Of a stretch of DNA of 50,870 bases, positions 1-50,870 are shown piece by piece. The notes under the pieces are model-generated. The model ran no database searches, had not been told where the DNA came from, and worked only from the letters and a program-made list of their open reading frames with translations. A program made the position numbers and the translations under genes. Position 1 is the first letter of the stretch; every line of letters begins with the position of its first letter. Origin of the DNA: Alphaproteobacteria bacterium (GTDB taxonomy: Bacteria > Pseudomonadota > Alphaproteobacteria > Reyranellales > Reyranellaceae); assembly GCA_016869975.1 (NCBI GenBank), contig VGCZ01000039.1, positions 1-50,870 of the forward strand, in the 5' to 3' direction.

Positions 1-101
1 GGAATCAAGATGATCGAGGCGCCGGTGCCGACGATGCCGCTGACCGTGCCGGCGACCAGTCCGACAGCCAGCACGAAGAGCGTCTCCAGCGTGCCGGCCA
101 C
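1..101 (-). CDS. TauE/SafE family permease, N-terminal fragment
   Basis: Only the first 33 codons are inside the window and the gene runs off the left edge. From a GTG at 99-101 the reading is MAGTLETLFVLAVGLVAGTV followed by SGIVGTGASIILI. This hydrophobic helix with its G-rich GTGASI turn matches the first transmembrane segment of TauE/SafE (DUF81) anion exporters, which move sulfite, sulfoacetate or similar small anions across the inner membrane. It starts 4 bp after the WD40 gene's stop, so it is probably the third gene of the CobW-WD40 operon. The family call rests on one helix and is tentative. Confidence 0.55.
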   Translation of the reverse strand, partial: MAGTLETLFVLAVGLVAGTVSGIVGTGASIILI

Positions 102-105
102 CGCT

Positions 106-1128
106 TCAGCGCCGCAAATCGATCAACTCGACCACGCCCTGATCGGTACCCACCGCCAGACTCCAGCCGCCGGGCGACCACGCCAGCGCACTGACCTGGC
201 CGTCGCCGGCCAGCTTGATCACCGCGCTGCGCCTAGTCTTGCTGTCGCCCACCTGCACCTCGCCGGTATCGAAGCCCGCGGCGATGAAGGAATCGGCGGC
301 ATGGGCGGCGATCGCCGTCATGATGCCGGCGCCTTCGTCGCCGAACTGGATCGGCGGCTTGCCCTCCGGCCCTTTGCCGGCGAAGGGCCAGCCGGTGAAC
401 AGGCTGGTGGCGGTGCCGAACAGGAAACGCGCGTCGTGCGACCAGGCGAGCTGCTTCACCTTCACCGGATAGCCCGACATCTGCATGTCCTTGCCCGTCG
501 CCAGGCGCCAGACATGCAGCGCGTTGTCCTGCGTGCCGGTGGCGATGAACCTGGCGTCCGGGCTGTAGCGGACGGCGACATGCGAGCCCTTCCACTCGAG
601 GCTGCGCGGCGCGGCGTCGGCCGGCTTCAGCACATGGATGGTGACGCCGCCGTAGTGCGCCGCCACGAGGCGCGAGCCGTCGGGGCTGAAATCGATATCG
701 GCGACGGTGCTGGGATGCGGCCCCAGCACGCGACGACCACTCGCGCCGTACACGACGATCTCCTTGCCGGCGACCGCGGCGAGGGTGGCGGTCTTCGTAT
801 GCCCGGCCAGCCGCTCGAACCAGCGTCCCTTGAAAGACTCGAGCTCGCGCGCCGCGTCGCCGTGGCGCAGCAACCGGCCGTCGTCGCCGCCGCTGATAAA
901 GCTGTCGCCCGACGGATTCGCGATGATCGAGAGCGACACGCCCCTGTGCGCCGGCTCCGGCGGCGACGGTGGCGAGTCGTTGGTCGTATCGATACACCAG
1001 ACGCGGCCGTCACCGCAGGCCACGCCCAGCGTTCGGCCGGTACGGTCGTAGGTAAGGCCGCTGACCCAGGCGCCGGTCTCGACGCGCCGGCTGGGCGGCA
1101 GTCGCTCGGCGAAGCCCGGCTCGCTCAT
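106..1128 (-). CDS. WD40 repeat protein of the CobW operon
   Basis: 340 residues made of repeated beta-propeller blades. WD-type signatures recur, for example VADIDFSPDGSRLVAA, VRYSPDARFIATGTQDNALH and SALAWSPGGWSLAVGTDQG. There is no signal peptide or membrane helix, so it should be a cytoplasmic scaffold. Its ATG overlaps the stop of the upstream CobW-family GTPase by 4 bp, which indicates translational coupling. WD40 proteins are recurrent neighbours of CobW/ZNG1-type metal chaperones in Alphaproteobacteria, so a role in delivering metal to a client is a reasonable inference. No catalytic motif is visible and the exact function is unknown. Confidence 0.85.
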   Translation of the reverse strand: MSEPGFAERLPPSRRVETGAWVSGLTYDRTGRTLGVACGDGRVWCIDTTNDSPPSPPEPAHRGVSLSIIANPSGDSFISGGDDGRLLRHGDAARELESFKGRWFERLAGHTKTATLAAVAGKEIVVYGASGRRVLGPHPSTVADIDFSPDGSRLVAAHYGGVTIHVLKPADAAPRSLEWKGSHVAVRYSPDARFIATGTQDNALHVWRLATGKDMQMSGYPVKVKQLAWSHDARFLFGTATSLFTGWPFAGKGPEGKPPIQFGDEGAGIMTAIAAHAADSFIAAGFDTGEVQVGDSKTRRSAVIKLAGDGQVSALAWSPGGWSLAVGTDQGVVELIDLRR

Positions 1129-2153
1129 CGTGTGGCGCAGGCCGCGAAGCCGCGCCGAAGCTGCTCCGCGTCGAGCTTGCGGCCGATGAAAACCAGCTTG
1201 CTCATGCGCGACTCGCCATCCTTCCAGAGATTGCCCCAGTCGCCGTCCATCATCATGTGCACGCCCTGGAAGACGTACTTCTTCGACGCGCCTGAGATGT
1301 CGAGGATGCCCTTGCTACGGAAGATGTCGGTGCCGAACTCGCGCAGGATGGTCGAGATCCAGCGCTGGAATTTCTGTTCGTCGATCGGCTTGTCGCTGGT
1401 CAGCGAGATGCTGCCGATGTTCTCGAGGTGTTGATGGTGGCTGTCGTGGTGATGATCATGCGTCGGATCATCGCAATGCTCATGATCATGATCGTGGAGA
1501 TGGTGGTGACCCTGCTCGAGGAAATCCGGCTCGATCTCGAGGATGCGCTTCAGATCGAAAGCGTGCCGGCCGAGGATCTCGGCCAGCGCCACCGCGCTCT
1601 TCTGCGTGCGATGCAGCCGGGCGTAGGGGTTGATCTGGCGCAGCCGCGCCTCGACCCTGGCCAGCTCCTCCGGGCTCACCAGGTCGGTCTTGTTGAGCAG
1701 AATCACGTCGGCGAAGGCCGCCTGCTCGCGCGCCTCGACGCCGTCGTCGACATGCAGCAGGAAATGGCGCGCGTCGACCACGGTGACGATCGCGTCCAGC
1801 CGCGTGCGCGTGCGCACCTCGTCGTCCTGGAAGAAGGTCTGCGCAACCGGGCCGGGATCGGCCAGGCCCGTGGTCTCGACGATGATGCCGTCGAGCGTGC
1901 CCGGCCGCTTCGCCAGCCCGCCGATGACGCGGATCAGATCGCCGCGCACGGTGCAGCAGATGCAGCCGTTGTTCATCTCGAAGATTTCCTCGTCGGTGCC
2001 GACGACGATGTCGTTGTCGATGCCCAGCTCGCCGAACTCGTTGATCACGACCGCGTACTTGCGGCCATGATTCTCGGTCAGGATCCGGTTGAGCAGCGTG
2101 GTCTTGCCGGCGCCGAGATAGCCGGTGAGCACCGTCACGGGGACTTGGGACAT
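1125..2153 (-). CDS. CobW/ZNG1-family GTP-dependent metallochaperone
   Basis: 342-residue G3E GTPase. Visible motifs are the P-loop GYLGAGKT (about residues 11-18), the family metal-binding CICC motif (Cys64, Cys66, Cys67), a Walker-B region around VETTGLADP, the guanine-specificity NKTD, and a C-terminal CobW_C domain. A linker near residues 213-245 is extremely His-rich (HHHLHDHDHEH and HDHHHDSHHQH), a likely zinc or cobalt buffer. In this family GTP hydrolysis drives metal handover to a target protein in the cytoplasm. It is the first gene of a minus-strand operon with the WD40 protein and permease. The 134-bp gap to the divergent ABC gene should hold its promoter; I could not identify a Zur box there. 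Confidence 0.93.
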   Translation of the reverse strand: MSQVPVTVLTGYLGAGKTTLLNRILTENHGRKYAVVINEFGELGIDNDIVVGTDEEIFEMNNGCICCTVRGDLIRVIGGLAKRPGTLDGIIVETTGLADPGPVAQTFFQDDEVRTRTRLDAIVTVVDARHFLLHVDDGVEAREQAAFADVILLNKTDLVSPEELARVEARLRQINPYARLHRTQKSAVALAEILGRHAFDLKRILEIEPDFLEQGHHHLHDHDHEHCDDPTHDHHHDSHHQHLENIGSISLTSDKPIDEQKFQRWISTILREFGTDIFRSKGILDISGASKKYVFQGVHMMMDGDWGNLWKDGESRMSKLVFIGRKLDAEQLRRGFAACATR

Positions 2154-2287
2154 CGGGAACTCTCCTGGAGGCCGATCACGAAATAGCGTCGGCCGGCGGC
2201 CCCGTCCAGACGCGATCCCCTTTCGCCGCCAAGGGGGATTCAGGGTAAGGTGCCCGCCGCGAGGACAGGAGTCGGCGCGACCCGGAC

Positions 2288-5002
2288 ATGGACAGCAACC
2301 TCTTCAAATATGTCTGGCGCAACAGCAGGCCCGAGCAGCTCATCATCCTGGGCCTGGTCGTGCTGGCGCAGGTGTTCTATTTCGCCTCGCTGAACATCCC
2401 CAAGACCATCGTCAACGACGGCATCGAGGGCAAGGCGTTCAAGAGCGCCCAGACGGTGCCGTTCCTGCGCATCGACCTGCCGATTCCCTCCTTCATCTCG
2501 GATGTCGGCTCGATCCGCCTGTCCGACGGCCTGTCGTTGGCGCAGTGGCCCTACCTGGTGGGCATGAGTTGCCTGTTCCTGGTGATGGTCACCATCAACG
2601 GGTTGTTCAAGAAGACCATCAACACCCAGAAGGGCCGCATGGGCGAGCGCATGCTGCGCCGCCTGCGCTATCAGCTCTACGACCGGATCCTGCTGTTCCC
2701 GCCGGCCCATTTCCGCAAGGTCAAGCAGGCCGAGCTGGCGGGCATGATCAACAACGAGATCGAGCCGCTGGGCGGCTTCATCGGCGACGCCTATGTCCAG
2801 CCCGCCTTCCTCGGCGGCCAGGCGATCACCGCGCTCTTGTTCATCATGCTGCAGAACATCTGGCTGGGCCTGATCGTGATCGCCGTGCTGGCGGTGCAGG
2901 CCTTCATCATCCCAAAGCTGCGGCGAAAAATCGTCGCGCTGGGCAAGCAACGCCAGATCACCGCCCGGCAATTCTCCGGCCGCGTCGCTGAGACGGTCGA
3001 CGGTGTGCAGGAGGTGCACATCCACGCCGCTTCGAACTACGAGCGCGCCGATATCGTGGGCCGGTTGGGCCGCATCTTCCACATCCGCTTCGAGCTCTTC
3101 CAGCGCAAGTTCACCGCCAAGTTCCTCAACAACCTCTTGGCGCAGACGACGCCGTTCCTCATCTACCTGATCGGCGGTTACTTCGTGCTGTTCGGCGATA
3201 TGCAGGTCGGCGCCGTGGTCGGCGTACTGCTGGCCTACAAGGACCTGCCCGGCCCGGTGAAGGAGCTGATCGACTGGGACCAGCAGCGCCAAGACATGCA
3301 GCAGCGTTACGAGCAGGTGATCGAGCAGTTCGAACCCGACGGCATGCTGGCGGCCGAGCTGCAGGCGATCCCCAACGCCGCCGCGCCGGCGCTCAGCGGC
3401 GCGGTCCAGCTCAACGGCGTGGCCCTGGCCGAGGAGGGCGGCGCACCCATGCTCGACGCCGTCACGCTCAGCTTCCCGATCGGTCGGAAGGTTGCCGTGG
3501 TCGGCGGCGCCGGCGGCGGCAAGGAAGCGCTGGCGCAGGTCGTCGCCCGGGTGGCCCACCCGACCGCCGGCGGCGTGGCGATCGGCGGCAAGGATCTCGC
3601 GGAGCTGCCCGAAGCTGCGGTCGGCGCGCGCCTGTCCTATGTCGGCCAGGACGTCTACCTGCTGCCGGTGACGATCCGCGAGAACCTGCTCTACGGCTTG
3701 AAGTTCCGACCGCGCGGGCCGGCGGCCTACGAGGGTGCCGCTCTGCGGCAACGCGAAACCGAGGAGCGCGAAGCCCGTCGCGCCGGCAACCCGGTGCTCG
3801 ATGTCGCCGCCGATTGGGTCGACTACGAGGCCGCCGGCGCCAGCGGTCCGCACGACATCGACCAGCGCGTCATCGAGGCGCTGCGCGTCGTCGAACTCGA
3901 GGCCGACGTCTACCGCTACGGCCTGCGCGGCACCATCGCTCCCGCCGAGCGCCCGGCGGTGGCCGAGTCGATCCTTAAGGCGCGCGCCGAGCTGCACAGC
4001 CGGCTGGCCGACCCGGCCTTCGCCGGCCTGGTCGAGCCCTTCGACCGCGACCGCTACAACCGCAACATGTCGGTGGCCGAGAACGTGCTCTTCGGCACGC
4101 CGATGGGGCGTACCTTCGAGCCCGACAACATCACCGCCAATCCCTATATGCGGAAGGTGCTCAACGAGCTGGACCTCGCCACGCCGCTGGCCGAAATGGG
4201 CGTCGAGATCGCCCGTACCATGGTCGAGCTGTTCGCCGACCTGCCGGCCGGCCATCCCTTCTTCGAGCAGTTCAGCTTCATCACCGCCGAGGAGCTGCCG
4301 GAGTACCGCGCCTTGCTCACCCGGCTGAGCGGCCGCACCGTCGCCGACCTCTCTTCCGAGGAACGCGCACGCCTGCGGGCGCTGCCCTTCCGCTACATTG
4401 AGGCGCGTCATCGCCTGGGCCTGATCGACGAGGCGATGGAGCAGCGGTTGCTCGCGGCGCGCCAGGCCTTCGCGGCGGGCTTGCCGACGGAACTCGCGAG
4501 CGACATCGAGTTCTACGACGTCGCCCGCTACAACGGCGCTGCCACCTTGCAGGACAACATCCTGTTCGGCCGCCTCGTCTACGGCCAGGCGCAGGGCGCC
4601 GACCGGGTGGGCGACCTGATCGGCGAGGTGCTCGACGGCCTGGGCGTGCGCAACGCCGTGGTCCAGGTCGGGCTCGACTACAATGTCGGCGTCGCGGGCA
4701 AGCGGCTGTCGGCCGGCCAGCGCCAGAAGGTCGGCATCGCCCGCGCGCTGCTGAAGCGGCCCGACCTGCTGGTACTCAACGAGCCGACCGCGGTGCTCGA
4801 CGCCGCCACGCAGCAGCGCCTGCTCGACAAGATCCTGGCGGCCCGCGGCGCGCTGGGCGTGCTGTGGACGCTCAGCCGCACGGCGCAGGCGGAGCGCTTC
4901 GACGAGGTGATCGTCATGCAGGGCGGGCGGATGACGGCGCGCGGCGCGCCGTCGGAGCTGTCGGGCGACAAGACATACACCGACCTATTGGCGGCCGGGT
5001 GA
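2288..5002 (+). CDS. ABC-exporter-like protein with a split, degenerate nucleotide-binding domain
   Basis: 904 residues against about 600 for a usual half-exporter. Residues 1-340 look like an exporter membrane domain, with helices near 17-37, 88-105, 176-210 and 285-320. The ATPase domain starts normally: Walker A GGAGGGKE (407-414, with Glu where Ser/Thr is expected), then the Q-loop YVGQDVYLLP and TIRENLLYG (462-470). About 340 extra residues follow before the signature LSAGQ (807-811). Walker B is LLVLNEPT, with Asn831 replacing the Mg-binding Asp, although Glu832 remains. The switch His is absent (TLSRTAQ). The insert repeats the post-Q-loop motif as VAENVLFG and LQDNILFG. It lies 18 bp before a cyclic-nucleotide-binding gene, probably in the same operon. 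Transport activity is doubtful; a regulated or sensory membrane ATPase is possible. Confidence 0.85.
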   Translation: MDSNLFKYVWRNSRPEQLIILGLVVLAQVFYFASLNIPKTIVNDGIEGKAFKSAQTVPFLRIDLPIPSFISDVGSIRLSDGLSLAQWPYLVGMSCLFLVMVTINGLFKKTINTQKGRMGERMLRRLRYQLYDRILLFPPAHFRKVKQAELAGMINNEIEPLGGFIGDAYVQPAFLGGQAITALLFIMLQNIWLGLIVIAVLAVQAFIIPKLRRKIVALGKQRQITARQFSGRVAETVDGVQEVHIHAASNYERADIVGRLGRIFHIRFELFQRKFTAKFLNNLLAQTTPFLIYLIGGYFVLFGDMQVGAVVGVLLAYKDLPGPVKELIDWDQQRQDMQQRYEQVIEQFEPDGMLAAELQAIPNAAAPALSGAVQLNGVALAEEGGAPMLDAVTLSFPIGRKVAVVGGAGGGKEALAQVVARVAHPTAGGVAIGGKDLAELPEAAVGARLSYVGQDVYLLPVTIRENLLYGLKFRPRGPAAYEGAALRQRETEEREARRAGNPVLDVAADWVDYEAAGASGPHDIDQRVIEALRVVELEADVYRYGLRGTIAPAERPAVAESILKARAELHSRLADPAFAGLVEPFDRDRYNRNMSVAENVLFGTPMGRTFEPDNITANPYMRKVLNELDLATPLAEMGVEIARTMVELFADLPAGHPFFEQFSFITAEELPEYRALLTRLSGRTVADLSSEERARLRALPFRYIEARHRLGLIDEAMEQRLLAARQAFAAGLPTELASDIEFYDVARYNGAATLQDNILFGRLVYGQAQGADRVGDLIGEVLDGLGVRNAVVQVGLDYNVGVAGKRLSAGQRQKVGIARALLKRPDLLVLNEPTAVLDAATQQRLLDKILAARGALGVLWTLSRTAQAERFDEVIVMQGGRMTARGAPSELSGDKTYTDLLAAG

Positions 5003-5020
5003 TCGCACAGGGGACCAACC

Positions 5021-5473
5021 ATGAGTATCCACGAGGAAGTCGAGCTGCTGAAGGGCGTGCCGCTGTTCGCCAAGCTGGAACCCAACAAGCTGAAGCTGCT
5101 GGCGTTCACCAGCGAGCGCCTGACCTTCGCGCCGGGCCAGGAACTCTGTCACCAGGGCGATATCGGCGACGCGATGTACGTCGTGCTGGGCGGCGCGGCC
5201 GACATCACGATCGACACGCCGTCCGGCCCGCTCAAGGTGGCCGAGCTGAAGAAGAACGGCTTCGTCGGCGAGATCGCCATCCTGTGCGACGTGCCGCGTA
5301 CCGCCACGGTGACCGTGCGCGAGACGCTGACGGCGCTCAAGATCACCAAGGAGCTTTTCTTCCGCATGGTCACCGAGTTCCCGACCATGGCGGTCGAGAT
5401 CATGCGCGAGCTCGCCCATCGCCTCGACGATACCAACCGCCAGCTCAGCGCGATGAGGGCCCGCGCCGCCTGA
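5021..5473 (+). CDS. Cyclic-nucleotide-binding domain protein (Crp/PKA-R type sensor, no DNA-binding domain)
   Basis: 150 residues forming one cNMP-binding domain plus a C-terminal helix. The beta-roll opens with FAPGQELCHQGDIGDAMYVV, and the phosphate-binding cassette reads GFVGEIAILCDVPRTATV, keeping the GE pair and the Arg that contacts the cyclic phosphate. Unlike Crp there is no helix-turn-helix; the protein stops after the helix ELAHRLDDTNRQLSAM. It should therefore act by protein-protein contact, most simply on the adjacent ABC-like membrane protein. It sits 18 bp after that gene and 10 bp before the methyltransferase gene, so the three are probably co-transcribed. Whether it binds cAMP or cGMP cannot be read from the sequence. 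Confidence 0.9.
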   Translation: MSIHEEVELLKGVPLFAKLEPNKLKLLAFTSERLTFAPGQELCHQGDIGDAMYVVLGGAADITIDTPSGPLKVAELKKNGFVGEIAILCDVPRTATVTVRETLTALKITKELFFRMVTEFPTMAVEIMRELAHRLDDTNRQLSAMRARAA

Positions 5474-5483
5474 TCCCCAGCCG

Positions 5484-5972
5484 ATGAGCCGTCTCGACTC
5501 CTTCATTCGCCGCATGCAGGCGCAGCGCGATTGCCTGAACCACGTGGCGCCATTGGTGCGCGCGATGCCAGGTCCGATCCTCGAGGTCGGCCTGGGCAAT
5601 GGCCGCACCTACGACCACCTGCGCGAGCTTTTCCCCGACCGCGCCATCCACGTCTTCGAGCGCGAGGTGCGCGCCCATCCCGATTGCGTGCCGCCCGACC
5701 GGTTCCTGTTTCTCGGCGACGCGCGCGAGACCACGGCCAAGGCCTGCGACCGGCTCGCCGGCGCCGCCGCGCTGATCCATTCCGATCTCGGTACCGGCGA
5801 CCACGCCGCCAACACGGAGATCGGCCGATGGCTGGGGCCGGCGCTCGACCGGCTGCTTGCGCCCGGCGGCTATGTCGTGGCCAACCAGCCGCTCGATGTG
5901 GCGCGCTGGGTGCGGCTGCCGGAACCCGACGGCGTGCCGCGCGACCGCTATTTTCTCTACCGCGCCGGCTAG
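5484..5972 (+). CDS. Class I SAM-dependent methyltransferase
   Basis: 162 residues with a Rossmann methyltransferase core. Motif I is ILEVGLGNGRTYDHL, the acidic end of the second strand is HVFERE, and a later strand reads AALIHSDLGTGD before LLAPGGYVVANQP. The length suits a small single-domain enzyme without a substrate-recognition domain, so the methyl acceptor is unknown. It is the third gene of the ABC-like/cNMP-binding cluster. Its TAG stop lies inside a CTAG that also supplies the stop of the convergent GlsB-like gene, so the two 3' ends overlap. Confidence 0.85.
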   Translation: MSRLDSFIRRMQAQRDCLNHVAPLVRAMPGPILEVGLGNGRTYDHLRELFPDRAIHVFEREVRAHPDCVPPDRFLFLGDARETTAKACDRLAGAAALIHSDLGTGDHAANTEIGRWLGPALDRLLAPGGYVVANQPLDVARWVRLPEPDGVPRDRYFLYRAG

Positions 5973-6220
5973 CGCCGGATAAGCCGCAGCAGCACCAGCA
6001 GCACGATGGCGCCCAGCACGGCGCCGAAGAAACCCGCCGTCTGGCCCGGCTGGTACACACCCACCGCCTGGCCGCCATAGGTGGCGATGATCGAGCCGAC
6101 GACGCCCACGACCGTCGTGGCGATGAACCCGCTGACATCGCGGCCGGGCAGCAGGAACTTCGCGATCAGGCCGACGAAGAAGCCGATGACGATCGTGAGC
6201 AGAAGCGCGCCGAGATCCAT
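5969..6220 (-). CDS. GlsB/YeaQ/YmgE family small membrane protein
   Basis: 83 residues starting MDLGALLLTIVIGFFVGLIA, with three hydrophobic helices separated by short Gly-rich loops (LLPGRDVSGF and YGGQAVGVY). This is the pattern of the transglycosylase-associated/GlsB stress-response membrane family. I chose the ATG at 6218-6220 because GGAGGAG stands just upstream of it; an in-frame extension to 6304 adds a non-hydrophobic segment without a ribosome-binding site. The molecular function of this family is unknown. It converges on the methyltransferase with overlapping stop codons. Confidence 0.85.
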   Translation of the reverse strand: MDLGALLLTIVIGFFVGLIAKFLLPGRDVSGFIATTVVGVVGSIIATYGGQAVGVYQPGQTAGFFGAVLGAIVLLVLLRLIRR

Positions 6221-6366
6221 AAGCTCCTCCGGTCGGACCCGCCGATGAACGACTATAGCATCCCGCGTTCCCTGCATCGCTTCCGTGACAGGATCGCCGA
6301 GCACGGCGGGCGGCAGCTTGGCTACAGTCGCCGCCCAAGGAAACGATCGCCGGGGAGAATCACGCC

Positions 6367-7578
6367 GTGACCGATGAAGCGCTCCCGCTGCAGGGCATCC
6401 GGGTGCTCGACGTCAGCTCCTTCATCGCCGCGCCGGCCGCCGCCGTGGTGCTGGGCGATTGGGGTGCCGACGTCGTCAAGATCGAGCCGCCGGGCGCCGG
6501 CGATCCCCATCGCCAGAGCTGGCGCAACGCCAGCTATCCGCAGGCCGGCGTCAACTTCACCTGGCAGCTCGACGCGCGCAACAAGCGCTCGCTGGCGCTC
6601 GACCTGAAGGCGCCGGAGGGCCGCGCCGCGCTGCTGCGCCTGATCGCCCAGGCCGATGTGATGATCATCAACTTCCCGCCGCCGGTGCGCGAGCGCTTGA
6701 AGCTCAGCTGGGAGGACATCGAGCCGGTCAACCCGCGGCTGATCTACTTCTCGCTCACCGGCTACGGCGAGAGCGGCCCCGACCGCGACCGGCCGGGCTT
6801 CGACGTCACCGCCTTCTTCGCCCGCTCCGGCATCCTCGATGCGGCGCGCTACGAGGGCCAGCCGCCGCATTTCTCGCTGCCGGCGCAGGGCGACCGCGCC
6901 ACCGCCATGACCATCGTCTCGGCGATCATGATCGGCCTCTTCCGCCGCGAACGCACCGGCAAGGGTGGCTGGGTCGGCACCTCGCTCTACGCCAACGGCG
7001 CCTGGTCCAACGGCACGCTGACGCAGGCCGCCATGCTCGGCGCCACCCTGCCACCGCGCCCACCGCGCGAGCGCGCGCGCTCGGCGCTGGGCCAGCAATA
7101 CGTGACCAGGGACGGCCGCTGGTTCCTGCTGATCGCCAACCCCGAGGAGAAGCACTGGCCCAACATCGCCCGCGCCCTTGGCCACCCGGAATGGATCGAC
7201 GACCCGCGCTTCCTCGACCGCAACACGCGACGCACCCACGCCGTCGAGCTGTTGGGCCTGATCGAAGCGGAGATCGCACGGCACGACTGGGCGCACTGGT
7301 CGGATCTGCTGACCCGCATCGGCGTGCCGTTCGGCGAGATCGGCCGGGTGATCGACGTGCCCGACGACGAGCAGGCGCGGCATGCCGGCATCGTCGTGCC
7401 TTGCGACGGCGAAGGCATCTCGCGCACGCTCAACAATCCAATCCGTCTGGGCTTCGCCCAGCCGCGCCGCGCCGGCAAGCCGCCCGCCGTGGGCGAGCAC
7501 AGCGAGGCGATTCTCAAGGAAGCGGGCTACGCCGATTCCGAGATCGCGGCGATGAAGGCCAAGGGCGTTGTCGGATAG
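6367..7578 (+). CDS. CaiB/BaiF family (class III) CoA-transferase
   Basis: 403 residues from a GTG start, the usual family length. The N-terminus LQGIRVLDVSSFIAAPAAAV, the GADVVKIEPPG strand and the NKRSLALDL segment are characteristic. The expected catalytic Asp, which forms the aspartyl-CoA thioester, is best placed at Asp176 in QGDRATA. Class III enzymes move CoA between carboxylic acids in the cytoplasm; the acid used here is not evident. A lactonase-like hydrolase gene lies 77 bp downstream on the same strand, so the pair may act on the same compound. A second, distinct family member is at 45.8-47.0 kb. Confidence 0.93.
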   Translation: MTDEALPLQGIRVLDVSSFIAAPAAAVVLGDWGADVVKIEPPGAGDPHRQSWRNASYPQAGVNFTWQLDARNKRSLALDLKAPEGRAALLRLIAQADVMIINFPPPVRERLKLSWEDIEPVNPRLIYFSLTGYGESGPDRDRPGFDVTAFFARSGILDAARYEGQPPHFSLPAQGDRATAMTIVSAIMIGLFRRERTGKGGWVGTSLYANGAWSNGTLTQAAMLGATLPPRPPRERARSALGQQYVTRDGRWFLLIANPEEKHWPNIARALGHPEWIDDPRFLDRNTRRTHAVELLGLIEAEIARHDWAHWSDLLTRIGVPFGEIGRVIDVPDDEQARHAGIVVPCDGEGISRTLNNPIRLGFAQPRRAGKPPAVGEHSEAILKEAGYADSEIAAMKAKGVVG

Positions 7579-7600
7579 CCCGGCGTCGCTCGCCAGTTGA

Positions 7601-7621
7601 CCCGTGCCTGTCCGGCACGGG
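7601..7621 (+). other. Perfect 8-bp hairpin between CoA-transferase and lactonase genes
   Basis: CCCGTGCC and GGCACGGG flank a 5-nt loop (TGTCC). No T-run follows, so it is more likely an mRNA-stabilising or attenuating hairpin within the transcript than a strong terminator. Confidence 0.5.
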
Positions 7622-7655
7622 AGGGTGATGGCTGCGAGGAACCCAAGAGGACGAG

Positions 7656-8471
7656 ATGCCCAACCTGCCAACCTACGAAGTGCACGCCTGCAAGTACGCC
7701 CATCTGCCGCGCAAGGCGCACGAGGTGCAGATCATGGCCGATCCGCACGACGGCGATCATCCGATGGACTATTTCGTCTGGGTGGCGATCCCGCTGGGCG
7801 AGGACGGCAAGCGGCTGGTCGGCGGCCAGCCCATCGTCATCGACACCGGCTTCAGCGAGACCGTGGGCGCGCAACGCGGCCGCAAGATGCTGCGCTCGCC
7901 GGCGCTCACCCTGCGCGATCTCGGCGTCGAGCCCAACGACGTGCGCGACGTGATCATCACCCACCTGCATTACGACCATGTCGGCGGCTGGGCGCTGTTT
8001 CCCAAGGCGCGCTACCACGTGCAGGACCGGGAGATGCAGTTCGCCACCTCCAGGCACATGACCAAGAAGCCGTTCCGCCACGCCTACGAGGTCGAGGAAG
8101 TGGTGGCGATGGTGCGCCATCTCTACGGCGACCGCGTCGTCTTCCACGACGGTGACGGCGAGATCGCGCCCGGGCTGACGGTGCATCACATCGGCGGCCA
8201 CACCATGGGCATCCAGTCGGTGCGGGTGTGGACGCGCAACGGCTGGCTGGTGCTGGCCTCCGACGCGGCGCATTACTACTGGGGCATCGAGGACGACAAG
8301 CTGTTCGCCATCGTCTTCAACGTCGCCGACATGCTGGCCGGCTACGACAAACTCAAGAAACTCGCCGACGGCTGCCAGGACATGGTGGTGCCCGGCCACG
8401 ACGCGCGGGTGATGGACCGCTACCCGCCCTCGAGCGCGGCGTTGAAGGGCTGGTCGGTCAGGCTGGATTAG
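7656..8471 (+). CDS. MBL-fold hydrolase of the N-acyl-homoserine-lactonase-like family
   Basis: 271 residues. The zinc motif HLHYDH (residues 103-108) stands in an ITHLHYDHVGGW context. It is followed by HHIGGHTMG, an acidic bridging residue in LVLASDAAHYYWG and a last His in VVPGHDAR, so all metal ligands of a dinuclear site appear present. Overall layout and length resemble AiiA/AttM-type lactonases, but related enzymes open other lactones. A good GAGGA site lies before the ATG. Its position behind a CoA-transferase gene argues for catabolism of an organic acid or lactone at least as much as quorum quenching. Confidence 0.88.
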   Translation: MPNLPTYEVHACKYAHLPRKAHEVQIMADPHDGDHPMDYFVWVAIPLGEDGKRLVGGQPIVIDTGFSETVGAQRGRKMLRSPALTLRDLGVEPNDVRDVIITHLHYDHVGGWALFPKARYHVQDREMQFATSRHMTKKPFRHAYEVEEVVAMVRHLYGDRVVFHDGDGEIAPGLTVHHIGGHTMGIQSVRVWTRNGWLVLASDAAHYYWGIEDDKLFAIVFNVADMLAGYDKLKKLADGCQDMVVPGHDARVMDRYPPSSAALKGWSVRLD

Positions 8472-9747
8472 CCGCCGCGCGCAACGCCGCCCAGCTCGTG
8501 AGCTTGACGCGCGGTCGGCCTTCACGCGCGCCGGCGTCGCTCTCCGCCTTATCGATGCGCTGCCAGCCGGCGGTGTCGATGGTCGCCACACCGCGTGACG
8601 CGAGCAGCGCATCGAGGCCGGCGGGGCCGGGCCTGGACGACGGCGCGAGATCGGTGACGAGGCGTTCGGCGACGGCGAAGGAATCGGCGCGGTTGGTCGG
8701 GATGGTGCCGCTGGGTCCACGCCGCGCCCAGCCGACGACGTAGACGCCGGGCAGCCCCGCGACCCGGCCCTCGTCGTTCGCGACACGGCCTTTATCGGCC
8801 GGCAGGTCGTCGGGCAGAATCGTGTCGTAGCCGATGCAGGTGATCACCAGATCGGCCGGCGTGTAGGAGCCGCCGGCGAAGTTGATGCCGACGACGCGGC
8901 CGTTCTCGCCGCTCAGGGTCAGCGGCGCGCGGTGGAAGCGGAAGGCGAGCCCGACGGGCTTGGCATGGGGCACGTTGGACGAGAAGCCGCGCAACGCTTC
9001 GATGTTCTTCTGCTTGCGCAGGCGTTCGGGCGTCGGATCGCTGTCGGGCGCCGCGACGTTCGCGACATCGGCCGCGTCGACCAGCGCCACGGCGCGCGCC
9101 AGCCGACCCATCTCGTTGAGCTCGTTGATGGTGAAGCTGGCCTCGGCTGGTCCGCGCCGGCCGTAGAGCGACACCGTCTCGAGCCTCATCGCCACGATGG
9201 CGGCCTGGGCGCGCGGATCGATATCGGACTTCGCCATCTCCTCGGCGGTCTTGGCGAAGACGCGCGCGACATCGATGGCGACATTGCCGTTGCCAATCAC
9301 CGCGACGTGACGCGCCTGCGCGATCGTCTCGGTGAGATCGACAGCGTCGGGATGCGCGTTGAACCAGTCGACGAAACGCATCGAGCCCATGACGCCATCG
9401 AGATGTTCGCCGGGAATGCCCAACCGCCGGTCGCGGCCGCAGCCGGTGGCGATCATGACGGCGTCGTAGAGATTTCTCAGCTCCGGGAGCGAGATATCGC
9501 GGCCGAGCGCGACGCCCCCGATGAACCGCACACCGGGCTTGGCCAGCAGCCGATCGAACTGCCGCGTCACGCCCTTGGTGCCCTGGTGGTCGGGCGCCAC
9601 GCCGTAGCGCGCCAGGCCGAACGGTGTCGGCAGGCGATCGATGATGTCGATGCGCGCGTCGGGCCGCGCGCGACTGAGCGCGTCGACGGCGTAGAAGCCC
9701 GAGGGGCCGGCGCCGACGACGGCGATGGAGCCTGAGGATTGGGTCAT
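8458..9747 (-). CDS. fprA: Ferredoxin/flavodoxin-NADP+ reductase, adrenodoxin-reductase (FprA) type
   Basis: 429 residues from the ATG at 9745-9747; a TTG 14 codons upstream is the alternative. The FAD-binding motif VVGAGPSGFYAVDAL opens the protein, followed by PTPFGLARYGVAPDHQ, typical of the glutathione-reductase-like FprA class. The NADP site is VIGNGNVAIDVAR, and GWARRGPSGTIPTNRADSF closes the flavin pocket. It would pass electrons from NADPH to a ferredoxin; candidates in the window are the ferredoxin at 22.3 kb and the flavodoxin at 17.5 kb. It overlaps the 3' end of the lactonase-like gene tail to tail and diverges from lysE. Confidence 0.92.
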   Translation of the reverse strand: MTQSSGSIAVVGAGPSGFYAVDALSRARPDARIDIIDRLPTPFGLARYGVAPDHQGTKGVTRQFDRLLAKPGVRFIGGVALGRDISLPELRNLYDAVMIATGCGRDRRLGIPGEHLDGVMGSMRFVDWFNAHPDAVDLTETIAQARHVAVIGNGNVAIDVARVFAKTAEEMAKSDIDPRAQAAIVAMRLETVSLYGRRGPAEASFTINELNEMGRLARAVALVDAADVANVAAPDSDPTPERLRKQKNIEALRGFSSNVPHAKPVGLAFRFHRAPLTLSGENGRVVGINFAGGSYTPADLVITCIGYDTILPDDLPADKGRVANDEGRVAGLPGVYVVGWARRGPSGTIPTNRADSFAVAERLVTDLAPSSRPGPAGLDALLASRGVATIDTAGWQRIDKAESDAGAREGRPRVKLTSWAALRAAANPA

Positions 9748-9835
9748 GGCAATCACCGCGACCTTGGCCGAGGCATCGATTGACGGCAAGCGCTCTCGCT
9801 GTCTTGAGTGGCTGTATCATCGACAGGAGCAAGCG

Positions 9836-10456
9836 ATGTCATTCGAACTGTGGTTGGCCTTCTGCGCGGCGGCGACGCTCGTGCTGATCATCCCAGGGCC
9901 AACCGTCGCCCTGGTGATCGGCTACGCCCTGGGCGAGGGACGCCGCGCCGCATTGGCGATCGTCGCCGGCGTGGCTCTGGGCGATCTCACCGCGATGACC
10001 TTGTCATTGCTGGGCGTCGGCGCCCTGCTCGCCACCTCGGCCGAGCTGTTCACGGCGCTGAAATGGATCGGCGCGGCCTACCTGGTGTGGCTCGGCGTCA
10101 AGCTGTGGCGTGCACCGGTGGGCGCGGAGGCCGACGCGGCGATCGAGCGGCGACCGGCCTGGACCATGCTCGCGCACGCCTATGCCGTCACCGCGCTCAA
10201 TCCCAAGAGCATCCTGTTCTTCGTCGCCTTCGTGCCGCAGTTCATGGATGCCACGGCACCGATCGCGCCGCAGGCGGCGGTGCTGGTCGTCACCTTCGTG
10301 ATGCTCGCCGCGCTCAACGCCGGCCTCTACGCCCTGCTCGCCGGCCGCGCGCGGGGCGCGATCCGCAAGCCGTCGGTGCGACGCGCCGTCAACCGTGTCG
10401 GCGGCAGCGTGCTGATCGGCGCTGGCGTAATGACGGCGATGCTTCGCCGCGCATGA
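9836..10456 (+). CDS. LysE/RhtB family amino-acid exporter
   Basis: 206 residues with about six membrane helices. It starts MSFELWLAFCAAATLVLIIP and carries the family hallmark PGPTVALVIGYALGEGRRAA, then AYLVWLGVKLWR and TALNPKSILFFVAFVPQF. This size and layout match inner-membrane exporters of basic or neutral amino acids and homoserine lactones; the substrate is not evident. I used the ATG at 9836 because AGGAG lies correctly upstream; a longer in-frame extension would overlap the divergent reductase gene and is not hydrophobic. A terminator hairpin follows the stop. Confidence 0.93.
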   Translation: MSFELWLAFCAAATLVLIIPGPTVALVIGYALGEGRRAALAIVAGVALGDLTAMTLSLLGVGALLATSAELFTALKWIGAAYLVWLGVKLWRAPVGAEADAAIERRPAWTMLAHAYAVTALNPKSILFFVAFVPQFMDATAPIAPQAAVLVVTFVMLAALNAGLYALLAGRARGAIRKPSVRRAVNRVGGSVLIGAGVMTAMLRRA

Positions 10457-10461
10457 ACGAA

Positions 10462-10483
10462 AGGGGCGCCTCGCGGCGCCCCT
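10462..10483. terminator. Bidirectional terminator hairpin between lysE and the thiolase gene
   Basis: AGGGGCGCC and GGCGCCCCT form a perfect 9-bp stem around TCGC, starting 5 bp after the exporter stop. It lies between convergent genes and can serve both strands. No strong T-tract follows, as is common in high-GC genomes. Confidence 0.65.
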
Positions 10484-10508
10484 GAGTTGGCCGGCTGAAT
10501 CCCCGGCG

Positions 10509-10529
10509 CTCTCCCGCGAGACGGGAGAG
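10509..10529. repeat. Dispersed palindrome, family A (copy 1)
   Basis: CTCTCCCG-CGAGA-CGGGAGAG, a perfect 8-bp stem just beyond the 3' end of the thiolase gene. It belongs to the CTCTCCCCGC-type family seen five more times in the window. Confidence 0.6.
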
Positions 10530-10543
10530 GGAGTTCGTTGCGC

Positions 10544-11746
10544 TCAGACGCGCTCGATCACCATGGCGATGCCCTGGCCGACGCCGATGCACATGGTGCA
10601 CAACGCATAGCGGCCGCCGGTGTCCTCGAGCTGGTTGAGCGCGGTCATGATCAGCCGCGCGCCGCTGGCGCCCAGCGGATGGCCGATGGCGATCGCGCCG
10701 CCGTTGGGGTTCACGTGGCAGGCGTCGTCGGGCAGGCCGAGCTGGCGCATCACCGCCAGGCCCTGGGCGGCGAAGGCCTCGTTGAGCTCGACGACATCGA
10801 TGTCGGTGATCTTCAGCCCGGCGATCTGCAGCGCCTTGCGCGACGCCGGCACCGGGCCGATGCCCATCACGCGCGGCGGCACGCCGGCCGAAGCGGTGGC
10901 GAGAATGCGCCCGCGCGGCTTCAGCCCGTTCTCTTTTGCGGCCTTCTCCGAGGCGACGATGATCGCGGCGGCGGCGTCGTTGATGCCCGAGGAATTGCCG
11001 GCGGTCACCGAGCCGCCGTCGCGGAAGGCGGCCGGCAACTTGCTCAAGCCTTCCATGGTTGTATCGAAGCGCGGATGCTCGTCGGCGTCGAAGACCTTCT
11101 CCGTCTTGCCCGACTTCACCGTGACCGCGATCAGCTCCTTCTTGAAGAAGCCCTTCTCCGTCGCCTTCTTGCAGCGCTGCTGGCTGCGATAGGCGAAGGC
11201 GTCCTGGTCGACGCGGCTGATCTGGTGTTCCTGCGCGACGTTCTCGGCCGTCTGGCCCATGGCGTCGACGCCGTAGCGCTTGGCCATCGCCGGGTTGACG
11301 AAGCGCCAGCCCAGCACCGTGTCTTCCATCTTCATGCCGCGATCAAAGGCCGATTGCGGCTTGCCCATCACATAGGGCGAGCGGGTCATGCCCTCGACGC
11401 CGCCGGCGATCATCACCTGCGCCTCGCCGAGACGAATGGCGCGCGCCGCCATGCCGGTTGCTTCCATGCCCGAGCCGCACAGCCGGTTCACCGTGGCGCC
11501 CGCGACTTCGACCGGCAGCCCGGCGAGCAGGCCGGCCATGCGCGCGACATTGCGGTTGTCCTCGCCGGCCTGGTTGACGCAGCCATAGATCACGTCGTCG
11601 ACGGCGCCCCAGTCGACATCCGTGTTGCGCTCCATCAACGCCTTGATCGGCAAGGCGGCGAGATCGTCGACGCGTACCGGGGACAATGTCCCGTTGTAGC
11701 GGCCGATGGGGGTGCGAACGGCGTCGCAAATGAAGGCGTCTGTCAT
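10544..11746 (-). CDS. pcaF: 3-oxoadipyl-CoA thiolase / acetyl-CoA acyltransferase
   Basis: 400 residues, a complete thiolase. The acylated Cys is Cys90 in [11 protein letters not shown], the GHP His is His356 in [13 protein letters not shown], and the second Cys is Cys386 in [12 protein letters not shown]. The start [17 protein letters not shown] and the motif [13 protein letters not shown] are typical of PcaF/PaaJ thiolases, which split 3-oxoadipyl-CoA to succinyl-CoA and acetyl-CoA at the end of aromatic catabolism. No other pca or paa gene is adjacent, so a general beta-ketothiolase role remains possible. It diverges from malonyl-CoA decarboxylase across 222 bp. Confidence 0.92.
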
Positions 11747-11968
11747 GATCTCGCTCCCGGTGGTCCGGCTTTGTCGCGATACCGCCCCGATATCACCGGC
11801 CTCCGCTGGAGTCGAAGGCGTATTGGCGGCGGATTAGCGAGGGCCGCCATGCACCGGCGTGGCGTGATCCTTGCCAACCAGCGGCGGCCACCCACATCAA
11901 TTTCTCGTCATGCGGCGGCCACAGTGCGGCGGCAGCCTCGGCCGGCTGGCGCAGGAAGGATGAACCCC

Positions 11969-13393
11969 ATGGCTCTCACCGGCTTTGTCGACCGCGCCCT
12001 GGATCGCGTCTCGCGCACCTTCAGGGGTGTCGCGACAGGCGCGCGCGAGGCGGTGGGCGCGCCGCTGCGGCCCGATCTGCCCGACGACGACCTGCCACGG
12101 TTGAAGGCGCGCATCGGGGCCTGCCTGTCCGGCCCCGGCGGCGAGACCGCGGCGCGGGCCCGTGCCGCCGAGTTGGGCGGCGCCTATCTCGTCCTGTCGC
12201 AGGAAGGCCGCCGTCGCTTTCTGCTGACCCTGGCGCGCGACTACGCGCTCGACCGCGACGCGCTCGCCGCCACGGTGGCGCGCTGGCAGGCGGCGACGGA
12301 CGACCGGGCGCGGTCCAAGGCCGAGGCCGAACTACGCGACGCTCTCGAGACGCCGGCGACAAGGCTGCTGGCGCTGTTCAACGGCCTGCCTGAGGGCGTG
12401 AAGTTCATCGTCGATCTGCGCGCTGAGCTCCTGAAACTGGGCAAGGCCGATCCCGCCGTCGCCCGGCTGGCCGACGATCTGCGCCGCCTGCTGGCGATCT
12501 GGTTCGATGTCGGCTTCCTCGATCTGCGGCGCATCGATTGGCGCACGCCGGCCGCGCTGCTGGAAAAGCTGATCGCCTACGAGGCGGTGCATGCCATCCA
12601 TTCCTGGAGCGACCTGAAGAACCGCCTCGATTCCGACCGGCGCTGCTTCGCCTTCTTCCACCCCCGGATGCCCGACGAACCGCTGATCTTCGTCGAGGTG
12701 GCGCTGGTCGACGGCATGGCCGGCGACGTGCACCGCCTGCTCGACGAGACAGCGCCGACACGCGACCCGGGCGACGCCAACACGGCGATCTTCTATTCGA
12801 TCTCCAACTGCCAGGAGGGCTTGGCCGGCGTCAGCTTCGGCAACTTCCTGATCAAGCGTGTCGCCGCCGAGCTCTCGCGCGATCTGCCCAAGATCAAGAA
12901 CTTCGCCACGCTCTCGCCGATCCCCGGCTTCCGCGCCTGGCTGCTCAAGACCCTGGAGACTGAAGGCGATCTGACGCTGTCGGCCGAGGAGGCCGATCAT
13001 CTCGCCTCGGTCTCGCCGCCACCGGCGGACGCCACCGACCAACCGCGCGGCGCCAGCGCCATCGCACGGCTGGTGAACGGCGGCGACTGGACCAAGCAGC
13101 CGGCGGCCGAGATCGCGCTGAAGCCGGTACTGATCCGCTTCTGCGCCCGCTACCTGCTGGGCAGCCATGACGGCCGCGCGCTCGATCGCGTGGCGCATTT
13201 CCATCTCAGCAACGGCGCGCGCGTAGAGCGCCTGAACTGGCTGGGCGACACCTCGCCCAATGGACTGCGCCAGAGTTGCGGCCTGATGGTGAACTACCGC
13301 TATCGCCTGGAAGACGTCGACGCCAACCACGAAGCCTACGCCGACGGCACGATCATCGCATCGGGCGAAGTGAAGAAGCTGGCCAAGGGATAA
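11969..13393 (+). CDS. Malonyl-CoA decarboxylase
   Basis: 474 residues, close to family length. The helical N-terminal domain is followed by the catalytic domain with AIHSWSDLKNRLDSDRRCFA, the Ser-containing ATLSPIPGFRAWL and the His motif VAHFHLSNGARVERLNW; Ser and His are the catalytic pair in this family. It decarboxylates malonyl-CoA to acetyl-CoA in the cytoplasm. The reading frame is open far upstream, but I chose the second of two close ATGs (11969) because AGGAAGG ends 9 bp before it and abuts the first ATG directly. It faces away from the thiolase gene; both generate acetyl-CoA. Confidence 0.93.
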   Translation: MALTGFVDRALDRVSRTFRGVATGAREAVGAPLRPDLPDDDLPRLKARIGACLSGPGGETAARARAAELGGAYLVLSQEGRRRFLLTLARDYALDRDALAATVARWQAATDDRARSKAEAELRDALETPATRLLALFNGLPEGVKFIVDLRAELLKLGKADPAVARLADDLRRLLAIWFDVGFLDLRRIDWRTPAALLEKLIAYEAVHAIHSWSDLKNRLDSDRRCFAFFHPRMPDEPLIFVEVALVDGMAGDVHRLLDETAPTRDPGDANTAIFYSISNCQEGLAGVSFGNFLIKRVAAELSRDLPKIKNFATLSPIPGFRAWLLKTLETEGDLTLSAEEADHLASVSPPPADATDQPRGASAIARLVNGGDWTKQPAAEIALKPVLIRFCARYLLGSHDGRALDRVAHFHLSNGARVERLNWLGDTSPNGLRQSCGLMVNYRYRLEDVDANHEAYADGTIIASGEVKKLAKG

Positions 13394-13452
13394 TGGATCC
13401 GGGTTGAATTGCGTAGCCCCTGTGCCACCCTTCGGACAGGAAGACACCGGAA

Positions 13453-14892
13453 ATGAATCGATTCTTCGACGATAAGCCCGACTATCGGTTTGAGCCGCCA
13501 CAAGCTGTTTTCGCTCGTTTTGAACAGTCCGAGCCCGTCGATCTGCGGGACGCCGAGGATGCGGTGGTAGCGTTCGAGGCGGTCGACGCAAACTGGCTGC
13601 TCAGGTGGGAGCGATTCGACTACAAGCGACCAGGCGCTCTCGAGACACATTGGGCCGCCTACTGGAAGGATCTCGGTCGGTCTTCGCCGGTCGAGTCCGA
13701 CGCCTTTGCAGATATCCCGATCTACCGGTTCGAGTTCACGACGCCGAGAGGCGGGCCCTTCTTCGATGAAGTCGAGAAATTCGAAACGGTCCCCCGCTGG
13801 TTCCTGTTCATCCGCGATGACCATGGACTGCCGATGGACGTCTTTGGGAATCTTTTCGCGGCGCCGGTCACAGCCCAGTACAATGTCAGCCTTGCCCCCG
13901 ACGAGGTGGCGCCTGGGCTCGACACCGTCTTCGACATGGGCGTTTGGCCCGACGCATCGGAAGCGGATATCAGGGCGGCGGCTTCAGCCGCACGCTCTTC
14001 GGACTTTCTCGGGGTGTTCGACATCGGCCAGGGATCGGCCAGCGCGCTGCTCGACGGTTCGAGGCAACCGGAGTTGTATTTCGATCTCGGGTGCGGAGTT
14101 TATCGAAACGCCAACACCTCGCCGACCCCGCTGCGATTCTGCTGGACTAACCGCCCGCCTGTCGTTCTGTCGCATTGGGACGCGGATCATTGGGCCGGGG
14201 GCCTAAAGGACCCGAGTGCTCTCCCACGGACGTGGGTGGCTCCGCGGCAGTCGATCGGTCCTGTGCATGCCGGTTTTGCCAACAGCATAGTTCAAGCGGG
14301 CGGTCGCGTCCTGATCTGGGGCAACGCGCAGCAGTCAGTGACAACGCGCTCGGGGCCACGACAGGTTACGGTCTCGCGTTGTCTCGGCACCGGCCGCAAT
14401 GGCTCGGGCTTGGTGCTGACCGCTGAAGACCAGCGTACGAATCAAAGCTGGCTGCTCACCGGCGACGCGGGCTATCACGAATTGTCGATAGCACTGCCGA
14501 GTAATCTTTCCGCCGTCGTCATCCCGCATCATGGCGCAACCATGAACCACAAGAGCGTGCCACCCGCGCCCGGCGGCAGTATCGGTAATCGGCGCCTGTT
14601 GTACTCATTCGGTTCGGGAAACAAACACGGTCGTACCGCCGTGCAGCATCCTACGGCTCAAGCTGTCGCGCTGCATCACAGCCATGGCTGGAACCAAGGA
14701 GCCTGGAGGGCCGCGACGATACCCGGAAACGTCGTGGCGGGCGGCGATGTGGTTTCGACGGCGACCCATCCCAATGGGCGCCTGGGTGGGGTGATTGTCA
14801 GCTGGATAGGACCGCCAAACCCCTCTCCGACACCGTGTGGTGCAATCCTCGGGCAGCCGCAGAGTTGCAGCATCTCGCTAGACCAGAGTTGA
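13453..14892 (+). CDS. ComEC-like metallo-beta-lactamase protein with an uncharacterised N-terminal domain
   Basis: 479 residues. From about residue 190 it is an MBL fold: FLGVFDIGQGSASALL, the ComEC-type metal motif HWDADH (His241, Asp243, Asp245, His246), LLTGDAG, and VVIPHHGA. Unlike ComEC there are no membrane helices and no OB domain. The first 180 or so residues, rich in aromatic and acidic positions, match nothing I recognise. Base composition is lower in GC than both neighbours, suggesting lateral acquisition. It stands alone between malonyl-CoA decarboxylase and a convergent operon. Soluble ComEC-like MBL proteins occur in mobile and conflict-type loci, so a nuclease or phosphodiesterase role is plausible but unproven. 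Confidence 0.75.
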   Translation: MNRFFDDKPDYRFEPPQAVFARFEQSEPVDLRDAEDAVVAFEAVDANWLLRWERFDYKRPGALETHWAAYWKDLGRSSPVESDAFADIPIYRFEFTTPRGGPFFDEVEKFETVPRWFLFIRDDHGLPMDVFGNLFAAPVTAQYNVSLAPDEVAPGLDTVFDMGVWPDASEADIRAAASAARSSDFLGVFDIGQGSASALLDGSRQPELYFDLGCGVYRNANTSPTPLRFCWTNRPPVVLSHWDADHWAGGLKDPSALPRTWVAPRQSIGPVHAGFANSIVQAGGRVLIWGNAQQSVTTRSGPRQVTVSRCLGTGRNGSGLVLTAEDQRTNQSWLLTGDAGYHELSIALPSNLSAVVIPHHGATMNHKSVPPAPGGSIGNRRLLYSFGSGNKHGRTAVQHPTAQAVALHHSHGWNQGAWRAATIPGNVVAGGDVVSTATHPNGRLGGVIVSWIGPPNPSPTPCGAILGQPQSCSISLDQS

Positions 14893-14911
14893 CGGCGCCC
14901 GTGATCGCCCC

Positions 14912-15535
14912 TTACGCCGGCACGCCGATCACCACCCGCGTCCAGGTCGTGACGTCGAGGCGCTTCGACAGGTTGGCCTTGGCTTCAGGAGCCCCGCTAT
15001 CGCCGCCGGTGTGCAGGGTGCGCAGGCGGGATTTCTCCCACACCGCCATCGACGGGTAGTTGGTCAGCAACAACATGCGCCGACGCGGCGGAGCCACCGC
15101 AGGATTGCGGAACAGTCCATAGACGCGCGCGTCGTAGGTCGGTTCGAAGGTCGGCCAGACACCCAACGACAGGTCGCGGAAGCTGGGCCAGTCGTCCTCC
15201 GCCAGCTCGAAGGTGCGGAAGGCATAGACGCCCGGGCGATCCGGTGGCGTCGACTCGGTCGGCCGCACCGTGGGTTCGAGCAGATCGAGTGTGGTCTCAA
15301 CGATGTCGGCGCATCCGGCCAACGCCTTGCCAGCGTGAATCGTGGCGGCGTTGGCGTCGGGCCACGCCACCATCACCATGCCCTGCGTCGAGGCCAGGCC
15401 GAGCAAGCCCCACCACACGCCGTAGAATACGCCGCCGGCCTCGCGTACGGCGGCGGCGCCTTGGCTCTTCACCACGCGCGCCACCTCGGGCCAGCGCCGC
15501 GGTGCCGCCGTCACGGTGTGCAGCGTGTAGATCAC
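14912..15535 (-). CDS. NIPSNAP-like dimeric alpha-beta-barrel protein
   Basis: 207 residues from a GTG whose GTGA overlaps the stop of the SMP-30 gene; this coupling decides the start. It appears to be two similar halves: MIYTLHTVTAAPRRWPEVAR and, from about residue 116, YAFRTFELAEDDWPSFRDLS, each a beta-alpha-beta unit of ferredoxin-like fold. Such tandem alpha-beta-barrel proteins are often annotated NIPSNAP family. No catalytic residues can be assigned. It is the last gene of the enoyl-CoA hydratase - SMP-30 - NIPSNAP operon, so a role in the same degradation pathway is inferred. Family assignment is moderate. Confidence 0.65.
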   Translation of the reverse strand: MIYTLHTVTAAPRRWPEVARVVKSQGAAAVREAGGVFYGVWWGLLGLASTQGMVMVAWPDANAATIHAGKALAGCADIVETTLDLLEPTVRPTESTPPDRPGVYAFRTFELAEDDWPSFRDLSLGVWPTFEPTYDARVYGLFRNPAVAPPRRRMLLLTNYPSMAVWEKSRLRTLHTGGDSGAPEAKANLSKRLDVTTWTRVVIGVPA

Positions 15536-16482
15536 GGCCGGTTCAGGTGCTTCAGCCCGTGGCCGGCGCGTGGCCATTCGAAGGACACCAGCTTGCCGGT
15601 CATCGACAAGGTGGCGTAGGCGGTACGCAGATCCTTGCCGCCGAAGCAGACGTTGGTGACCATCGGGTCGGCCAGCTTGTACTGATCGACGCGGCTGCCG
15701 TCGGGCCAGATGTCGGAGACGGCGCCGGTGATCAGGGTGGCGACGCAGATGTGGCCGGCGCTGTCGACCGCCAGCGAGTCGAACATCTGGTAGCCGCCCA
15801 GCCCCACGACCACGCGGCCTTTCTCGCCGCGATAGGGGCCGTTGGCCGATTCGATCTCGCCCGGCGCGGAGAGCTTGAACGACCAGCAGCGCGCTGTCGG
15901 CGTCTCGACGACGTAGAGCGTCTTGTCGTCGGGCGAGAGCCCGCAGCCATTGGGGCGCTCGAGCGGGAAGATCTTCTGCTCGATCTTCGAGCCGTCGGCC
16001 TTGGCGTAGTAGACCGCACCGCGGTCGTTGTCGTATTCGCGCGTCTTGCCGAGGTCGGTGAACCAGAAGCCGCCCGCGCTGTCGAATACGAGATCGTTGG
16101 GGCCGTTGAGCCGTCGGCCGTCGCAGGAATCGTAGAGAGTCTCGAACTTGCCGGTCTCCGGATCGACCACCTGGATCGAGCCGCCTTTGTAGTCGGCGGG
16201 CTGCGTGCCGGGAAACAGGCGGCCGTCGGGCCGCTCGATCCAGTTGAAGCCGCCGTTGTTGGTCACATAAATCTTGCCGCTCGGGCCCATCGCCGCGCCA
16301 TTCGGACCGCCGCCGAGATTGGCGACGACCTGGTTCTTGCCATCGGCCGTGATGCGCGTGAGCGTCTGGCGGGCGATCTCGACCAGGATCACCGATCCAT
16401 CTGCCATCGCGATCGGGCCCTCGGGGAACTTCAGGCCCGACGCGAGTTCCTTGACCTTCGGCTCGATGGTGTTGGTCTGCAT
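15532..16482 (-). CDS. SMP-30/gluconolactonase/LRE family protein
   Basis: 316 residues of a six-bladed propeller. The metal-site Glu lies in GLKFPEGPIAMADGS, and RRLNGPNDLVFDSAGGFWFTDLG carries the Asn-Asp pair of the active site. GPNGAAMGPSGKIYVTNNGG, ERPNGCGLSPDDKTLYVVET and FDSLAVDSAGHICVA supply further blades. These enzymes hydrolyse sugar or other lactones using a divalent metal. No signal peptide is present, so it is cytoplasmic. It lies 28 bp after the enoyl-CoA hydratase gene and overlaps the NIPSNAP-like gene by 4 bp, so it is the middle gene of that operon. The lactone substrate is unknown. Confidence 0.92.
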   Translation of the reverse strand: MQTNTIEPKVKELASGLKFPEGPIAMADGSVILVEIARQTLTRITADGKNQVVANLGGGPNGAAMGPSGKIYVTNNGGFNWIERPDGRLFPGTQPADYKGGSIQVVDPETGKFETLYDSCDGRRLNGPNDLVFDSAGGFWFTDLGKTREYDNDRGAVYYAKADGSKIEQKIFPLERPNGCGLSPDDKTLYVVETPTARCWSFKLSAPGEIESANGPYRGEKGRVVVGLGGYQMFDSLAVDSAGHICVATLITGAVSDIWPDGSRVDQYKLADPMVTNVCFGGKDLRTAYATLSMTGKLVSFEWPRAGHGLKHLNRP

Positions 16483-16510
16483 GGCGTTCTCTCCCCTGCT
16501 TCACCTGTGA

Positions 16511-17314
16511 TCAGCGGCCGGCGAATTTCGGCGCGCGCTTTTCGCGGAAGGCGGTGACGCCTTCGATGTGATCCTCGCTCGAAGCGCAGCGGCGTTGCAG
16601 GTCGCGCTCGGCGTCGAGCTGCTGGTCGAGCGAGTTGGCGGCCGATTGCTCGTAGGCGCGCTTGATCGCGGCGTAGGTGCTGGTCGGGCCGGCGGCGAGC
16701 TTCGCCGCCAGCTTGCGTGCCTCGTCCATCAGCGCCGCGTCGTCGTAGACCTTCCACACCATGCCCATGCGCTCGGCGTCCTCGGCCATGACCGGTTCGC
16801 CCAGCATCGCAAGCGCCTTGGCTTTTCCTTCGCCGACCAGGCGCGGCAGGAACCAAGTGCAGCCCATATCGGGGACCAGCGCGATGCGCACGAAAGCCTG
16901 GTCGAAGCGCGCCGAGCGCGCCGCAAGGATAATGTCGCAGGCCATCGCCAGCCCGGCGCCGCCGCCGGCGGCGACGCCGTTGATCGCGCCGATCACCGGC
17001 TTCTGCAGGCGGCGCACGGTGCGGATCAGCGGGTTGAACAGGCGATCCATGCCCGGTCCCGGATCGGGCCGCTTCGTCGCGCTGCCGGCCAGCGGGCCAT
17101 CCTTGCTGGGCGCGATATCAGCGCCGGCGCAGAAGCCGCGCCCGGCGCCGGTCATGATCACCGCGCGCACATCGGGGTCGGCGCCGGCCGCGCCCAAGGC
17201 AGCGATCAGCTCCTCCACCAGTTTGGGATTGAGCGCGTTGAGCCGCTCCGGGCGGTTCAGGGTGATAGTGGCGACGCCGTCGGCGAGTGCATAGGTCAGG
17301 GTTTCGTAGGCCAT
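16511..17314 (-). CDS. Enoyl-CoA hydratase/isomerase family protein
   Basis: 267 residues of crotonase fold. The oxyanion-hole segments are RGFCAGADI and INGVAAGGGAGLAMACDI. The second acidic site reads ALVPDMGCTWFLPRLVG, which resembles the PaaG isomerase class (Asp in PDxG) rather than the classical two-Glu hydratase. It therefore more likely isomerises an unsaturated or ring CoA-ester than hydrates crotonyl-CoA. First gene of the three-gene minus-strand operon with SMP-30 and NIPSNAP-like proteins. It diverges from a flavodoxin gene across 140 bp containing a perfect palindrome. Confidence 0.9.
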   Translation of the reverse strand: MAYETLTYALADGVATITLNRPERLNALNPKLVEELIAALGAAGADPDVRAVIMTGAGRGFCAGADIAPSKDGPLAGSATKRPDPGPGMDRLFNPLIRTVRRLQKPVIGAINGVAAGGGAGLAMACDIILAARSARFDQAFVRIALVPDMGCTWFLPRLVGEGKAKALAMLGEPVMAEDAERMGMVWKVYDDAALMDEARKLAAKLAAGPTSTYAAIKRAYEQSAANSLDQQLDAERDLQRRCASSEDHIEGVTAFREKRAPKFAGR

Positions 17315-17421
17315 GGGAATCTCCTTCGCGCGGCGGAGAGTGGCATGGTCGGCGCTGACGGTGAAACCACCGGTTCCGCGCTGCGACCGCGAAGCCCCTT
17401 GCGCCGGGCACGGGTTTTGGT

Positions 17422-17447
17422 TAATTCGGTATTGAGATACCGAATTA
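17422..17447. promoter_or_regulatory. Perfect 26-bp palindromic operator candidate
   Basis: TAATTCGGTAT - TGAG - ATACCGAATTA: two perfect 11-bp arms around 4 bp, strikingly AT-rich in GC-rich surroundings, ending 7 bp before the flavodoxin ATG. Further arms GGTTA (17419) and TAACC (17450) extend it imperfectly. The symmetry and position suit a dimeric repressor site that would block the flavodoxin ribosome-binding region or promoter, and possibly the divergent hydratase operon. The regulator is unknown. Confidence 0.7.
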
Positions 17448-17454
17448 GATAACC

Positions 17455-17901
17455 ATGTCGAATATCCTGATCCTGATCGGCACCGAGTCGGGCAACGCGC
17501 AGATGGTGGCGGAGGCGATCGAGCCCGAGCTCGCCGGCGCCGGCCATGACGTGCGCGTCACCGACAAGGCGGCGAGCGCCGCCGACTTCGCCGGGCACGA
17601 CACGCTGCTCTTCGTCTGCGCCACGCACGGCTCGGGTGACATCCCCAGCAACATGTTCCCGCTGCACGAGGCGCTGGGCCGCGACAAGCCGGACCTCTCG
17701 TCGCTGCGCTACGGCGTCATCGCGCTGGGCGACATGACCTACCAGGACACGTTCTGCGGTGGCGGCAAGCAGATGGACAAGCGCCTCGCCGAGCTTGGCG
17801 CACAGCGCATCGGCGAACGGCTCGAGGTCGACGCCTCGACGCAGCCGCTGCCGGACGAGGAGGCGGTCACCTGGGTGAAGGACTGGGTGCGGCTCGTCTG
17901 A
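17455..17901 (+). CDS. Flavodoxin (MioC-like, FMN-binding)
   Basis: 148 residues. The FMN phosphate loop is IGTESGNAQMVAEAI, where Thr/Ser-rich residues bind phosphate. Isoalloxazine loops are CATHGSGDIPSN and ALGDMTYQDTFCGGGKQMDKRL. The TYQD...FCGGGK pattern resembles MioC and sulfite-reductase flavodoxin domains more than classical nif flavodoxins. It would carry low-potential electrons in the cytoplasm, possibly from the NADPH-dependent FprA-type reductase at 8.5 kb. Its ATG follows directly after a perfect palindrome, so expression is probably tightly regulated. The gene is monocistronic and a family B palindrome follows its stop. Confidence 0.92.
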   Translation: MSNILILIGTESGNAQMVAEAIEPELAGAGHDVRVTDKAASAADFAGHDTLLFVCATHGSGDIPSNMFPLHEALGRDKPDLSSLRYGVIALGDMTYQDTFCGGGKQMDKRLAELGAQRIGERLEVDASTQPLPDEEAVTWVKDWVRLV

Positions 17902-17906
17902 TTTCT

Positions 17907-17987
17907 CGTCATCCCGAGCGCAGCGAGGGATCTCCTCGATACAAGGAGTCCCTTGCCAGGAGATTCCTCGCTGCGCTCGGAATGACG
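17907..17987. repeat. Dispersed palindrome, family B (copy 1)
   Basis: An 81-bp element whose ends are near-perfect inverted repeats of 30 bp (two mismatches). The left arm contains TCATCCCGAGCGCAGCGAGG and the right arm its complement with TCATTCC. It lies between the convergent flavodoxin and nitroreductase genes and could act as a bidirectional terminator. The same arm sequence recurs at 45215 and 47820. Confidence 0.85.
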
Positions 17988-17994
17988 GGGGTCG

Positions 17995-18660
17995 TCATTC
18001 AAACCACTTCGTGAAATCGCCAACCGGCGCGCGTTCGGCGATCAGGTTGTTCGGCGGCTCGTTCTCGTCGGCGTAGCCCAGCGCCAGGCCGCAAAGCACG
18101 ATCTGATCATCGGGGATGCTCAGCTCGCGGCGCACGACGGCCTGGTAGCGGCCGAAGGCGGCCTGCGGGCAGGTGTGCAGGCCCTTCTCACGCGCCAGCA
18201 ACATCAGCTGGTCTAGGAAGATGCCGCAGTCGATCCACTGGCCATCGCCCATGTCGCGCTCGATGCACAGGATCATGCCCACCGGCGCGTCGAAGAAATC
18301 GTAGTTCTTGCGGAACTGCTTCTCCATGCCCGCGGTGTCGCCGCGCTGAACGTTGAGCAGGGTGTAGAGCTGCTTGCCCACAGTCTTTCGTCGCGCGTCG
18401 TAGACCGGGCGGAAGACCTTGGGGTAGACGTCGTACTCGCGCGTATCGGGTTCTTGGGCGTCGATCGCCTTCTGGATCGCCGCCGACAGCCGCTTGCGCG
18501 CCGCGCCCGAGGTCACGTAGAGCTTCCAGGGCTGCAGATTGCCGTTGGACGCCGCGCGGTTGGCGGTCTCGATGATCCATTCGACTGTCGCGCGCGGCAC
18601 GGCGTCGGGCTTGAACACGCGCATCGACCGGCGCGAGAGAACCGCTTCGGAAACCTTCAT
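17995..18660 (-). CDS. Nitroreductase family flavoprotein
   Basis: 221 residues. The N-terminal FMN-binding signature is SRRSMRVFKPDAVPRATVEW, followed by ANRAASNGNLQPWKLYV. GIFLDQLMLLAREKGLHTCP and VVRRELSIPDDQIVLCGLALGYADE complete the typical fold. It is an FMN- and NAD(P)H-dependent reductase of nitro or quinone-like compounds. I took the start MKVSEAV (18660); upstream in-frame codons overlap the divergent helicase gene and carry no family similarity. It diverges from the helicase gene across 76 bp. Confidence 0.93.
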   Translation of the reverse strand: MKVSEAVLSRRSMRVFKPDAVPRATVEWIIETANRAASNGNLQPWKLYVTSGAARKRLSAAIQKAIDAQEPDTREYDVYPKVFRPVYDARRKTVGKQLYTLLNVQRGDTAGMEKQFRKNYDFFDAPVGMILCIERDMGDGQWIDCGIFLDQLMLLAREKGLHTCPQAAFGRYQAVVRRELSIPDDQIVLCGLALGYADENEPPNNLIAERAPVGDFTKWFE

Positions 18661-18736
18661 CACGACACTCCGTTCTTCCCCCGCGACCATACACAGTGGC
18701 GCTTGCGCTTCGCCACAACGCTTGGAATCCTGAGCC

Positions 18737-21928
<3,192 letters not shown>

Positions 21929-21938
21929 CGCCGGGTCG

Positions 21939-22232
21939 ATGCGGCTCGACAAGTGGCTGTGGCAGGCGCGGTTCTACCGCAGCCGGGCCCTGGCCACGCG
22001 CGCCGTCGAGACCACGCCCCTGCGCATCGACGGCCGACCGACCGACAAGCCGCACGCCACGGTGGCGCCAGGCATGGTGTTGACCTTCGCGCATGGTGGC
22101 GGCGTGAAGGTCATCCGCGTGTTGGCGCTGGGCCAACGACGCGGCCCCGCCACCGAGGCCCGCACCCTCTACGAAGAGGTCGGTAGCGCGACGCTACCAA
22201 CGACCGGGCAGGACGATCAGGACAAGTCCTGA
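21939..22232 (+). CDS. S4-domain RNA-binding protein (Hsp15-like)
   Basis: 97 residues starting [20 protein letters not shown], the classic S4 opening with RLDKWLW and a basic helix. It continues with [20 protein letters not shown]. Hsp15-type S4 proteins bind the large ribosomal subunit or structured RNA. The loop ETTPLRIDG replaces the usual GxVxVNG and is slightly divergent. The ATG lies 10 bp after the helicase stop, so the two are co-transcribed, both acting on RNA. The start is set by family similarity; no strong Shine-Dalgarno sequence precedes it. Confidence 0.88.
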
Positions 22233-22338
22233 CCCCACCATGCCTTGCGTCGGCGCGGCCCAGACGCTAGGTAACCGGGCGCCGCCGATGCCCTCGTGGG
22301 CGGCTATTTTGCGACACCCGCGCAATTGGGAGCGCCCG

Positions 22339-22674
22339 ATGGCCTATGTGGTCACCGAAGCCTGCATCAAGTGCAAGTATATGGATTGCGTCGAGGTCTG
22401 TCCGGTGGACTGCTTCTACGAGGGCGAGAACATGCTGGTGATCAGCCCGGAGGAGTGCATCGACTGCGGAGTGTGCGAGCCGGAGTGCCCGGTCGACGCC
22501 ATCAAGCCTGACACCGACGGCGACTTGGAGCGCTGGCTGGAGCTGAACCGGGAGTACGCTGCCAAGTGGCCGAACATCACCCGCAAGGCGCCATCCCCCG
22601 AAGATGCCGATGATTTCAAGGACTTAGATGGCAAGTTCGACAAGTTCTTCAGCCCCGAGCCGGCCAAGCGCTAG
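22339..22674 (+). CDS. fdxA: 7Fe-8S ferredoxin FdxA
   Basis: 111 residues beginning [20 protein letters not shown]. The first cluster motif is CIKCKYMDC...CPVDCFYEG, with the Cys arrangement of a [3Fe-4S] site plus a shared Cys. The second is [16 protein letters not shown] for a [4Fe-4S] cluster. The C-terminal extension [17 protein letters not shown] is typical of proteobacterial FdxA. It is a soluble low-potential electron carrier. I started at the ATG at 22339, as in known FdxA proteins; the in-frame upstream segment is unrelated. It sits between the S4 gene and carD. Confidence 0.95.
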
Positions 22675-23020
22675 CAAGCCCTCACTTTTATAGATCAGAT
22701 CTGCGCCCAGCGCATAACGGCGCGCGCGGGCCGCGTTGCTATTGTGCAACATTGCCCGGGACTCGCTATCGATCTTGTGGTAAAAGTTTTCTTGCTGATG
22801 GTGGTCCTGGAAGGACCCCGCCGCCCGGTCGCCAGACCGGTTTTAGCCAAATTCCGGTGCCCTGGACGCCGCTTTCAGCGGATAGGGACGTTTTGCCTCC
22901 GACGAGGCCCCGGGACCAGGCCAAAACCGGAACCGCCCGGGACCGCGTATAAGGAGACGCGGGCGGGGAAGCCGGCAAGGGCCGCTCTGACGCGTACGGA
23001 TGCGTACGAGGAACCGGAAG
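22675..23020 (+). promoter_or_regulatory. 346-bp fdxA-carD intergenic region with two hairpins
   Basis: No gene seen. Two short hairpins stand out: GGTCCT-GGA-AGGACC at 22803-22817, and CCGGTC-GCCA-GACCGG followed by TTTT at 22825-22844. The second is terminator-like and may end the fdxA transcript. An AT-richer patch just after fdxA and around GTGGTAAAAGTTTTCTTG near 22780-22800 could hold the carD promoter; I could not define -35 and -10 boxes with confidence. Confidence 0.5.
22825..22844 (+). terminator. Candidate Rho-independent terminator after fdxA
   Basis: A 6-bp GC stem with a GCCA loop followed directly by TTTT. Short, but one of the few hairpins here with a T-run. It lies 150 bp after the fdxA stop, which is far for a simple terminator. 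Confidence 0.45.
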
Positions 23021-23812
23021 ATGCCGACTAAGAGCAGCAAGAAGGCGGCGGCCAAGCCGAAGGCCGGCGCCCGCAAGAAAGCCGCCCCCAAGGCGACCAG
23101 GGTGGAGCGCCGGGCCAAACCGGCCGCCAGGACAATTGTGAAACTCGTCGCGTCGAAGCCCAGGCCCCCCGTGGTCGAAAAGCCCAAGGTCGAGAAGCCC
23201 AGGGTCGAGAAGCCCGCGGCCGCGAAGCCCAAGACGATCGAGGCCGTCAGGCCGAAGCCCGTCGAGGTGCCCAAGGTCGTCGACGCCAAGCCGAAAATCG
23301 AGGCCAAGCCCAAAATGGTTGAGTTCGTGTTCGAGAAGGGCGACTTCGTCGTCTACCCGACGCATGGCGTCGGCCGCGTGGTCGATATCGAGGCCAAGCA
23401 GATCGCTGGCCAGACGCTGGATCTGTTCGTGATCTCCTTCGAGCAGGACCGCATGACCCTGCGCGTCCCCGTCGCCAAGGCCCGCACCTCGGGCCTGCGC
23501 AAGCTCTCCTCGCGCAAGATCATGGACAGCGCGCTGGTGACGCTCAAGGGCCGCAGCCGCGTCAGCCGCGCGATGTGGAACCGCCGCGCCCAGGAGTACG
23601 AGGCCAAGATCAACTCCGGCGACCCGGTGTCGATCGCCGAGGTCGTGCGCGACCTGCACCGCAACGCCGGCCAGCCCGACCAGTCCTACAGCGAGCGCCA
23701 GATCTACGAGGCGGCGCTCGACCGACTGGCGCGCGAGCTGGCGGCCGTCGAGCGCATCGACAAGGACGCCGCCACGCTGAAGCTGCAGAGCGTGCTGAAG
23801 CAGGCCGCCTAG
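23021..23812 (+). CDS. carD: CarD/CdnL-family RNA polymerase-binding regulator with a Lys/Pro/Ala-rich N-terminal tail
   Basis: 263 residues. From about residue 101 it is a complete CarD protein: FEKGDFVVYPTHGVGRVVDI (RNAP-interacting Tudor-like domain), then a helical DNA-binding domain with WNRRAQEYEAKINSGDP and AEVVRDLHR. CarD stabilises open promoter complexes. Most alphaproteobacterial CarD proteins I know are near 170 residues; the extra 100 here form a highly basic, low-complexity tail with AAAKPKAGARKK, three VEKP-type repeats and several KPK units, reminiscent of histone H1-like tails. I chose the ATG at 23021 because AGGA and GGAAG precede it; an ATG at 23000 lacks a site. Confidence 0.93.
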   Translation: MPTKSSKKAAAKPKAGARKKAAPKATRVERRAKPAARTIVKLVASKPRPPVVEKPKVEKPRVEKPAAAKPKTIEAVRPKPVEVPKVVDAKPKIEAKPKMVEFVFEKGDFVVYPTHGVGRVVDIEAKQIAGQTLDLFVISFEQDRMTLRVPVAKARTSGLRKLSSRKIMDSALVTLKGRSRVSRAMWNRRAQEYEAKINSGDPVSIAEVVRDLHRNAGQPDQSYSERQIYEAALDRLARELAAVERIDKDAATLKLQSVLKQAA

Positions 23813-23889
23813 ACGGCGCCGCTCGATCAGAGTAGCCCGAGGGGCGGCCGGCGGATCCCGTCGCGCCGCCCCTTCCGCGTTTGGCCCGC

Positions 23890-24708
23890 ATGACAGACAC
23901 GATCGCGCGACTGAGATCAGGCCAACGGATCTGGGCGATCGCCTCGGTCCACGGCGTGGCGTCGCGCCTCGCCGCCCTAACAGCGCGCATCGTGCCCCAG
24001 CTGCGGCCGCGCGACGCCATCGTCTTCATGGGCAACCTGATCGGCGGCCCTCCCGGCGGCGAGCCGCCCGACATCGTCGCCACCCTCGACATCTCGCTCA
24101 AGCTGCGCCGCGTCGTGCTCGCCAGGCCTGGCGCGCGCGCCTGCGACGTCGTCTTCCTGCGCGGCGCCCAGGAGGAGATGTGGAGCAAGCTTGACCAGCT
24201 GCACTTCGCGGTCAACGCGCGCGACGTGCTGCGCTGGATGCTGCATCACGGTGTCGGCGCCACCATCGAGGCCTATGGCGGCCCCGACGCCATAGCCGAA
24301 GGCCTGCGCGCCGTCGGCGCCGGCCCGATGATGACGGCGCGCTGGACCAGCGCGCTGCGCGCCGCCGTGCGCGCGCATGCCGGCCACGAGCCGCTCTACA
24401 CCGCGGTAAAGCGCGCAGCGCTCACCGAGGATGGCCGCCTGCTGTTCGTCAACCACGGCATCGATCCGACACGGCCGCTGGATCGGCAGGGCGACAGCTT
24501 CTGGTGGGGCGCGACACAACCGTTCGAGGGCATCGCCGGCCCGTTCGGCGGCGTGCAACGCGCGGTGCGGGGATTCGACCGCGCGCATCCAGGCGTCGTG
24601 AGCGGCGCGGTGGGCATGACGATCGATGGCGGCTGCGGCTTCGGTGGACCTTTGCTCGCGGTGTTGCTCGATCGCGACGGCCGCGAACTCGAGCGTTTGG
24701 CGGTTTGA
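23890..24708 (+). CDS. PPP-type metallophosphoesterase homologue lacking its metal ligands (pseudo-phosphatase)
   Basis: 272 residues. It aligns by eye with the serine/threonine phosphatase-1 (PPP) family, including the late motif DRQGDSFWWG. The catalytic signatures are altered, however. GDxHG is ASVHG (Asp to Ser19), GDxxDRG is GNLIGGP (Asp49 to Asn, the next Asp and Arg to Gly), RGNHE is RGAQE, and FVHAG is FVNHG. The late GHT His is missing from VVSGAVGMT. Only His21 of the usual ligands remains, so phosphatase activity is very unlikely. It follows carD on the same strand after 77 bp, and a binding or regulatory role is the best guess. Start at ATG 23890. Confidence 0.75.
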   Translation: MTDTIARLRSGQRIWAIASVHGVASRLAALTARIVPQLRPRDAIVFMGNLIGGPPGGEPPDIVATLDISLKLRRVVLARPGARACDVVFLRGAQEEMWSKLDQLHFAVNARDVLRWMLHHGVGATIEAYGGPDAIAEGLRAVGAGPMMTARWTSALRAAVRAHAGHEPLYTAVKRAALTEDGRLLFVNHGIDPTRPLDRQGDSFWWGATQPFEGIAGPFGGVQRAVRGFDRAHPGVVSGAVGMTIDGGCGFGGPLLAVLLDRDGRELERLAV

Positions 24709-24847
24709 TCGGCGGCGGCATCGACTGGCGGCGGCTTTGACCGTATCGCCGCTGCAAATTCCCTGGCCTCTCAACATGGCGGCCAAACTGGCGTAGACTT
24801 CCTGCGTGGTGGATCGCGGCGCGCTCGTGATCTTCGTCGCCGCGACC

Positions 24848-24865
24848 CTCGAACTTCCGTTCGAG
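24848..24865 (+). promoter_or_regulatory. Hairpin abutting the DUF2189 gene's ribosome-binding site
   Basis: CTCGAAC-TTCC-GTTCGAG, a perfect 7-bp stem ending immediately before AGGAGG (24866-24871) and the ATG at 24877. In mRNA it could modulate ribosome access or protect the 5' end. It may also be a dimeric protein site. Confidence 0.45.
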
Positions 24866-24876
24866 AGGAGGCGCAT

Positions 24877-25749
24877 ATGCCCACGCAGAATCAGATTCGC
24901 AATCCAGTCGAGTGGGCTTGGGAGCAGCTCAAGCACACCGGCCACGCCATGGAGACGACGGCGCACACCGTCGAAGGCGCCTGGGAAGGACGCGACGCGG
25001 CCGCGCCGGTGGTGCGGCGTATCCACGCCGCCGATATCGGTGATGCGCTGGCGAGAGGCGTCAAGGATTTCGCGGCCTGCCGCACCGACGTTGTCTTCCT
25101 CTGCCTCATCTATCCCGTCGCCGGTCTGCTCATCTCGCGGATGGCCACCGCGTACGGCATGGTGGCGCTGATCTTCCCGCTGATCTCCGGTTTCGCCCTC
25201 GTCGGCCCGTTGTTCGGTCTCGGCCTCTACGAAATGAGCCGGCGGCGCGAGAGAGGCATCGCCACCGGTTGGGCGGACGCCTTCGCCGTGGTGCGCGCGC
25301 CGGCGATCGGCGCGATCGTGGTGCTCGGCGCGCTGCTGCTGGCGCTGCTCTGCCTGTGGCTGTTCGCGGCCCACCTCATCTACATCGCGACGCTGGGGCC
25401 CGAGCCGCCGATCTCTGCCACCGCCTTCGCCCGCGACGTGCTGACGACTCCGGCGGGCTGGACGATGATCGCGGTCGGCTGCGGCGTCGGCTTCGTGTTC
25501 GCCCTCGTGGCGATGGTGATCAGCGTGGTCTCCTTCCCGCTGCTGCTCGACCGCGACGTCGGCGTCGGCACCGCGATCGCCACCTCGATTCGCGCCGTGC
25601 GCACCAATCCCGGACCGATGGCGATGTGGGGCCTGATCGTCGCCGCCGCCCTGGTGATTGGCGCCATCCCCCTGCTGGTCGGCCTCGCCATCGTGCTGCC
25701 CGTGCTCGGCCACGCGACCTGGCACCTCTATCGCAAGGTGGTGGGTTAG
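24877..25749 (+). CDS. DUF2189 family integral membrane protein
   Basis: 290 residues. A soluble N-terminal segment of about 60 residues ends in VVRRIHAADIGDALARGVKD, the DUF2189 entry. At least five hydrophobic helices follow: VVFLCLIYPVAGLLI, ALIFPLISGFALVGPLFGLGL, AIVVLGALLLALLCLWLFAA, MIAVGCGVGFVFALVAMVIS and MWGLIVAAALVIGAIPLLVG. The family is widespread in Proteobacteria with no established function, though it often neighbours respiratory genes. A strong AGGAGG precedes the ATG. It appears monocistronic, and a palindrome follows it. Confidence 0.88.
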   Translation: MPTQNQIRNPVEWAWEQLKHTGHAMETTAHTVEGAWEGRDAAAPVVRRIHAADIGDALARGVKDFAACRTDVVFLCLIYPVAGLLISRMATAYGMVALIFPLISGFALVGPLFGLGLYEMSRRRERGIATGWADAFAVVRAPAIGAIVVLGALLLALLCLWLFAAHLIYIATLGPEPPISATAFARDVLTTPAGWTMIAVGCGVGFVFALVAMVISVVSFPLLLDRDVGVGTAIATSIRAVRTNPGPMAMWGLIVAAALVIGAIPLLVGLAIVLPVLGHATWHLYRKVVG

Positions 25750-25766
25750 AGAGGCGGCACAGCCCC

Positions 25767-25802
25767 GTCATCCTCGGGGCCGTCCGCGGCCTCGAGGATG
25801 AC
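25767..25802. repeat. Palindrome between DUF2189 and solute-binding protein genes
   Basis: GTCATCCTCG and CGAGGATGAC form perfect 10-bp arms, with an inner GGCC/GGCC pair. It shares the GTCATCC...GGATGAC ends with family B elements but has a different core. It probably serves as a bidirectional terminator between convergent genes. Confidence 0.7.
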
Positions 25803-25885
25803 AGGTGCGCTTGAGCCGTCGCGGAAACCGACCGGAGCGATGCGCGCACGCTCCGCCCCGGTCGCCTCGTCACTGTCGCGCCCGA

Positions 25886-27190
25886 TCAGACGTAGACCTT
25901 GGCGATTTCGCCATGTGCCCACTTGGCGGCATCCTCGGCCGACATGCCCTGGATCGCCTTGGCGTACATGTCGACGATGATGTACTTGCTCACGACCTCG
26001 GCGGCCCGCCGGTCGGGCGGCCCGGCGTGGCCGACGAGCCGGCCTTTGTTGGGCAGGTCGTGGAACGGCTTCAGCACCGGATCGACGTCCCACACCGGAT
26101 GCTTCTCCCACATCCTGGTGGCGCCGCAGCTATAGCCCTGCTGCGAGGTGAACCATGGGTCGAACCCTTCCTTGGAGTGCGCCCAGCGCAGGAACTCCTT
26201 GGCCGCCGGCAGGTTCTTCGAGTAGCCCATCAGCAGGTCGGTGAAGAGGCCCGGCAGAACGTACTGGCCCGCGGGACCCTTGGGGATGGCGGCGTGCCGT
26301 GTGTCCTGGAACATCGGCGTGCCCTTCTCCGTCTTGTAGGTGTCGGGCTTGCGCTTGGCCTCGATGTAGATCGAGGCGCCGTTGTTGGTGGCGCTGATGG
26401 TTTGCGACAGGTAGGCGCGGTTGTTGTTGGTGTCGTCCCAGGCAAGTCCGCCTTCGTCCATGGTCTCCTTCCACAGCGCGACCGCGTACTTGATCGACTC
26501 GACGGTCTCCTTGCTGTTGAGCGCCACCGTCTTGCCGTCGGCCTCGACCTCCTTGCCGCCCCACGACCAGAGATAGGGATACCACCAGCCCGGTGCGTCG
26601 CCGAACGTATGGCCGGCGGTCTGGCCGATCGGCCGGCCCCTGGCCTTGAGCTTCCTGCCGGCGTCGCGGAACTGATCCCACGTCTCGGGGAAGGTCGTGT
26701 GTCCGACCTCGTCGAACCAGGATTTGCGATAGGCGATCAGCCCGCCGCCGCTGGTCCACGGCACGCCGATCCACTTGTTGCCGACCATGGCGACCTGCCT
26801 GGAGACGGGGTAGTAGCCGCCCTGCGCCTGGCCGATCTCCTCGGCCACGTCGCCGGCGTCGGCCAGGCTCTGGGCGTAGAGCTGCGGCCAGTTGCCGAAG
26901 GCCATGATGACGTCGGCTCCGGTGCCGGACTGGATCGCCGAGGTGATGCGCGCCTGCAGGTCGTTGGCGTTCACCGTCTCGACCTTCAGCGTGATGCCGG
27001 TCGCCTTCTTGCATGCCTGTGTGAACGGCCCCTTGAGCAGGGCGTCCGACGCCGGCACGAAATCGGCCCAACGCAGCCAGTGAACAGATTTCTCCTGCGC
27101 CAGCGCGGGGCCGCGCCCGCTGGCCAGGATGGCGGCCAGGCCGCCGGATGCGGAAAGCTTCAGAACGCTACGCCGCGCGATGCGAGCCAT
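25886..27190 (-). CDS. Extracellular solute-binding protein, family 1 (sugar-type ABC receptor), Tat-like signal
   Basis: 434 residues. The N-terminus MARIARRSVLKLSASGGLAA has a twin-arginine motif (RRSVLKL) and a cleavage-like GPALAQE near residue 32. The mature part resembles family 1 receptors for sugars or glycerol phosphates: FGNWPQLYAQSLADAGDVAE, VPWTSGGGLIAYRKSWFDEV, ETWDQFRDAGRKLKARGRP and AAKEFLRWAHSKEGFDPWF. No permease or ATPase gene is adjacent on either side, so it is an orphan receptor whose transporter must lie elsewhere. The Tat-type leader implies folding before export. Confidence 0.9.
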   Translation of the reverse strand: MARIARRSVLKLSASGGLAAILASGRGPALAQEKSVHWLRWADFVPASDALLKGPFTQACKKATGITLKVETVNANDLQARITSAIQSGTGADVIMAFGNWPQLYAQSLADAGDVAEEIGQAQGGYYPVSRQVAMVGNKWIGVPWTSGGGLIAYRKSWFDEVGHTTFPETWDQFRDAGRKLKARGRPIGQTAGHTFGDAPGWWYPYLWSWGGKEVEADGKTVALNSKETVESIKYAVALWKETMDEGGLAWDDTNNNRAYLSQTISATNNGASIYIEAKRKPDTYKTEKGTPMFQDTRHAAIPKGPAGQYVLPGLFTDLLMGYSKNLPAAKEFLRWAHSKEGFDPWFTSQQGYSCGATRMWEKHPVWDVDPVLKPFHDLPNKGRLVGHAGPPDRRAAEVVSKYIIVDMYAKAIQGMSAEDAAKWAHGEIAKVYV

Positions 27191-27483
27191 GACTTCCTCC
27201 CGTCAGTGGAAAGGTTCGGGAACGAGGCTTCGATATGCGTCGATAGACGTGCGGGACTACGCGCCGAAAAAAAGCGCACCAACTAAGCGGCGACTACGCC
27301 GACACTCCCGGGAACAATCCGGGGATAATGCCGAACGCTAGCACCTCGCCGGGCTTCGGAGAAGCCGCCGGTCGGGACGGCGGGGTTCCGAGCGGGACCA
27401 CACGGTCGCCCACACCTGATTGCAGCGCGACGGACCTGATCCGGACGCCGCGCCGATCGGGAGGCTGTGGCACCGTGTCAGGC

Positions 27484-27563
27484 TTGCGTTATTGCATTGT
27501 TTAAAGCGACGGTCGCAATGCACTCGCCGTCATGCCTCCTGGTCAAACAACGCAATAACGCAA
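27484..27563. repeat. AT-rich 19-bp inverted repeat pair
   Basis: TTGCGTTATTGCATTGTTT (27484-27502) and AAACAACGCAATAACGCAA (27545-27563) are reverse complements with one mismatch, 42 bp apart. They may be termini of a small miniature element, or a long hairpin. No transposase is present nearby and no flanking target duplication is obvious. Confidence 0.7.
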
Positions 27564-27636
27564 TCCCGACACCGCCACTATGGGATCTGATCGTTGGCGG
27601 CAGTACATCGCCAGCCACTCCGCGACGGAACGCCAA

Positions 27637-27768
27637 TAGCTGTCGAAGACTTCTGTCGCCACGCCGATGGCGGGCATCGTCGTCTTCGCCTATTGCGCCT
27701 TCAACCAGAAGGGCGAACTGGTCGCCCAGTACAAGCGCTCGTCCCTGATGAAGAACGTGCCGGCGTGA
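27637..27768 (+). pseudogene. C-terminal remnant of a MaoC/hot-dog-fold acyl dehydratase
   Basis: After a TAG at 27637 the frame reads LSKTSVATPMAGIVVFAYCA then FNQKGELVAQYKRSSLMKN, stopping at 27766-27768. IVVFxYxxxNQxGELVxxxKRxxLM is the closing strand-loop-strand of MaoC-type dehydratases and hydratases. The whole N-terminal part is missing and upstream frames are closed. A 33-codon peptide from ATG 27667 is possible but unlikely to be functional. Confidence 0.6.
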
Positions 27769-27776
27769 AGCGGCGC

Positions 27777-28442
27777 TCAGCCGTAGCGCAGCCAGCGGCC
27801 CTGAGCTTCGAGCGCGGCGATGATCGCTTGTGCGACTGGATGCGGGCCACCGTCGAATCGCACGTCCGTTTCGATGGTCTGGCCCGGCACGTCGAACCGC
27901 GCGCGGATGATGTGAGGGCCGCCCTCTTGCGAGCAGTGCAGCGCGATCGTGGTCGCGTCGATCCCCGGCCCGGCCAGCGCGGCGGCGGTCGCCGTGTTGA
28001 GATGATCGGCAAAACGCGCGGCGGCTTCGCGCAACGATCCGGAGAACAGTGGACCGGTTGCCGGGCCAAGCCTTGGCGCATGCTGCTCGATGTGCAGACG
28101 CGCCCCGGCGCTGGCCGGCGCCAATGTCGGGCCGGCGATCCAGCCCGTGAACAGGCGCAACTCGTGACCGTGACGCACCGCGATTTCCGCCAGACGAACA
28201 CGCAGATCGTCATCGATCAGCGCCGCCGCGCCCACCGACCAGAGATCGCCCTGTGACAGCAGCGCCTCGCCATGCGCCCGCAAGGCCAGCGGACCGGCCG
28301 CGTCGATGGTCAGCGGCGCCGCGCGCCAGGAGCCCGTCCGACCGATGACCGATCGCAGGACATGGCTACCGGAGCTTTCGAGCCAGTCGATCACCGCGGC
28401 GCCGATCCGGCCGCGGCCGATCAGATTGACAGGCCTCTTCAT
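27777..28442 (-). CDS. Aspartate dehydrogenase-like protein (DUF108 family), short
   Basis: 221 residues against about 260 for L-aspartate dehydrogenase (NadX). The Rossmann motif is VNLIGRGRIGAAVIDWL. The family core is recognisable in HLNTATAAALAGPGIDATTI and in the substrate-domain strand HIIRARFDVPGQTIETDVRF. The usual long central segment is abbreviated, so substrate specificity may have shifted. The family oxidises L-aspartate to iminoaspartate or works on related amino acids. It is the last gene of the LIV transporter operon, 103 bp after livK with a hairpin between, which suggests action on the imported compound. Confidence 0.75.
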   Translation of the reverse strand: MKRPVNLIGRGRIGAAVIDWLESSGSHVLRSVIGRTGSWRAAPLTIDAAGPLALRAHGEALLSQGDLWSVGAAALIDDDLRVRLAEIAVRHGHELRLFTGWIAGPTLAPASAGARLHIEQHAPRLGPATGPLFSGSLREAAARFADHLNTATAAALAGPGIDATTIALHCSQEGGPHIIRARFDVPGQTIETDVRFDGGPHPVAQAIIAALEAQGRWLRYG

Positions 28443-28469
28443 CCAACGGGATCCCGCCTCCGGAGCGTT

Positions 28470-28524
28470 CTTCCTTCTCCCCGCGACGGCCAGGGGCCGC
28501 GGACGGCCCCGAGGCAGAAGGAAG
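28470..28524 (-). other. Intercistronic hairpin between livK and the dehydrogenase gene
   Basis: Outer arms CTTCCTTCT / AGAAGGAAG (9 bp) enclose a second perfect stem GGGGCCG-CGGA-CGGCCCC (28493-28510). Such structures between co-transcribed genes often cause partial termination or protect the upstream mRNA, which would make livK more abundant than the downstream gene. Confidence 0.6.
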
Positions 28525-28545
28525 ATACGCGCGTGCTGGCGCCGA

Positions 28546-29805
28546 TCACTTCAGCGTGGCGATGAAGGCGTTCACCTCTTCCAGCGGGATGTAGCGCTTC
28601 TCGGCGATCGCGCTCGCGGCGAAGGTCCAGATGACGGCCGGAGCGGAGACATCGCCGTTCTTGTCGAACACCAGCGCGCCGGTGGCGCCCTGGAACGACA
28701 CCGGCTTGCCCTGCTTGAGCAGCGCCAGGGCCTTCTTGAAGCCCTCGACGTCGCCGACGATCTTCTCGCCATTGGGATCGGTCACCATCGGCACCTTGGC
28801 GGCGATCTGCGCGCCCGTCGCTTCCTTGCCGGCGGCGTGATAGGCGAGCAGCGCGATCGCCGCGGCGTCGAAGCTGTTGGGCAGGCCTGGCCCGGCCGGC
28901 GGCTTGCCGAACTTGGCCGTATAGGCGGCGACGAAGCCCTTGGCGCTGTCGGTGCGCGGCGTCGAGGTGTCGGTGCCGACGAAGTTCCCCAAGTGCTGCA
29001 TACCGACGGTGTTCTTGAAGTCGTCGGACTTCAGCGAGTTCGCGCCGATCATCTTGTTGGTGCCGCCCAGCGACAGCCATTCGCGCACGACAGCGATGCC
29101 TTCCTTCGGGTAGAGCGCGAGGTAGACGGCGTCGGCCTTGCCGGCGAGCGCCTGGGTGACTTCGGCGCGGTAGCTGGGTTGGCCGTCGGTGATGGCGATC
29201 GAGGCGGTCACCTCGATGCCCGAGGACCGGAACGCCGCCACGGCCAGCCTGCCGAGGTCCTGACCCCAATCGTCGTTCTTGTAGAAGACCGTGACCTTCT
29301 TGTAGCCGGCGTCTTTCGCCGCCATGGCCGCGACGGAGGCCTGAACGCGCGAGGTCGCGAAGGTGCGGAACCACAGGCCCTTCAGCGCGCCCTCGCTGGC
29401 CATCGCCGTCAGCCGCGTGGTCGAGGAGCAGCAGGAAATCTGCATGGTGCCCGCCGGCACGGTAACCGAGGTCAGGATCGGGATGGTAATGCCCGAGGCG
29501 ACCGTGCCGATCAGCAGCCGCGCCTTGTTGACGTCGACCAGCGCCTTGGCGGCGTCGACGCCAACCTTGGCGTCGTTCTGGTCGTCGCGCAGGATCGTCT
29601 CGACCTTGCAGCCATCGACGCCGCCGGCCTCGTTCATCATCTCGGCGACCCACAAGGCCGTGGCGGCGATCGGCTTGCCCCAGTCGATCGACGTCGGATA
29701 GACGACGCCGACATTCACCGAGCACTGCTGGGCGGCGGCGCCGCCGGCTTGCGCCAGGACGGCCAAGGCCGCAGCGGCGACAATTCCCGAAATCCCCCGT
29801 CTCAT
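28546..29805 (-). CDS. livK: Branched-chain amino acid-type ABC transporter, periplasmic receptor
   Basis: 419 residues with a signal peptide (MRRGISGIVAAAALAVLAQA, cleavage near GAAAQQ). The type I periplasmic-binding fold is seen in VNVGVVYPTSIDWGKPIAAT, MMNEAGGVDGCKVETILRDD, ARLLIGTVASGITIPILTSV and KKVTVFYKNDDWGQDLGR. SCCSSTT replaces the usual S-x-A/T ligand contacts, so the ligand may not be Leu/Ile/Val. Start chosen at 29805 because GGGAGA lies 8 bp upstream inside the end of livM. Only 1 bp separates it from the livM stop. Confidence 0.92.
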   Translation of the reverse strand: MRRGISGIVAAAALAVLAQAGGAAAQQCSVNVGVVYPTSIDWGKPIAATALWVAEMMNEAGGVDGCKVETILRDDQNDAKVGVDAAKALVDVNKARLLIGTVASGITIPILTSVTVPAGTMQISCCSSTTRLTAMASEGALKGLWFRTFATSRVQASVAAMAAKDAGYKKVTVFYKNDDWGQDLGRLAVAAFRSSGIEVTASIAITDGQPSYRAEVTQALAGKADAVYLALYPKEGIAVVREWLSLGGTNKMIGANSLKSDDFKNTVGMQHLGNFVGTDTSTPRTDSAKGFVAAYTAKFGKPPAGPGLPNSFDAAAIALLAYHAAGKEATGAQIAAKVPMVTDPNGEKIVGDVEGFKKALALLKQGKPVSFQGATGALVFDKNGDVSAPAVIWTFAASAIAEKRYIPLEEVNAFIATLK

Positions 29806-29806
29806 A

Positions 29807-30745
29807 TCAGCGTCTCCCTTGACCAATTCGCTCCGGCAGAATGCCCTGCGGGCGCCACAAAAGCATCCCGACGATCACCGATCCGATCAGAATGTATTGA
29901 ATCGGCCCGGTGTAAAGCTGCATCGCCTGGGGCGCGAAGGTCGCCAGCGCGAAGCCGCTCGCCGTCCATGCCGCCCAGATCAGAAACGCGCCCAGCACGG
30001 CGCCGCGGTTGTTGCCGGCGCCGCCGACGATCAGCATGGCCCAGACCTGGAAGGTGAGGATCGGTGCCAGGTCCTGCGGGCCGATGAAGGCGTAGAACGC
30101 GACGTACAGGCCACCCGCCGCGCCCATGATCATCGAGCCGATGACGAAGGACTGGAGCCGCAGGCGAACCGGGTTCTTGCCCAGTGAGCGGGCGGCTTCC
30201 TCATCCTCGCGGATGGCGCGCAGCGCCCGGCCATAGGGCGAGCGCACGAGCCGTTCGAGCCCGACATAGACGGCCGCCAGGACCGCCAGCACCAGCGCCA
30301 GAAAGAACAGGCCGTAGAGGAAATTGTCGGCGATGCTCGCCTCGAGCGGGCGGGGAAAGCCGCGCAGGCCCTTGGCGCCGCCGGTCAGCCATTCGGCGTT
30401 GCGCGCGACGCTCTCCAGCGCGACGGCCACGCCAAACGTGGCGATGGCGAGATAGTCGTGTCGCAGCTTCAAGGTCAGCGCGCCGAAGAACCAGGCGAGC
30501 AGTCCGGCGAACAGGATCCCGCCGGCGATCGCGACCGGAAAGGGCAGCAGGAAGCCGCCGAACTGTCCGGGCTCCGGACGGCCGCCCAGCAGCATCGTCA
30601 CATAGGCGCCGGCGCCGAAGAAGGCCGCCACGCCGCCGTTGAACAGGCCGGTGTAGCCCCACTGCAGGTTCAGCCCGAGCACGACGATGGCCAGGATGGC
30701 CGCCATCGTGGCGAAGAAGACCAGGTAGGAGACCACACCGCTCAC
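29807..30745 (-). CDS. livM: Branched-chain amino acid-type ABC permease LivM
   Basis: 312 residues with 8-10 membrane helices. Characteristic LivM sequences are VVLGLNLQWGYTGLFNGGVA, LTLKLRHDYLAIATFGVAVA, YGRALRAIREDEEAARSLGK (the cytoplasmic ATPase-coupling loop) and LIVGGAGNNRGAVLGAFL. It forms the inner-membrane channel with LivH. The start overlaps the livH stop by 4 bp. It should import an amino-acid-like substrate delivered by the adjacent receptor. Confidence 0.95.
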   Translation of the reverse strand: MSGVVSYLVFFATMAAILAIVVLGLNLQWGYTGLFNGGVAAFFGAGAYVTMLLGGRPEPGQFGGFLLPFPVAIAGGILFAGLLAWFFGALTLKLRHDYLAIATFGVAVALESVARNAEWLTGGAKGLRGFPRPLEASIADNFLYGLFFLALVLAVLAAVYVGLERLVRSPYGRALRAIREDEEAARSLGKNPVRLRLQSFVIGSMIMGAAGGLYVAFYAFIGPQDLAPILTFQVWAMLIVGGAGNNRGAVLGAFLIWAAWTASGFALATFAPQAMQLYTGPIQYILIGSVIVGMLLWRPQGILPERIGQGRR

Positions 30746-31656
30746 GCCTGGTCCTCGCCGAACAGCCCGTGCGGGCGCAGCAGCAGCACGGCGAGGATGA
30801 TCAGGAACGGCATCGCCGGCACATAGCCCGACGGCAGCACCGCCAGCGAGAGCGCGGATGCGACGCCGACCAGGAAGCCGCCCAGCACGGCGCCATAGAC
30901 GCTGCCGATGCCGCCGACGATGGTGGCGGCGAAGACTGGCAGCAGGAAATTGTGCCCGAGCGCCGGCGAGAGATGGTTGGTCAGGGTGTAGAAAACGCCG
31001 GCCGCCGCGGAGAACGCGCCGCCGATCAGCCAGACCGAGACGATCATCGTCGACAACCGAACGCCGGCGACCTGCGCCAGGTTGGGATTCTCCGCCACGG
31101 CGCGGAGCGCGAAGCCGAACGCGGTGCGCGTGAGCACGATGTGGAACGCGGCCATCAGCGCCAGGGCGGCGATCAGCACGAAGACCTGGTCGGCTTTGAC
31201 GAGGATCAGCGGGTCGGTGCTGAGCACCGTCGCGAAGGCGATGTCCTTGGAGAAGAGCTTCGCGTCGTGGCCGAAGGCGAGCGTGATGGCGTTGCGCACG
31301 ATCAGGGCGACGCCGAAGCTGGCGAACACCATCGACAGCGCGTCGGCTTTGGCACGGATGCGCCGGAAGATCAGCCAGTCCAGAAGAACGGCCGACGCGC
31401 CGGTGATCGCCATGGCCAGAAGCGTGGCCAGCGCCAGCGAGGCGGACAGCGTCAGTGGCTTGAACGCACTCGCCAGTACAGGGGCGAGCGCCGCCAGGAC
31501 CTTGTCGAACACCAGTGCGGCATAGGCGCCGATCGCCAGCAGCTCCGCATAGGCGAAGTTGGCGAAGCGCAGCATGTGCATGACCATGGTCAGGCCGATC
31601 GCGCCCAGCGAGATGACCGCGCCGGTCAGCACGCCGTCGAGCACGTTCTGGATCAT
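30742..31656 (-). CDS. livH: Branched-chain amino acid-type ABC permease LivH
   Basis: 304 residues. It starts MIQNVLDGVLTGAVISLGAI and continues with IGLTMVMHMLRFANFAYAEL, a LivH hallmark. Later segments TAFGFALRAVAENPNLAQVA (coupling loop) and FAATIVGGIGSVYGAVLGGF confirm it. Roughly eight membrane helices. Start taken at the ATG at 31656, whose ATGA overlaps the stop of livF; a longer reading into livF lacks hydrophobic character. Partner of LivM in the inner-membrane pore. Confidence 0.95.
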   Translation of the reverse strand: MIQNVLDGVLTGAVISLGAIGLTMVMHMLRFANFAYAELLAIGAYAALVFDKVLAALAPVLASAFKPLTLSASLALATLLAMAITGASAVLLDWLIFRRIRAKADALSMVFASFGVALIVRNAITLAFGHDAKLFSKDIAFATVLSTDPLILVKADQVFVLIAALALMAAFHIVLTRTAFGFALRAVAENPNLAQVAGVRLSTMIVSVWLIGGAFSAAAGVFYTLTNHLSPALGHNFLLPVFAATIVGGIGSVYGAVLGGFLVGVASALSLAVLPSGYVPAMPFLIILAVLLLRPHGLFGEDQA

Positions 31657-32378
31657 GCCGCGCTCATCCGCTTGCCGCCGAGATAGATCTCGCCGACCAC
31701 GGGATCGGCCAGGATGGCGGCAGCCGGCCCGTCCAGCTGGTTGCGTCCCTCCGCCAGGATGTAGCAATGGTCGGCGACGCCAAGCGCCTGTTTCACGTTC
31801 TGCTCGACCAGTAGCACCGTCACGTCCTGCCGGGTCAGCGACCGGGCGAGGGCGAGGACCTCCGCCGCGATCTTGGGCGACAGGCCGGCGGAGGGCTCGT
31901 CCATCAGGACGACGCGCGGGCGCGGCGCCAGCGCCATGGCGATCGCCAGCATCTGTCGCTGCCCGCCGGACAAAGAGCCCGCGCGGTCGGCTCGCTTCTG
32001 CGCCAGCGCCGGGAACAGCACGAACAGCTCCGCCATCCGCGCCTGCTTCTCGGGCACGCGCCGCAACACGAGGGCGAGGTTCTCGCGGACGCTGAGGTGC
32101 CGGAAGATGTTGTCGGTCTGCGGCACGTAGGACAGGCCGAGCGCGCCCATCTGGTCCGGGCGGATGCCGGCGATGTCCTGGCCATCGAGCAGCACGCGCC
32201 CGCTCGTCACGGGCACGAGCCCGGCGACCGCCTTGATCAGCGTGGACTTGCCGGCGCCGTTGGGCCCGATGATCACGGTGAGCTTGGCGCGTTCGGCGAC
32301 GAGGTCGACCTGCCGGAGGATCGGCAGATCGCGGACGTAGCCCGCCTCCAGCGCCTCGATCGTCAGCGCCGCCGTCAT
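31653..32378 (-). CDS. livF: Branched-chain amino acid-type ABC ATPase LivF
   Basis: 241 residues, a complete ABC ATPase: Walker A GPNGAGKST, Q-loop YVPQTDNIF, signature LSGGQRQMLAIAMAL, Walker B RVVLMDEPSAGLSP and the switch His-position region VTVLLVEQNVKQAL. The size and VEQN motif identify the LivF subgroup. Start at ATG 32378, coupled to the livG stop by a 4-bp overlap. It hydrolyses ATP on the cytoplasmic face together with LivG. Confidence 0.95.
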   Translation of the reverse strand: MTAALTIEALEAGYVRDLPILRQVDLVAERAKLTVIIGPNGAGKSTLIKAVAGLVPVTSGRVLLDGQDIAGIRPDQMGALGLSYVPQTDNIFRHLSVRENLALVLRRVPEKQARMAELFVLFPALAQKRADRAGSLSGGQRQMLAIAMALAPRPRVVLMDEPSAGLSPKIAAEVLALARSLTRQDVTVLLVEQNVKQALGVADHCYILAEGRNQLDGPAAAILADPVVGEIYLGGKRMSAA

Positions 32379-33142
32379 GCGGCGGTCCCGAGATAGGCGT
32401 CGAGCAGCAATGGGTCGGCCTGGGCCTCGGCGACCGTGCCCTGGAAGACGACGCGCCCCTCGGCCAGGGCGATCACTGGATCGCAATGGCGCATGACGAA
32501 ATCCATGTCGTGCTCGATGATCACGAAGGTCACGCCACGCCGGTTCAGCTCTTCGATGCGCTCGACCAGGATTCGGGCGAGCGACGGGTTCACGCCGGCG
32601 GCCGGTTCGTCGAGCAGGATCACATCGGGGTCGCCCATCAGCGCGCGGGCGAGTTCCAAGAGCTTCATCTGACCGCCGGAGATCTTGCCGGCGGGATGAT
32701 CGGCCAGCGCGCCCAGTGTCACGAAATCGAGAATGTCCCGCGCCTTGTCGCGGATGCGCGCTTCCTCGGCGGCCACTCGTCCGCGTCGGAACAAGGCACC
32801 GACGACGGTTTCCCCGGTCTGCTTCGGTGGCGCCAGCAGCACGTTGTCGAGCACGCTCATGCGACGGAATGGCCGCGGAATCTGGAAGGTGCGTGCCAGG
32901 CCGCGCGCGAACAGCGCGTCCGACGACAGGCCGGTGACGTCGGCGCCACTCAGCGTCACGGTCCCTTTCGTCGGCTTCAGTGCGCCGGCCACCATGTTGA
33001 ACAGGGTAGTCTTGCCGGCGCCGTTGGGCCCGATCAGGCCGGTGATGCTCTTGCGCTGGATGTCGAGCGAGACGGAGTTAACCGCACGCAACGCGCCGAA
33101 ATCCCGCGTCAAGCCGCGAAGCGACAGCACCACCTCGCTCAC
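32375..33142 (-). CDS. livG: Branched-chain amino acid-type ABC ATPase LivG
   Basis: 255 residues from a GTG start (33140-33142). Walker A GPNGAGKTTLFN, the LivG-specific stretch GLARTFQIPRPFRRMSVLDN, signature ISGGQMKLLELARAL, Walker B DVILLDEPAAGVNP and VTFVIIEHDMDFVM are all present. Paired with LivF. It lies 106 bp downstream of the aldo/keto reductase gene; that gap holds a family A palindrome, so livG could also have its own promoter. Confidence 0.95.
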   Translation of the reverse strand: MSEVVLSLRGLTRDFGALRAVNSVSLDIQRKSITGLIGPNGAGKTTLFNMVAGALKPTKGTVTLSGADVTGLSSDALFARGLARTFQIPRPFRRMSVLDNVLLAPPKQTGETVVGALFRRGRVAAEEARIRDKARDILDFVTLGALADHPAGKISGGQMKLLELARALMGDPDVILLDEPAAGVNPSLARILVERIEELNRRGVTFVIIEHDMDFVMRHCDPVIALAEGRVVFQGTVAEAQADPLLLDAYLGTAA

Positions 33143-33183
33143 GCGACACCTGTGACCGACCCAGGGCGATCGCACGCGGGTGT

Positions 33184-33217
33184 CTTCCCGTCTCTCCGCC
33201 TTCGCGGGGAGAGGGAA
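33184..33217. repeat. Dispersed palindrome, family A (imperfect copy)
   Basis: TTCCCGTCTCTCCGC - CTTC - GCGGGGAGAGGGAA; the left arm is imperfect. It is followed by CATGAGGTCGGGGTG, a tail also seen in shortened form after the copy at 49779. Located in the gap between the aldo/keto reductase gene and livG. Confidence 0.65.
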
Positions 33218-33248
33218 AACTCCTCGGCATGAGGTCGGGGTGCGCCGA

Positions 33249-34322
33249 TCACGAACCCAAGACCTTGTCGTTCGGATTGGCGTTGAGGTTGTATTTCATG
33301 ATCCGTCCATGCCGTCCGGATCGATCGCCCTCCAGGCCGTAGACCGGGCCATGAGGCCCGCCCGCCTGCGCCAGGATGCCCGCGATGGCGGCCCTGTCGG
33401 CGTCGTCGAGCGCGAGCCGGAACACCTCCAGCGTCTGTGGCAGGTGGCGGGCATAGCGCGCGCCGACGATCGCGGCGGCGACTTGCGGCTGATCGAGCAC
33501 CCAGCGGGTGGCGACCGACGACAGCGCCACGCCATGCTTCTCGCCGATCGACTTGAGTGTCGCGAGAAGCGACTGGAACAGCTCCCACGAGCCGAACTCA
33601 TCAATGATCAGCCGGTACTTCACCAGGCTGCGGTTCGCGAAGGCGTAGCCGGGATCGGGTCGGCCGAGCCAGTGCTCGGTGAGAAAGCCGCCGGCCAAGG
33701 TGCCGTAGCAAAGGATCTGCACGCCGCGCCGGGCGCACCACCGGGCGAAAGCGCCCGCCGGGCGCCGGTCGAGTAGCGAATACTGGACCTGCGCCGAGGC
33801 CACGTCGTAGCCCGCGTCGATGAAGCGGTCCATCGCCGGCTCGGCCCAGTTGGTGACACCGAGCGTGGCGATCTTGCCCTTGCGCTGGCAGTCCTTGAGC
33901 ACGGCGAGCGCGCCCACGGGATCGCCGCGGCTCATGTCCCACCAGAAGAACTGCACCAGCGGCAAGCGTTCGATCTTCAGGCGGTGCAGGGACCGATCGA
34001 CGATCGCCTCGATCTCGTCGGCGCGGATGTCGTCGAGCCGGCCGAGATCCGGCACCAGCTTGGTGTGGACCACGACGCGGTCCGCGACCGCCGCGCCCCG
34101 GCGATCGCGGACATCGGCGGTGAAGGCGCCGATCATGTCCTCGACGCCCTTGTAGATGTCGGCGCAGTCGAAGGTGGTGATGCCGGCGTCGAGAAACGCC
34201 TCCATATCGGCGATCGCCTGCGCGGGGCGAACCTCGCCGTGATCGCCTGCGAGCTGCCAGCCGCCCTTGATGATCCGGGAGATGCGATGGCCGGGGCGGA
34301 GATCGGCGGTCTCGATCGTCAT
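33249..34322 (-). CDS. Aldo/keto reductase with a substituted catalytic His
   Basis: 357 residues of AKR fold. Asp52 and Tyr57 lie in FDCADIYKGVE and Lys88 in VVVHTKLVPD, three of the four catalytic residues. The fourth, His, is Phe126 in LVQFFWWD, where the paralogue at 34.8 kb has QFHWW. NADPH-binding residues near the C-terminus (VAAAIVGARYARHLPQTLE) are kept. Start at ATG 34322, coupled by a 4-bp overlap to the TIGR04076-like gene. Loss of the His points to altered chemistry, perhaps reduction or dehydration of an unusual substrate. Part of the LIV operon. Confidence 0.88.
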   Translation of the reverse strand: MTIETADLRPGHRISRIIKGGWQLAGDHGEVRPAQAIADMEAFLDAGITTFDCADIYKGVEDMIGAFTADVRDRRGAAVADRVVVHTKLVPDLGRLDDIRADEIEAIVDRSLHRLKIERLPLVQFFWWDMSRGDPVGALAVLKDCQRKGKIATLGVTNWAEPAMDRFIDAGYDVASAQVQYSLLDRRPAGAFARWCARRGVQILCYGTLAGGFLTEHWLGRPDPGYAFANRSLVKYRLIIDEFGSWELFQSLLATLKSIGEKHGVALSSVATRWVLDQPQVAAAIVGARYARHLPQTLEVFRLALDDADRAAIAGILAQAGGPHGPVYGLEGDRSGRHGRIMKYNLNANPNDKVLGS

Positions 34323-34696
34323 TTCTTCTCTTCGCGCCAATAGGGTGTGCCGCGTGATTCAGGCAGGCCGGTGGTCGCGGCGTGAGCAAACCAGCGCCGC
34401 CCCTCGCGCACGATCCGGAAGCGCCCGCCACAATGCGGATCGGCGCAGGCGACCTCGGCGTCGGTCGACATCCAGTCGTCGGGATCGGTGTCGCGCTGAC
34501 GCGCCGGCAGCAGCGGCAGGACCGCGGCCAGCGCGTACATCGAGACCTTCGTTTGCCCGGCCTCGAACACCAGGTTCTCGCCGATCACCCTGAAATACTC
34601 GCCCTCGACATGCCGGCAGACCGGCGTGCGCCCATCGAGCACCGTCTCCACCCTGAGGTCATAGAGCCAAAATCCCCGTTCGCCGTCGCGTTCCAT
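34319..34696 (-). CDS. TIGR04076-like small Cys protein
   Basis: 125 residues. Recognisable conserved stretches are WLYDLRVETVLDGRTPVCRH, VEGEYFRVIGENLVFEAGQ, SMYALAAVLPLLPARQR and DDWMSTDAEVACADPHCGGR. Together they resemble the uncharacterised TIGR04076 family as I know it. Three Cys residues (near 26, 84 and 89) could bind metal. No signal peptide. First gene of the minus-strand LIV operon; its stop overlaps the start of the aldo/keto reductase gene. Function unknown; the tight coupling suggests the two products work together. Confidence 0.7.
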   Translation of the reverse strand: MERDGERGFWLYDLRVETVLDGRTPVCRHVEGEYFRVIGENLVFEAGQTKVSMYALAAVLPLLPARQRDTDPDDWMSTDAEVACADPHCGGRFRIVREGRRWFAHAATTGLPESRGTPYWREEKK

Positions 34697-34774
34697 GCCC
34701 CGACTTTCCGATCCTGATGACTTCCACCGTCACTGGCTCCAGTATGACGCTTACCTGAACCCGATCATCAACGC
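34697..34774. promoter_or_regulatory. 78-bp divergent promoter region of the LIV/AKR locus
   Basis: The region separates the TIGR04076-led minus-strand operon from the plus-strand AKR-RidA fusion and must hold at least one promoter for each. I see no convincing palindromic operator or -35/-10 pair. Shared control is likely from the short spacing. Confidence 0.45.
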
Positions 34775-36253
34775 ATGTCCCCAATATCCGAACGTACCCG
34801 TCTGACCGACAATCTGGAAATTTCACGAGTCCTGACCGGCCTGTGGCAGGTGGCGGATATCGAGAAGGACGGCAGGACGATCGATCCCGACGTAGGCGCG
34901 GACTATCTCGCGGCCTATGTCGCCGAAGGTCTCGACACCTTCGACATGGCCGATCACTACGGCAGCGCCGAGCTCATCGCCGGCCGGCTGCTGTCGCGCG
35001 ACGGCGCGCGTCGTCCGCTCGCTTTCACCAAGTGGTGCCCGTCGCCGGGGCCGATGACCGCCGCCATCGTGCGCGCGGGCGTTCAGGAGCGCCTCGAGCG
35101 GCTGGGCGTCGAGCGGATCGACCTGCTGCAGTTCCACTGGTGGACCTTCGAGCATCCGGCCTGGCTTGACGCCCTGCACGAGCTGGCGCGGCTGCGTCAG
35201 GAGGGCCTGATCGGCGAGCTGGGTGTCACCAACTTCGACGCCGCCCATTTCAACCTGGCGATCTGCGACGGCGTGCCGCTGCGCACCAACCAGGTGAGCT
35301 TCTCGCTGATGGACCGGCGGGCCGCCGGCGAGCTGGCCGATGTCTGCGAGCGGCACGGTGCCTGGTTGCTCGCCTACGGCACGCTCAATGGCGGCTTCCT
35401 GTCGGAGCGCTGGCTCGAACGGGCGGAGCCCGCCGACGTCACCGACTGGTCGAAGATGAAATACGGCCGCTTCATCGCGGCCGCCGGCGGCTGGCGGGCG
35501 TTCCAGACCGTGTTGCGCGCGGCCGCGGAGATCGCGCGCAAGCATCGCGTGTCGATCGCCAATGTCGCGACGCGCTGGGTGCTGGAGCAGCGCCGTGTCG
35601 CGGGCATCATCATCGGCGCGCGGCTCGGCGAGACGATGCACGCGGCCGACAACAAGCGGCTGTTCTCCTTCGCGCTGGACGCCGAGGACCGCGCGCTGCT
35701 CGAGGACGCCTTCGCCGCGACCCAGCCGATTCCCGGCGATTGCGGCGACGAATACCGCCGGCCGCCGTTCCTGACCGCCTCGGGCGATCTGTCCCATCAC
35801 CTCTCCGAGGTGGACAAGCCGTTCCAGCGCCAGCCTGCCGGGCGCGGCGCCGAGCGCGTGCTGACCGGATCGTCCTGGGAGGACATCGCCGGCTATTGCC
35901 GCGCACAGCGCATCGGCGATCGCATCCTGGTGTCGGGCACTACGGCGATCGCCGGCCTGTCCCGAGCGGTGGCGCCCAAGGACGCCGGCGCGCAGACCAC
36001 CTACATACTCGACCGTATCGTGGCGTCCGTCGTGTCGCTGGGCGGGCGCGTCGAGGACATCGCGCGCACGCGCATCTACATCACCGACGAGGCCGACGTG
36101 CTGGCGATCTCGCGCGCGCACGGACGCGTACTGGGCGACATCAAGCCAGCCAACACACTGATCCGCGTCGCCGGCCTCATCGGCGACCACCGCGTCGAGA
36201 TCGAGGCCGAGGCGATCGTTCGGCCGCCACGAACCGGCGATAGTCGACGCTAA
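34775..36253 (+). CDS. Aldo/keto reductase-RidA (YjgF/UK114) fusion protein
   Basis: 492 residues. Residues 1-345 are an aldo/keto reductase with the full tetrad: Asp57 and Tyr62 (FDMADHYGSAE), Lys86 (FTKWCP), His121 (LLQFHWW). From about 365 a RidA-like domain follows: AGYCRAQRIGDRILVSGTTA, ARTRIYITDEADVLAISRAH and VEIEAEAIV. The position of the RidA catalytic Arg (PARS in E. coli RidA) reads KPANTLIRV, so enamine deamination by the classic mechanism is doubtful. Fusion puts carbonyl reduction next to a ligand-binding trimer domain. It diverges from the LIV operon, whose own AKR is a paralogue. Confidence 0.9.
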   Translation: MSPISERTRLTDNLEISRVLTGLWQVADIEKDGRTIDPDVGADYLAAYVAEGLDTFDMADHYGSAELIAGRLLSRDGARRPLAFTKWCPSPGPMTAAIVRAGVQERLERLGVERIDLLQFHWWTFEHPAWLDALHELARLRQEGLIGELGVTNFDAAHFNLAICDGVPLRTNQVSFSLMDRRAAGELADVCERHGAWLLAYGTLNGGFLSERWLERAEPADVTDWSKMKYGRFIAAAGGWRAFQTVLRAAAEIARKHRVSIANVATRWVLEQRRVAGIIIGARLGETMHAADNKRLFSFALDAEDRALLEDAFAATQPIPGDCGDEYRRPPFLTASGDLSHHLSEVDKPFQRQPAGRGAERVLTGSSWEDIAGYCRAQRIGDRILVSGTTAIAGLSRAVAPKDAGAQTTYILDRIVASVVSLGGRVEDIARTRIYITDEADVLAISRAHGRVLGDIKPANTLIRVAGLIGDHRVEIEAEAIVRPPRTGDSRR

Positions 36254-37638
36254 TCCGCCACCACCGTCTTCACTCGCTGCCCGGGCCGCAACACCGCGCC
36301 GGGCTCCAGGCCGTTGAGCGTGTTGAACCAGTCGAGCGCGTTCTCGCCCAGCGGCATGCGCGCGGCCAGGCTTTGCGGCGTGTCGCCCGCCGCCACGGCG
36401 ACGATCTTCAGCCTCAACGGCCGCAACTGCGCGCGTTCGCGCGGGTCGAGGCGGCGGAAGGTCTGCGCCGCGCGCACCAGCTCCTCGCCGCGATCGGGTT
36501 GGCGGAACGCCGCCGCGCTGATCAGGAAGACGCAGACGTTGGGCGTGAAGCGGACAGCCACGACGCGAAAATCCTCGTCGTCGCCGGCGCCGATCGGACG
36601 GCGGCCGATGGCGGCCTCCATGCCACCGATGGTCGTCGGGCGCGCGTCGGCGAGGCTCACCCTGGGCAGCATGCGACGCATGGTGTCAACGATCGGGCCA
36701 TCCCCGGGATCGCGCCGGCAGGTGAACACCATCTCCGAATCGTCCGGCCCCAGCGCCGCGACCGCGCTCGGACTATTGAGCAGGCGGAAGCCCGGCGGCA
36801 CGCTGAACGCGAAGCCCATCTCGGGATGCAGGAAGTCGCGGCCGCGCGCGTAGCCCTGGCGCGGCTCGTCGCCGAACAGCATGCCGTCGATCGCGTCGAG
36901 ATGCCGGTCGCGATTGACCGCGCCGCCGCCCTTCGCGCTCGCCACGAGATCGCGCGCCGCCTTCACGCGATCGATGGTCCGCGGGTGGGTCGACAGCATG
37001 TTCGCGGCGGGATCGGCCTTGTCGGACGAGCGGCTGGCCAGCCGCGCCTCCAGCTGGCTGTGCTCGCGCAGCCGCGACAGGACGGCGATCGCGGCGTCGA
37101 CGTCGTAGCCGGCGCGGCCGATCATGGCGATACCGATACGGTCGGCCTCGAATTCCTGGTCGCGCGAATAGGCGCGTTCGTCGAGCACGCCCAGCGCCGC
37201 GATCTCGCGCACCAGCCTTGGATCGCCTGTCGCGCGCCCTACCTGGACCGCGACCTCGGCGTTGCGCTGTCGCAGCGCGCGGCGTTGCTCGGCGTGGCGA
37301 GCCGTGACATGCCCCATCTCGTGGCCGACCACGGCGGCGAGCTGCGCCTCGTTGTCGAGCAACGCGAGCAGGCCGCGCGTCACGAAGACCCGCCCGTCGG
37401 GAAACGCGAAGGCGTTGACGTCGGGGATGTCGAGGATGGCGATGCTCCAGGCGCGCCGCTCCTCGCTCGTCCGCGCCAGCCGATCGAGCACGCCCTGAAC
37501 ATAGACCGCGGCCGCGTTGGGCGCCGGTGCGCGCGCCGCCGGGCGCTCGTCGGTCGCGGCGCAGGCGGCGAGCCCGGCGGCGAAGGCGAGCGCCAGGACA
37601 AGGCGCGACAGCGCGCGCTCCCAAAGAGGATTGGCCAA
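36250..37638 (-). CDS. M48 family metalloprotease lipoprotein with LysM-like C-terminus
   Basis: About 462 residues. The lipobox LVLALAFAAGLAAC gives a predicted acylated Cys near residue 26. The zinc motif HEMGH (near residues 106-110) and downstream Glu in DQEFEADRIGIAMIGRAGYD define M48; NMLSTHPRTIDRV is the usual tail of the domain. The C-terminus VAAGDTPQSLAARMPLGENA...LRPGQRV looks like a LysM-type peptidoglycan-binding module. It probably acts as a periplasmic quality-control protease anchored in the envelope. I favour the TTG at 37638: the longer frame from ATG 37716 would translate an intergenic palindrome. Its stop overlaps that of the AKR-RidA gene. Confidence 0.88.
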   Translation of the reverse strand: MANPLWERALSRLVLALAFAAGLAACAATDERPAARAPAPNAAAVYVQGVLDRLARTSEERRAWSIAILDIPDVNAFAFPDGRVFVTRGLLALLDNEAQLAAVVGHEMGHVTARHAEQRRALRQRNAEVAVQVGRATGDPRLVREIAALGVLDERAYSRDQEFEADRIGIAMIGRAGYDVDAAIAVLSRLREHSQLEARLASRSSDKADPAANMLSTHPRTIDRVKAARDLVASAKGGGAVNRDRHLDAIDGMLFGDEPRQGYARGRDFLHPEMGFAFSVPPGFRLLNSPSAVAALGPDDSEMVFTCRRDPGDGPIVDTMRRMLPRVSLADARPTTIGGMEAAIGRRPIGAGDDEDFRVVAVRFTPNVCVFLISAAAFRQPDRGEELVRAAQTFRRLDPRERAQLRPLRLKIVAVAAGDTPQSLAARMPLGENALDWFNTLNGLEPGAVLRPGQRVKTVVAD

Positions 37639-37650
37639 CCGACCTCTTCC

Positions 37651-37680
37651 CTTCCCCCCGCTGTCGCGGGGAGCGGGAAG
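37651..37680. repeat. Dispersed palindrome, family A
   Basis: CTTCCC outer arms with core CCCCGC-TGTC-GCGGGG (37656-37671). It lies just upstream of the M48 protease gene, inside the frame of the longest possible reading. Confidence 0.65.
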
Positions 37681-37854
37681 CAGGTGGGCCAAGAACTCGC
37701 GCAACCACGCCGTCATTCACGACCTCTGCCTGTTGACGCCCGCGCACCCCGGCGCGAACGCGTTGACGGCCACCGATGATCGCATAATATCGCGGCGCGT
37801 CGCGCCCGCGAAACCCCGCGCAGGCGACGTACACGGGAGCGTTATCGCGTAGAA

Positions 37855-38865
37855 ATGCCGCGGTCGGAGAACCCCTTACGGTCGGAATTGTTCCCCGACA
37901 TCGTGCCGTACGCCTCCGGCATGCTTCCGGTCGATGCGCGCCACACGCTCTACTGGGAGCAGAGCGGCAATCCCGAGGGCGTGCCGGTCGTGTTCCTGCA
38001 TGGCGGGCCGGGCGCCGGCTCCGCGCCGGTGCATCGCCGCTTCTTCGATCCTGCCTTCTACCGCATCGTGATCTTCGACCAGCGCGGCTCGGGCCGCTCG
38101 CTGCCGCTGGGCGACGTGGTCGACAACACCACGCCGCACCTCATCGACGATCTCGAAACACTACGGCGACATCTGGGCATCGCGCAGTGGCTGCTGTTCG
38201 GTGGCTCCTGGGGCTCGACCTTGGCTCTGGCGTACGCCTCGCGCCACCCCGAGCGCTGCATCGGCTTCATTCTGCGCGGCATCTTCCTGGGTCGCGACAG
38301 CGAGGTGCGGTGGTTTCTGCATGGCATGCGGAACATCTTTCCCGAGGCCTGGCGAGAATTCGCCGAGCATCTGCCGCCGGGCGAGCGCGACGACCTGCTG
38401 GCCGGCTACTACACGCGCCTGATCGATCCCGACCCGGTGCGCCACCGCGCCGCGGCGCGCGCCTGGAGCCGCTACGAGGCGACCTGCTCGACGCTCTATC
38501 CCAGCGCGCGCGGCGCGCTGGAGGCCGATGGCGGCGGCTTCGCGCTGGCACTGGCGCGCATCGAGGCGCACTACTTCGTCAACCGGGTGTTCCTCGCCGA
38601 GGGATGGCCGTGGCGCGACATCAATCGCTTCCGTCATCTGCCCTGCACCATCGTGCAGGGCCGCTACGACGCGGTCTGCCCGCCGGTGACCGCCGAAGAG
38701 CTGGCGCGCGCCTGGCCGGAGGCGCGCTACGTCGTCGTGCCGGACGCCGGCCACTCCGCGCTCGAGCCCGGCATCCGCGCCGCCCTGGTCAACGCCACCG
38801 AGAACTACCGGCTGTCGCGCTACAGCAGCGATCTCTTCCTGCCGCGCTTTCCCTGGCAGGCGTGA
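37855..38865 (+). CDS. pip: Proline iminopeptidase
   Basis: 336 residues, alpha/beta hydrolase. HGGPGAGS forms the oxyanion region, the nucleophile is Ser118 in FGGSWGSTLALAYA, and the Asp and His of the triad fit GRYDAVCPP and DAGHSALEPG. The family-specific stretches FDQRGSGRS and DLETLRRHLGI are present. It removes N-terminal proline from peptides in the cytoplasm. The gene appears monocistronic and diverges from the M48 protease gene, both peptidases. Confidence 0.95.
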   Translation: MPRSENPLRSELFPDIVPYASGMLPVDARHTLYWEQSGNPEGVPVVFLHGGPGAGSAPVHRRFFDPAFYRIVIFDQRGSGRSLPLGDVVDNTTPHLIDDLETLRRHLGIAQWLLFGGSWGSTLALAYASRHPERCIGFILRGIFLGRDSEVRWFLHGMRNIFPEAWREFAEHLPPGERDDLLAGYYTRLIDPDPVRHRAAARAWSRYEATCSTLYPSARGALEADGGGFALALARIEAHYFVNRVFLAEGWPWRDINRFRHLPCTIVQGRYDAVCPPVTAEELARAWPEARYVVVPDAGHSALEPGIRAALVNATENYRLSRYSSDLFLPRFPWQA

Positions 38866-38935
38866 TCGCACCGTCGAGATCTGGCGGCCAGGCTGAGGCA
38901 TGCGCGACGGCGCCCGGTAGCGGCCACCGAAGAGA

Positions 38936-39238
38936 TCACCCCCTGCGCAGGATGCCGGGCAGCTTGCCGCCCCGAGCCAGGTACCGCGCGGCGAGCGCGA
39001 TCAGAACGATCACGATCACGCCGATCAGCCAGACGACCGCAACGATCACCTCGCCGGCGCTACCCAGGCCGCCGAGCGCCCATGACAAGGTCTCGATGAT
39101 CCCCGGGCTCGACGACACCAGATCCGCGTTGGCAGCCGCCCAGTCGCTCGCGGTATCGACCACCGAGCCCACGCCCCACGCCAGGAGGCTCCAGACGACC
39201 AGCGCCGCGACGGCGACGATCCAGACAAGCCCACGCAT
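38936..39238 (-). CDS. Small inner-membrane protein of unknown function
   Basis: 100 residues with two clear hydrophobic helices: MRGLVWIVAVAALVVWSLLA at the N-terminus and VIVAVVWLIGVIVIVLIALAA near the C-terminus. These flank an amphipathic loop (ASDWAAANADLVSSSPGIIE). The C-terminus is basic (RYLARGGKLPGILRRG). Of two adjacent ATGs I used the second because AGGAGG is 5 bp upstream of it. I do not recognise the family. It is convergent with pip and divergent from terC. Confidence 0.75.
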   Translation of the reverse strand: MRGLVWIVAVAALVVWSLLAWGVGSVVDTASDWAAANADLVSSSPGIIETLSWALGGLGSAGEVIVAVVWLIGVIVIVLIALAARYLARGGKLPGILRRG

Positions 39239-39653
39239 CATCGCCTCCTGACGGAGGCCGACGCGTCGGTCCGCTTCACTGAACCGCGCCGAAAGAAGCC
39301 AAGGGGGCCATTGGAAATACCAGCCAGCCGCGGGCCGATAACTTGATCCACTGTCGACATTGGATGCCTCCCAGATTCCGAGCGCCTGGGCGCTCGTCAG
39401 GTGGAAGGGTCCGACATCACGGCGGCATGCCGTCAGAGGGGCCCGGACCCGGGACGATTGACCACATCATGATCCACATGCCGTGCGTCAAGGGTGGGGC
39501 CGAGCAAAAAAGCCCGCGGCGGGGTCCTTGAATCTGGACGCTGCGCGATCACTTCTCGAGCACCCGTCGATCCGGGCCCCTCTGGCAAGCGCGCCCGCGG
39601 CGCGACTGCGATGTCGGATCTTACGACATCACTGACCAAGCCGGATCTGTCAC
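39239..39653. promoter_or_regulatory. 415-bp terC upstream region with long-range inverted repeat
   Basis: No gene supported. AGAGGGGCCCGGA (39435-39447) and TCCGGGCCCCTCT (39571-39583) are perfect 13-bp inverted repeats 123 bp apart, able to close a multi-hairpin RNA domain. A further perfect 7-bp hairpin, GAGCGCC-TG-GGCGCTC, is at 39380-39395. TerC genes are often preceded by Mn2+ riboswitches, but I do not find the yybP-ykoY conserved core here. Confidence 0.55.
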
Positions 39654-40661
39654 GTGGATCTCTCGTCTCTATTCCTCGACTGGCTGGGCAAGCCGCTGTG
39701 GATGTGGCTGGCTTTCCTGGGCATCGTCGTGGCGCTGCTCGCGTTCGATCTTGGCGTGCTGCATCGCGAGCACCGGCGGATCGATGTGCGCGAGAGTCTG
39801 CTTCTGTCGGGCGGCTACCTCGGGATCGGCGTCCTGTTCGGCGTCTGGGTCTGGTGGAGCCTGGGCGCTGAGTCCGGCATGAACTACCTGACCGGCTTCG
39901 TCGTCGAGAAGACGCTCGCGCTCGACAATGTCTTCGTCATCGCGCTGATCTTCGCGTTCTTCGCCGTGCCGGACCGCTATCAGCACCGGGTCCTGTTCTG
40001 GGGCATCCTCGGCGTCATCGTGCTACGCGCCATCATGATCGGGCTAGGCGCGACGCTCGTGTCGCAATTCGCCTGGGTGCTTTACCTCTTCGCCGTCTTC
40101 CTGATCGCGACCGGCGTGAAGATGCTCTGGCTGGGCGACAAGCCGCCCAGCCTCGCCGACAATCCGCTGATCGGCTTCATGCGTCGGCGTTTCAATGTGA
40201 CCGATGCGCATCACGGCGAACGCTTCTTCGTCCGCCTGCCCGATCCACGGAGCGGCGCGAGCCGTTTGTTCGTCACGCCGCTCTTCCTGGCGCTTGTCAT
40301 GGTCGAGATCGCCGACTTGATTTTCGCCGTGGATTCGGTGCCGGCGATCTTCGCGATCACCACCGACCCGTTCATCGTCTACACCTCGAACATCTTCGCC
40401 ATCCTCGGACTGCGCGCCCTCTACTTTGCGCTGGCCGCCGTGATCCAGCGTTTCCGCTACCTCAAGCCCGCCCTGGCCGTGGTGCTGATCTTCATCGGCT
40501 CGAAGATCTTCATCGCCGACGCGCTGGGGCTCGAGAAGTTCCCGGCGTGGGCGTCGCTTGGCGTCACCTTTGCCATCCTCGCCGCCGGGATCGTCTGGAG
40601 CCTGATGAAAACCCGACACGACCACGCCGACGGTCGTGTCGGGCATAGCGATAGCCGCTGA
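39654..40661 (+). CDS. TerC/Alx family membrane protein
   Basis: 335 residues from a GTG start, with about nine helices. Family signatures are FDLGVLHREHRRIDVRESLL, EKTLALDNVFVIALIFAFFA and ALVMVEIADLIFAVDSVPAI, the last two carrying the paired acidic residues thought to handle Mn2+. Members export Mn2+ or support metalation of secreted proteins. No Shine-Dalgarno sequence is obvious before the GTG, so expression may depend on upstream RNA structure. The last codons form a strong hairpin and the gene converges on a glycosyltransferase gene. Confidence 0.93.
   Translation: MDLSSLFLDWLGKPLWMWLAFLGIVVALLAFDLGVLHREHRRIDVRESLLLSGGYLGIGVLFGVWVWWSLGAESGMNYLTGFVVEKTLALDNVFVIALIFAFFAVPDRYQHRVLFWGILGVIVLRAIMIGLGATLVSQFAWVLYLFAVFLIATGVKMLWLGDKPPSLADNPLIGFMRRRFNVTDAHHGERFFVRLPDPRSGASRLFVTPLFLALVMVEIADLIFAVDSVPAIFAITTDPFIVYTSNIFAILGLRALYFALAAVIQRFRYLKPALAVVLIFIGSKIFIADALGLEKFPAWASLGVTFAILAAGIVWSLMKTRHDHADGRVGHSDSR
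40612..40643. terminator. 12-bp terminator-like hairpin inside the end of terC
   Basis: CCCGACACGACC - 8-nt loop - GGTCGTGTCGGG, a perfect stem encoded in the penultimate codons of terC (from RHDHADGRVGH). It lies 28 bp before the end of the convergent glycosyltransferase gene, so it could stop transcription from both sides. No T-tract. Confidence 0.6.
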
Positions 40662-40670
40662 TCGTCGCGC

Positions 40671-41642
40671 CTAGCGTCGCAACGCCTTGTAGATGTCGCG
40701 CAGGACGCGGCGAAGCGCGCTGTCGCGCCAGCCGGCGGAGACCGTCTCGCCGCGGGCGAAACGCTCGAGCATGTGGACGAGCCCGGTTTGCGACGCCCAG
40801 TCCCGCAGGATCTCGACGGCGAAGGCGCGATCGTCGGGCGCCAGCATCTTGCTGTAGCTGGCGATCAGCGAGCGCAGCCGCGCGCGCCGGGCCGTCTCGA
40901 CGTGCTTCATGTCGACGCCGGACATCTGTCGCGCGACCTCCGGGATCAGGGTCAGCACGATATAGACGTCGTCGCGCAACGCTTCGATGCGCCGCTCATA
41001 GGCGATGTTGGGGCGGTAGCTGACGCGGTACTCCGCGAGTGGCTGGGCGACATGCACGAAATCGCCCAGCGGCGCCAGCCGCAGCCACAGGCCCCAGTCG
41101 CCGATCAAGGTCGCCTGCTCGGGAAAGCCGCCGACCTTCTCCCAGGATGGTCGATGGAAGGCGTTGGCCACAGGCGGCACCTTGGGCGCGGCGAGCTGGG
41201 TGTGGAAGGTTTCCGGTGGCCGGATCACCGGGCGCATCGACAGAACCTTCTCGGCGCGGATCCTGCGGCCTTCGCCGTCGATCTGGTCGTAGTCGCCGGT
41301 GACCACCACGGCGTTGGGCGTGCGTGACGCGCCCTCACGGACCAGGCGGGCGAAACCGCGCAGGGCGCGGTCGTCGGAGCCCAGCAGCGATACCCACTGG
41401 CCGGTCGCCTGGGTGGTGGCGAAATTGTAGTTGGGCATCATGCCCAGGCGCCGCGGCGGATGGACGATGCGGATGCGGTCGCGATAGCGCTCGATCACCT
41501 CCCGGGAGTTGTCGGTGCTGTGGTCGTCGCACACGACGATCTCCGACCCCGGCAGATCCTGGTCGAGCAGCGATTCGATGGTCTCGCCGATGAACCGGCC
41601 GTGGTTGTAGGACGGCACCACAAAGGAGTGGCTGAAGGCCAT
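40671..41642 (-). CDS. Family 2 glycosyltransferase
   Basis: 323 residues of GT-A fold. FVVPSYNHGRFIGETIESLL opens the nucleotide-sugar domain, EIVVCDDHSTDNS follows, and GQWVSLLGSDDRA provides the metal-binding DD replacing DxD. GGFPEQATLIGDWGLWLRLA is the acceptor-side ED-like motif. No transmembrane helix, so it is cytoplasmic or peripheral. Sugar and acceptor are unknown; no polysaccharide cluster surrounds it, so it may decorate a lipid or protein. Convergent with terC. Confidence 0.92.
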   Translation of the reverse strand: MAFSHSFVVPSYNHGRFIGETIESLLDQDLPGSEIVVCDDHSTDNSREVIERYRDRIRIVHPPRRLGMMPNYNFATTQATGQWVSLLGSDDRALRGFARLVREGASRTPNAVVVTGDYDQIDGEGRRIRAEKVLSMRPVIRPPETFHTQLAAPKVPPVANAFHRPSWEKVGGFPEQATLIGDWGLWLRLAPLGDFVHVAQPLAEYRVSYRPNIAYERRIEALRDDVYIVLTLIPEVARQMSGVDMKHVETARRARLRSLIASYSKMLAPDDRAFAVEILRDWASQTGLVHMLERFARGETVSAGWRDSALRRVLRDIYKALRR

Positions 41643-41703
41643 CAGCGCGCCGCCATCCAGTCTGGGGGCGAAACACGAGCGGCGGCGGAATCGGTGGCAA
41701 GAT

Positions 41704-41718
41704 TGTTGAGAGTCAACA
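41704..41718. promoter_or_regulatory. Small palindrome in the divergent 226-bp region
   Basis: TGTTGA-GAG-TCAACA, perfect 6-bp arms, in an AT-richer patch between the glycosyltransferase and monooxygenase genes. A second pair, GGGCGAAAC (41666) and GTTTCGCCC (41761), brackets it. These are operator candidates only. Confidence 0.4.
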
Positions 41719-41868
41719 CGTTAGGTCTAGTCGCTACACCGGTCGTAAGGGTATTACAGCGTTTCGCCCGCAGGCGCCATAATTTCTTGGTCAGGTTGCT
41801 GATCGCGGCCCGGCGCGATTGACTCAGTGGACAGCGGATCGTCCAATCCACGGCAGGGAGCGACACGC

Positions 41869-43119
41869 ATGAAGTTCGGCATCTTCTATGAGCATCAGCT
41901 GCCCCGGCCGTGGACCGAGCGCAGCGAGTATCAGCTGCTGCAAGATTCGCTGAGCCAGATCGAACTCGCGGATCGCCTCGGCTACGACTACGCTTGGGAG
42001 GTCGAGCATCACTTCCTCGAGGAGTACTCGCACTCCTCCGCGCCCGAGGTCTTTCTCGGCGCCGCCAGCCAGCGCACCAAGCGCATCCGGCTCGGCCATG
42101 GCGTGATCCAGCTCACCACCAACCAGCCGCATCGCGTCGCCGAGAAGGTCGCGACGCTCGATCTGCTGAGCGGCGGGCGCGTCGATCTCGGCATGGGCGA
42201 GGCGGCGGGACCGGCCGAGCTGCACCCGTTCAACATCCGCGTGCGGGACAAGCGCGAGCGCTGGGAAGAGGCTGTGAAGGCCATCATCCCGATGTTCACC
42301 AAGGACAGTTGGGAGTTCCACGGCCAGTACTACGACTTCCCGGCGCGCAACGTCGTTCCCAAGCCCTACCAGAAGCCGCATCCGCCGCTGTGGGTGGCGT
42401 GCTCCAACATCCAGACCATCGGCAAGGCGGGTGAATGGGGTATGGGCGCGCTGGGCTTCACCTTCGTGACGCCCGAAGCGGCGCGCGCCTGGGTGCACAA
42501 GTACTACAACAACCTGCTGAACAACTCGAGGAAGCTCGCCGACTACCCGAGCAATCCCAACGTGGCGATGGTGTCGGGCTTCATGTGCGCGGCGACGGAC
42601 GAGGAAGCGGAAGCCAAGGCGGCCGGCTGGACCTTCTTCATCTTCGCGCTCTCCTACTACGGCCGCAAAGGCGTCGATGGGCCGGGCCAATCCGATCTCT
42701 GGCGGGACTATCAGAGCTGGAAGGGCGGGCCGGAGGAAAAGAAGGCGCTGGAGTCCGGCTTGATCGGCTCGCCGGAGACCATCCGCAAGAAGCTGCGCCA
42801 GTTCCAGGCGAGCCGCGTCGATCAGGTGATCCTGCTCAACCAGGCGGGCAAGACCAGTCACCGGGACATCTGCGAGTCGCTGGAGCTGTTCGCCAAAGAG
42901 GTCATGCCGGAGTTCCAAGCGGCGGAGGCCGAGCACGCGGCATGGAAGGCGAAGGTGATGGCGCGCGAGATCGTGCTCGAGGATCTCGATGTGCAGAAGT
43001 ACGACATCTACAGCCATCAGAACGAGCACATCGTGCGGCTGACGCCCGAGCAGCTGAAGGCCAAGATGGCGGAGAAGGAAGCGGCGACTAAGAAGACGGT
43101 GGCGGCGGGCGACGACTGA
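41869..43119 (+). CDS. LLM class (luciferase-like) flavin-dependent monooxygenase
   Basis: 416 residues of TIM-barrel luciferase fold. It starts MKFGIFYEHQLPRPW and shows AWEVEHHFLEEYSHSSAPEV, RLGHGVIQLTTNQPHRVAEK, DLLSGGRVDLGMGEAAGPAE and SPETIRKKLRQFQASRVDQV. Family members use FMNH2 and O2 to oxidise aldehydes, alkanesulfonates or ring compounds. The next gene, one base after its stop, encodes a flavin reductase-type protein that could supply FMNH2. RBS GGGAG precedes the ATG. The Lys/Ala-rich C-terminal extension (AKMAEKEAATKKTVAAGDD) is probably disordered. Confidence 0.93.
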   Translation: MKFGIFYEHQLPRPWTERSEYQLLQDSLSQIELADRLGYDYAWEVEHHFLEEYSHSSAPEVFLGAASQRTKRIRLGHGVIQLTTNQPHRVAEKVATLDLLSGGRVDLGMGEAAGPAELHPFNIRVRDKRERWEEAVKAIIPMFTKDSWEFHGQYYDFPARNVVPKPYQKPHPPLWVACSNIQTIGKAGEWGMGALGFTFVTPEAARAWVHKYYNNLLNNSRKLADYPSNPNVAMVSGFMCAATDEEAEAKAAGWTFFIFALSYYGRKGVDGPGQSDLWRDYQSWKGGPEEKKALESGLIGSPETIRKKLRQFQASRVDQVILLNQAGKTSHRDICESLELFAKEVMPEFQAAEAEHAAWKAKVMAREIVLEDLDVQKYDIYSHQNEHIVRLTPEQLKAKMAEKEAATKKTVAAGDD

Positions 43120-43120
43120 C

Positions 43121-43744
43121 ATGCCCCGTCTTCTGTATGTCGTCGGCTCGCCGCGCGGCGGCGCCTCGCGCTCCAACACGGTCGCCTCGGCCTATGTCGA
43201 GGCGTTCGCCGCGAAGCACCCGGACTTCGCGATCGACACGCTCGATCTGTGGCGCGAGGAGCTGCCGGCCTTCGACGACCAGAAGGTCGCGGCCAAGCTG
43301 GCGGTGATGCGGCAGGGCAAGCCTGACGATGCGCAGCGCGCGGCCTGGCAATCCGTGCTCGCCGTCGTCGAGCGTTTCCGGACCGCCGATCGCTACGTCT
43401 TCAGCGTGCCGATGTGGAACGGCTCGATCCCCTACCGGCTGAAGCACTACATCGATGTCATCATGCAGCCCGGCCTGCTGTTCAACCTCGATCGCGCCGC
43501 CGGCTACAGCGGACTCTTGAAGGATAAGCGCGCCACCGTGGTCTACAGCGCCGGAATCTACGCGCCGGGCAAGCCGCCGCAATTTGGCGCCGATTTCCAG
43601 GTACCGTATTTCGATTGGTGGCTTCGCGAGGCCGGCATCGCCGACATCGAGACCATCCGCCTGCCGCCGCTGGCCTCGGCGGGCGACGCCACCGAGGCTC
43701 TGGCCAGGGCATGCGGCGAGGCGCGAGTCCTCGCGGCGAGATAG
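43121..43744 (+). CDS. FMN-dependent NADH-azoreductase-like flavin reductase
   Basis: 207 residues of flavodoxin-like fold. VVGSPRGGASRSNTVASAYV binds FMN phosphate, VFSVPMWNGSIPYRLKHYID and VVYSAGIYAPG line the flavin. It resembles AzoR/NQO-type dimeric enzymes that reduce flavin, quinones or azo bonds with NAD(P)H. The ATG begins 1 bp after the stop of the luciferase-like gene, giving tight coupling. The most economical role is as reductase partner of a two-component monooxygenase. Confidence 0.9.
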   Translation: MPRLLYVVGSPRGGASRSNTVASAYVEAFAAKHPDFAIDTLDLWREELPAFDDQKVAAKLAVMRQGKPDDAQRAAWQSVLAVVERFRTADRYVFSVPMWNGSIPYRLKHYIDVIMQPGLLFNLDRAAGYSGLLKDKRATVVYSAGIYAPGKPPQFGADFQVPYFDWWLREAGIADIETIRLPPLASAGDATEALARACGEARVLAAR

Positions 43745-43756
43745 GGGGATCTCTTG

Positions 43757-44002
43757 ATGCGTATCGCGATCATCGCGGCTTCCATCGCCATCGCGGCGGC
43801 GCCTTTCACGGCGCAGGCGTCCGGCTACTACGTCTATTGCGCCAACAGCAAGATCGAGGTCGATTCGCGCGACTTCAACCAGATGAAATCGGCGCGCGGT
43901 TCGGGTATCTGCCAGATGGGCAGCTTCGGTTACCGCATGGACGCCGAGTCCTTTGCCAAGAAGAATTTCGGCGGCGTCGGCGGCAAGTGCGCCTGCCGTT
44001 AG
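43757..44002 (+). CDS. Small secreted Cys-containing protein
   Basis: 81 residues. The signal peptide MRIAIIAASIAIAAAPFTAQ is followed by a probable cleavage after QAS. The mature part of about 59 residues has four Cys (VYCANSK, GICQMG and the terminal KCACR), enough for two disulfides or a small metal site. I do not recognise the family. ATG 43757 is used over a TTG one codon before it. It lies 12 bp after the flavin-reductase gene and may be co-transcribed. Confidence 0.75.
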   Translation: MRIAIIAASIAIAAAPFTAQASGYYVYCANSKIEVDSRDFNQMKSARGSGICQMGSFGYRMDAESFAKKNFGGVGGKCACR

Positions 44003-44011
44003 CTTCCCTTT

Positions 44012-44025
44012 CCCCGCTGGCGGGG
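44012..44025. repeat. Dispersed palindrome, family A (short copy)
   Basis: Core CCCCGC-TG-GCGGGG; the G-rich right side continues as CGGGGGAG, ending at the FAD-monooxygenase start codon, so it also supplies that gene's Shine-Dalgarno sequence. Confidence 0.6.
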
Positions 44026-44033
44026 CGGGGGAG

Positions 44034-45206
44034 ATGATCCGCGTCGCCGTCATCGGTGGCGGCATTGGCGGCTTGTCGGCGGCGCTGGCGTTGCGGCGCG
44101 CCGGGCTCGACGTTCAGGTCTACGAGCAGGCGCCACGCATCACCGAGATCGGCGCCGGCATCCAGATCAGCCCCAACGCCTCGCGTCTGCTGCATCGGCT
44201 GGGCGTACGCGACGCGATGGACAGGATCGGCGTGCTGCCCAAGGGCGTGCACCAGCGGCGCTGGGACGATGGCCGCACCTTGCAGCGCGCGCCGCTCGGG
44301 CCCGAGGTCGAGGCCGCCTTCGGCGCGCCCTACTACCACTTCCACCGCGCCGACCTCGCCAATCTGCTGGCCGACGCGATGCCGCCCGAGCGCCTGCACA
44401 TCAGCCACAAGCTGGTGGGGCTGGAGCCCAGGGGCGAGCGCGTGGTCGTGATCTTCGACAACGGCCAGCGCGTCGAGGCCGACGCGGTGATCGGCGCCGA
44501 CGGCATCCACAGCCGCGTGCGCGCCGCGCTCTACGGGCCGGAGAAGCCGCGCTTCACCGGCTGCGTCGCCTGGCGCGGGCTGGTGCCGGCCGAGCGCGTG
44601 CGCCATCTCGACATCGAGGTCGTGTCGCACAACTGGATGGGCCCGGCGGCGCATGTCGTGCACTACTGGGTCGCCAGCGGCCGTTTCATGAACGTGGTCT
44701 GCGTCGTCGAGCGCGGCGACTGGACCAAGGAGTCATGGACCGATCGCGGCGAGGTCGCCGACGTGCTGGCGCGCTACGAGGGCTGGCATCCCATGGTGCG
44801 CGGCCTGATCGAGGCGTTTCCCGAGACCTATATCTGGGCGCTGCACGATCGCGATCAGCTGCCGCAATGGAGCGACGGGCGCGTCACCCTGCTGGGCGAC
44901 GCCTGCCATCCCATGCTGCCGATGATGGCGCAGGGCGCAGCGCAGGCGATCGAGGATGGCGCCGCGCTCGCCTCGCTGCTGGCCGCGACGCCCGACGATG
45001 TACCGGGCGCGTTGAAGCGCTACGAGGCGGTGCGCAAGCCGCGCGCCAGCCGCCTGCAGGAGCTATCGCGCGCCAACCGCGTGCGCTTCCACCTGCCCGA
45101 CGGCCCGGAGCAGGCGAAGCGCGACGAGGCCATGCGCAACGTCGGCGACCGCTCGCTGGCGAATATCGCATGGCTCTATGAGCACGATTCAGCTGCGCTG
45201 ACGTAG
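44034..45206 (+). CDS. FAD-dependent aromatic-ring monooxygenase (salicylate hydroxylase-like)
   Basis: 390 residues of the PHBH/UbiH type. GxGxxG lies in IRVAVIGGGIGGLSAALAL, the DG motif in ADAVIGADGIHSRVRAALYG, and the GD/P motif in VTLLGDACHPMLPMMAQGAA. EIGAGIQISPNASRLLHRLG is typical of salicylate and 3-hydroxybenzoate hydroxylases. It adds a hydroxyl to an aromatic ring with NAD(P)H and O2. I started at ATG 44034, preceded by GGGGGAG contributed by a palindrome; the longer frame translates the upstream gene's end. Likely part of the plus-strand oxidative cluster. Confidence 0.93.
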   Translation: MIRVAVIGGGIGGLSAALALRRAGLDVQVYEQAPRITEIGAGIQISPNASRLLHRLGVRDAMDRIGVLPKGVHQRRWDDGRTLQRAPLGPEVEAAFGAPYYHFHRADLANLLADAMPPERLHISHKLVGLEPRGERVVVIFDNGQRVEADAVIGADGIHSRVRAALYGPEKPRFTGCVAWRGLVPAERVRHLDIEVVSHNWMGPAAHVVHYWVASGRFMNVVCVVERGDWTKESWTDRGEVADVLARYEGWHPMVRGLIEAFPETYIWALHDRDQLPQWSDGRVTLLGDACHPMLPMMAQGAAQAIEDGAALASLLAATPDDVPGALKRYEAVRKPRASRLQELSRANRVRFHLPDGPEQAKRDEAMRNVGDRSLANIAWLYEHDSAALT

Positions 45207-45214
45207 CGGCCATG

Positions 45215-45282
45215 CTGTCATGCCAAGCGTAAGCGAGGGATCTCGAGAGAGCCTGGATCCCTCGCTGTGCCCGGGATGACAG
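45215..45282. repeat. Dispersed palindrome, family B (copy 2)
   Basis: CTGTCATGCC...GGGATGACAG termini with inner AGCGAGGGATC / GATCCCTCGCT arms: a 68-bp near-palindrome after the FAD-monooxygenase gene and before the VOC gene. Related to the elements at 17907 and 47820. Confidence 0.8.
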
Positions 45283-45301
45283 GCGTGGAGAAGCGACCCT
45301 C

Positions 45302-45784
45302 ATGATCGAAGTGAATGGCCTGGCGCATGTCATTCTGACAGTGAGCCAGTGGGAGAAAGCGCACGCCTTCTATGCCGGGCTGCTGCCGTTCCTCGGCATG
45401 CGCAAGGTCTACGACGGCAACAACTTCCTCTATCACGTGGGTGGACGTACCGCGATCGGCATCCAGCGTTGCGCCGAGGAGCTGCGGGGCGAGGCCTTCA
45501 ACCAGAACCGCGTCGGCCTGCACCACCTCTGCCTGCGCGCGCGCACGCGCGAGGATGTCGACAAAGTGGCCGAGCAGGTGCGTGCGCTGGGTGGCCGCAT
45601 CGATCGCGGCCCGCTCGAGGGCGACTGGGCGCCGGGCTACTACTACTTCGTCTTCGAGGATCCCGACGGCATCCGGCTGGAGGTCAACTACATCCCCGGC
45701 AAGGGATTGCTCGCGGCCGATCCGCCGCTCAGCCCCAGTCGCGATCCGAACTGGAACCAGAACGTCGAGCCGCCGAAGTTTTGA
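45302..45784 (+). CDS. VOC (glyoxalase/dioxygenase) family protein
   Basis: 160 residues of paired beta-alpha-beta modules. Metal-ligand candidates are His9 (LAHVILTV), His in GLHHLCLRAR, and Glu in GIRLEVNYIPG, the usual HHE arrangement. The middle segment FEDPDGIRLEV is diagnostic of the VOC superfamily. Function could be ring-cleavage dioxygenase, glyoxalase or epimerase; position after an aromatic monooxygenase gene suggests involvement in ring degradation. The C-terminal tail (PSRDPNWNQNVEPPKF) is extended. Confidence 0.88.
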   Translation: MIEVNGLAHVILTVSQWEKAHAFYAGLLPFLGMRKVYDGNNFLYHVGGRTAIGIQRCAEELRGEAFNQNRVGLHHLCLRARTREDVDKVAEQVRALGGRIDRGPLEGDWAPGYYYFVFEDPDGIRLEVNYIPGKGLLAADPPLSPSRDPNWNQNVEPPKF

Positions 45785-45792
45785 TCTTCACG

Positions 45793-45818
45793 CCCTCTCC
45801 CCGCTTGCGGGGAGAGGG
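45793..45818. repeat. Dispersed palindrome, family A (perfect copy)
   Basis: CCCTCTCCCCGC-TT-GCGGGGAGAGGG, perfect 12-bp stem between the convergent VOC and CoA-transferase genes; probably also a terminator for both. Confidence 0.8.
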
Positions 45819-45825
45819 AGAAAGA

Positions 45826-47004
45826 CTATTCGGCCGCCTTGGATCGTGCGTTGAGTTCGGCCAGCACCTCCTGGGTGTGTTCGCCGAGCTTTGGCGCGGC
45901 CTTCACGGATTTCGGGCGGTGGTGGTCGAAGGAGATGGGCAGCCCCACCACCTTCAGGCCACCCGCCTCGCCGTCGCGTGGCGCGAGCTCGTGCACCAGG
46001 TCGACGGCGCCGAGCTGTTCCGTCGCGGCGAGCTCGGCGATGTCGTTGACGGCGGCGCAGGGCACGCCGGCCTTCTCCATCGCCTCGATCCACTCCACGC
46101 GCGTCTTCTTCCGCATCGCCGCGGCGATCATCGGCAGCAACACGTCCTTGTTGGCGACGCGCTGGGCGCTCTTGGAGTACTTCGGGTCGCTCGCCCAGTC
46201 GGGATGGCCCAGCACCACGGCGCAGCGCGCCCATAGCCGGTCGTTGCCGGGCGCGAGGCAGAGCGGCTTGCCGTCGGCGCAGTCGAAAGTCTGGTAGGGC
46301 ACGATCACCGAGCCGCCGGTGCCGTGGCGCTTGGGCAGTGTCCCGTTGGCGAGGTAGCCGTTGAGCTGGCCCTCGACCCAGAACACGGCGGAGTCGAACA
46401 GCGACGTATCGACCAGGCAGCCCTTGCCCGTCCGGTCGCGCTGGCGCAGGCCGGCGAGCGCGCCGATGGTGCAGAACAGGCCAGTGGCCTTGTCGTTGAT
46501 CGAGGCGCCGCAGAAGGTCGGCGGATCCTCGGCACGGCCCGTGACGCTCATCATGCCGCCATAGGCCTGCAGCAGCGGATCGAAGCCCGGCTTCATGCGC
46601 AGCGGCCCTTGGTAGCCGAAAGCCCAGATCGAGCAGTAGATCAGCTGGGGATGGCGCTTGAGCATCGCCTCCGGCCCGATGCCGATCTCGTCGACCACGC
46701 CGGGCCGCAAGTTCTGGATCAGCACGTCGGCTGTCTCGCAGAGCTTGTGCAGCGTGTCGACGTCGGCCGCCAGCTTCAGGTCGAGCGTCACCGACCGCTT
46801 GTTGCGGTTCTGGCCGTAGAAATACAGCGACGTCACGCCGTCCGGCCCGTAAGGCGGCCCCCAGATGCGCGCGTCGTCGCCGCCATCGGGCTTCTCGATC
46901 TTGATCACATCGGCGCCCATGTCGGCGAACAGCACGCCGGCCAGCGGACCGGCCAGCGCCTGGCCGACTTCGATGACGCGGATTCCTTCGAGCGGCAGAG
47001 ACAT
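45826..47004 (-). CDS. CaiB/BaiF family (class III) CoA-transferase
   Basis: 392 residues. MSLPLEGIRVIEVGQALAGP, GADVIKIEKPDGGD, NRNKRSVTLDL and KPGFDPLLQAYGGMMSVTG are class III hallmarks. The catalytic Asp is best placed at Asp171 in GASINDKATG. It differs clearly from the family member at 6.4 kb. I chose the ATG at 47004 with GAAGGAG 7 bp upstream rather than the adjacent GTG. Its start overlaps the PhyH-gene stop, so the two form an operon and may handle a CoA-activated acid together. Confidence 0.93.
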   Translation of the reverse strand: MSLPLEGIRVIEVGQALAGPLAGVLFADMGADVIKIEKPDGGDDARIWGPPYGPDGVTSLYFYGQNRNKRSVTLDLKLAADVDTLHKLCETADVLIQNLRPGVVDEIGIGPEAMLKRHPQLIYCSIWAFGYQGPLRMKPGFDPLLQAYGGMMSVTGRAEDPPTFCGASINDKATGLFCTIGALAGLRQRDRTGKGCLVDTSLFDSAVFWVEGQLNGYLANGTLPKRHGTGGSVIVPYQTFDCADGKPLCLAPGNDRLWARCAVVLGHPDWASDPKYSKSAQRVANKDVLLPMIAAAMRKKTRVEWIEAMEKAGVPCAAVNDIAELAATEQLGAVDLVHELAPRDGEAGGLKVVGLPISFDHHRPKSVKAAPKLGEHTQEVLAELNARSKAAE

Positions 47005-47771
47005 CACGATACTCCTTCAACGGGCCGCCGAAAGAAGGCCCACGGATCGCGCATGAACTGCGCGCGCGCCGCGTCCTGGGTTTGCGGATCCCACAAGGGC
47101 GCGGCGGCGCGGCGCTGGAAGATCATATCGCGCCGCACGTCGGTCGTGTTGGCAGAGGTGCCATGCGAGAGGAAGCTATGCGCGACGACGATGTCGCCGG
47201 CCGCAAGCCTCGGCACCACCATGCGCGACTCGGGCTGCAGCAGCTTCTGGCCGGCGAGCTTGGCCTCGCCCCAGTGCACCGGACGGTCGACCGGCTGCTG
47301 CCGGAACAGCGCCGCGAGCCGCTCGTGCGAGCCCGGCCAGACGTGAAAGCCGCCCGCGGTATCCGACGCGACCGGCGTCAGCGCCACACCCAGCAGCACG
47401 TTGAAGACGCCAAGCGCCGGCCCGCCGCCGCCATCGACATGGAAGGCACGGCCGATGCGGGCGCGGGTGGCGAAGCCGGGCATGGTCGCGGCGAGCTGCA
47501 CGGGTTCGAGCGGCGGCGCGCTGTCGAGGATCGCCGCCGTCAGCGGGTCGAGCGCCGCGTGCACGATCGAGCCGAACGCCGGATGCCGGCAGTGCCGGAT
47601 CTCGCGCCACGACTCGTCCTTCGATCGCTCCCAGTCGCCATCGGGATGCAGCGCCGCCAGCGCGGAAGCCGCCTCCTGCGCCGCGCGCAACAGGCGCGCG
47701 TCGATCGCGCCCGACACGACCGTGTAGCCTTGGCGGACGAGCTCGGACCAGTGCCTGGGCTCGAACAGCAT
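47004..47771 (-). CDS. Phytanoyl-CoA dioxygenase (PhyH) family Fe(II)/2-oxoglutarate enzyme
   Basis: 255 residues. The iron triad is visible as His-x-Asp in AFHVDGGGGPALG and the distal His in AHSFLSHGTSANTT. The Arg in DVRRDMIFQRR would bind 2-oxoglutarate. FHVWPGSHERLAALF is a typical PhyH strand. It hydroxylates an unknown substrate, perhaps an acyl-CoA, given the coupled CoA-transferase gene directly downstream. No signal peptide. Confidence 0.9.
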   Translation of the reverse strand: MLFEPRHWSELVRQGYTVVSGAIDARLLRAAQEAASALAALHPDGDWERSKDESWREIRHCRHPAFGSIVHAALDPLTAAILDSAPPLEPVQLAATMPGFATRARIGRAFHVDGGGGPALGVFNVLLGVALTPVASDTAGGFHVWPGSHERLAALFRQQPVDRPVHWGEAKLAGQKLLQPESRMVVPRLAAGDIVVAHSFLSHGTSANTTDVRRDMIFQRRAAAPLWDPQTQDAARAQFMRDPWAFFRRPVEGVS

Positions 47772-47819
47772 GCTGGACTTTATCCCACGCCGGCGCCCGG
47801 CGGAACGGTGCGCGCTCCA

Positions 47820-47907
47820 CTGTCACCCCGAGCGCAGCGAGGGGTCTAAAGTCTTCTGGGAGCAGCGGCGCTCCCAAAGAGATCCCTCCCTGCGCTCGGG
47901 ATGACAG
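47820..47907. repeat. Dispersed palindrome, family B (copy 3)
   Basis: CTGTCACCCCGAGCGCAGCG... to ...TGCGCTCGGGATGACAG, 88 bp, with a second inner hairpin TGGGAGC / GCTCCCA. It lies between the PhyH gene and the YkgJ-type gene. Confidence 0.85.
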
Positions 47908-47921
47908 CCTGAGTGGATGCG

Positions 47922-48470
47922 CTACCCCGCGTCCGCGCGCCTGACCTTCGCCGCCACGACCTGTCCGTGCTGGTAGCTGAAGCGGATGGTCTCATCGTCA
48001 TCCAGCGTGCCGAGGTCGATGTGCCCGTCCGGCTTGAAGACGACGCAGCGTCTACCGATGCGCGCGCTGACCATGCCGCCCAGCGGCCCCTGGTTCTCCG
48101 CCAGCCCCTTGAGCGCGCTGTAGAACGGCTCGCTCAGCCAGGCGCCCGGCGCGCCAGGATCGACATGGACGACGACGTCGTTGCCCTGGCCGTAGAGCAC
48201 GAGCTTCGACTTGCTGGGCCGCCACGCCTCCGGGAAGTCAGCGTGCAGCAGGAAGAGGCAGTTGAAGGTGCGGCACTCCCCGGGGCGCGTGTCGTAGATC
48301 TTGCAGCCCCTGGCCTTGTCGCAATGCCCGCACCAGACATCGGCCGGCTTCTTCAGCTCGGCGATACCGACGACCTTGCAGCACAGCGTGCAGGCGCCGC
48401 AGGTCTTGCCGGGGGCGGGTTGAGCGAGGTTAGTCGCAGGCGCGGTATGGTCCACAGCCAATAGCCTCAT
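47922..48470 (-). CDS. YkgJ/UPF0153-type zinc- or iron-chelating Cys-cluster protein
   Basis: 182 residues. The Cys cluster is CGACTLCCK, then CGHCDKARGCKIYDTRP and ECRTFNCLF, the pattern of the CxxCxxCC domain proposed to bind Fe-S or Zn. The remainder, including GKLVLYGQGNDVV-like strands and a beta-rich C-terminus, is not recognised. No signal peptide. Its ATG overlaps the final TGA of the interrupted nuclease gene (ATGA), so it would normally be translated by coupling to that gene. The internal stop in the nuclease gene may therefore lower its expression. Confidence 0.85.
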   Translation of the reverse strand: MRLLAVDHTAPATNLAQPAPGKTCGACTLCCKVVGIAELKKPADVWCGHCDKARGCKIYDTRPGECRTFNCLFLLHADFPEAWRPSKSKLVLYGQGNDVVVHVDPGAPGAWLSEPFYSALKGLAENQGPLGGMVSARIGRRCVVFKPDGHIDLGTLDDDETIRFSYQHGQVVAAKVRRADAG

Positions 48471-48874
48471 TTAGAAGAAGGCAGTTTGCTCCAGCGATCT
48501 CGATGAGATGCGGCGAGCTTGAACGGAATGCCTGGTGCCTTGCTGTCGACAACAAGAGCGTTGGCCTCCGCCTGAGTCAGAATGAAGAACTCATCTGGTG
48601 CTCGTGGCTTCTCGAGGTGCGGTTCGGGTACGAGAGCCACAAAGACATAGAAGAGACTCTTTCTGCAAGCCTTCGGCTTGCAGAACCATTCTGACCTGCC
48701 CTTTTAGCCTTTGACGTCCACCCAGGATTGTTTACCGGCTTCGGTACCGACCATGAGGTCGGCAACCAGAGCATTGTTCCCCATCGTGAACGAAACTGAG
48801 TATCCACGCCGAGCAAGTTCGGCGGCAGCCAGAAACTGCGCCGCCCATTGGGTATGAAATCTGGTCTTGCTCAT
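48467..48874 (-). pseudogene. PD-(D/E)xK nuclease-like gene interrupted by one in-frame TAA
   Basis: From ATG 48874 the frame reads MSKTRFHTQWAAQFLAAAEL, ARRGYSVSFTMGNNALVADL, then SWVDVKG and TAA at 48704-48706. The same frame resumes as KGRSEWFCKPKACRKSLFYV and EFFILTQAEANALVVDSK, ending TGA at 48467. ADL...VDVKG supplies the D...(D/E)xK nuclease core, and LFYVFVALVP is a family strand. A single change from a Leu TTA would give the TAA. The full length would be 135 residues. Base composition is lower in GC than the neighbours. It could be a recent pseudogene, a sequencing error or a truncated product. Confidence 0.75.
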
Positions 48875-49001
48875 GCGTGGCCTCCAAGCAGCAATTGAAG
48901 CCTGGGCACTCGCAGCTGCACAAGAGTCGTCTGGAGCATCTGCAACGTGCTACTCTTCCACCACACACCGGCTCGAACCGCCATATCGCGGAGGACATGC
49001 C

Positions 49002-49766
49002 ATGAACGACGCAGCCCTTTCCCTGCACGCACGCGCCGACGCGATGGAGGAGCGCAAGGCGCGCGAGCTCGACTATCTGGTCGTGAAGTCGCACATCCAC
49101 AGCCTGGCCGAAGCGGATTTCAGCGCGCCGCCCAATGCCGGCGCGATGCTGAAGGCCAACCCCAATCTGCGCCTGCTGATGGGCGACGATCCGCGCCTGC
49201 CCAAGATGCCGGACAAGCCGACCCTGATCGACTTCTTCAAGCTGCGCTTTGGACCCAGCGCGCATCTGCTGCAGAGCGCGCGGCACGCGGTGAAGGGCGG
49301 GCTCAGCGAGAAGATGGTGCTGGCCTGCCTGCTGCACGACATCGCCGGCGTCGGCTTCATCCGCGGCGATCACGGCTATTGGGGCGCGCAGCTCGTAGAG
49401 CCCTATGTCGACGAGGAGGTGACCTGGGCGATCCGCGCGCATCAGGTGCTGCGCTTCTACGCCGATCCGTCGGTGGGCTACGAGTATCCGCAATCCTATG
49501 TCACGCTGTTTGGCGCCGATTACGAGCCGGATGCGTATGTGGCGGAGGATTACAAGAGGATGCGGAACCACAAATGGTACATGTCGGGCCGCATGATCAC
49601 GGTGCACGACATCTACTCGTTCGATCCGAACGTGCATGTCGAGCTCGAGGAGTTCACGGATATCATCGGGCGGAACTTCAAGCAGCCGGCAGAGGGACTG
49701 GGCTTCGACAACAGCCCCGTCGCGCATATGTGGCGCGCGATGATCCGGCCGGCGAAGTATCTCTGA
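49002..49766 (+). CDS. HD-domain protein (possible diiron HD oxygenase or phosphohydrolase)
   Basis: 254 residues. Metal ligands fit His88, His112-Asp113 (ACLLHDIAGVGF) and a later His in AIRAHQVLRFY. The order H...HD...H suits HD-domain folds. The HD superfamily includes phosphohydrolases and mixed-valent diiron oxygenases such as PhnZ and MIOX; the extra conserved-looking region DYKRMRNHKWYMSGRMITVH cannot decide between them. No signal peptide. ATG 49002 has GGAGGA upstream. A Bug receptor gene follows after 60 bp, which hints at an imported organic acid as the physiological context. Confidence 0.82.
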   Translation: MNDAALSLHARADAMEERKARELDYLVVKSHIHSLAEADFSAPPNAGAMLKANPNLRLLMGDDPRLPKMPDKPTLIDFFKLRFGPSAHLLQSARHAVKGGLSEKMVLACLLHDIAGVGFIRGDHGYWGAQLVEPYVDEEVTWAIRAHQVLRFYADPSVGYEYPQSYVTLFGADYEPDAYVAEDYKRMRNHKWYMSGRMITVHDIYSFDPNVHVELEEFTDIIGRNFKQPAEGLGFDNSPVAHMWRAMIRPAKYL

Positions 49767-49778
49767 GCCCTTCTTCCT

Positions 49779-49804
49779 CCCTCTCCCCGCGAGCGGGGAG
49801 AGGG
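49779..49804. repeat. Dispersed palindrome, family A (perfect copy)
   Basis: CCCTCTCCCCGC-GA-GCGGGGAGAGGG followed by CAATGAGGCGGGGG. Perfect 12-bp stem between the HD-protein and Bug-receptor genes; the G-rich tail ends near the Bug-receptor start and may serve as its ribosome-binding site. Confidence 0.8.
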
Positions 49805-49826
49805 CAATGAGGCGGGGGAATCGACA

Positions 49827-50795
49827 ATGATGCGATGGATCAGCGGATTCGTTGTCGCAGCGCTGGCGCTGCTCGCCGGGTCGGCGTTCGCGCAGGCGCC
49901 GTATCCCGCCCAGCCGGTGAAGATCATCGTGCCGTTCATCGCCGGCAGCGCGCCGGATGTCGCGGCGCGCGTTGTCAGTGAGCGGCTGGCGGCGGGGCTG
50001 GGCCAGACCTTCATCGTCGACAACAAGCCCGGCGCATCGGGCAATATCGGCGCCGAGGTCGCGGTGCGCGCGCCGGCCGATGGCTACACCCTGCTGCTAC
50101 TGACCGGCAGCCACGTCATCAACCCGCACCTCTACGCCCGGATCGGCTACGACCCTGTGAAGGATTTCGCGCCGATCACCATCATCACCCGCCTGCCCTC
50201 GCTGATGGTGGTGCCGCCGTCCTCGCCGGCCAAGACCGTGGCGGAGTTCATCGCGCTGGCGAAGGCGAAGCCCGGCAGACTGAACTACGGCTCAGGCGGC
50301 GTCGCCAGCCTCGCCAATCTCTCGGCGTCGGCCTTCCGGCTGGCAGCCGACATCGACTACGTGCACGTGCCCTACAAGGGCGCGCCCGACATCATCCGCG
50401 GCCTGCTCGGCGAGCAGATCGATGTCGGCTTCCCGACCATGCCGACGGCGATGAGGCTGGCGCAGCAGGGACAGTTACGCCCACTGGCGGTGACCTCGGC
50501 GAAGCGCACGGCGGCGATGCCCGACGTGCCGACGATCCTGGAGTCGATGCCCAACGGCTTCAGCCAGGATGCCTGGCTGGCGCTGGCGGCGCCGGCGGGC
50601 ACGCATCAGGCGATCATCGAGCGGCTCTACGGCGTGCTGAAGGAGGCCGCCGCCGACCCCGCGTTCCGCGCAAAGCTGGACAGCGACGGCTCGGAGGTGG
50701 TGTTCAACACGCCGGCGGAATTCAAGGCTATGCTGCCTGATGAAGTCGAGAAGTACGGCCAGCTGATTAAGCGGCTCGGCATCAAGCTGGAGTGA
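49827..50795 (+). CDS. Bug family (tripartite tricarboxylate transporter) periplasmic receptor
   Basis: 322 residues. Signal peptide MMRWISGFVVAALALLAGSA cleaved after AFA-QA. The Bug signature follows: AQPVKIIVPFIAGSAPDVAA, the ligand loop NKPGASGNIGAEVAVRAPAD, and VHVPYKGAPDIIRGLLG. Bug receptors capture carboxylates in the periplasm and are commonly encoded away from their TctAB permease, as here. The adjacent downstream gene, 4 bp later, is cut by the window edge and probably encodes an enzyme acting on the ligand. Confidence 0.95.
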   Translation: MMRWISGFVVAALALLAGSAFAQAPYPAQPVKIIVPFIAGSAPDVAARVVSERLAAGLGQTFIVDNKPGASGNIGAEVAVRAPADGYTLLLLTGSHVINPHLYARIGYDPVKDFAPITIITRLPSLMVVPPSSPAKTVAEFIALAKAKPGRLNYGSGGVASLANLSASAFRLAADIDYVHVPYKGAPDIIRGLLGEQIDVGFPTMPTAMRLAQQGQLRPLAVTSAKRTAAMPDVPTILESMPNGFSQDAWLALAAPAGTHQAIIERLYGVLKEAAADPAFRAKLDSDGSEVVFNTPAEFKAMLPDEVEKYGQLIKRLGIKLE

Positions 50796-50799
50796 CTCC

Positions 50800-50870
50800 A
50801 TGGCGGCGCTTTCACCCCGCATCCACGAGGTGCCCGACGACCTGCTCGCCGCCATCGACTGGTGCTACGA
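50800..50870 (+). CDS. Truncated hypothetical protein at the window edge
   Basis: The first 23 codons read MAALSPRIHEVPDDLLAAID then WCY. The ATG is 4 bp after the Bug-receptor stop, so it is co-transcribed. The segment resembles the start of uncharacterised proteins that accompany Bug receptors, but 23 residues are too few for a family call. Confidence 0.5.
   Translation, partial: MAALSPRIHEVPDDLLAAIDWCY

Follow-up and report, generated by a model that had tools for sequence, protein, structure and literature searches.

ABCi, a gene product encoded in the window (the 50,870-nucleotide stretch of a Reyranellaceae contig that was analysed), is probably an ABC platform, gated by cyclic nucleotide and likely non-hydrolysing, that serves the synthesis or export of surface polysaccharide, a reading that we place at roughly 60%. 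ABCi is a member of a widespread family, not a single odd gene. Of the 385 alphaproteobacterial genomes sampled, 130 contained the family, with nearly all matches running across a large insert in the ATPase domain, and relatives of the window protein keep the insert, the decay of the ATPase motifs, and the linkage to a putative cyclic-nucleotide sensor. Searching the literature for the protein, its genes, and its kind, with supplementary files outside the scope, returned no description of the family, which is thus undescribed so far within the literature searched.

ABCi (positions 2288 to 5002; 904 amino acids; this and all features below are on the forward strand) was delimited from the open reading frame list, Pfam matches, and a predicted structure as a pseudo-ATPase of the ABC-exporter fold with a split nucleotide-binding domain. 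The transmembrane domain occupies residues 1 to 345 (2288 to 3322), with the Pfam ABC_membrane match on residues 88 to 313, and ABC_tran, which like ABC_membrane scored above its cut-off, matched as two separate stretches. Both matches and structural alignments with Z of about 30 place ABCi in the ABC exporter superfamily (type IV fold). For example, the predicted structure aligned with 6quz (Z 30.4, rmsd 2.9, 387 residues) and with the ComA ATPase domain 3vx4 (Z 30.8, rmsd 1.9, 238 residues). By prediction, then, ABCi has the transmembrane fold and ATPase core of ABC exporters of the MsbA, TmrAB, and TM287-288 kind, but differs from these in its insert of about 300 residues between Q-loop and signature, its lost catalytic motifs, and its paired or fused cyclic-nucleotide sensor.

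The window protein lacks the canonical ATP site (Walker A GK[ST], Walker B D-E, LSGGQ, and switch His). Family alignment, with a motif scan for Walker A, located a degenerate Walker A, GGAGGGKE (residues 406 to 413; 3503 to 3526), a degenerate signature, LSAGQ (residues 807 to 811; 4706 to 4720), and a degenerate Walker B, LLVLNE (residues 827 to 832; 4766 to 4783), in which the Asp is replaced by Asn831. Ser863 occupies the switch-His position. Each of the losses reported in the initial annotation, a Walker A ending in GKE, Asn831 in Walker B, and the missing switch His, was confirmed.

The same annotation proposed an insert of about 340 residues between the Q-loop and the signature. Its presence and place held, but its size did not: the distance from Gln454 to signature Leu807 is 354 residues, whereas the alignment gives roughly 55 for P-glycoprotein, and the insert is therefore nearer 300 residues. 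Gln454 (3647 to 3649) was assigned to the Q-loop by the family alignment, where Gln occurs in only 37 of 147 rows. A motif scan found three copies of the Q-loop-like motif (R/A/Q)(E/D)N(L/V/I)L(Y/F)G, as had been claimed: RENLLYG (residues 464 to 470; 3677 to 3697), AENVLFG (residues 597 to 603; 4076 to 4096), and QDNILFG (residues 755 to 761; 4550 to 4570). None of 20,000 shuffles of the protein had three. The Asn of the motif is nearly invariant in the family (Asn466 in 143, Asn599 in 147, and Asn757 in 146 of 147 rows).

Profile-profile comparison divided this region into repeat 1 (residues 446 to 586; 3623 to 4045), repeat 2 (residues 580 to 748; 4025 to 4531), which includes the near-invariant GHPFFEQFSF, and repeat 3 (residues 738 to 826; 4499 to 4765), which runs into the canonical signature helix. 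With 146 to 147 sequences the repeat pairs scored 45.5, 39.5, and 77.4, whereas the highest shuffled scores were 17.0, 16.0, and 15.5, so that each pair exceeded all 60 shuffles; a smaller comparison with 46 sequences gave clear homology for repeats 2 and 3 only. Judged by these profiles, the three repeats are homologous to one another, which supports the earlier proposal that the insert arose by repetition of the Q-loop/helical segment. Modelled alone, residues 472 to 800 (3701 to 4687) gave a confident helical model (mean pLDDT 92.4). Foldseek returned no PDB match for it at an E value of 0.001 or better, and the best match in a second structural search was weak (7x1w; Z 5.6, rmsd 3.2 over 74 residues; model positions 117 to 259, residues 588 to 730 of the protein). 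The first 41 among the 50 structural matches listed for the insert were ABC proteins. These weak matches to the model fit the repeat finding; they do not demonstrate a new fold. In the family alignment the insert is no better kept than the C-terminal half of the ATPase domain (mean conservation 0.56 for both). SMC/Rad50 and UvrA are other ABC ATPases in which a large insertion separates the halves of the ATPase domain.

Decay of the ATP site extends across the family, which bears out the claim of a degenerate ATPase. From 154 family proteins, 147 remained at 95% identity, and both Walker motif columns were filled in 146. One family alignment, A1, omits 13 loci: three partial (L030, L031, and L054), one weak (L066), and nine judged redundant by eye with no formal cut-off (L013, L028, L038, L041, L043, L044, L052, L056, and L063). 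Walker A and Walker B were both canonical in 2 of 146 members (L112 and L175), compared with 27 of 28 other ABC ATPase frames at the same loci, a control set that excludes matches to the family transmembrane domain or insert. Walker A ended in K[ST] in 6 and in K[DE] in 81 of 146 members, and was not recognisable in L105, L106, and L109. The Walker B Asp column held Asn in 97, Ser in 19, and Asp in 15 of 147 rows, and the Walker B D-E pair was present in 3 of 146 members. His was found at the switch-His column in 35 of 147 rows. LSGG[QEM] was found in 0 of 147 members, a strict pattern found in only 11 of the 28 controls. Arg in place of the Walker A Lys requires 15 changes across the tree, of which well-supported branches force 13 or more. 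The search for a clade that retains canonical Walker motifs came up empty: the six K[ST] members were scattered (five changes) on a tree that has no outgroup and so does not order the losses. No full homologue without the insert was met among the matches of searches aimed at the family itself, and the insert-less relatives that did turn up consist of a transmembrane domain and lack an ATPase domain. The initial annotation would have been refuted by insert-less homologues with a canonical Walker B and His, or by a lack of linkage to the cyclic-nucleotide-binding gene; no such homologue appeared in these searches, the canonical L112 and L175 carry the insert, and the linkage is conserved.

One alternative is that ABCi exports a lipid-linked glycan as a functional ABC transporter that hydrolyses ATP, either with an unusual GK[DE] site or with a canonical half-transporter partner encoded elsewhere. 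Besides the ABC-exporter fold, the K[DE] members, and the glycosyltransferases among its neighbours, this explanation draws on retention of the Walker A Lys in 95 of 147 members, of Glu at the catalytic position in 77, and of the signature Gln in 128. However, 52 of 147 members have another residue in place of the Walker A Lys (Arg in 34, others in 18), and because of this a non-hydrolysing protein is favoured over a hydrolysing exporter on the alignment evidence. Since decay affects both the Walker and the signature side, a partner would be unlikely to complete the site, and no half-exporter was found among the identified recurring neighbour clusters (clusters were computed after removal of overlapping frames, and not all were identified). 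The exporter explanation is unlikely. ATP binding could persist, given the fractions of members that keep Lys, Glu, and His. Far less probable, and already contradicted, is degeneration of an ordinary exporter gene by drift beside coincidental neighbours: motif decay in the window copy alone would look alike, but long open frames, insert length, and gene linkage are conserved across the family.

The sensor gene (5021 to 5473) starts 18 bp past the ABCi stop and encodes a stand-alone cyclic-nucleotide-binding domain of 150 amino acids (PF00027, E 2.4e-17) with no other Pfam domain. The family alignment located the phosphate-binding cassette, Gly83-Glu84 to Arg93 (5267 to 5299), in which Arg is the ligand arginine. 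Gly and Arg are each present in 148 of 148 sensors, and Glu in 141, with Asp in the other 7. CRP/FNR-type proteins share this fold family and the conserved cassette, but the window sensor had no match to a DNA-binding domain and is genetically tied to a membrane protein. Linkage was evaluated at 80 loci that were hand-picked from the 130 genomes, favouring high scores and long contigs, rather than drawn at random; some records appear both as whole-genome loci and as contig loci. The proposed linkage of sensor and ABCi genes held in 79 of the 80, where the two were adjacent or, in 6 cases, fused. No sensor match was found within 8.5 kb downstream at the remaining locus, L192. A class III cyclase gene adjoins ABCi or its sensor in L190, L191, L193, and L113. 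In L115 less than 1 kb separates it from the sensor gene, in L116 the distance is about 6 kb, and in five rhizobial loci it is 6 to 12 kb. Among the 80 class loci a cyclase is beside ABCi in only 3; in a fourth, L138, it is encoded on the opposite strand at a distance of 3 kb.

A third gene (5484 to 5972), which begins 10 bp past the sensor gene, encodes a Methyltransf_17 SAM methyltransferase, as indicated by a whole-length match to PF12692 (E 1.5e-58), conserved SAM-binding glycines, and a near whole-length match to PDB 3iht of the same family (E 5e-38). The initial annotation asked whether all three genes stay adjacent. The sensor did, whereas the methyltransferase was found in 45 of 80 loci and is an occasional, optional partner; a trio of ABCi, sensor, and methyltransferase was therefore rejected as the core unit. 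The methyltransferase gene beside ABCi in the rhizobial locus L201 has no Pfam match, and in L200 and L204 a homologue of the window methyltransferase is present further from ABCi. An anti-phage role was also considered and found no support: for the ABC and sensor proteins PADLOC gave weak partial matches to ABC and cyclic-nucleotide-binding parts, and for the methyltransferase none.

The main link of the family, which the initial annotation missed, is to surface-polysaccharide genes, namely a glycosyltransferase block with near-perfect co-occurrence. Across the 385 genomes, GT28 glycosyltransferases and ABCi occurred together in 126 (126 of the 130 ABCi genomes), each occurred without the other in 4, and 251 had neither; Fisher's test on this co-occurrence ignores phylogeny. 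The co-occurring glycosyltransferase genes are mostly in a GT28-GT4-GT4-phosphatase-GT28 block. The genome of the window has GT28 and GT4 homologues on another contig, unlinked to ABCi, and GT28-GT4-GT28 genes homologous to those of the Sinorhizobium meliloti PPP system are present in the same genome.

In S. meliloti the ABCi homologue, its sensor gene, and the homologous GT28-GT4-GT28 genes fall in the PPP region, with gene numbers obtained by counting. By its counted number the ABCi homologue would be SMb21269 and may be one of the nine PPP genes. The study of this region describes PPP as a phazolicin-protecting polysaccharide that protects against a peptide antibiotic and is likely involved in symbiosis, and reports that the region is needed for surface polysaccharide (PMC10128002). 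In that study, mutants in the glycosyltransferase genes smb21252 and smb21265 were 8-fold more phazolicin sensitive (MIC), and the adenylate cyclase gene cyaA was strongly depleted in the same phazolicin screen, the MIC change of the cyaA mutant being small by the authors' own account (PMC10128002). Here cAMP could act via transcription through the regulator Clr (PMC5498481) rather than via the ABCi sensor. The passages on the S. meliloti cluster name the glycosyltransferases and the polysaccharide, with an ABC protein or sensor not described in them (PMC10128002). In contrast to the S. meliloti cluster, many ABCi members are in other orders, with a partly different cluster.

Together with the decayed ATP site and the sensor linkage, the glycosyltransferase block is also consistent with a pure regulator or scaffold that has no translocation path, holds glycosyltransferases at the membrane, and reports the cyclic-nucleotide level, a logic paralleled by sulphonylurea receptors. 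However, the transmembrane domain is the best-conserved part of ABCi (at least 95% conserved at 38 of 260 positions, measured on residues 86 to 345), which a mere anchor would not need, and we consider the pure regulator improbable.

In the favoured reading of a gated platform, ABCi would supply the membrane part of a surface-polysaccharide system conserved in Alphaproteobacteria, and its dimer would not cycle on ATP hydrolysis. The dead ATPase domains and the triplicated lobe may form a platform on the cytosolic side, to which the sensor, and perhaps the glycosyltransferases as well, would be attached. Once the sensor has bound cAMP or cGMP, the platform would shift, and a path for making a lipid-linked or nascent glycan, or for its handover across the membrane, would be opened or assembled. 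At loci that have the methyltransferase, this enzyme probably modifies the glycan or a carrier. Sulphonylurea receptors and CFTR exemplify ABC proteins reused as regulators or channels, and c-di-GMP control of cellulose synthase is a parallel in logic, but we know of no ABC protein that combines a tripled helical lobe with a bacterial cyclic-nucleotide sensor. More tentatively, the family may form a class of ABC proteins whose switch ligand is no longer ATP but a cyclic nucleotide bound to a dedicated sensor. Its members would then be glycan translocons gated by a second messenger, with the tripled lobe coupling sensor, glycosyltransferases, and membrane domain.

ABC exporters are generally regarded as ATP-driven machines. 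In this large family the exporter architecture persists although the ATP site has decayed, and the adjacent or fused sensor retains the residues of its pocket. ABCi is a candidate membrane component for the rhizobial PPP polysaccharide. If the sensor gates ABCi, the family would provide a direct, non-transcriptional route from cAMP or cGMP to cell-surface polysaccharide.

ABCi, the 904-residue product of the gene at 2288-5002 (+), combines the transmembrane domain of an ABC exporter with an ABC ATPase domain whose match falls into two stretches. The gene for the sensor, a stand-alone cyclic-nucleotide-binding domain (5021-5473, +), starts 18 bp past it, and a Methyltransf_17 gene (5484-5972, +) lies 10 bp beyond the sensor gene. 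Thus, the two closely spaced downstream genes of the initial annotation, for cNMP binding and methyl transfer, are both present. Upstream, on the opposite strand, are genes for a WD40-repeat protein (106-1128, -) and a CobW-type GTPase (1125-2153, -); neither kind was identified among the recurring neighbours of ABCi.

ABCi is a member of a family and no lone oddity. A contig scan returned 58 loci. Of these, 57 hold relatives with 31-95% identity, some of them truncated at a contig end, and the remaining one (L066) is a weak partial match. A profile built from 45 of these loci and the window protein found ABCi in 130 of 385 alphaproteobacterial genomes (E 1e-100 or better); nearly all of these matches were full length, and the rest were fragments or split in pieces. 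Among 398 genomes drawn from the phylum, 32 had matches at E 1e-60 or better, a count that includes divergent and partial relatives. Of these 32 genomes, only G490 falls outside the window's class, and its relative has the transmembrane domain alone. Within the window's own genome there is a sharp gap: after ABCi, the best-scoring ABC protein reached E 1.9e-17. The family also appears in 262 plasmid records, mostly from Rhizobium and Sinorhizobium.

Relatives with the transmembrane domain but no ATPase domain were seen at L097:8516-9730, L098:8540-9817 (-), L099:8932-10200, and L100:1-1149. Ahead of the L099 gene are genes for a multicopper oxidase and CopB, and after it comes one for cytochrome c; L097 and L098 have three neighbour clusters in common with this context: cupredoxin, cytochrome c, and one other. 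In a divergent group (L101, L102, L103, and L104), the insert between Q-loop and signature is kept, but the signature itself is broken up and the transmembrane domain strongly altered. At the cut-off used, the stretches fetched for this group showed no sensor gene.

The initial annotation was right about a large insert in the ATPase domain but put it at about 340 extra residues. The distance from Gln454 to the signature is 354 residues in the window protein and about 55 in P-glycoprotein, read off the alignment, and the insert therefore adds about 300. Of 146 family members, 82 have a spacing of exactly 354 residues, and six fall outside the range 343-372. The Q-loop-like motif said to recur near residues 464, 597, and 755 was found at exactly these positions, and none of 20000 shuffles of the protein contained three copies. 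A helical lobe present three times makes up the insert. When the profiles of repeats 1-3 (residues 446-586, 580-748, and 738-826) were compared, the scores were 45.5 for pair 1-2, 39.5 for 1-3, and 77.4 for 2-3, where the best of 60 column shuffles per pair reached 17.0, 16.0, and 15.5. The repeat asparagines are retained in 143, 147, and 146 of 147 rows, respectively. Predicted alone, the insert had a mean pLDDT of 92.4, and its model matched no PDB structure at E 0.001 or better. The best row of a second structure comparison was weak (Z 5.6, rmsd 3.2, 74 residues); ABC proteins filled the first 41 of the best 50 rows, with repeat 2 as the part mostly aligned, and these matches of a model are consistent with the repeats. 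The full model (mean pLDDT 83.6) gave Z of about 30 to ABC exporters and the ComA ATPase domain, which predicts a core fold that closes in the normal way around the insert.

As read from the alignment, the ATP site is decayed across the whole family. Three earlier readings of the window protein held: Walker A ends in GKE (GGAGGGKE), the Walker B aspartate is Asn831, and the switch histidine is replaced, by Ser863. Among 147 members, non-redundant at 95%, 146 had both Walker motif columns filled. K[ST] ends Walker A in six of these and K[DE] in 81, the Walker B aspartate is retained in 15, D-E occurs in three, and canonical Walker A and B occur together in two. The switch column has histidine in 35 of 147, and Walker A is unrecognisable in L105, L106, and L109, among others. 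A pattern search found both Walker motifs in 27 of 28 other ABC ATPase frames of the same loci, leaving out any that match the family's transmembrane domain or insert, versus 2 of 147 family members. Positions conserved at 95% or more number 38/260 in the transmembrane domain, 17/319 in the insert, 5/100 in the Walker B half, and 2/101 in the Walker A half. The mean top-residue frequencies are 0.65, 0.56, 0.56, and 0.52, respectively, and on average the insert is therefore conserved no better than the Walker B half. The chief rival explanation sees ABCi as an exporter that still works, with an unusual ATP site. The Walker A lysine, still there in 95 of 147 members, speaks for this reading; its loss in the remaining members, to arginine in 34 and to other residues in 18, speaks against it. 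On a tree of the 146 members the arginine label required 15 changes, of which well-supported branches force at least 13; the K[ST] members, six in all, were scattered.

The linkage to the cNMP-binding gene also proved to be conserved. The sensor gene adjoins or is fused to ABCi in 79 of 80 loci, hand-picked rather than random, one per genome, from the 130 ABCi genomes; an automated count gave 78, and the 79th (L143) came from the locus map. L192 is the sole locus of the 80 with no sensor match within 8.5 kb downstream. Fusions account for six of the 80, and others were found in L046, L065, L105, L106, L109-L112, L202, and L203. The sensor pocket retains Gly in 148/148, Glu in 141/148 (Asp in the other 7), and Arg in 148/148. 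Set beside the decayed Walker motifs, these residues show that the ATP pocket has decayed while the cyclic-nucleotide pocket has been kept. In L190, L191, L193, and L113, a class III cyclase gene is the immediate neighbour of ABCi or of its sensor. In L115 such a gene is less than 1 kb from the sensor gene, in L116 about 6 kb off, and in five rhizobial loci 6-12 kb away; in L103 one stands right beside the divergent relative. Such adjacency is a minority arrangement in the class sample (3/80; a fourth, L138, is 3 kb off on the other strand). Cyclase matches elsewhere in the window's genome number 20.

The same 80 loci commonly carry, mostly as one divergent block, genes with the Pfam names GT28 (66 loci), GT4 (65), and histidine phosphatase (61). 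GT28 was found in 130 of the 385 genomes (E 1e-60 or better): 126 had both GT28 and ABCi, four ABCi alone, four GT28 alone, and 251 neither (Fisher p 5e-91, uncorrected for phylogeny). In the window's genome, a GT28-GT4-GT4-phosphatase-GT28-c26 block is on a separate contig, C25. The c26 gene had no Pfam match; its homologue in L199 carries the annotation 'polysaccharide deacetylase family protein'. The clusters of L199, L200, L201, L202, and L204, from rhizobia and Azospirillum, have within or beside them an ABC importer (ATPase, binding protein, and permeases), and L201 and L204 also have a polysaccharide lyase.

In S. meliloti R28 the order is glycosyltransferase, GT4, glycosyltransferase, methyltransferase (opposite strand), ABCi, sensor, FkbM methyltransferase, and LacI regulator. 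The reference record of S. meliloti 1021 pSymB (L209, NC_003078) has ABCi as two overlapping frames, which are one frame in R28. The gene smb21265 encodes a glycosyltransferase family protein (PMC10128002) and SM_b21272 a LacI-family regulator (PMC11387232). From that glycosyltransferase gene to the LacI gene, R28 has eight genes, as many as the numbers 21265-21272; therefore, the counting of gene numbers, rather than annotation, would make ABCi SMb21269 and its sensor SMb21270. An uncharacterised surface polysaccharide, the phazolicin-protecting polysaccharide (PPP), is reported to require nine genes located between smb21252 and smb21271 (PMC10128002). By the counted numbers ABCi lies in the PPP region, and ABCi and its sensor may be among the nine. 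The phazolicin MIC fell from 1.47 to 0.18 in smb21252 and smb21265 mutants; the adenylate cyclase gene cyaA was strongly depleted in the phazolicin screen, and the cyaA mutant had an MIC of 0.74, a change that the authors call small (PMC10128002). Seven of the nine PPP genes were up under Myxococcus attack (PMC10315480). Through the regulator Clr, cAMP acts on another polysaccharide cluster nearby (PMC5498481), and therefore a transcriptional route is possible too.

Literature searches on the protein, its genes, or its kind found no published description of ABCi. The S. meliloti polysaccharide cluster is already in print; the pseudo-ABC protein, its tripled lobe, the sensor, and the spread are not in the accessible literature. 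We regard the family as a variation on two known things, ABC exporters and polysaccharide loci, and it may well prove to be more than that. We infer that ABCi runs no ATP cycle. Its dead ATPase domains and tripled lobe would instead hold the sensor, and perhaps the glycosyltransferases too; a cyclic nucleotide would switch assembly or gating, and the transmembrane domain may bind or pass a lipid-linked or growing glycan.
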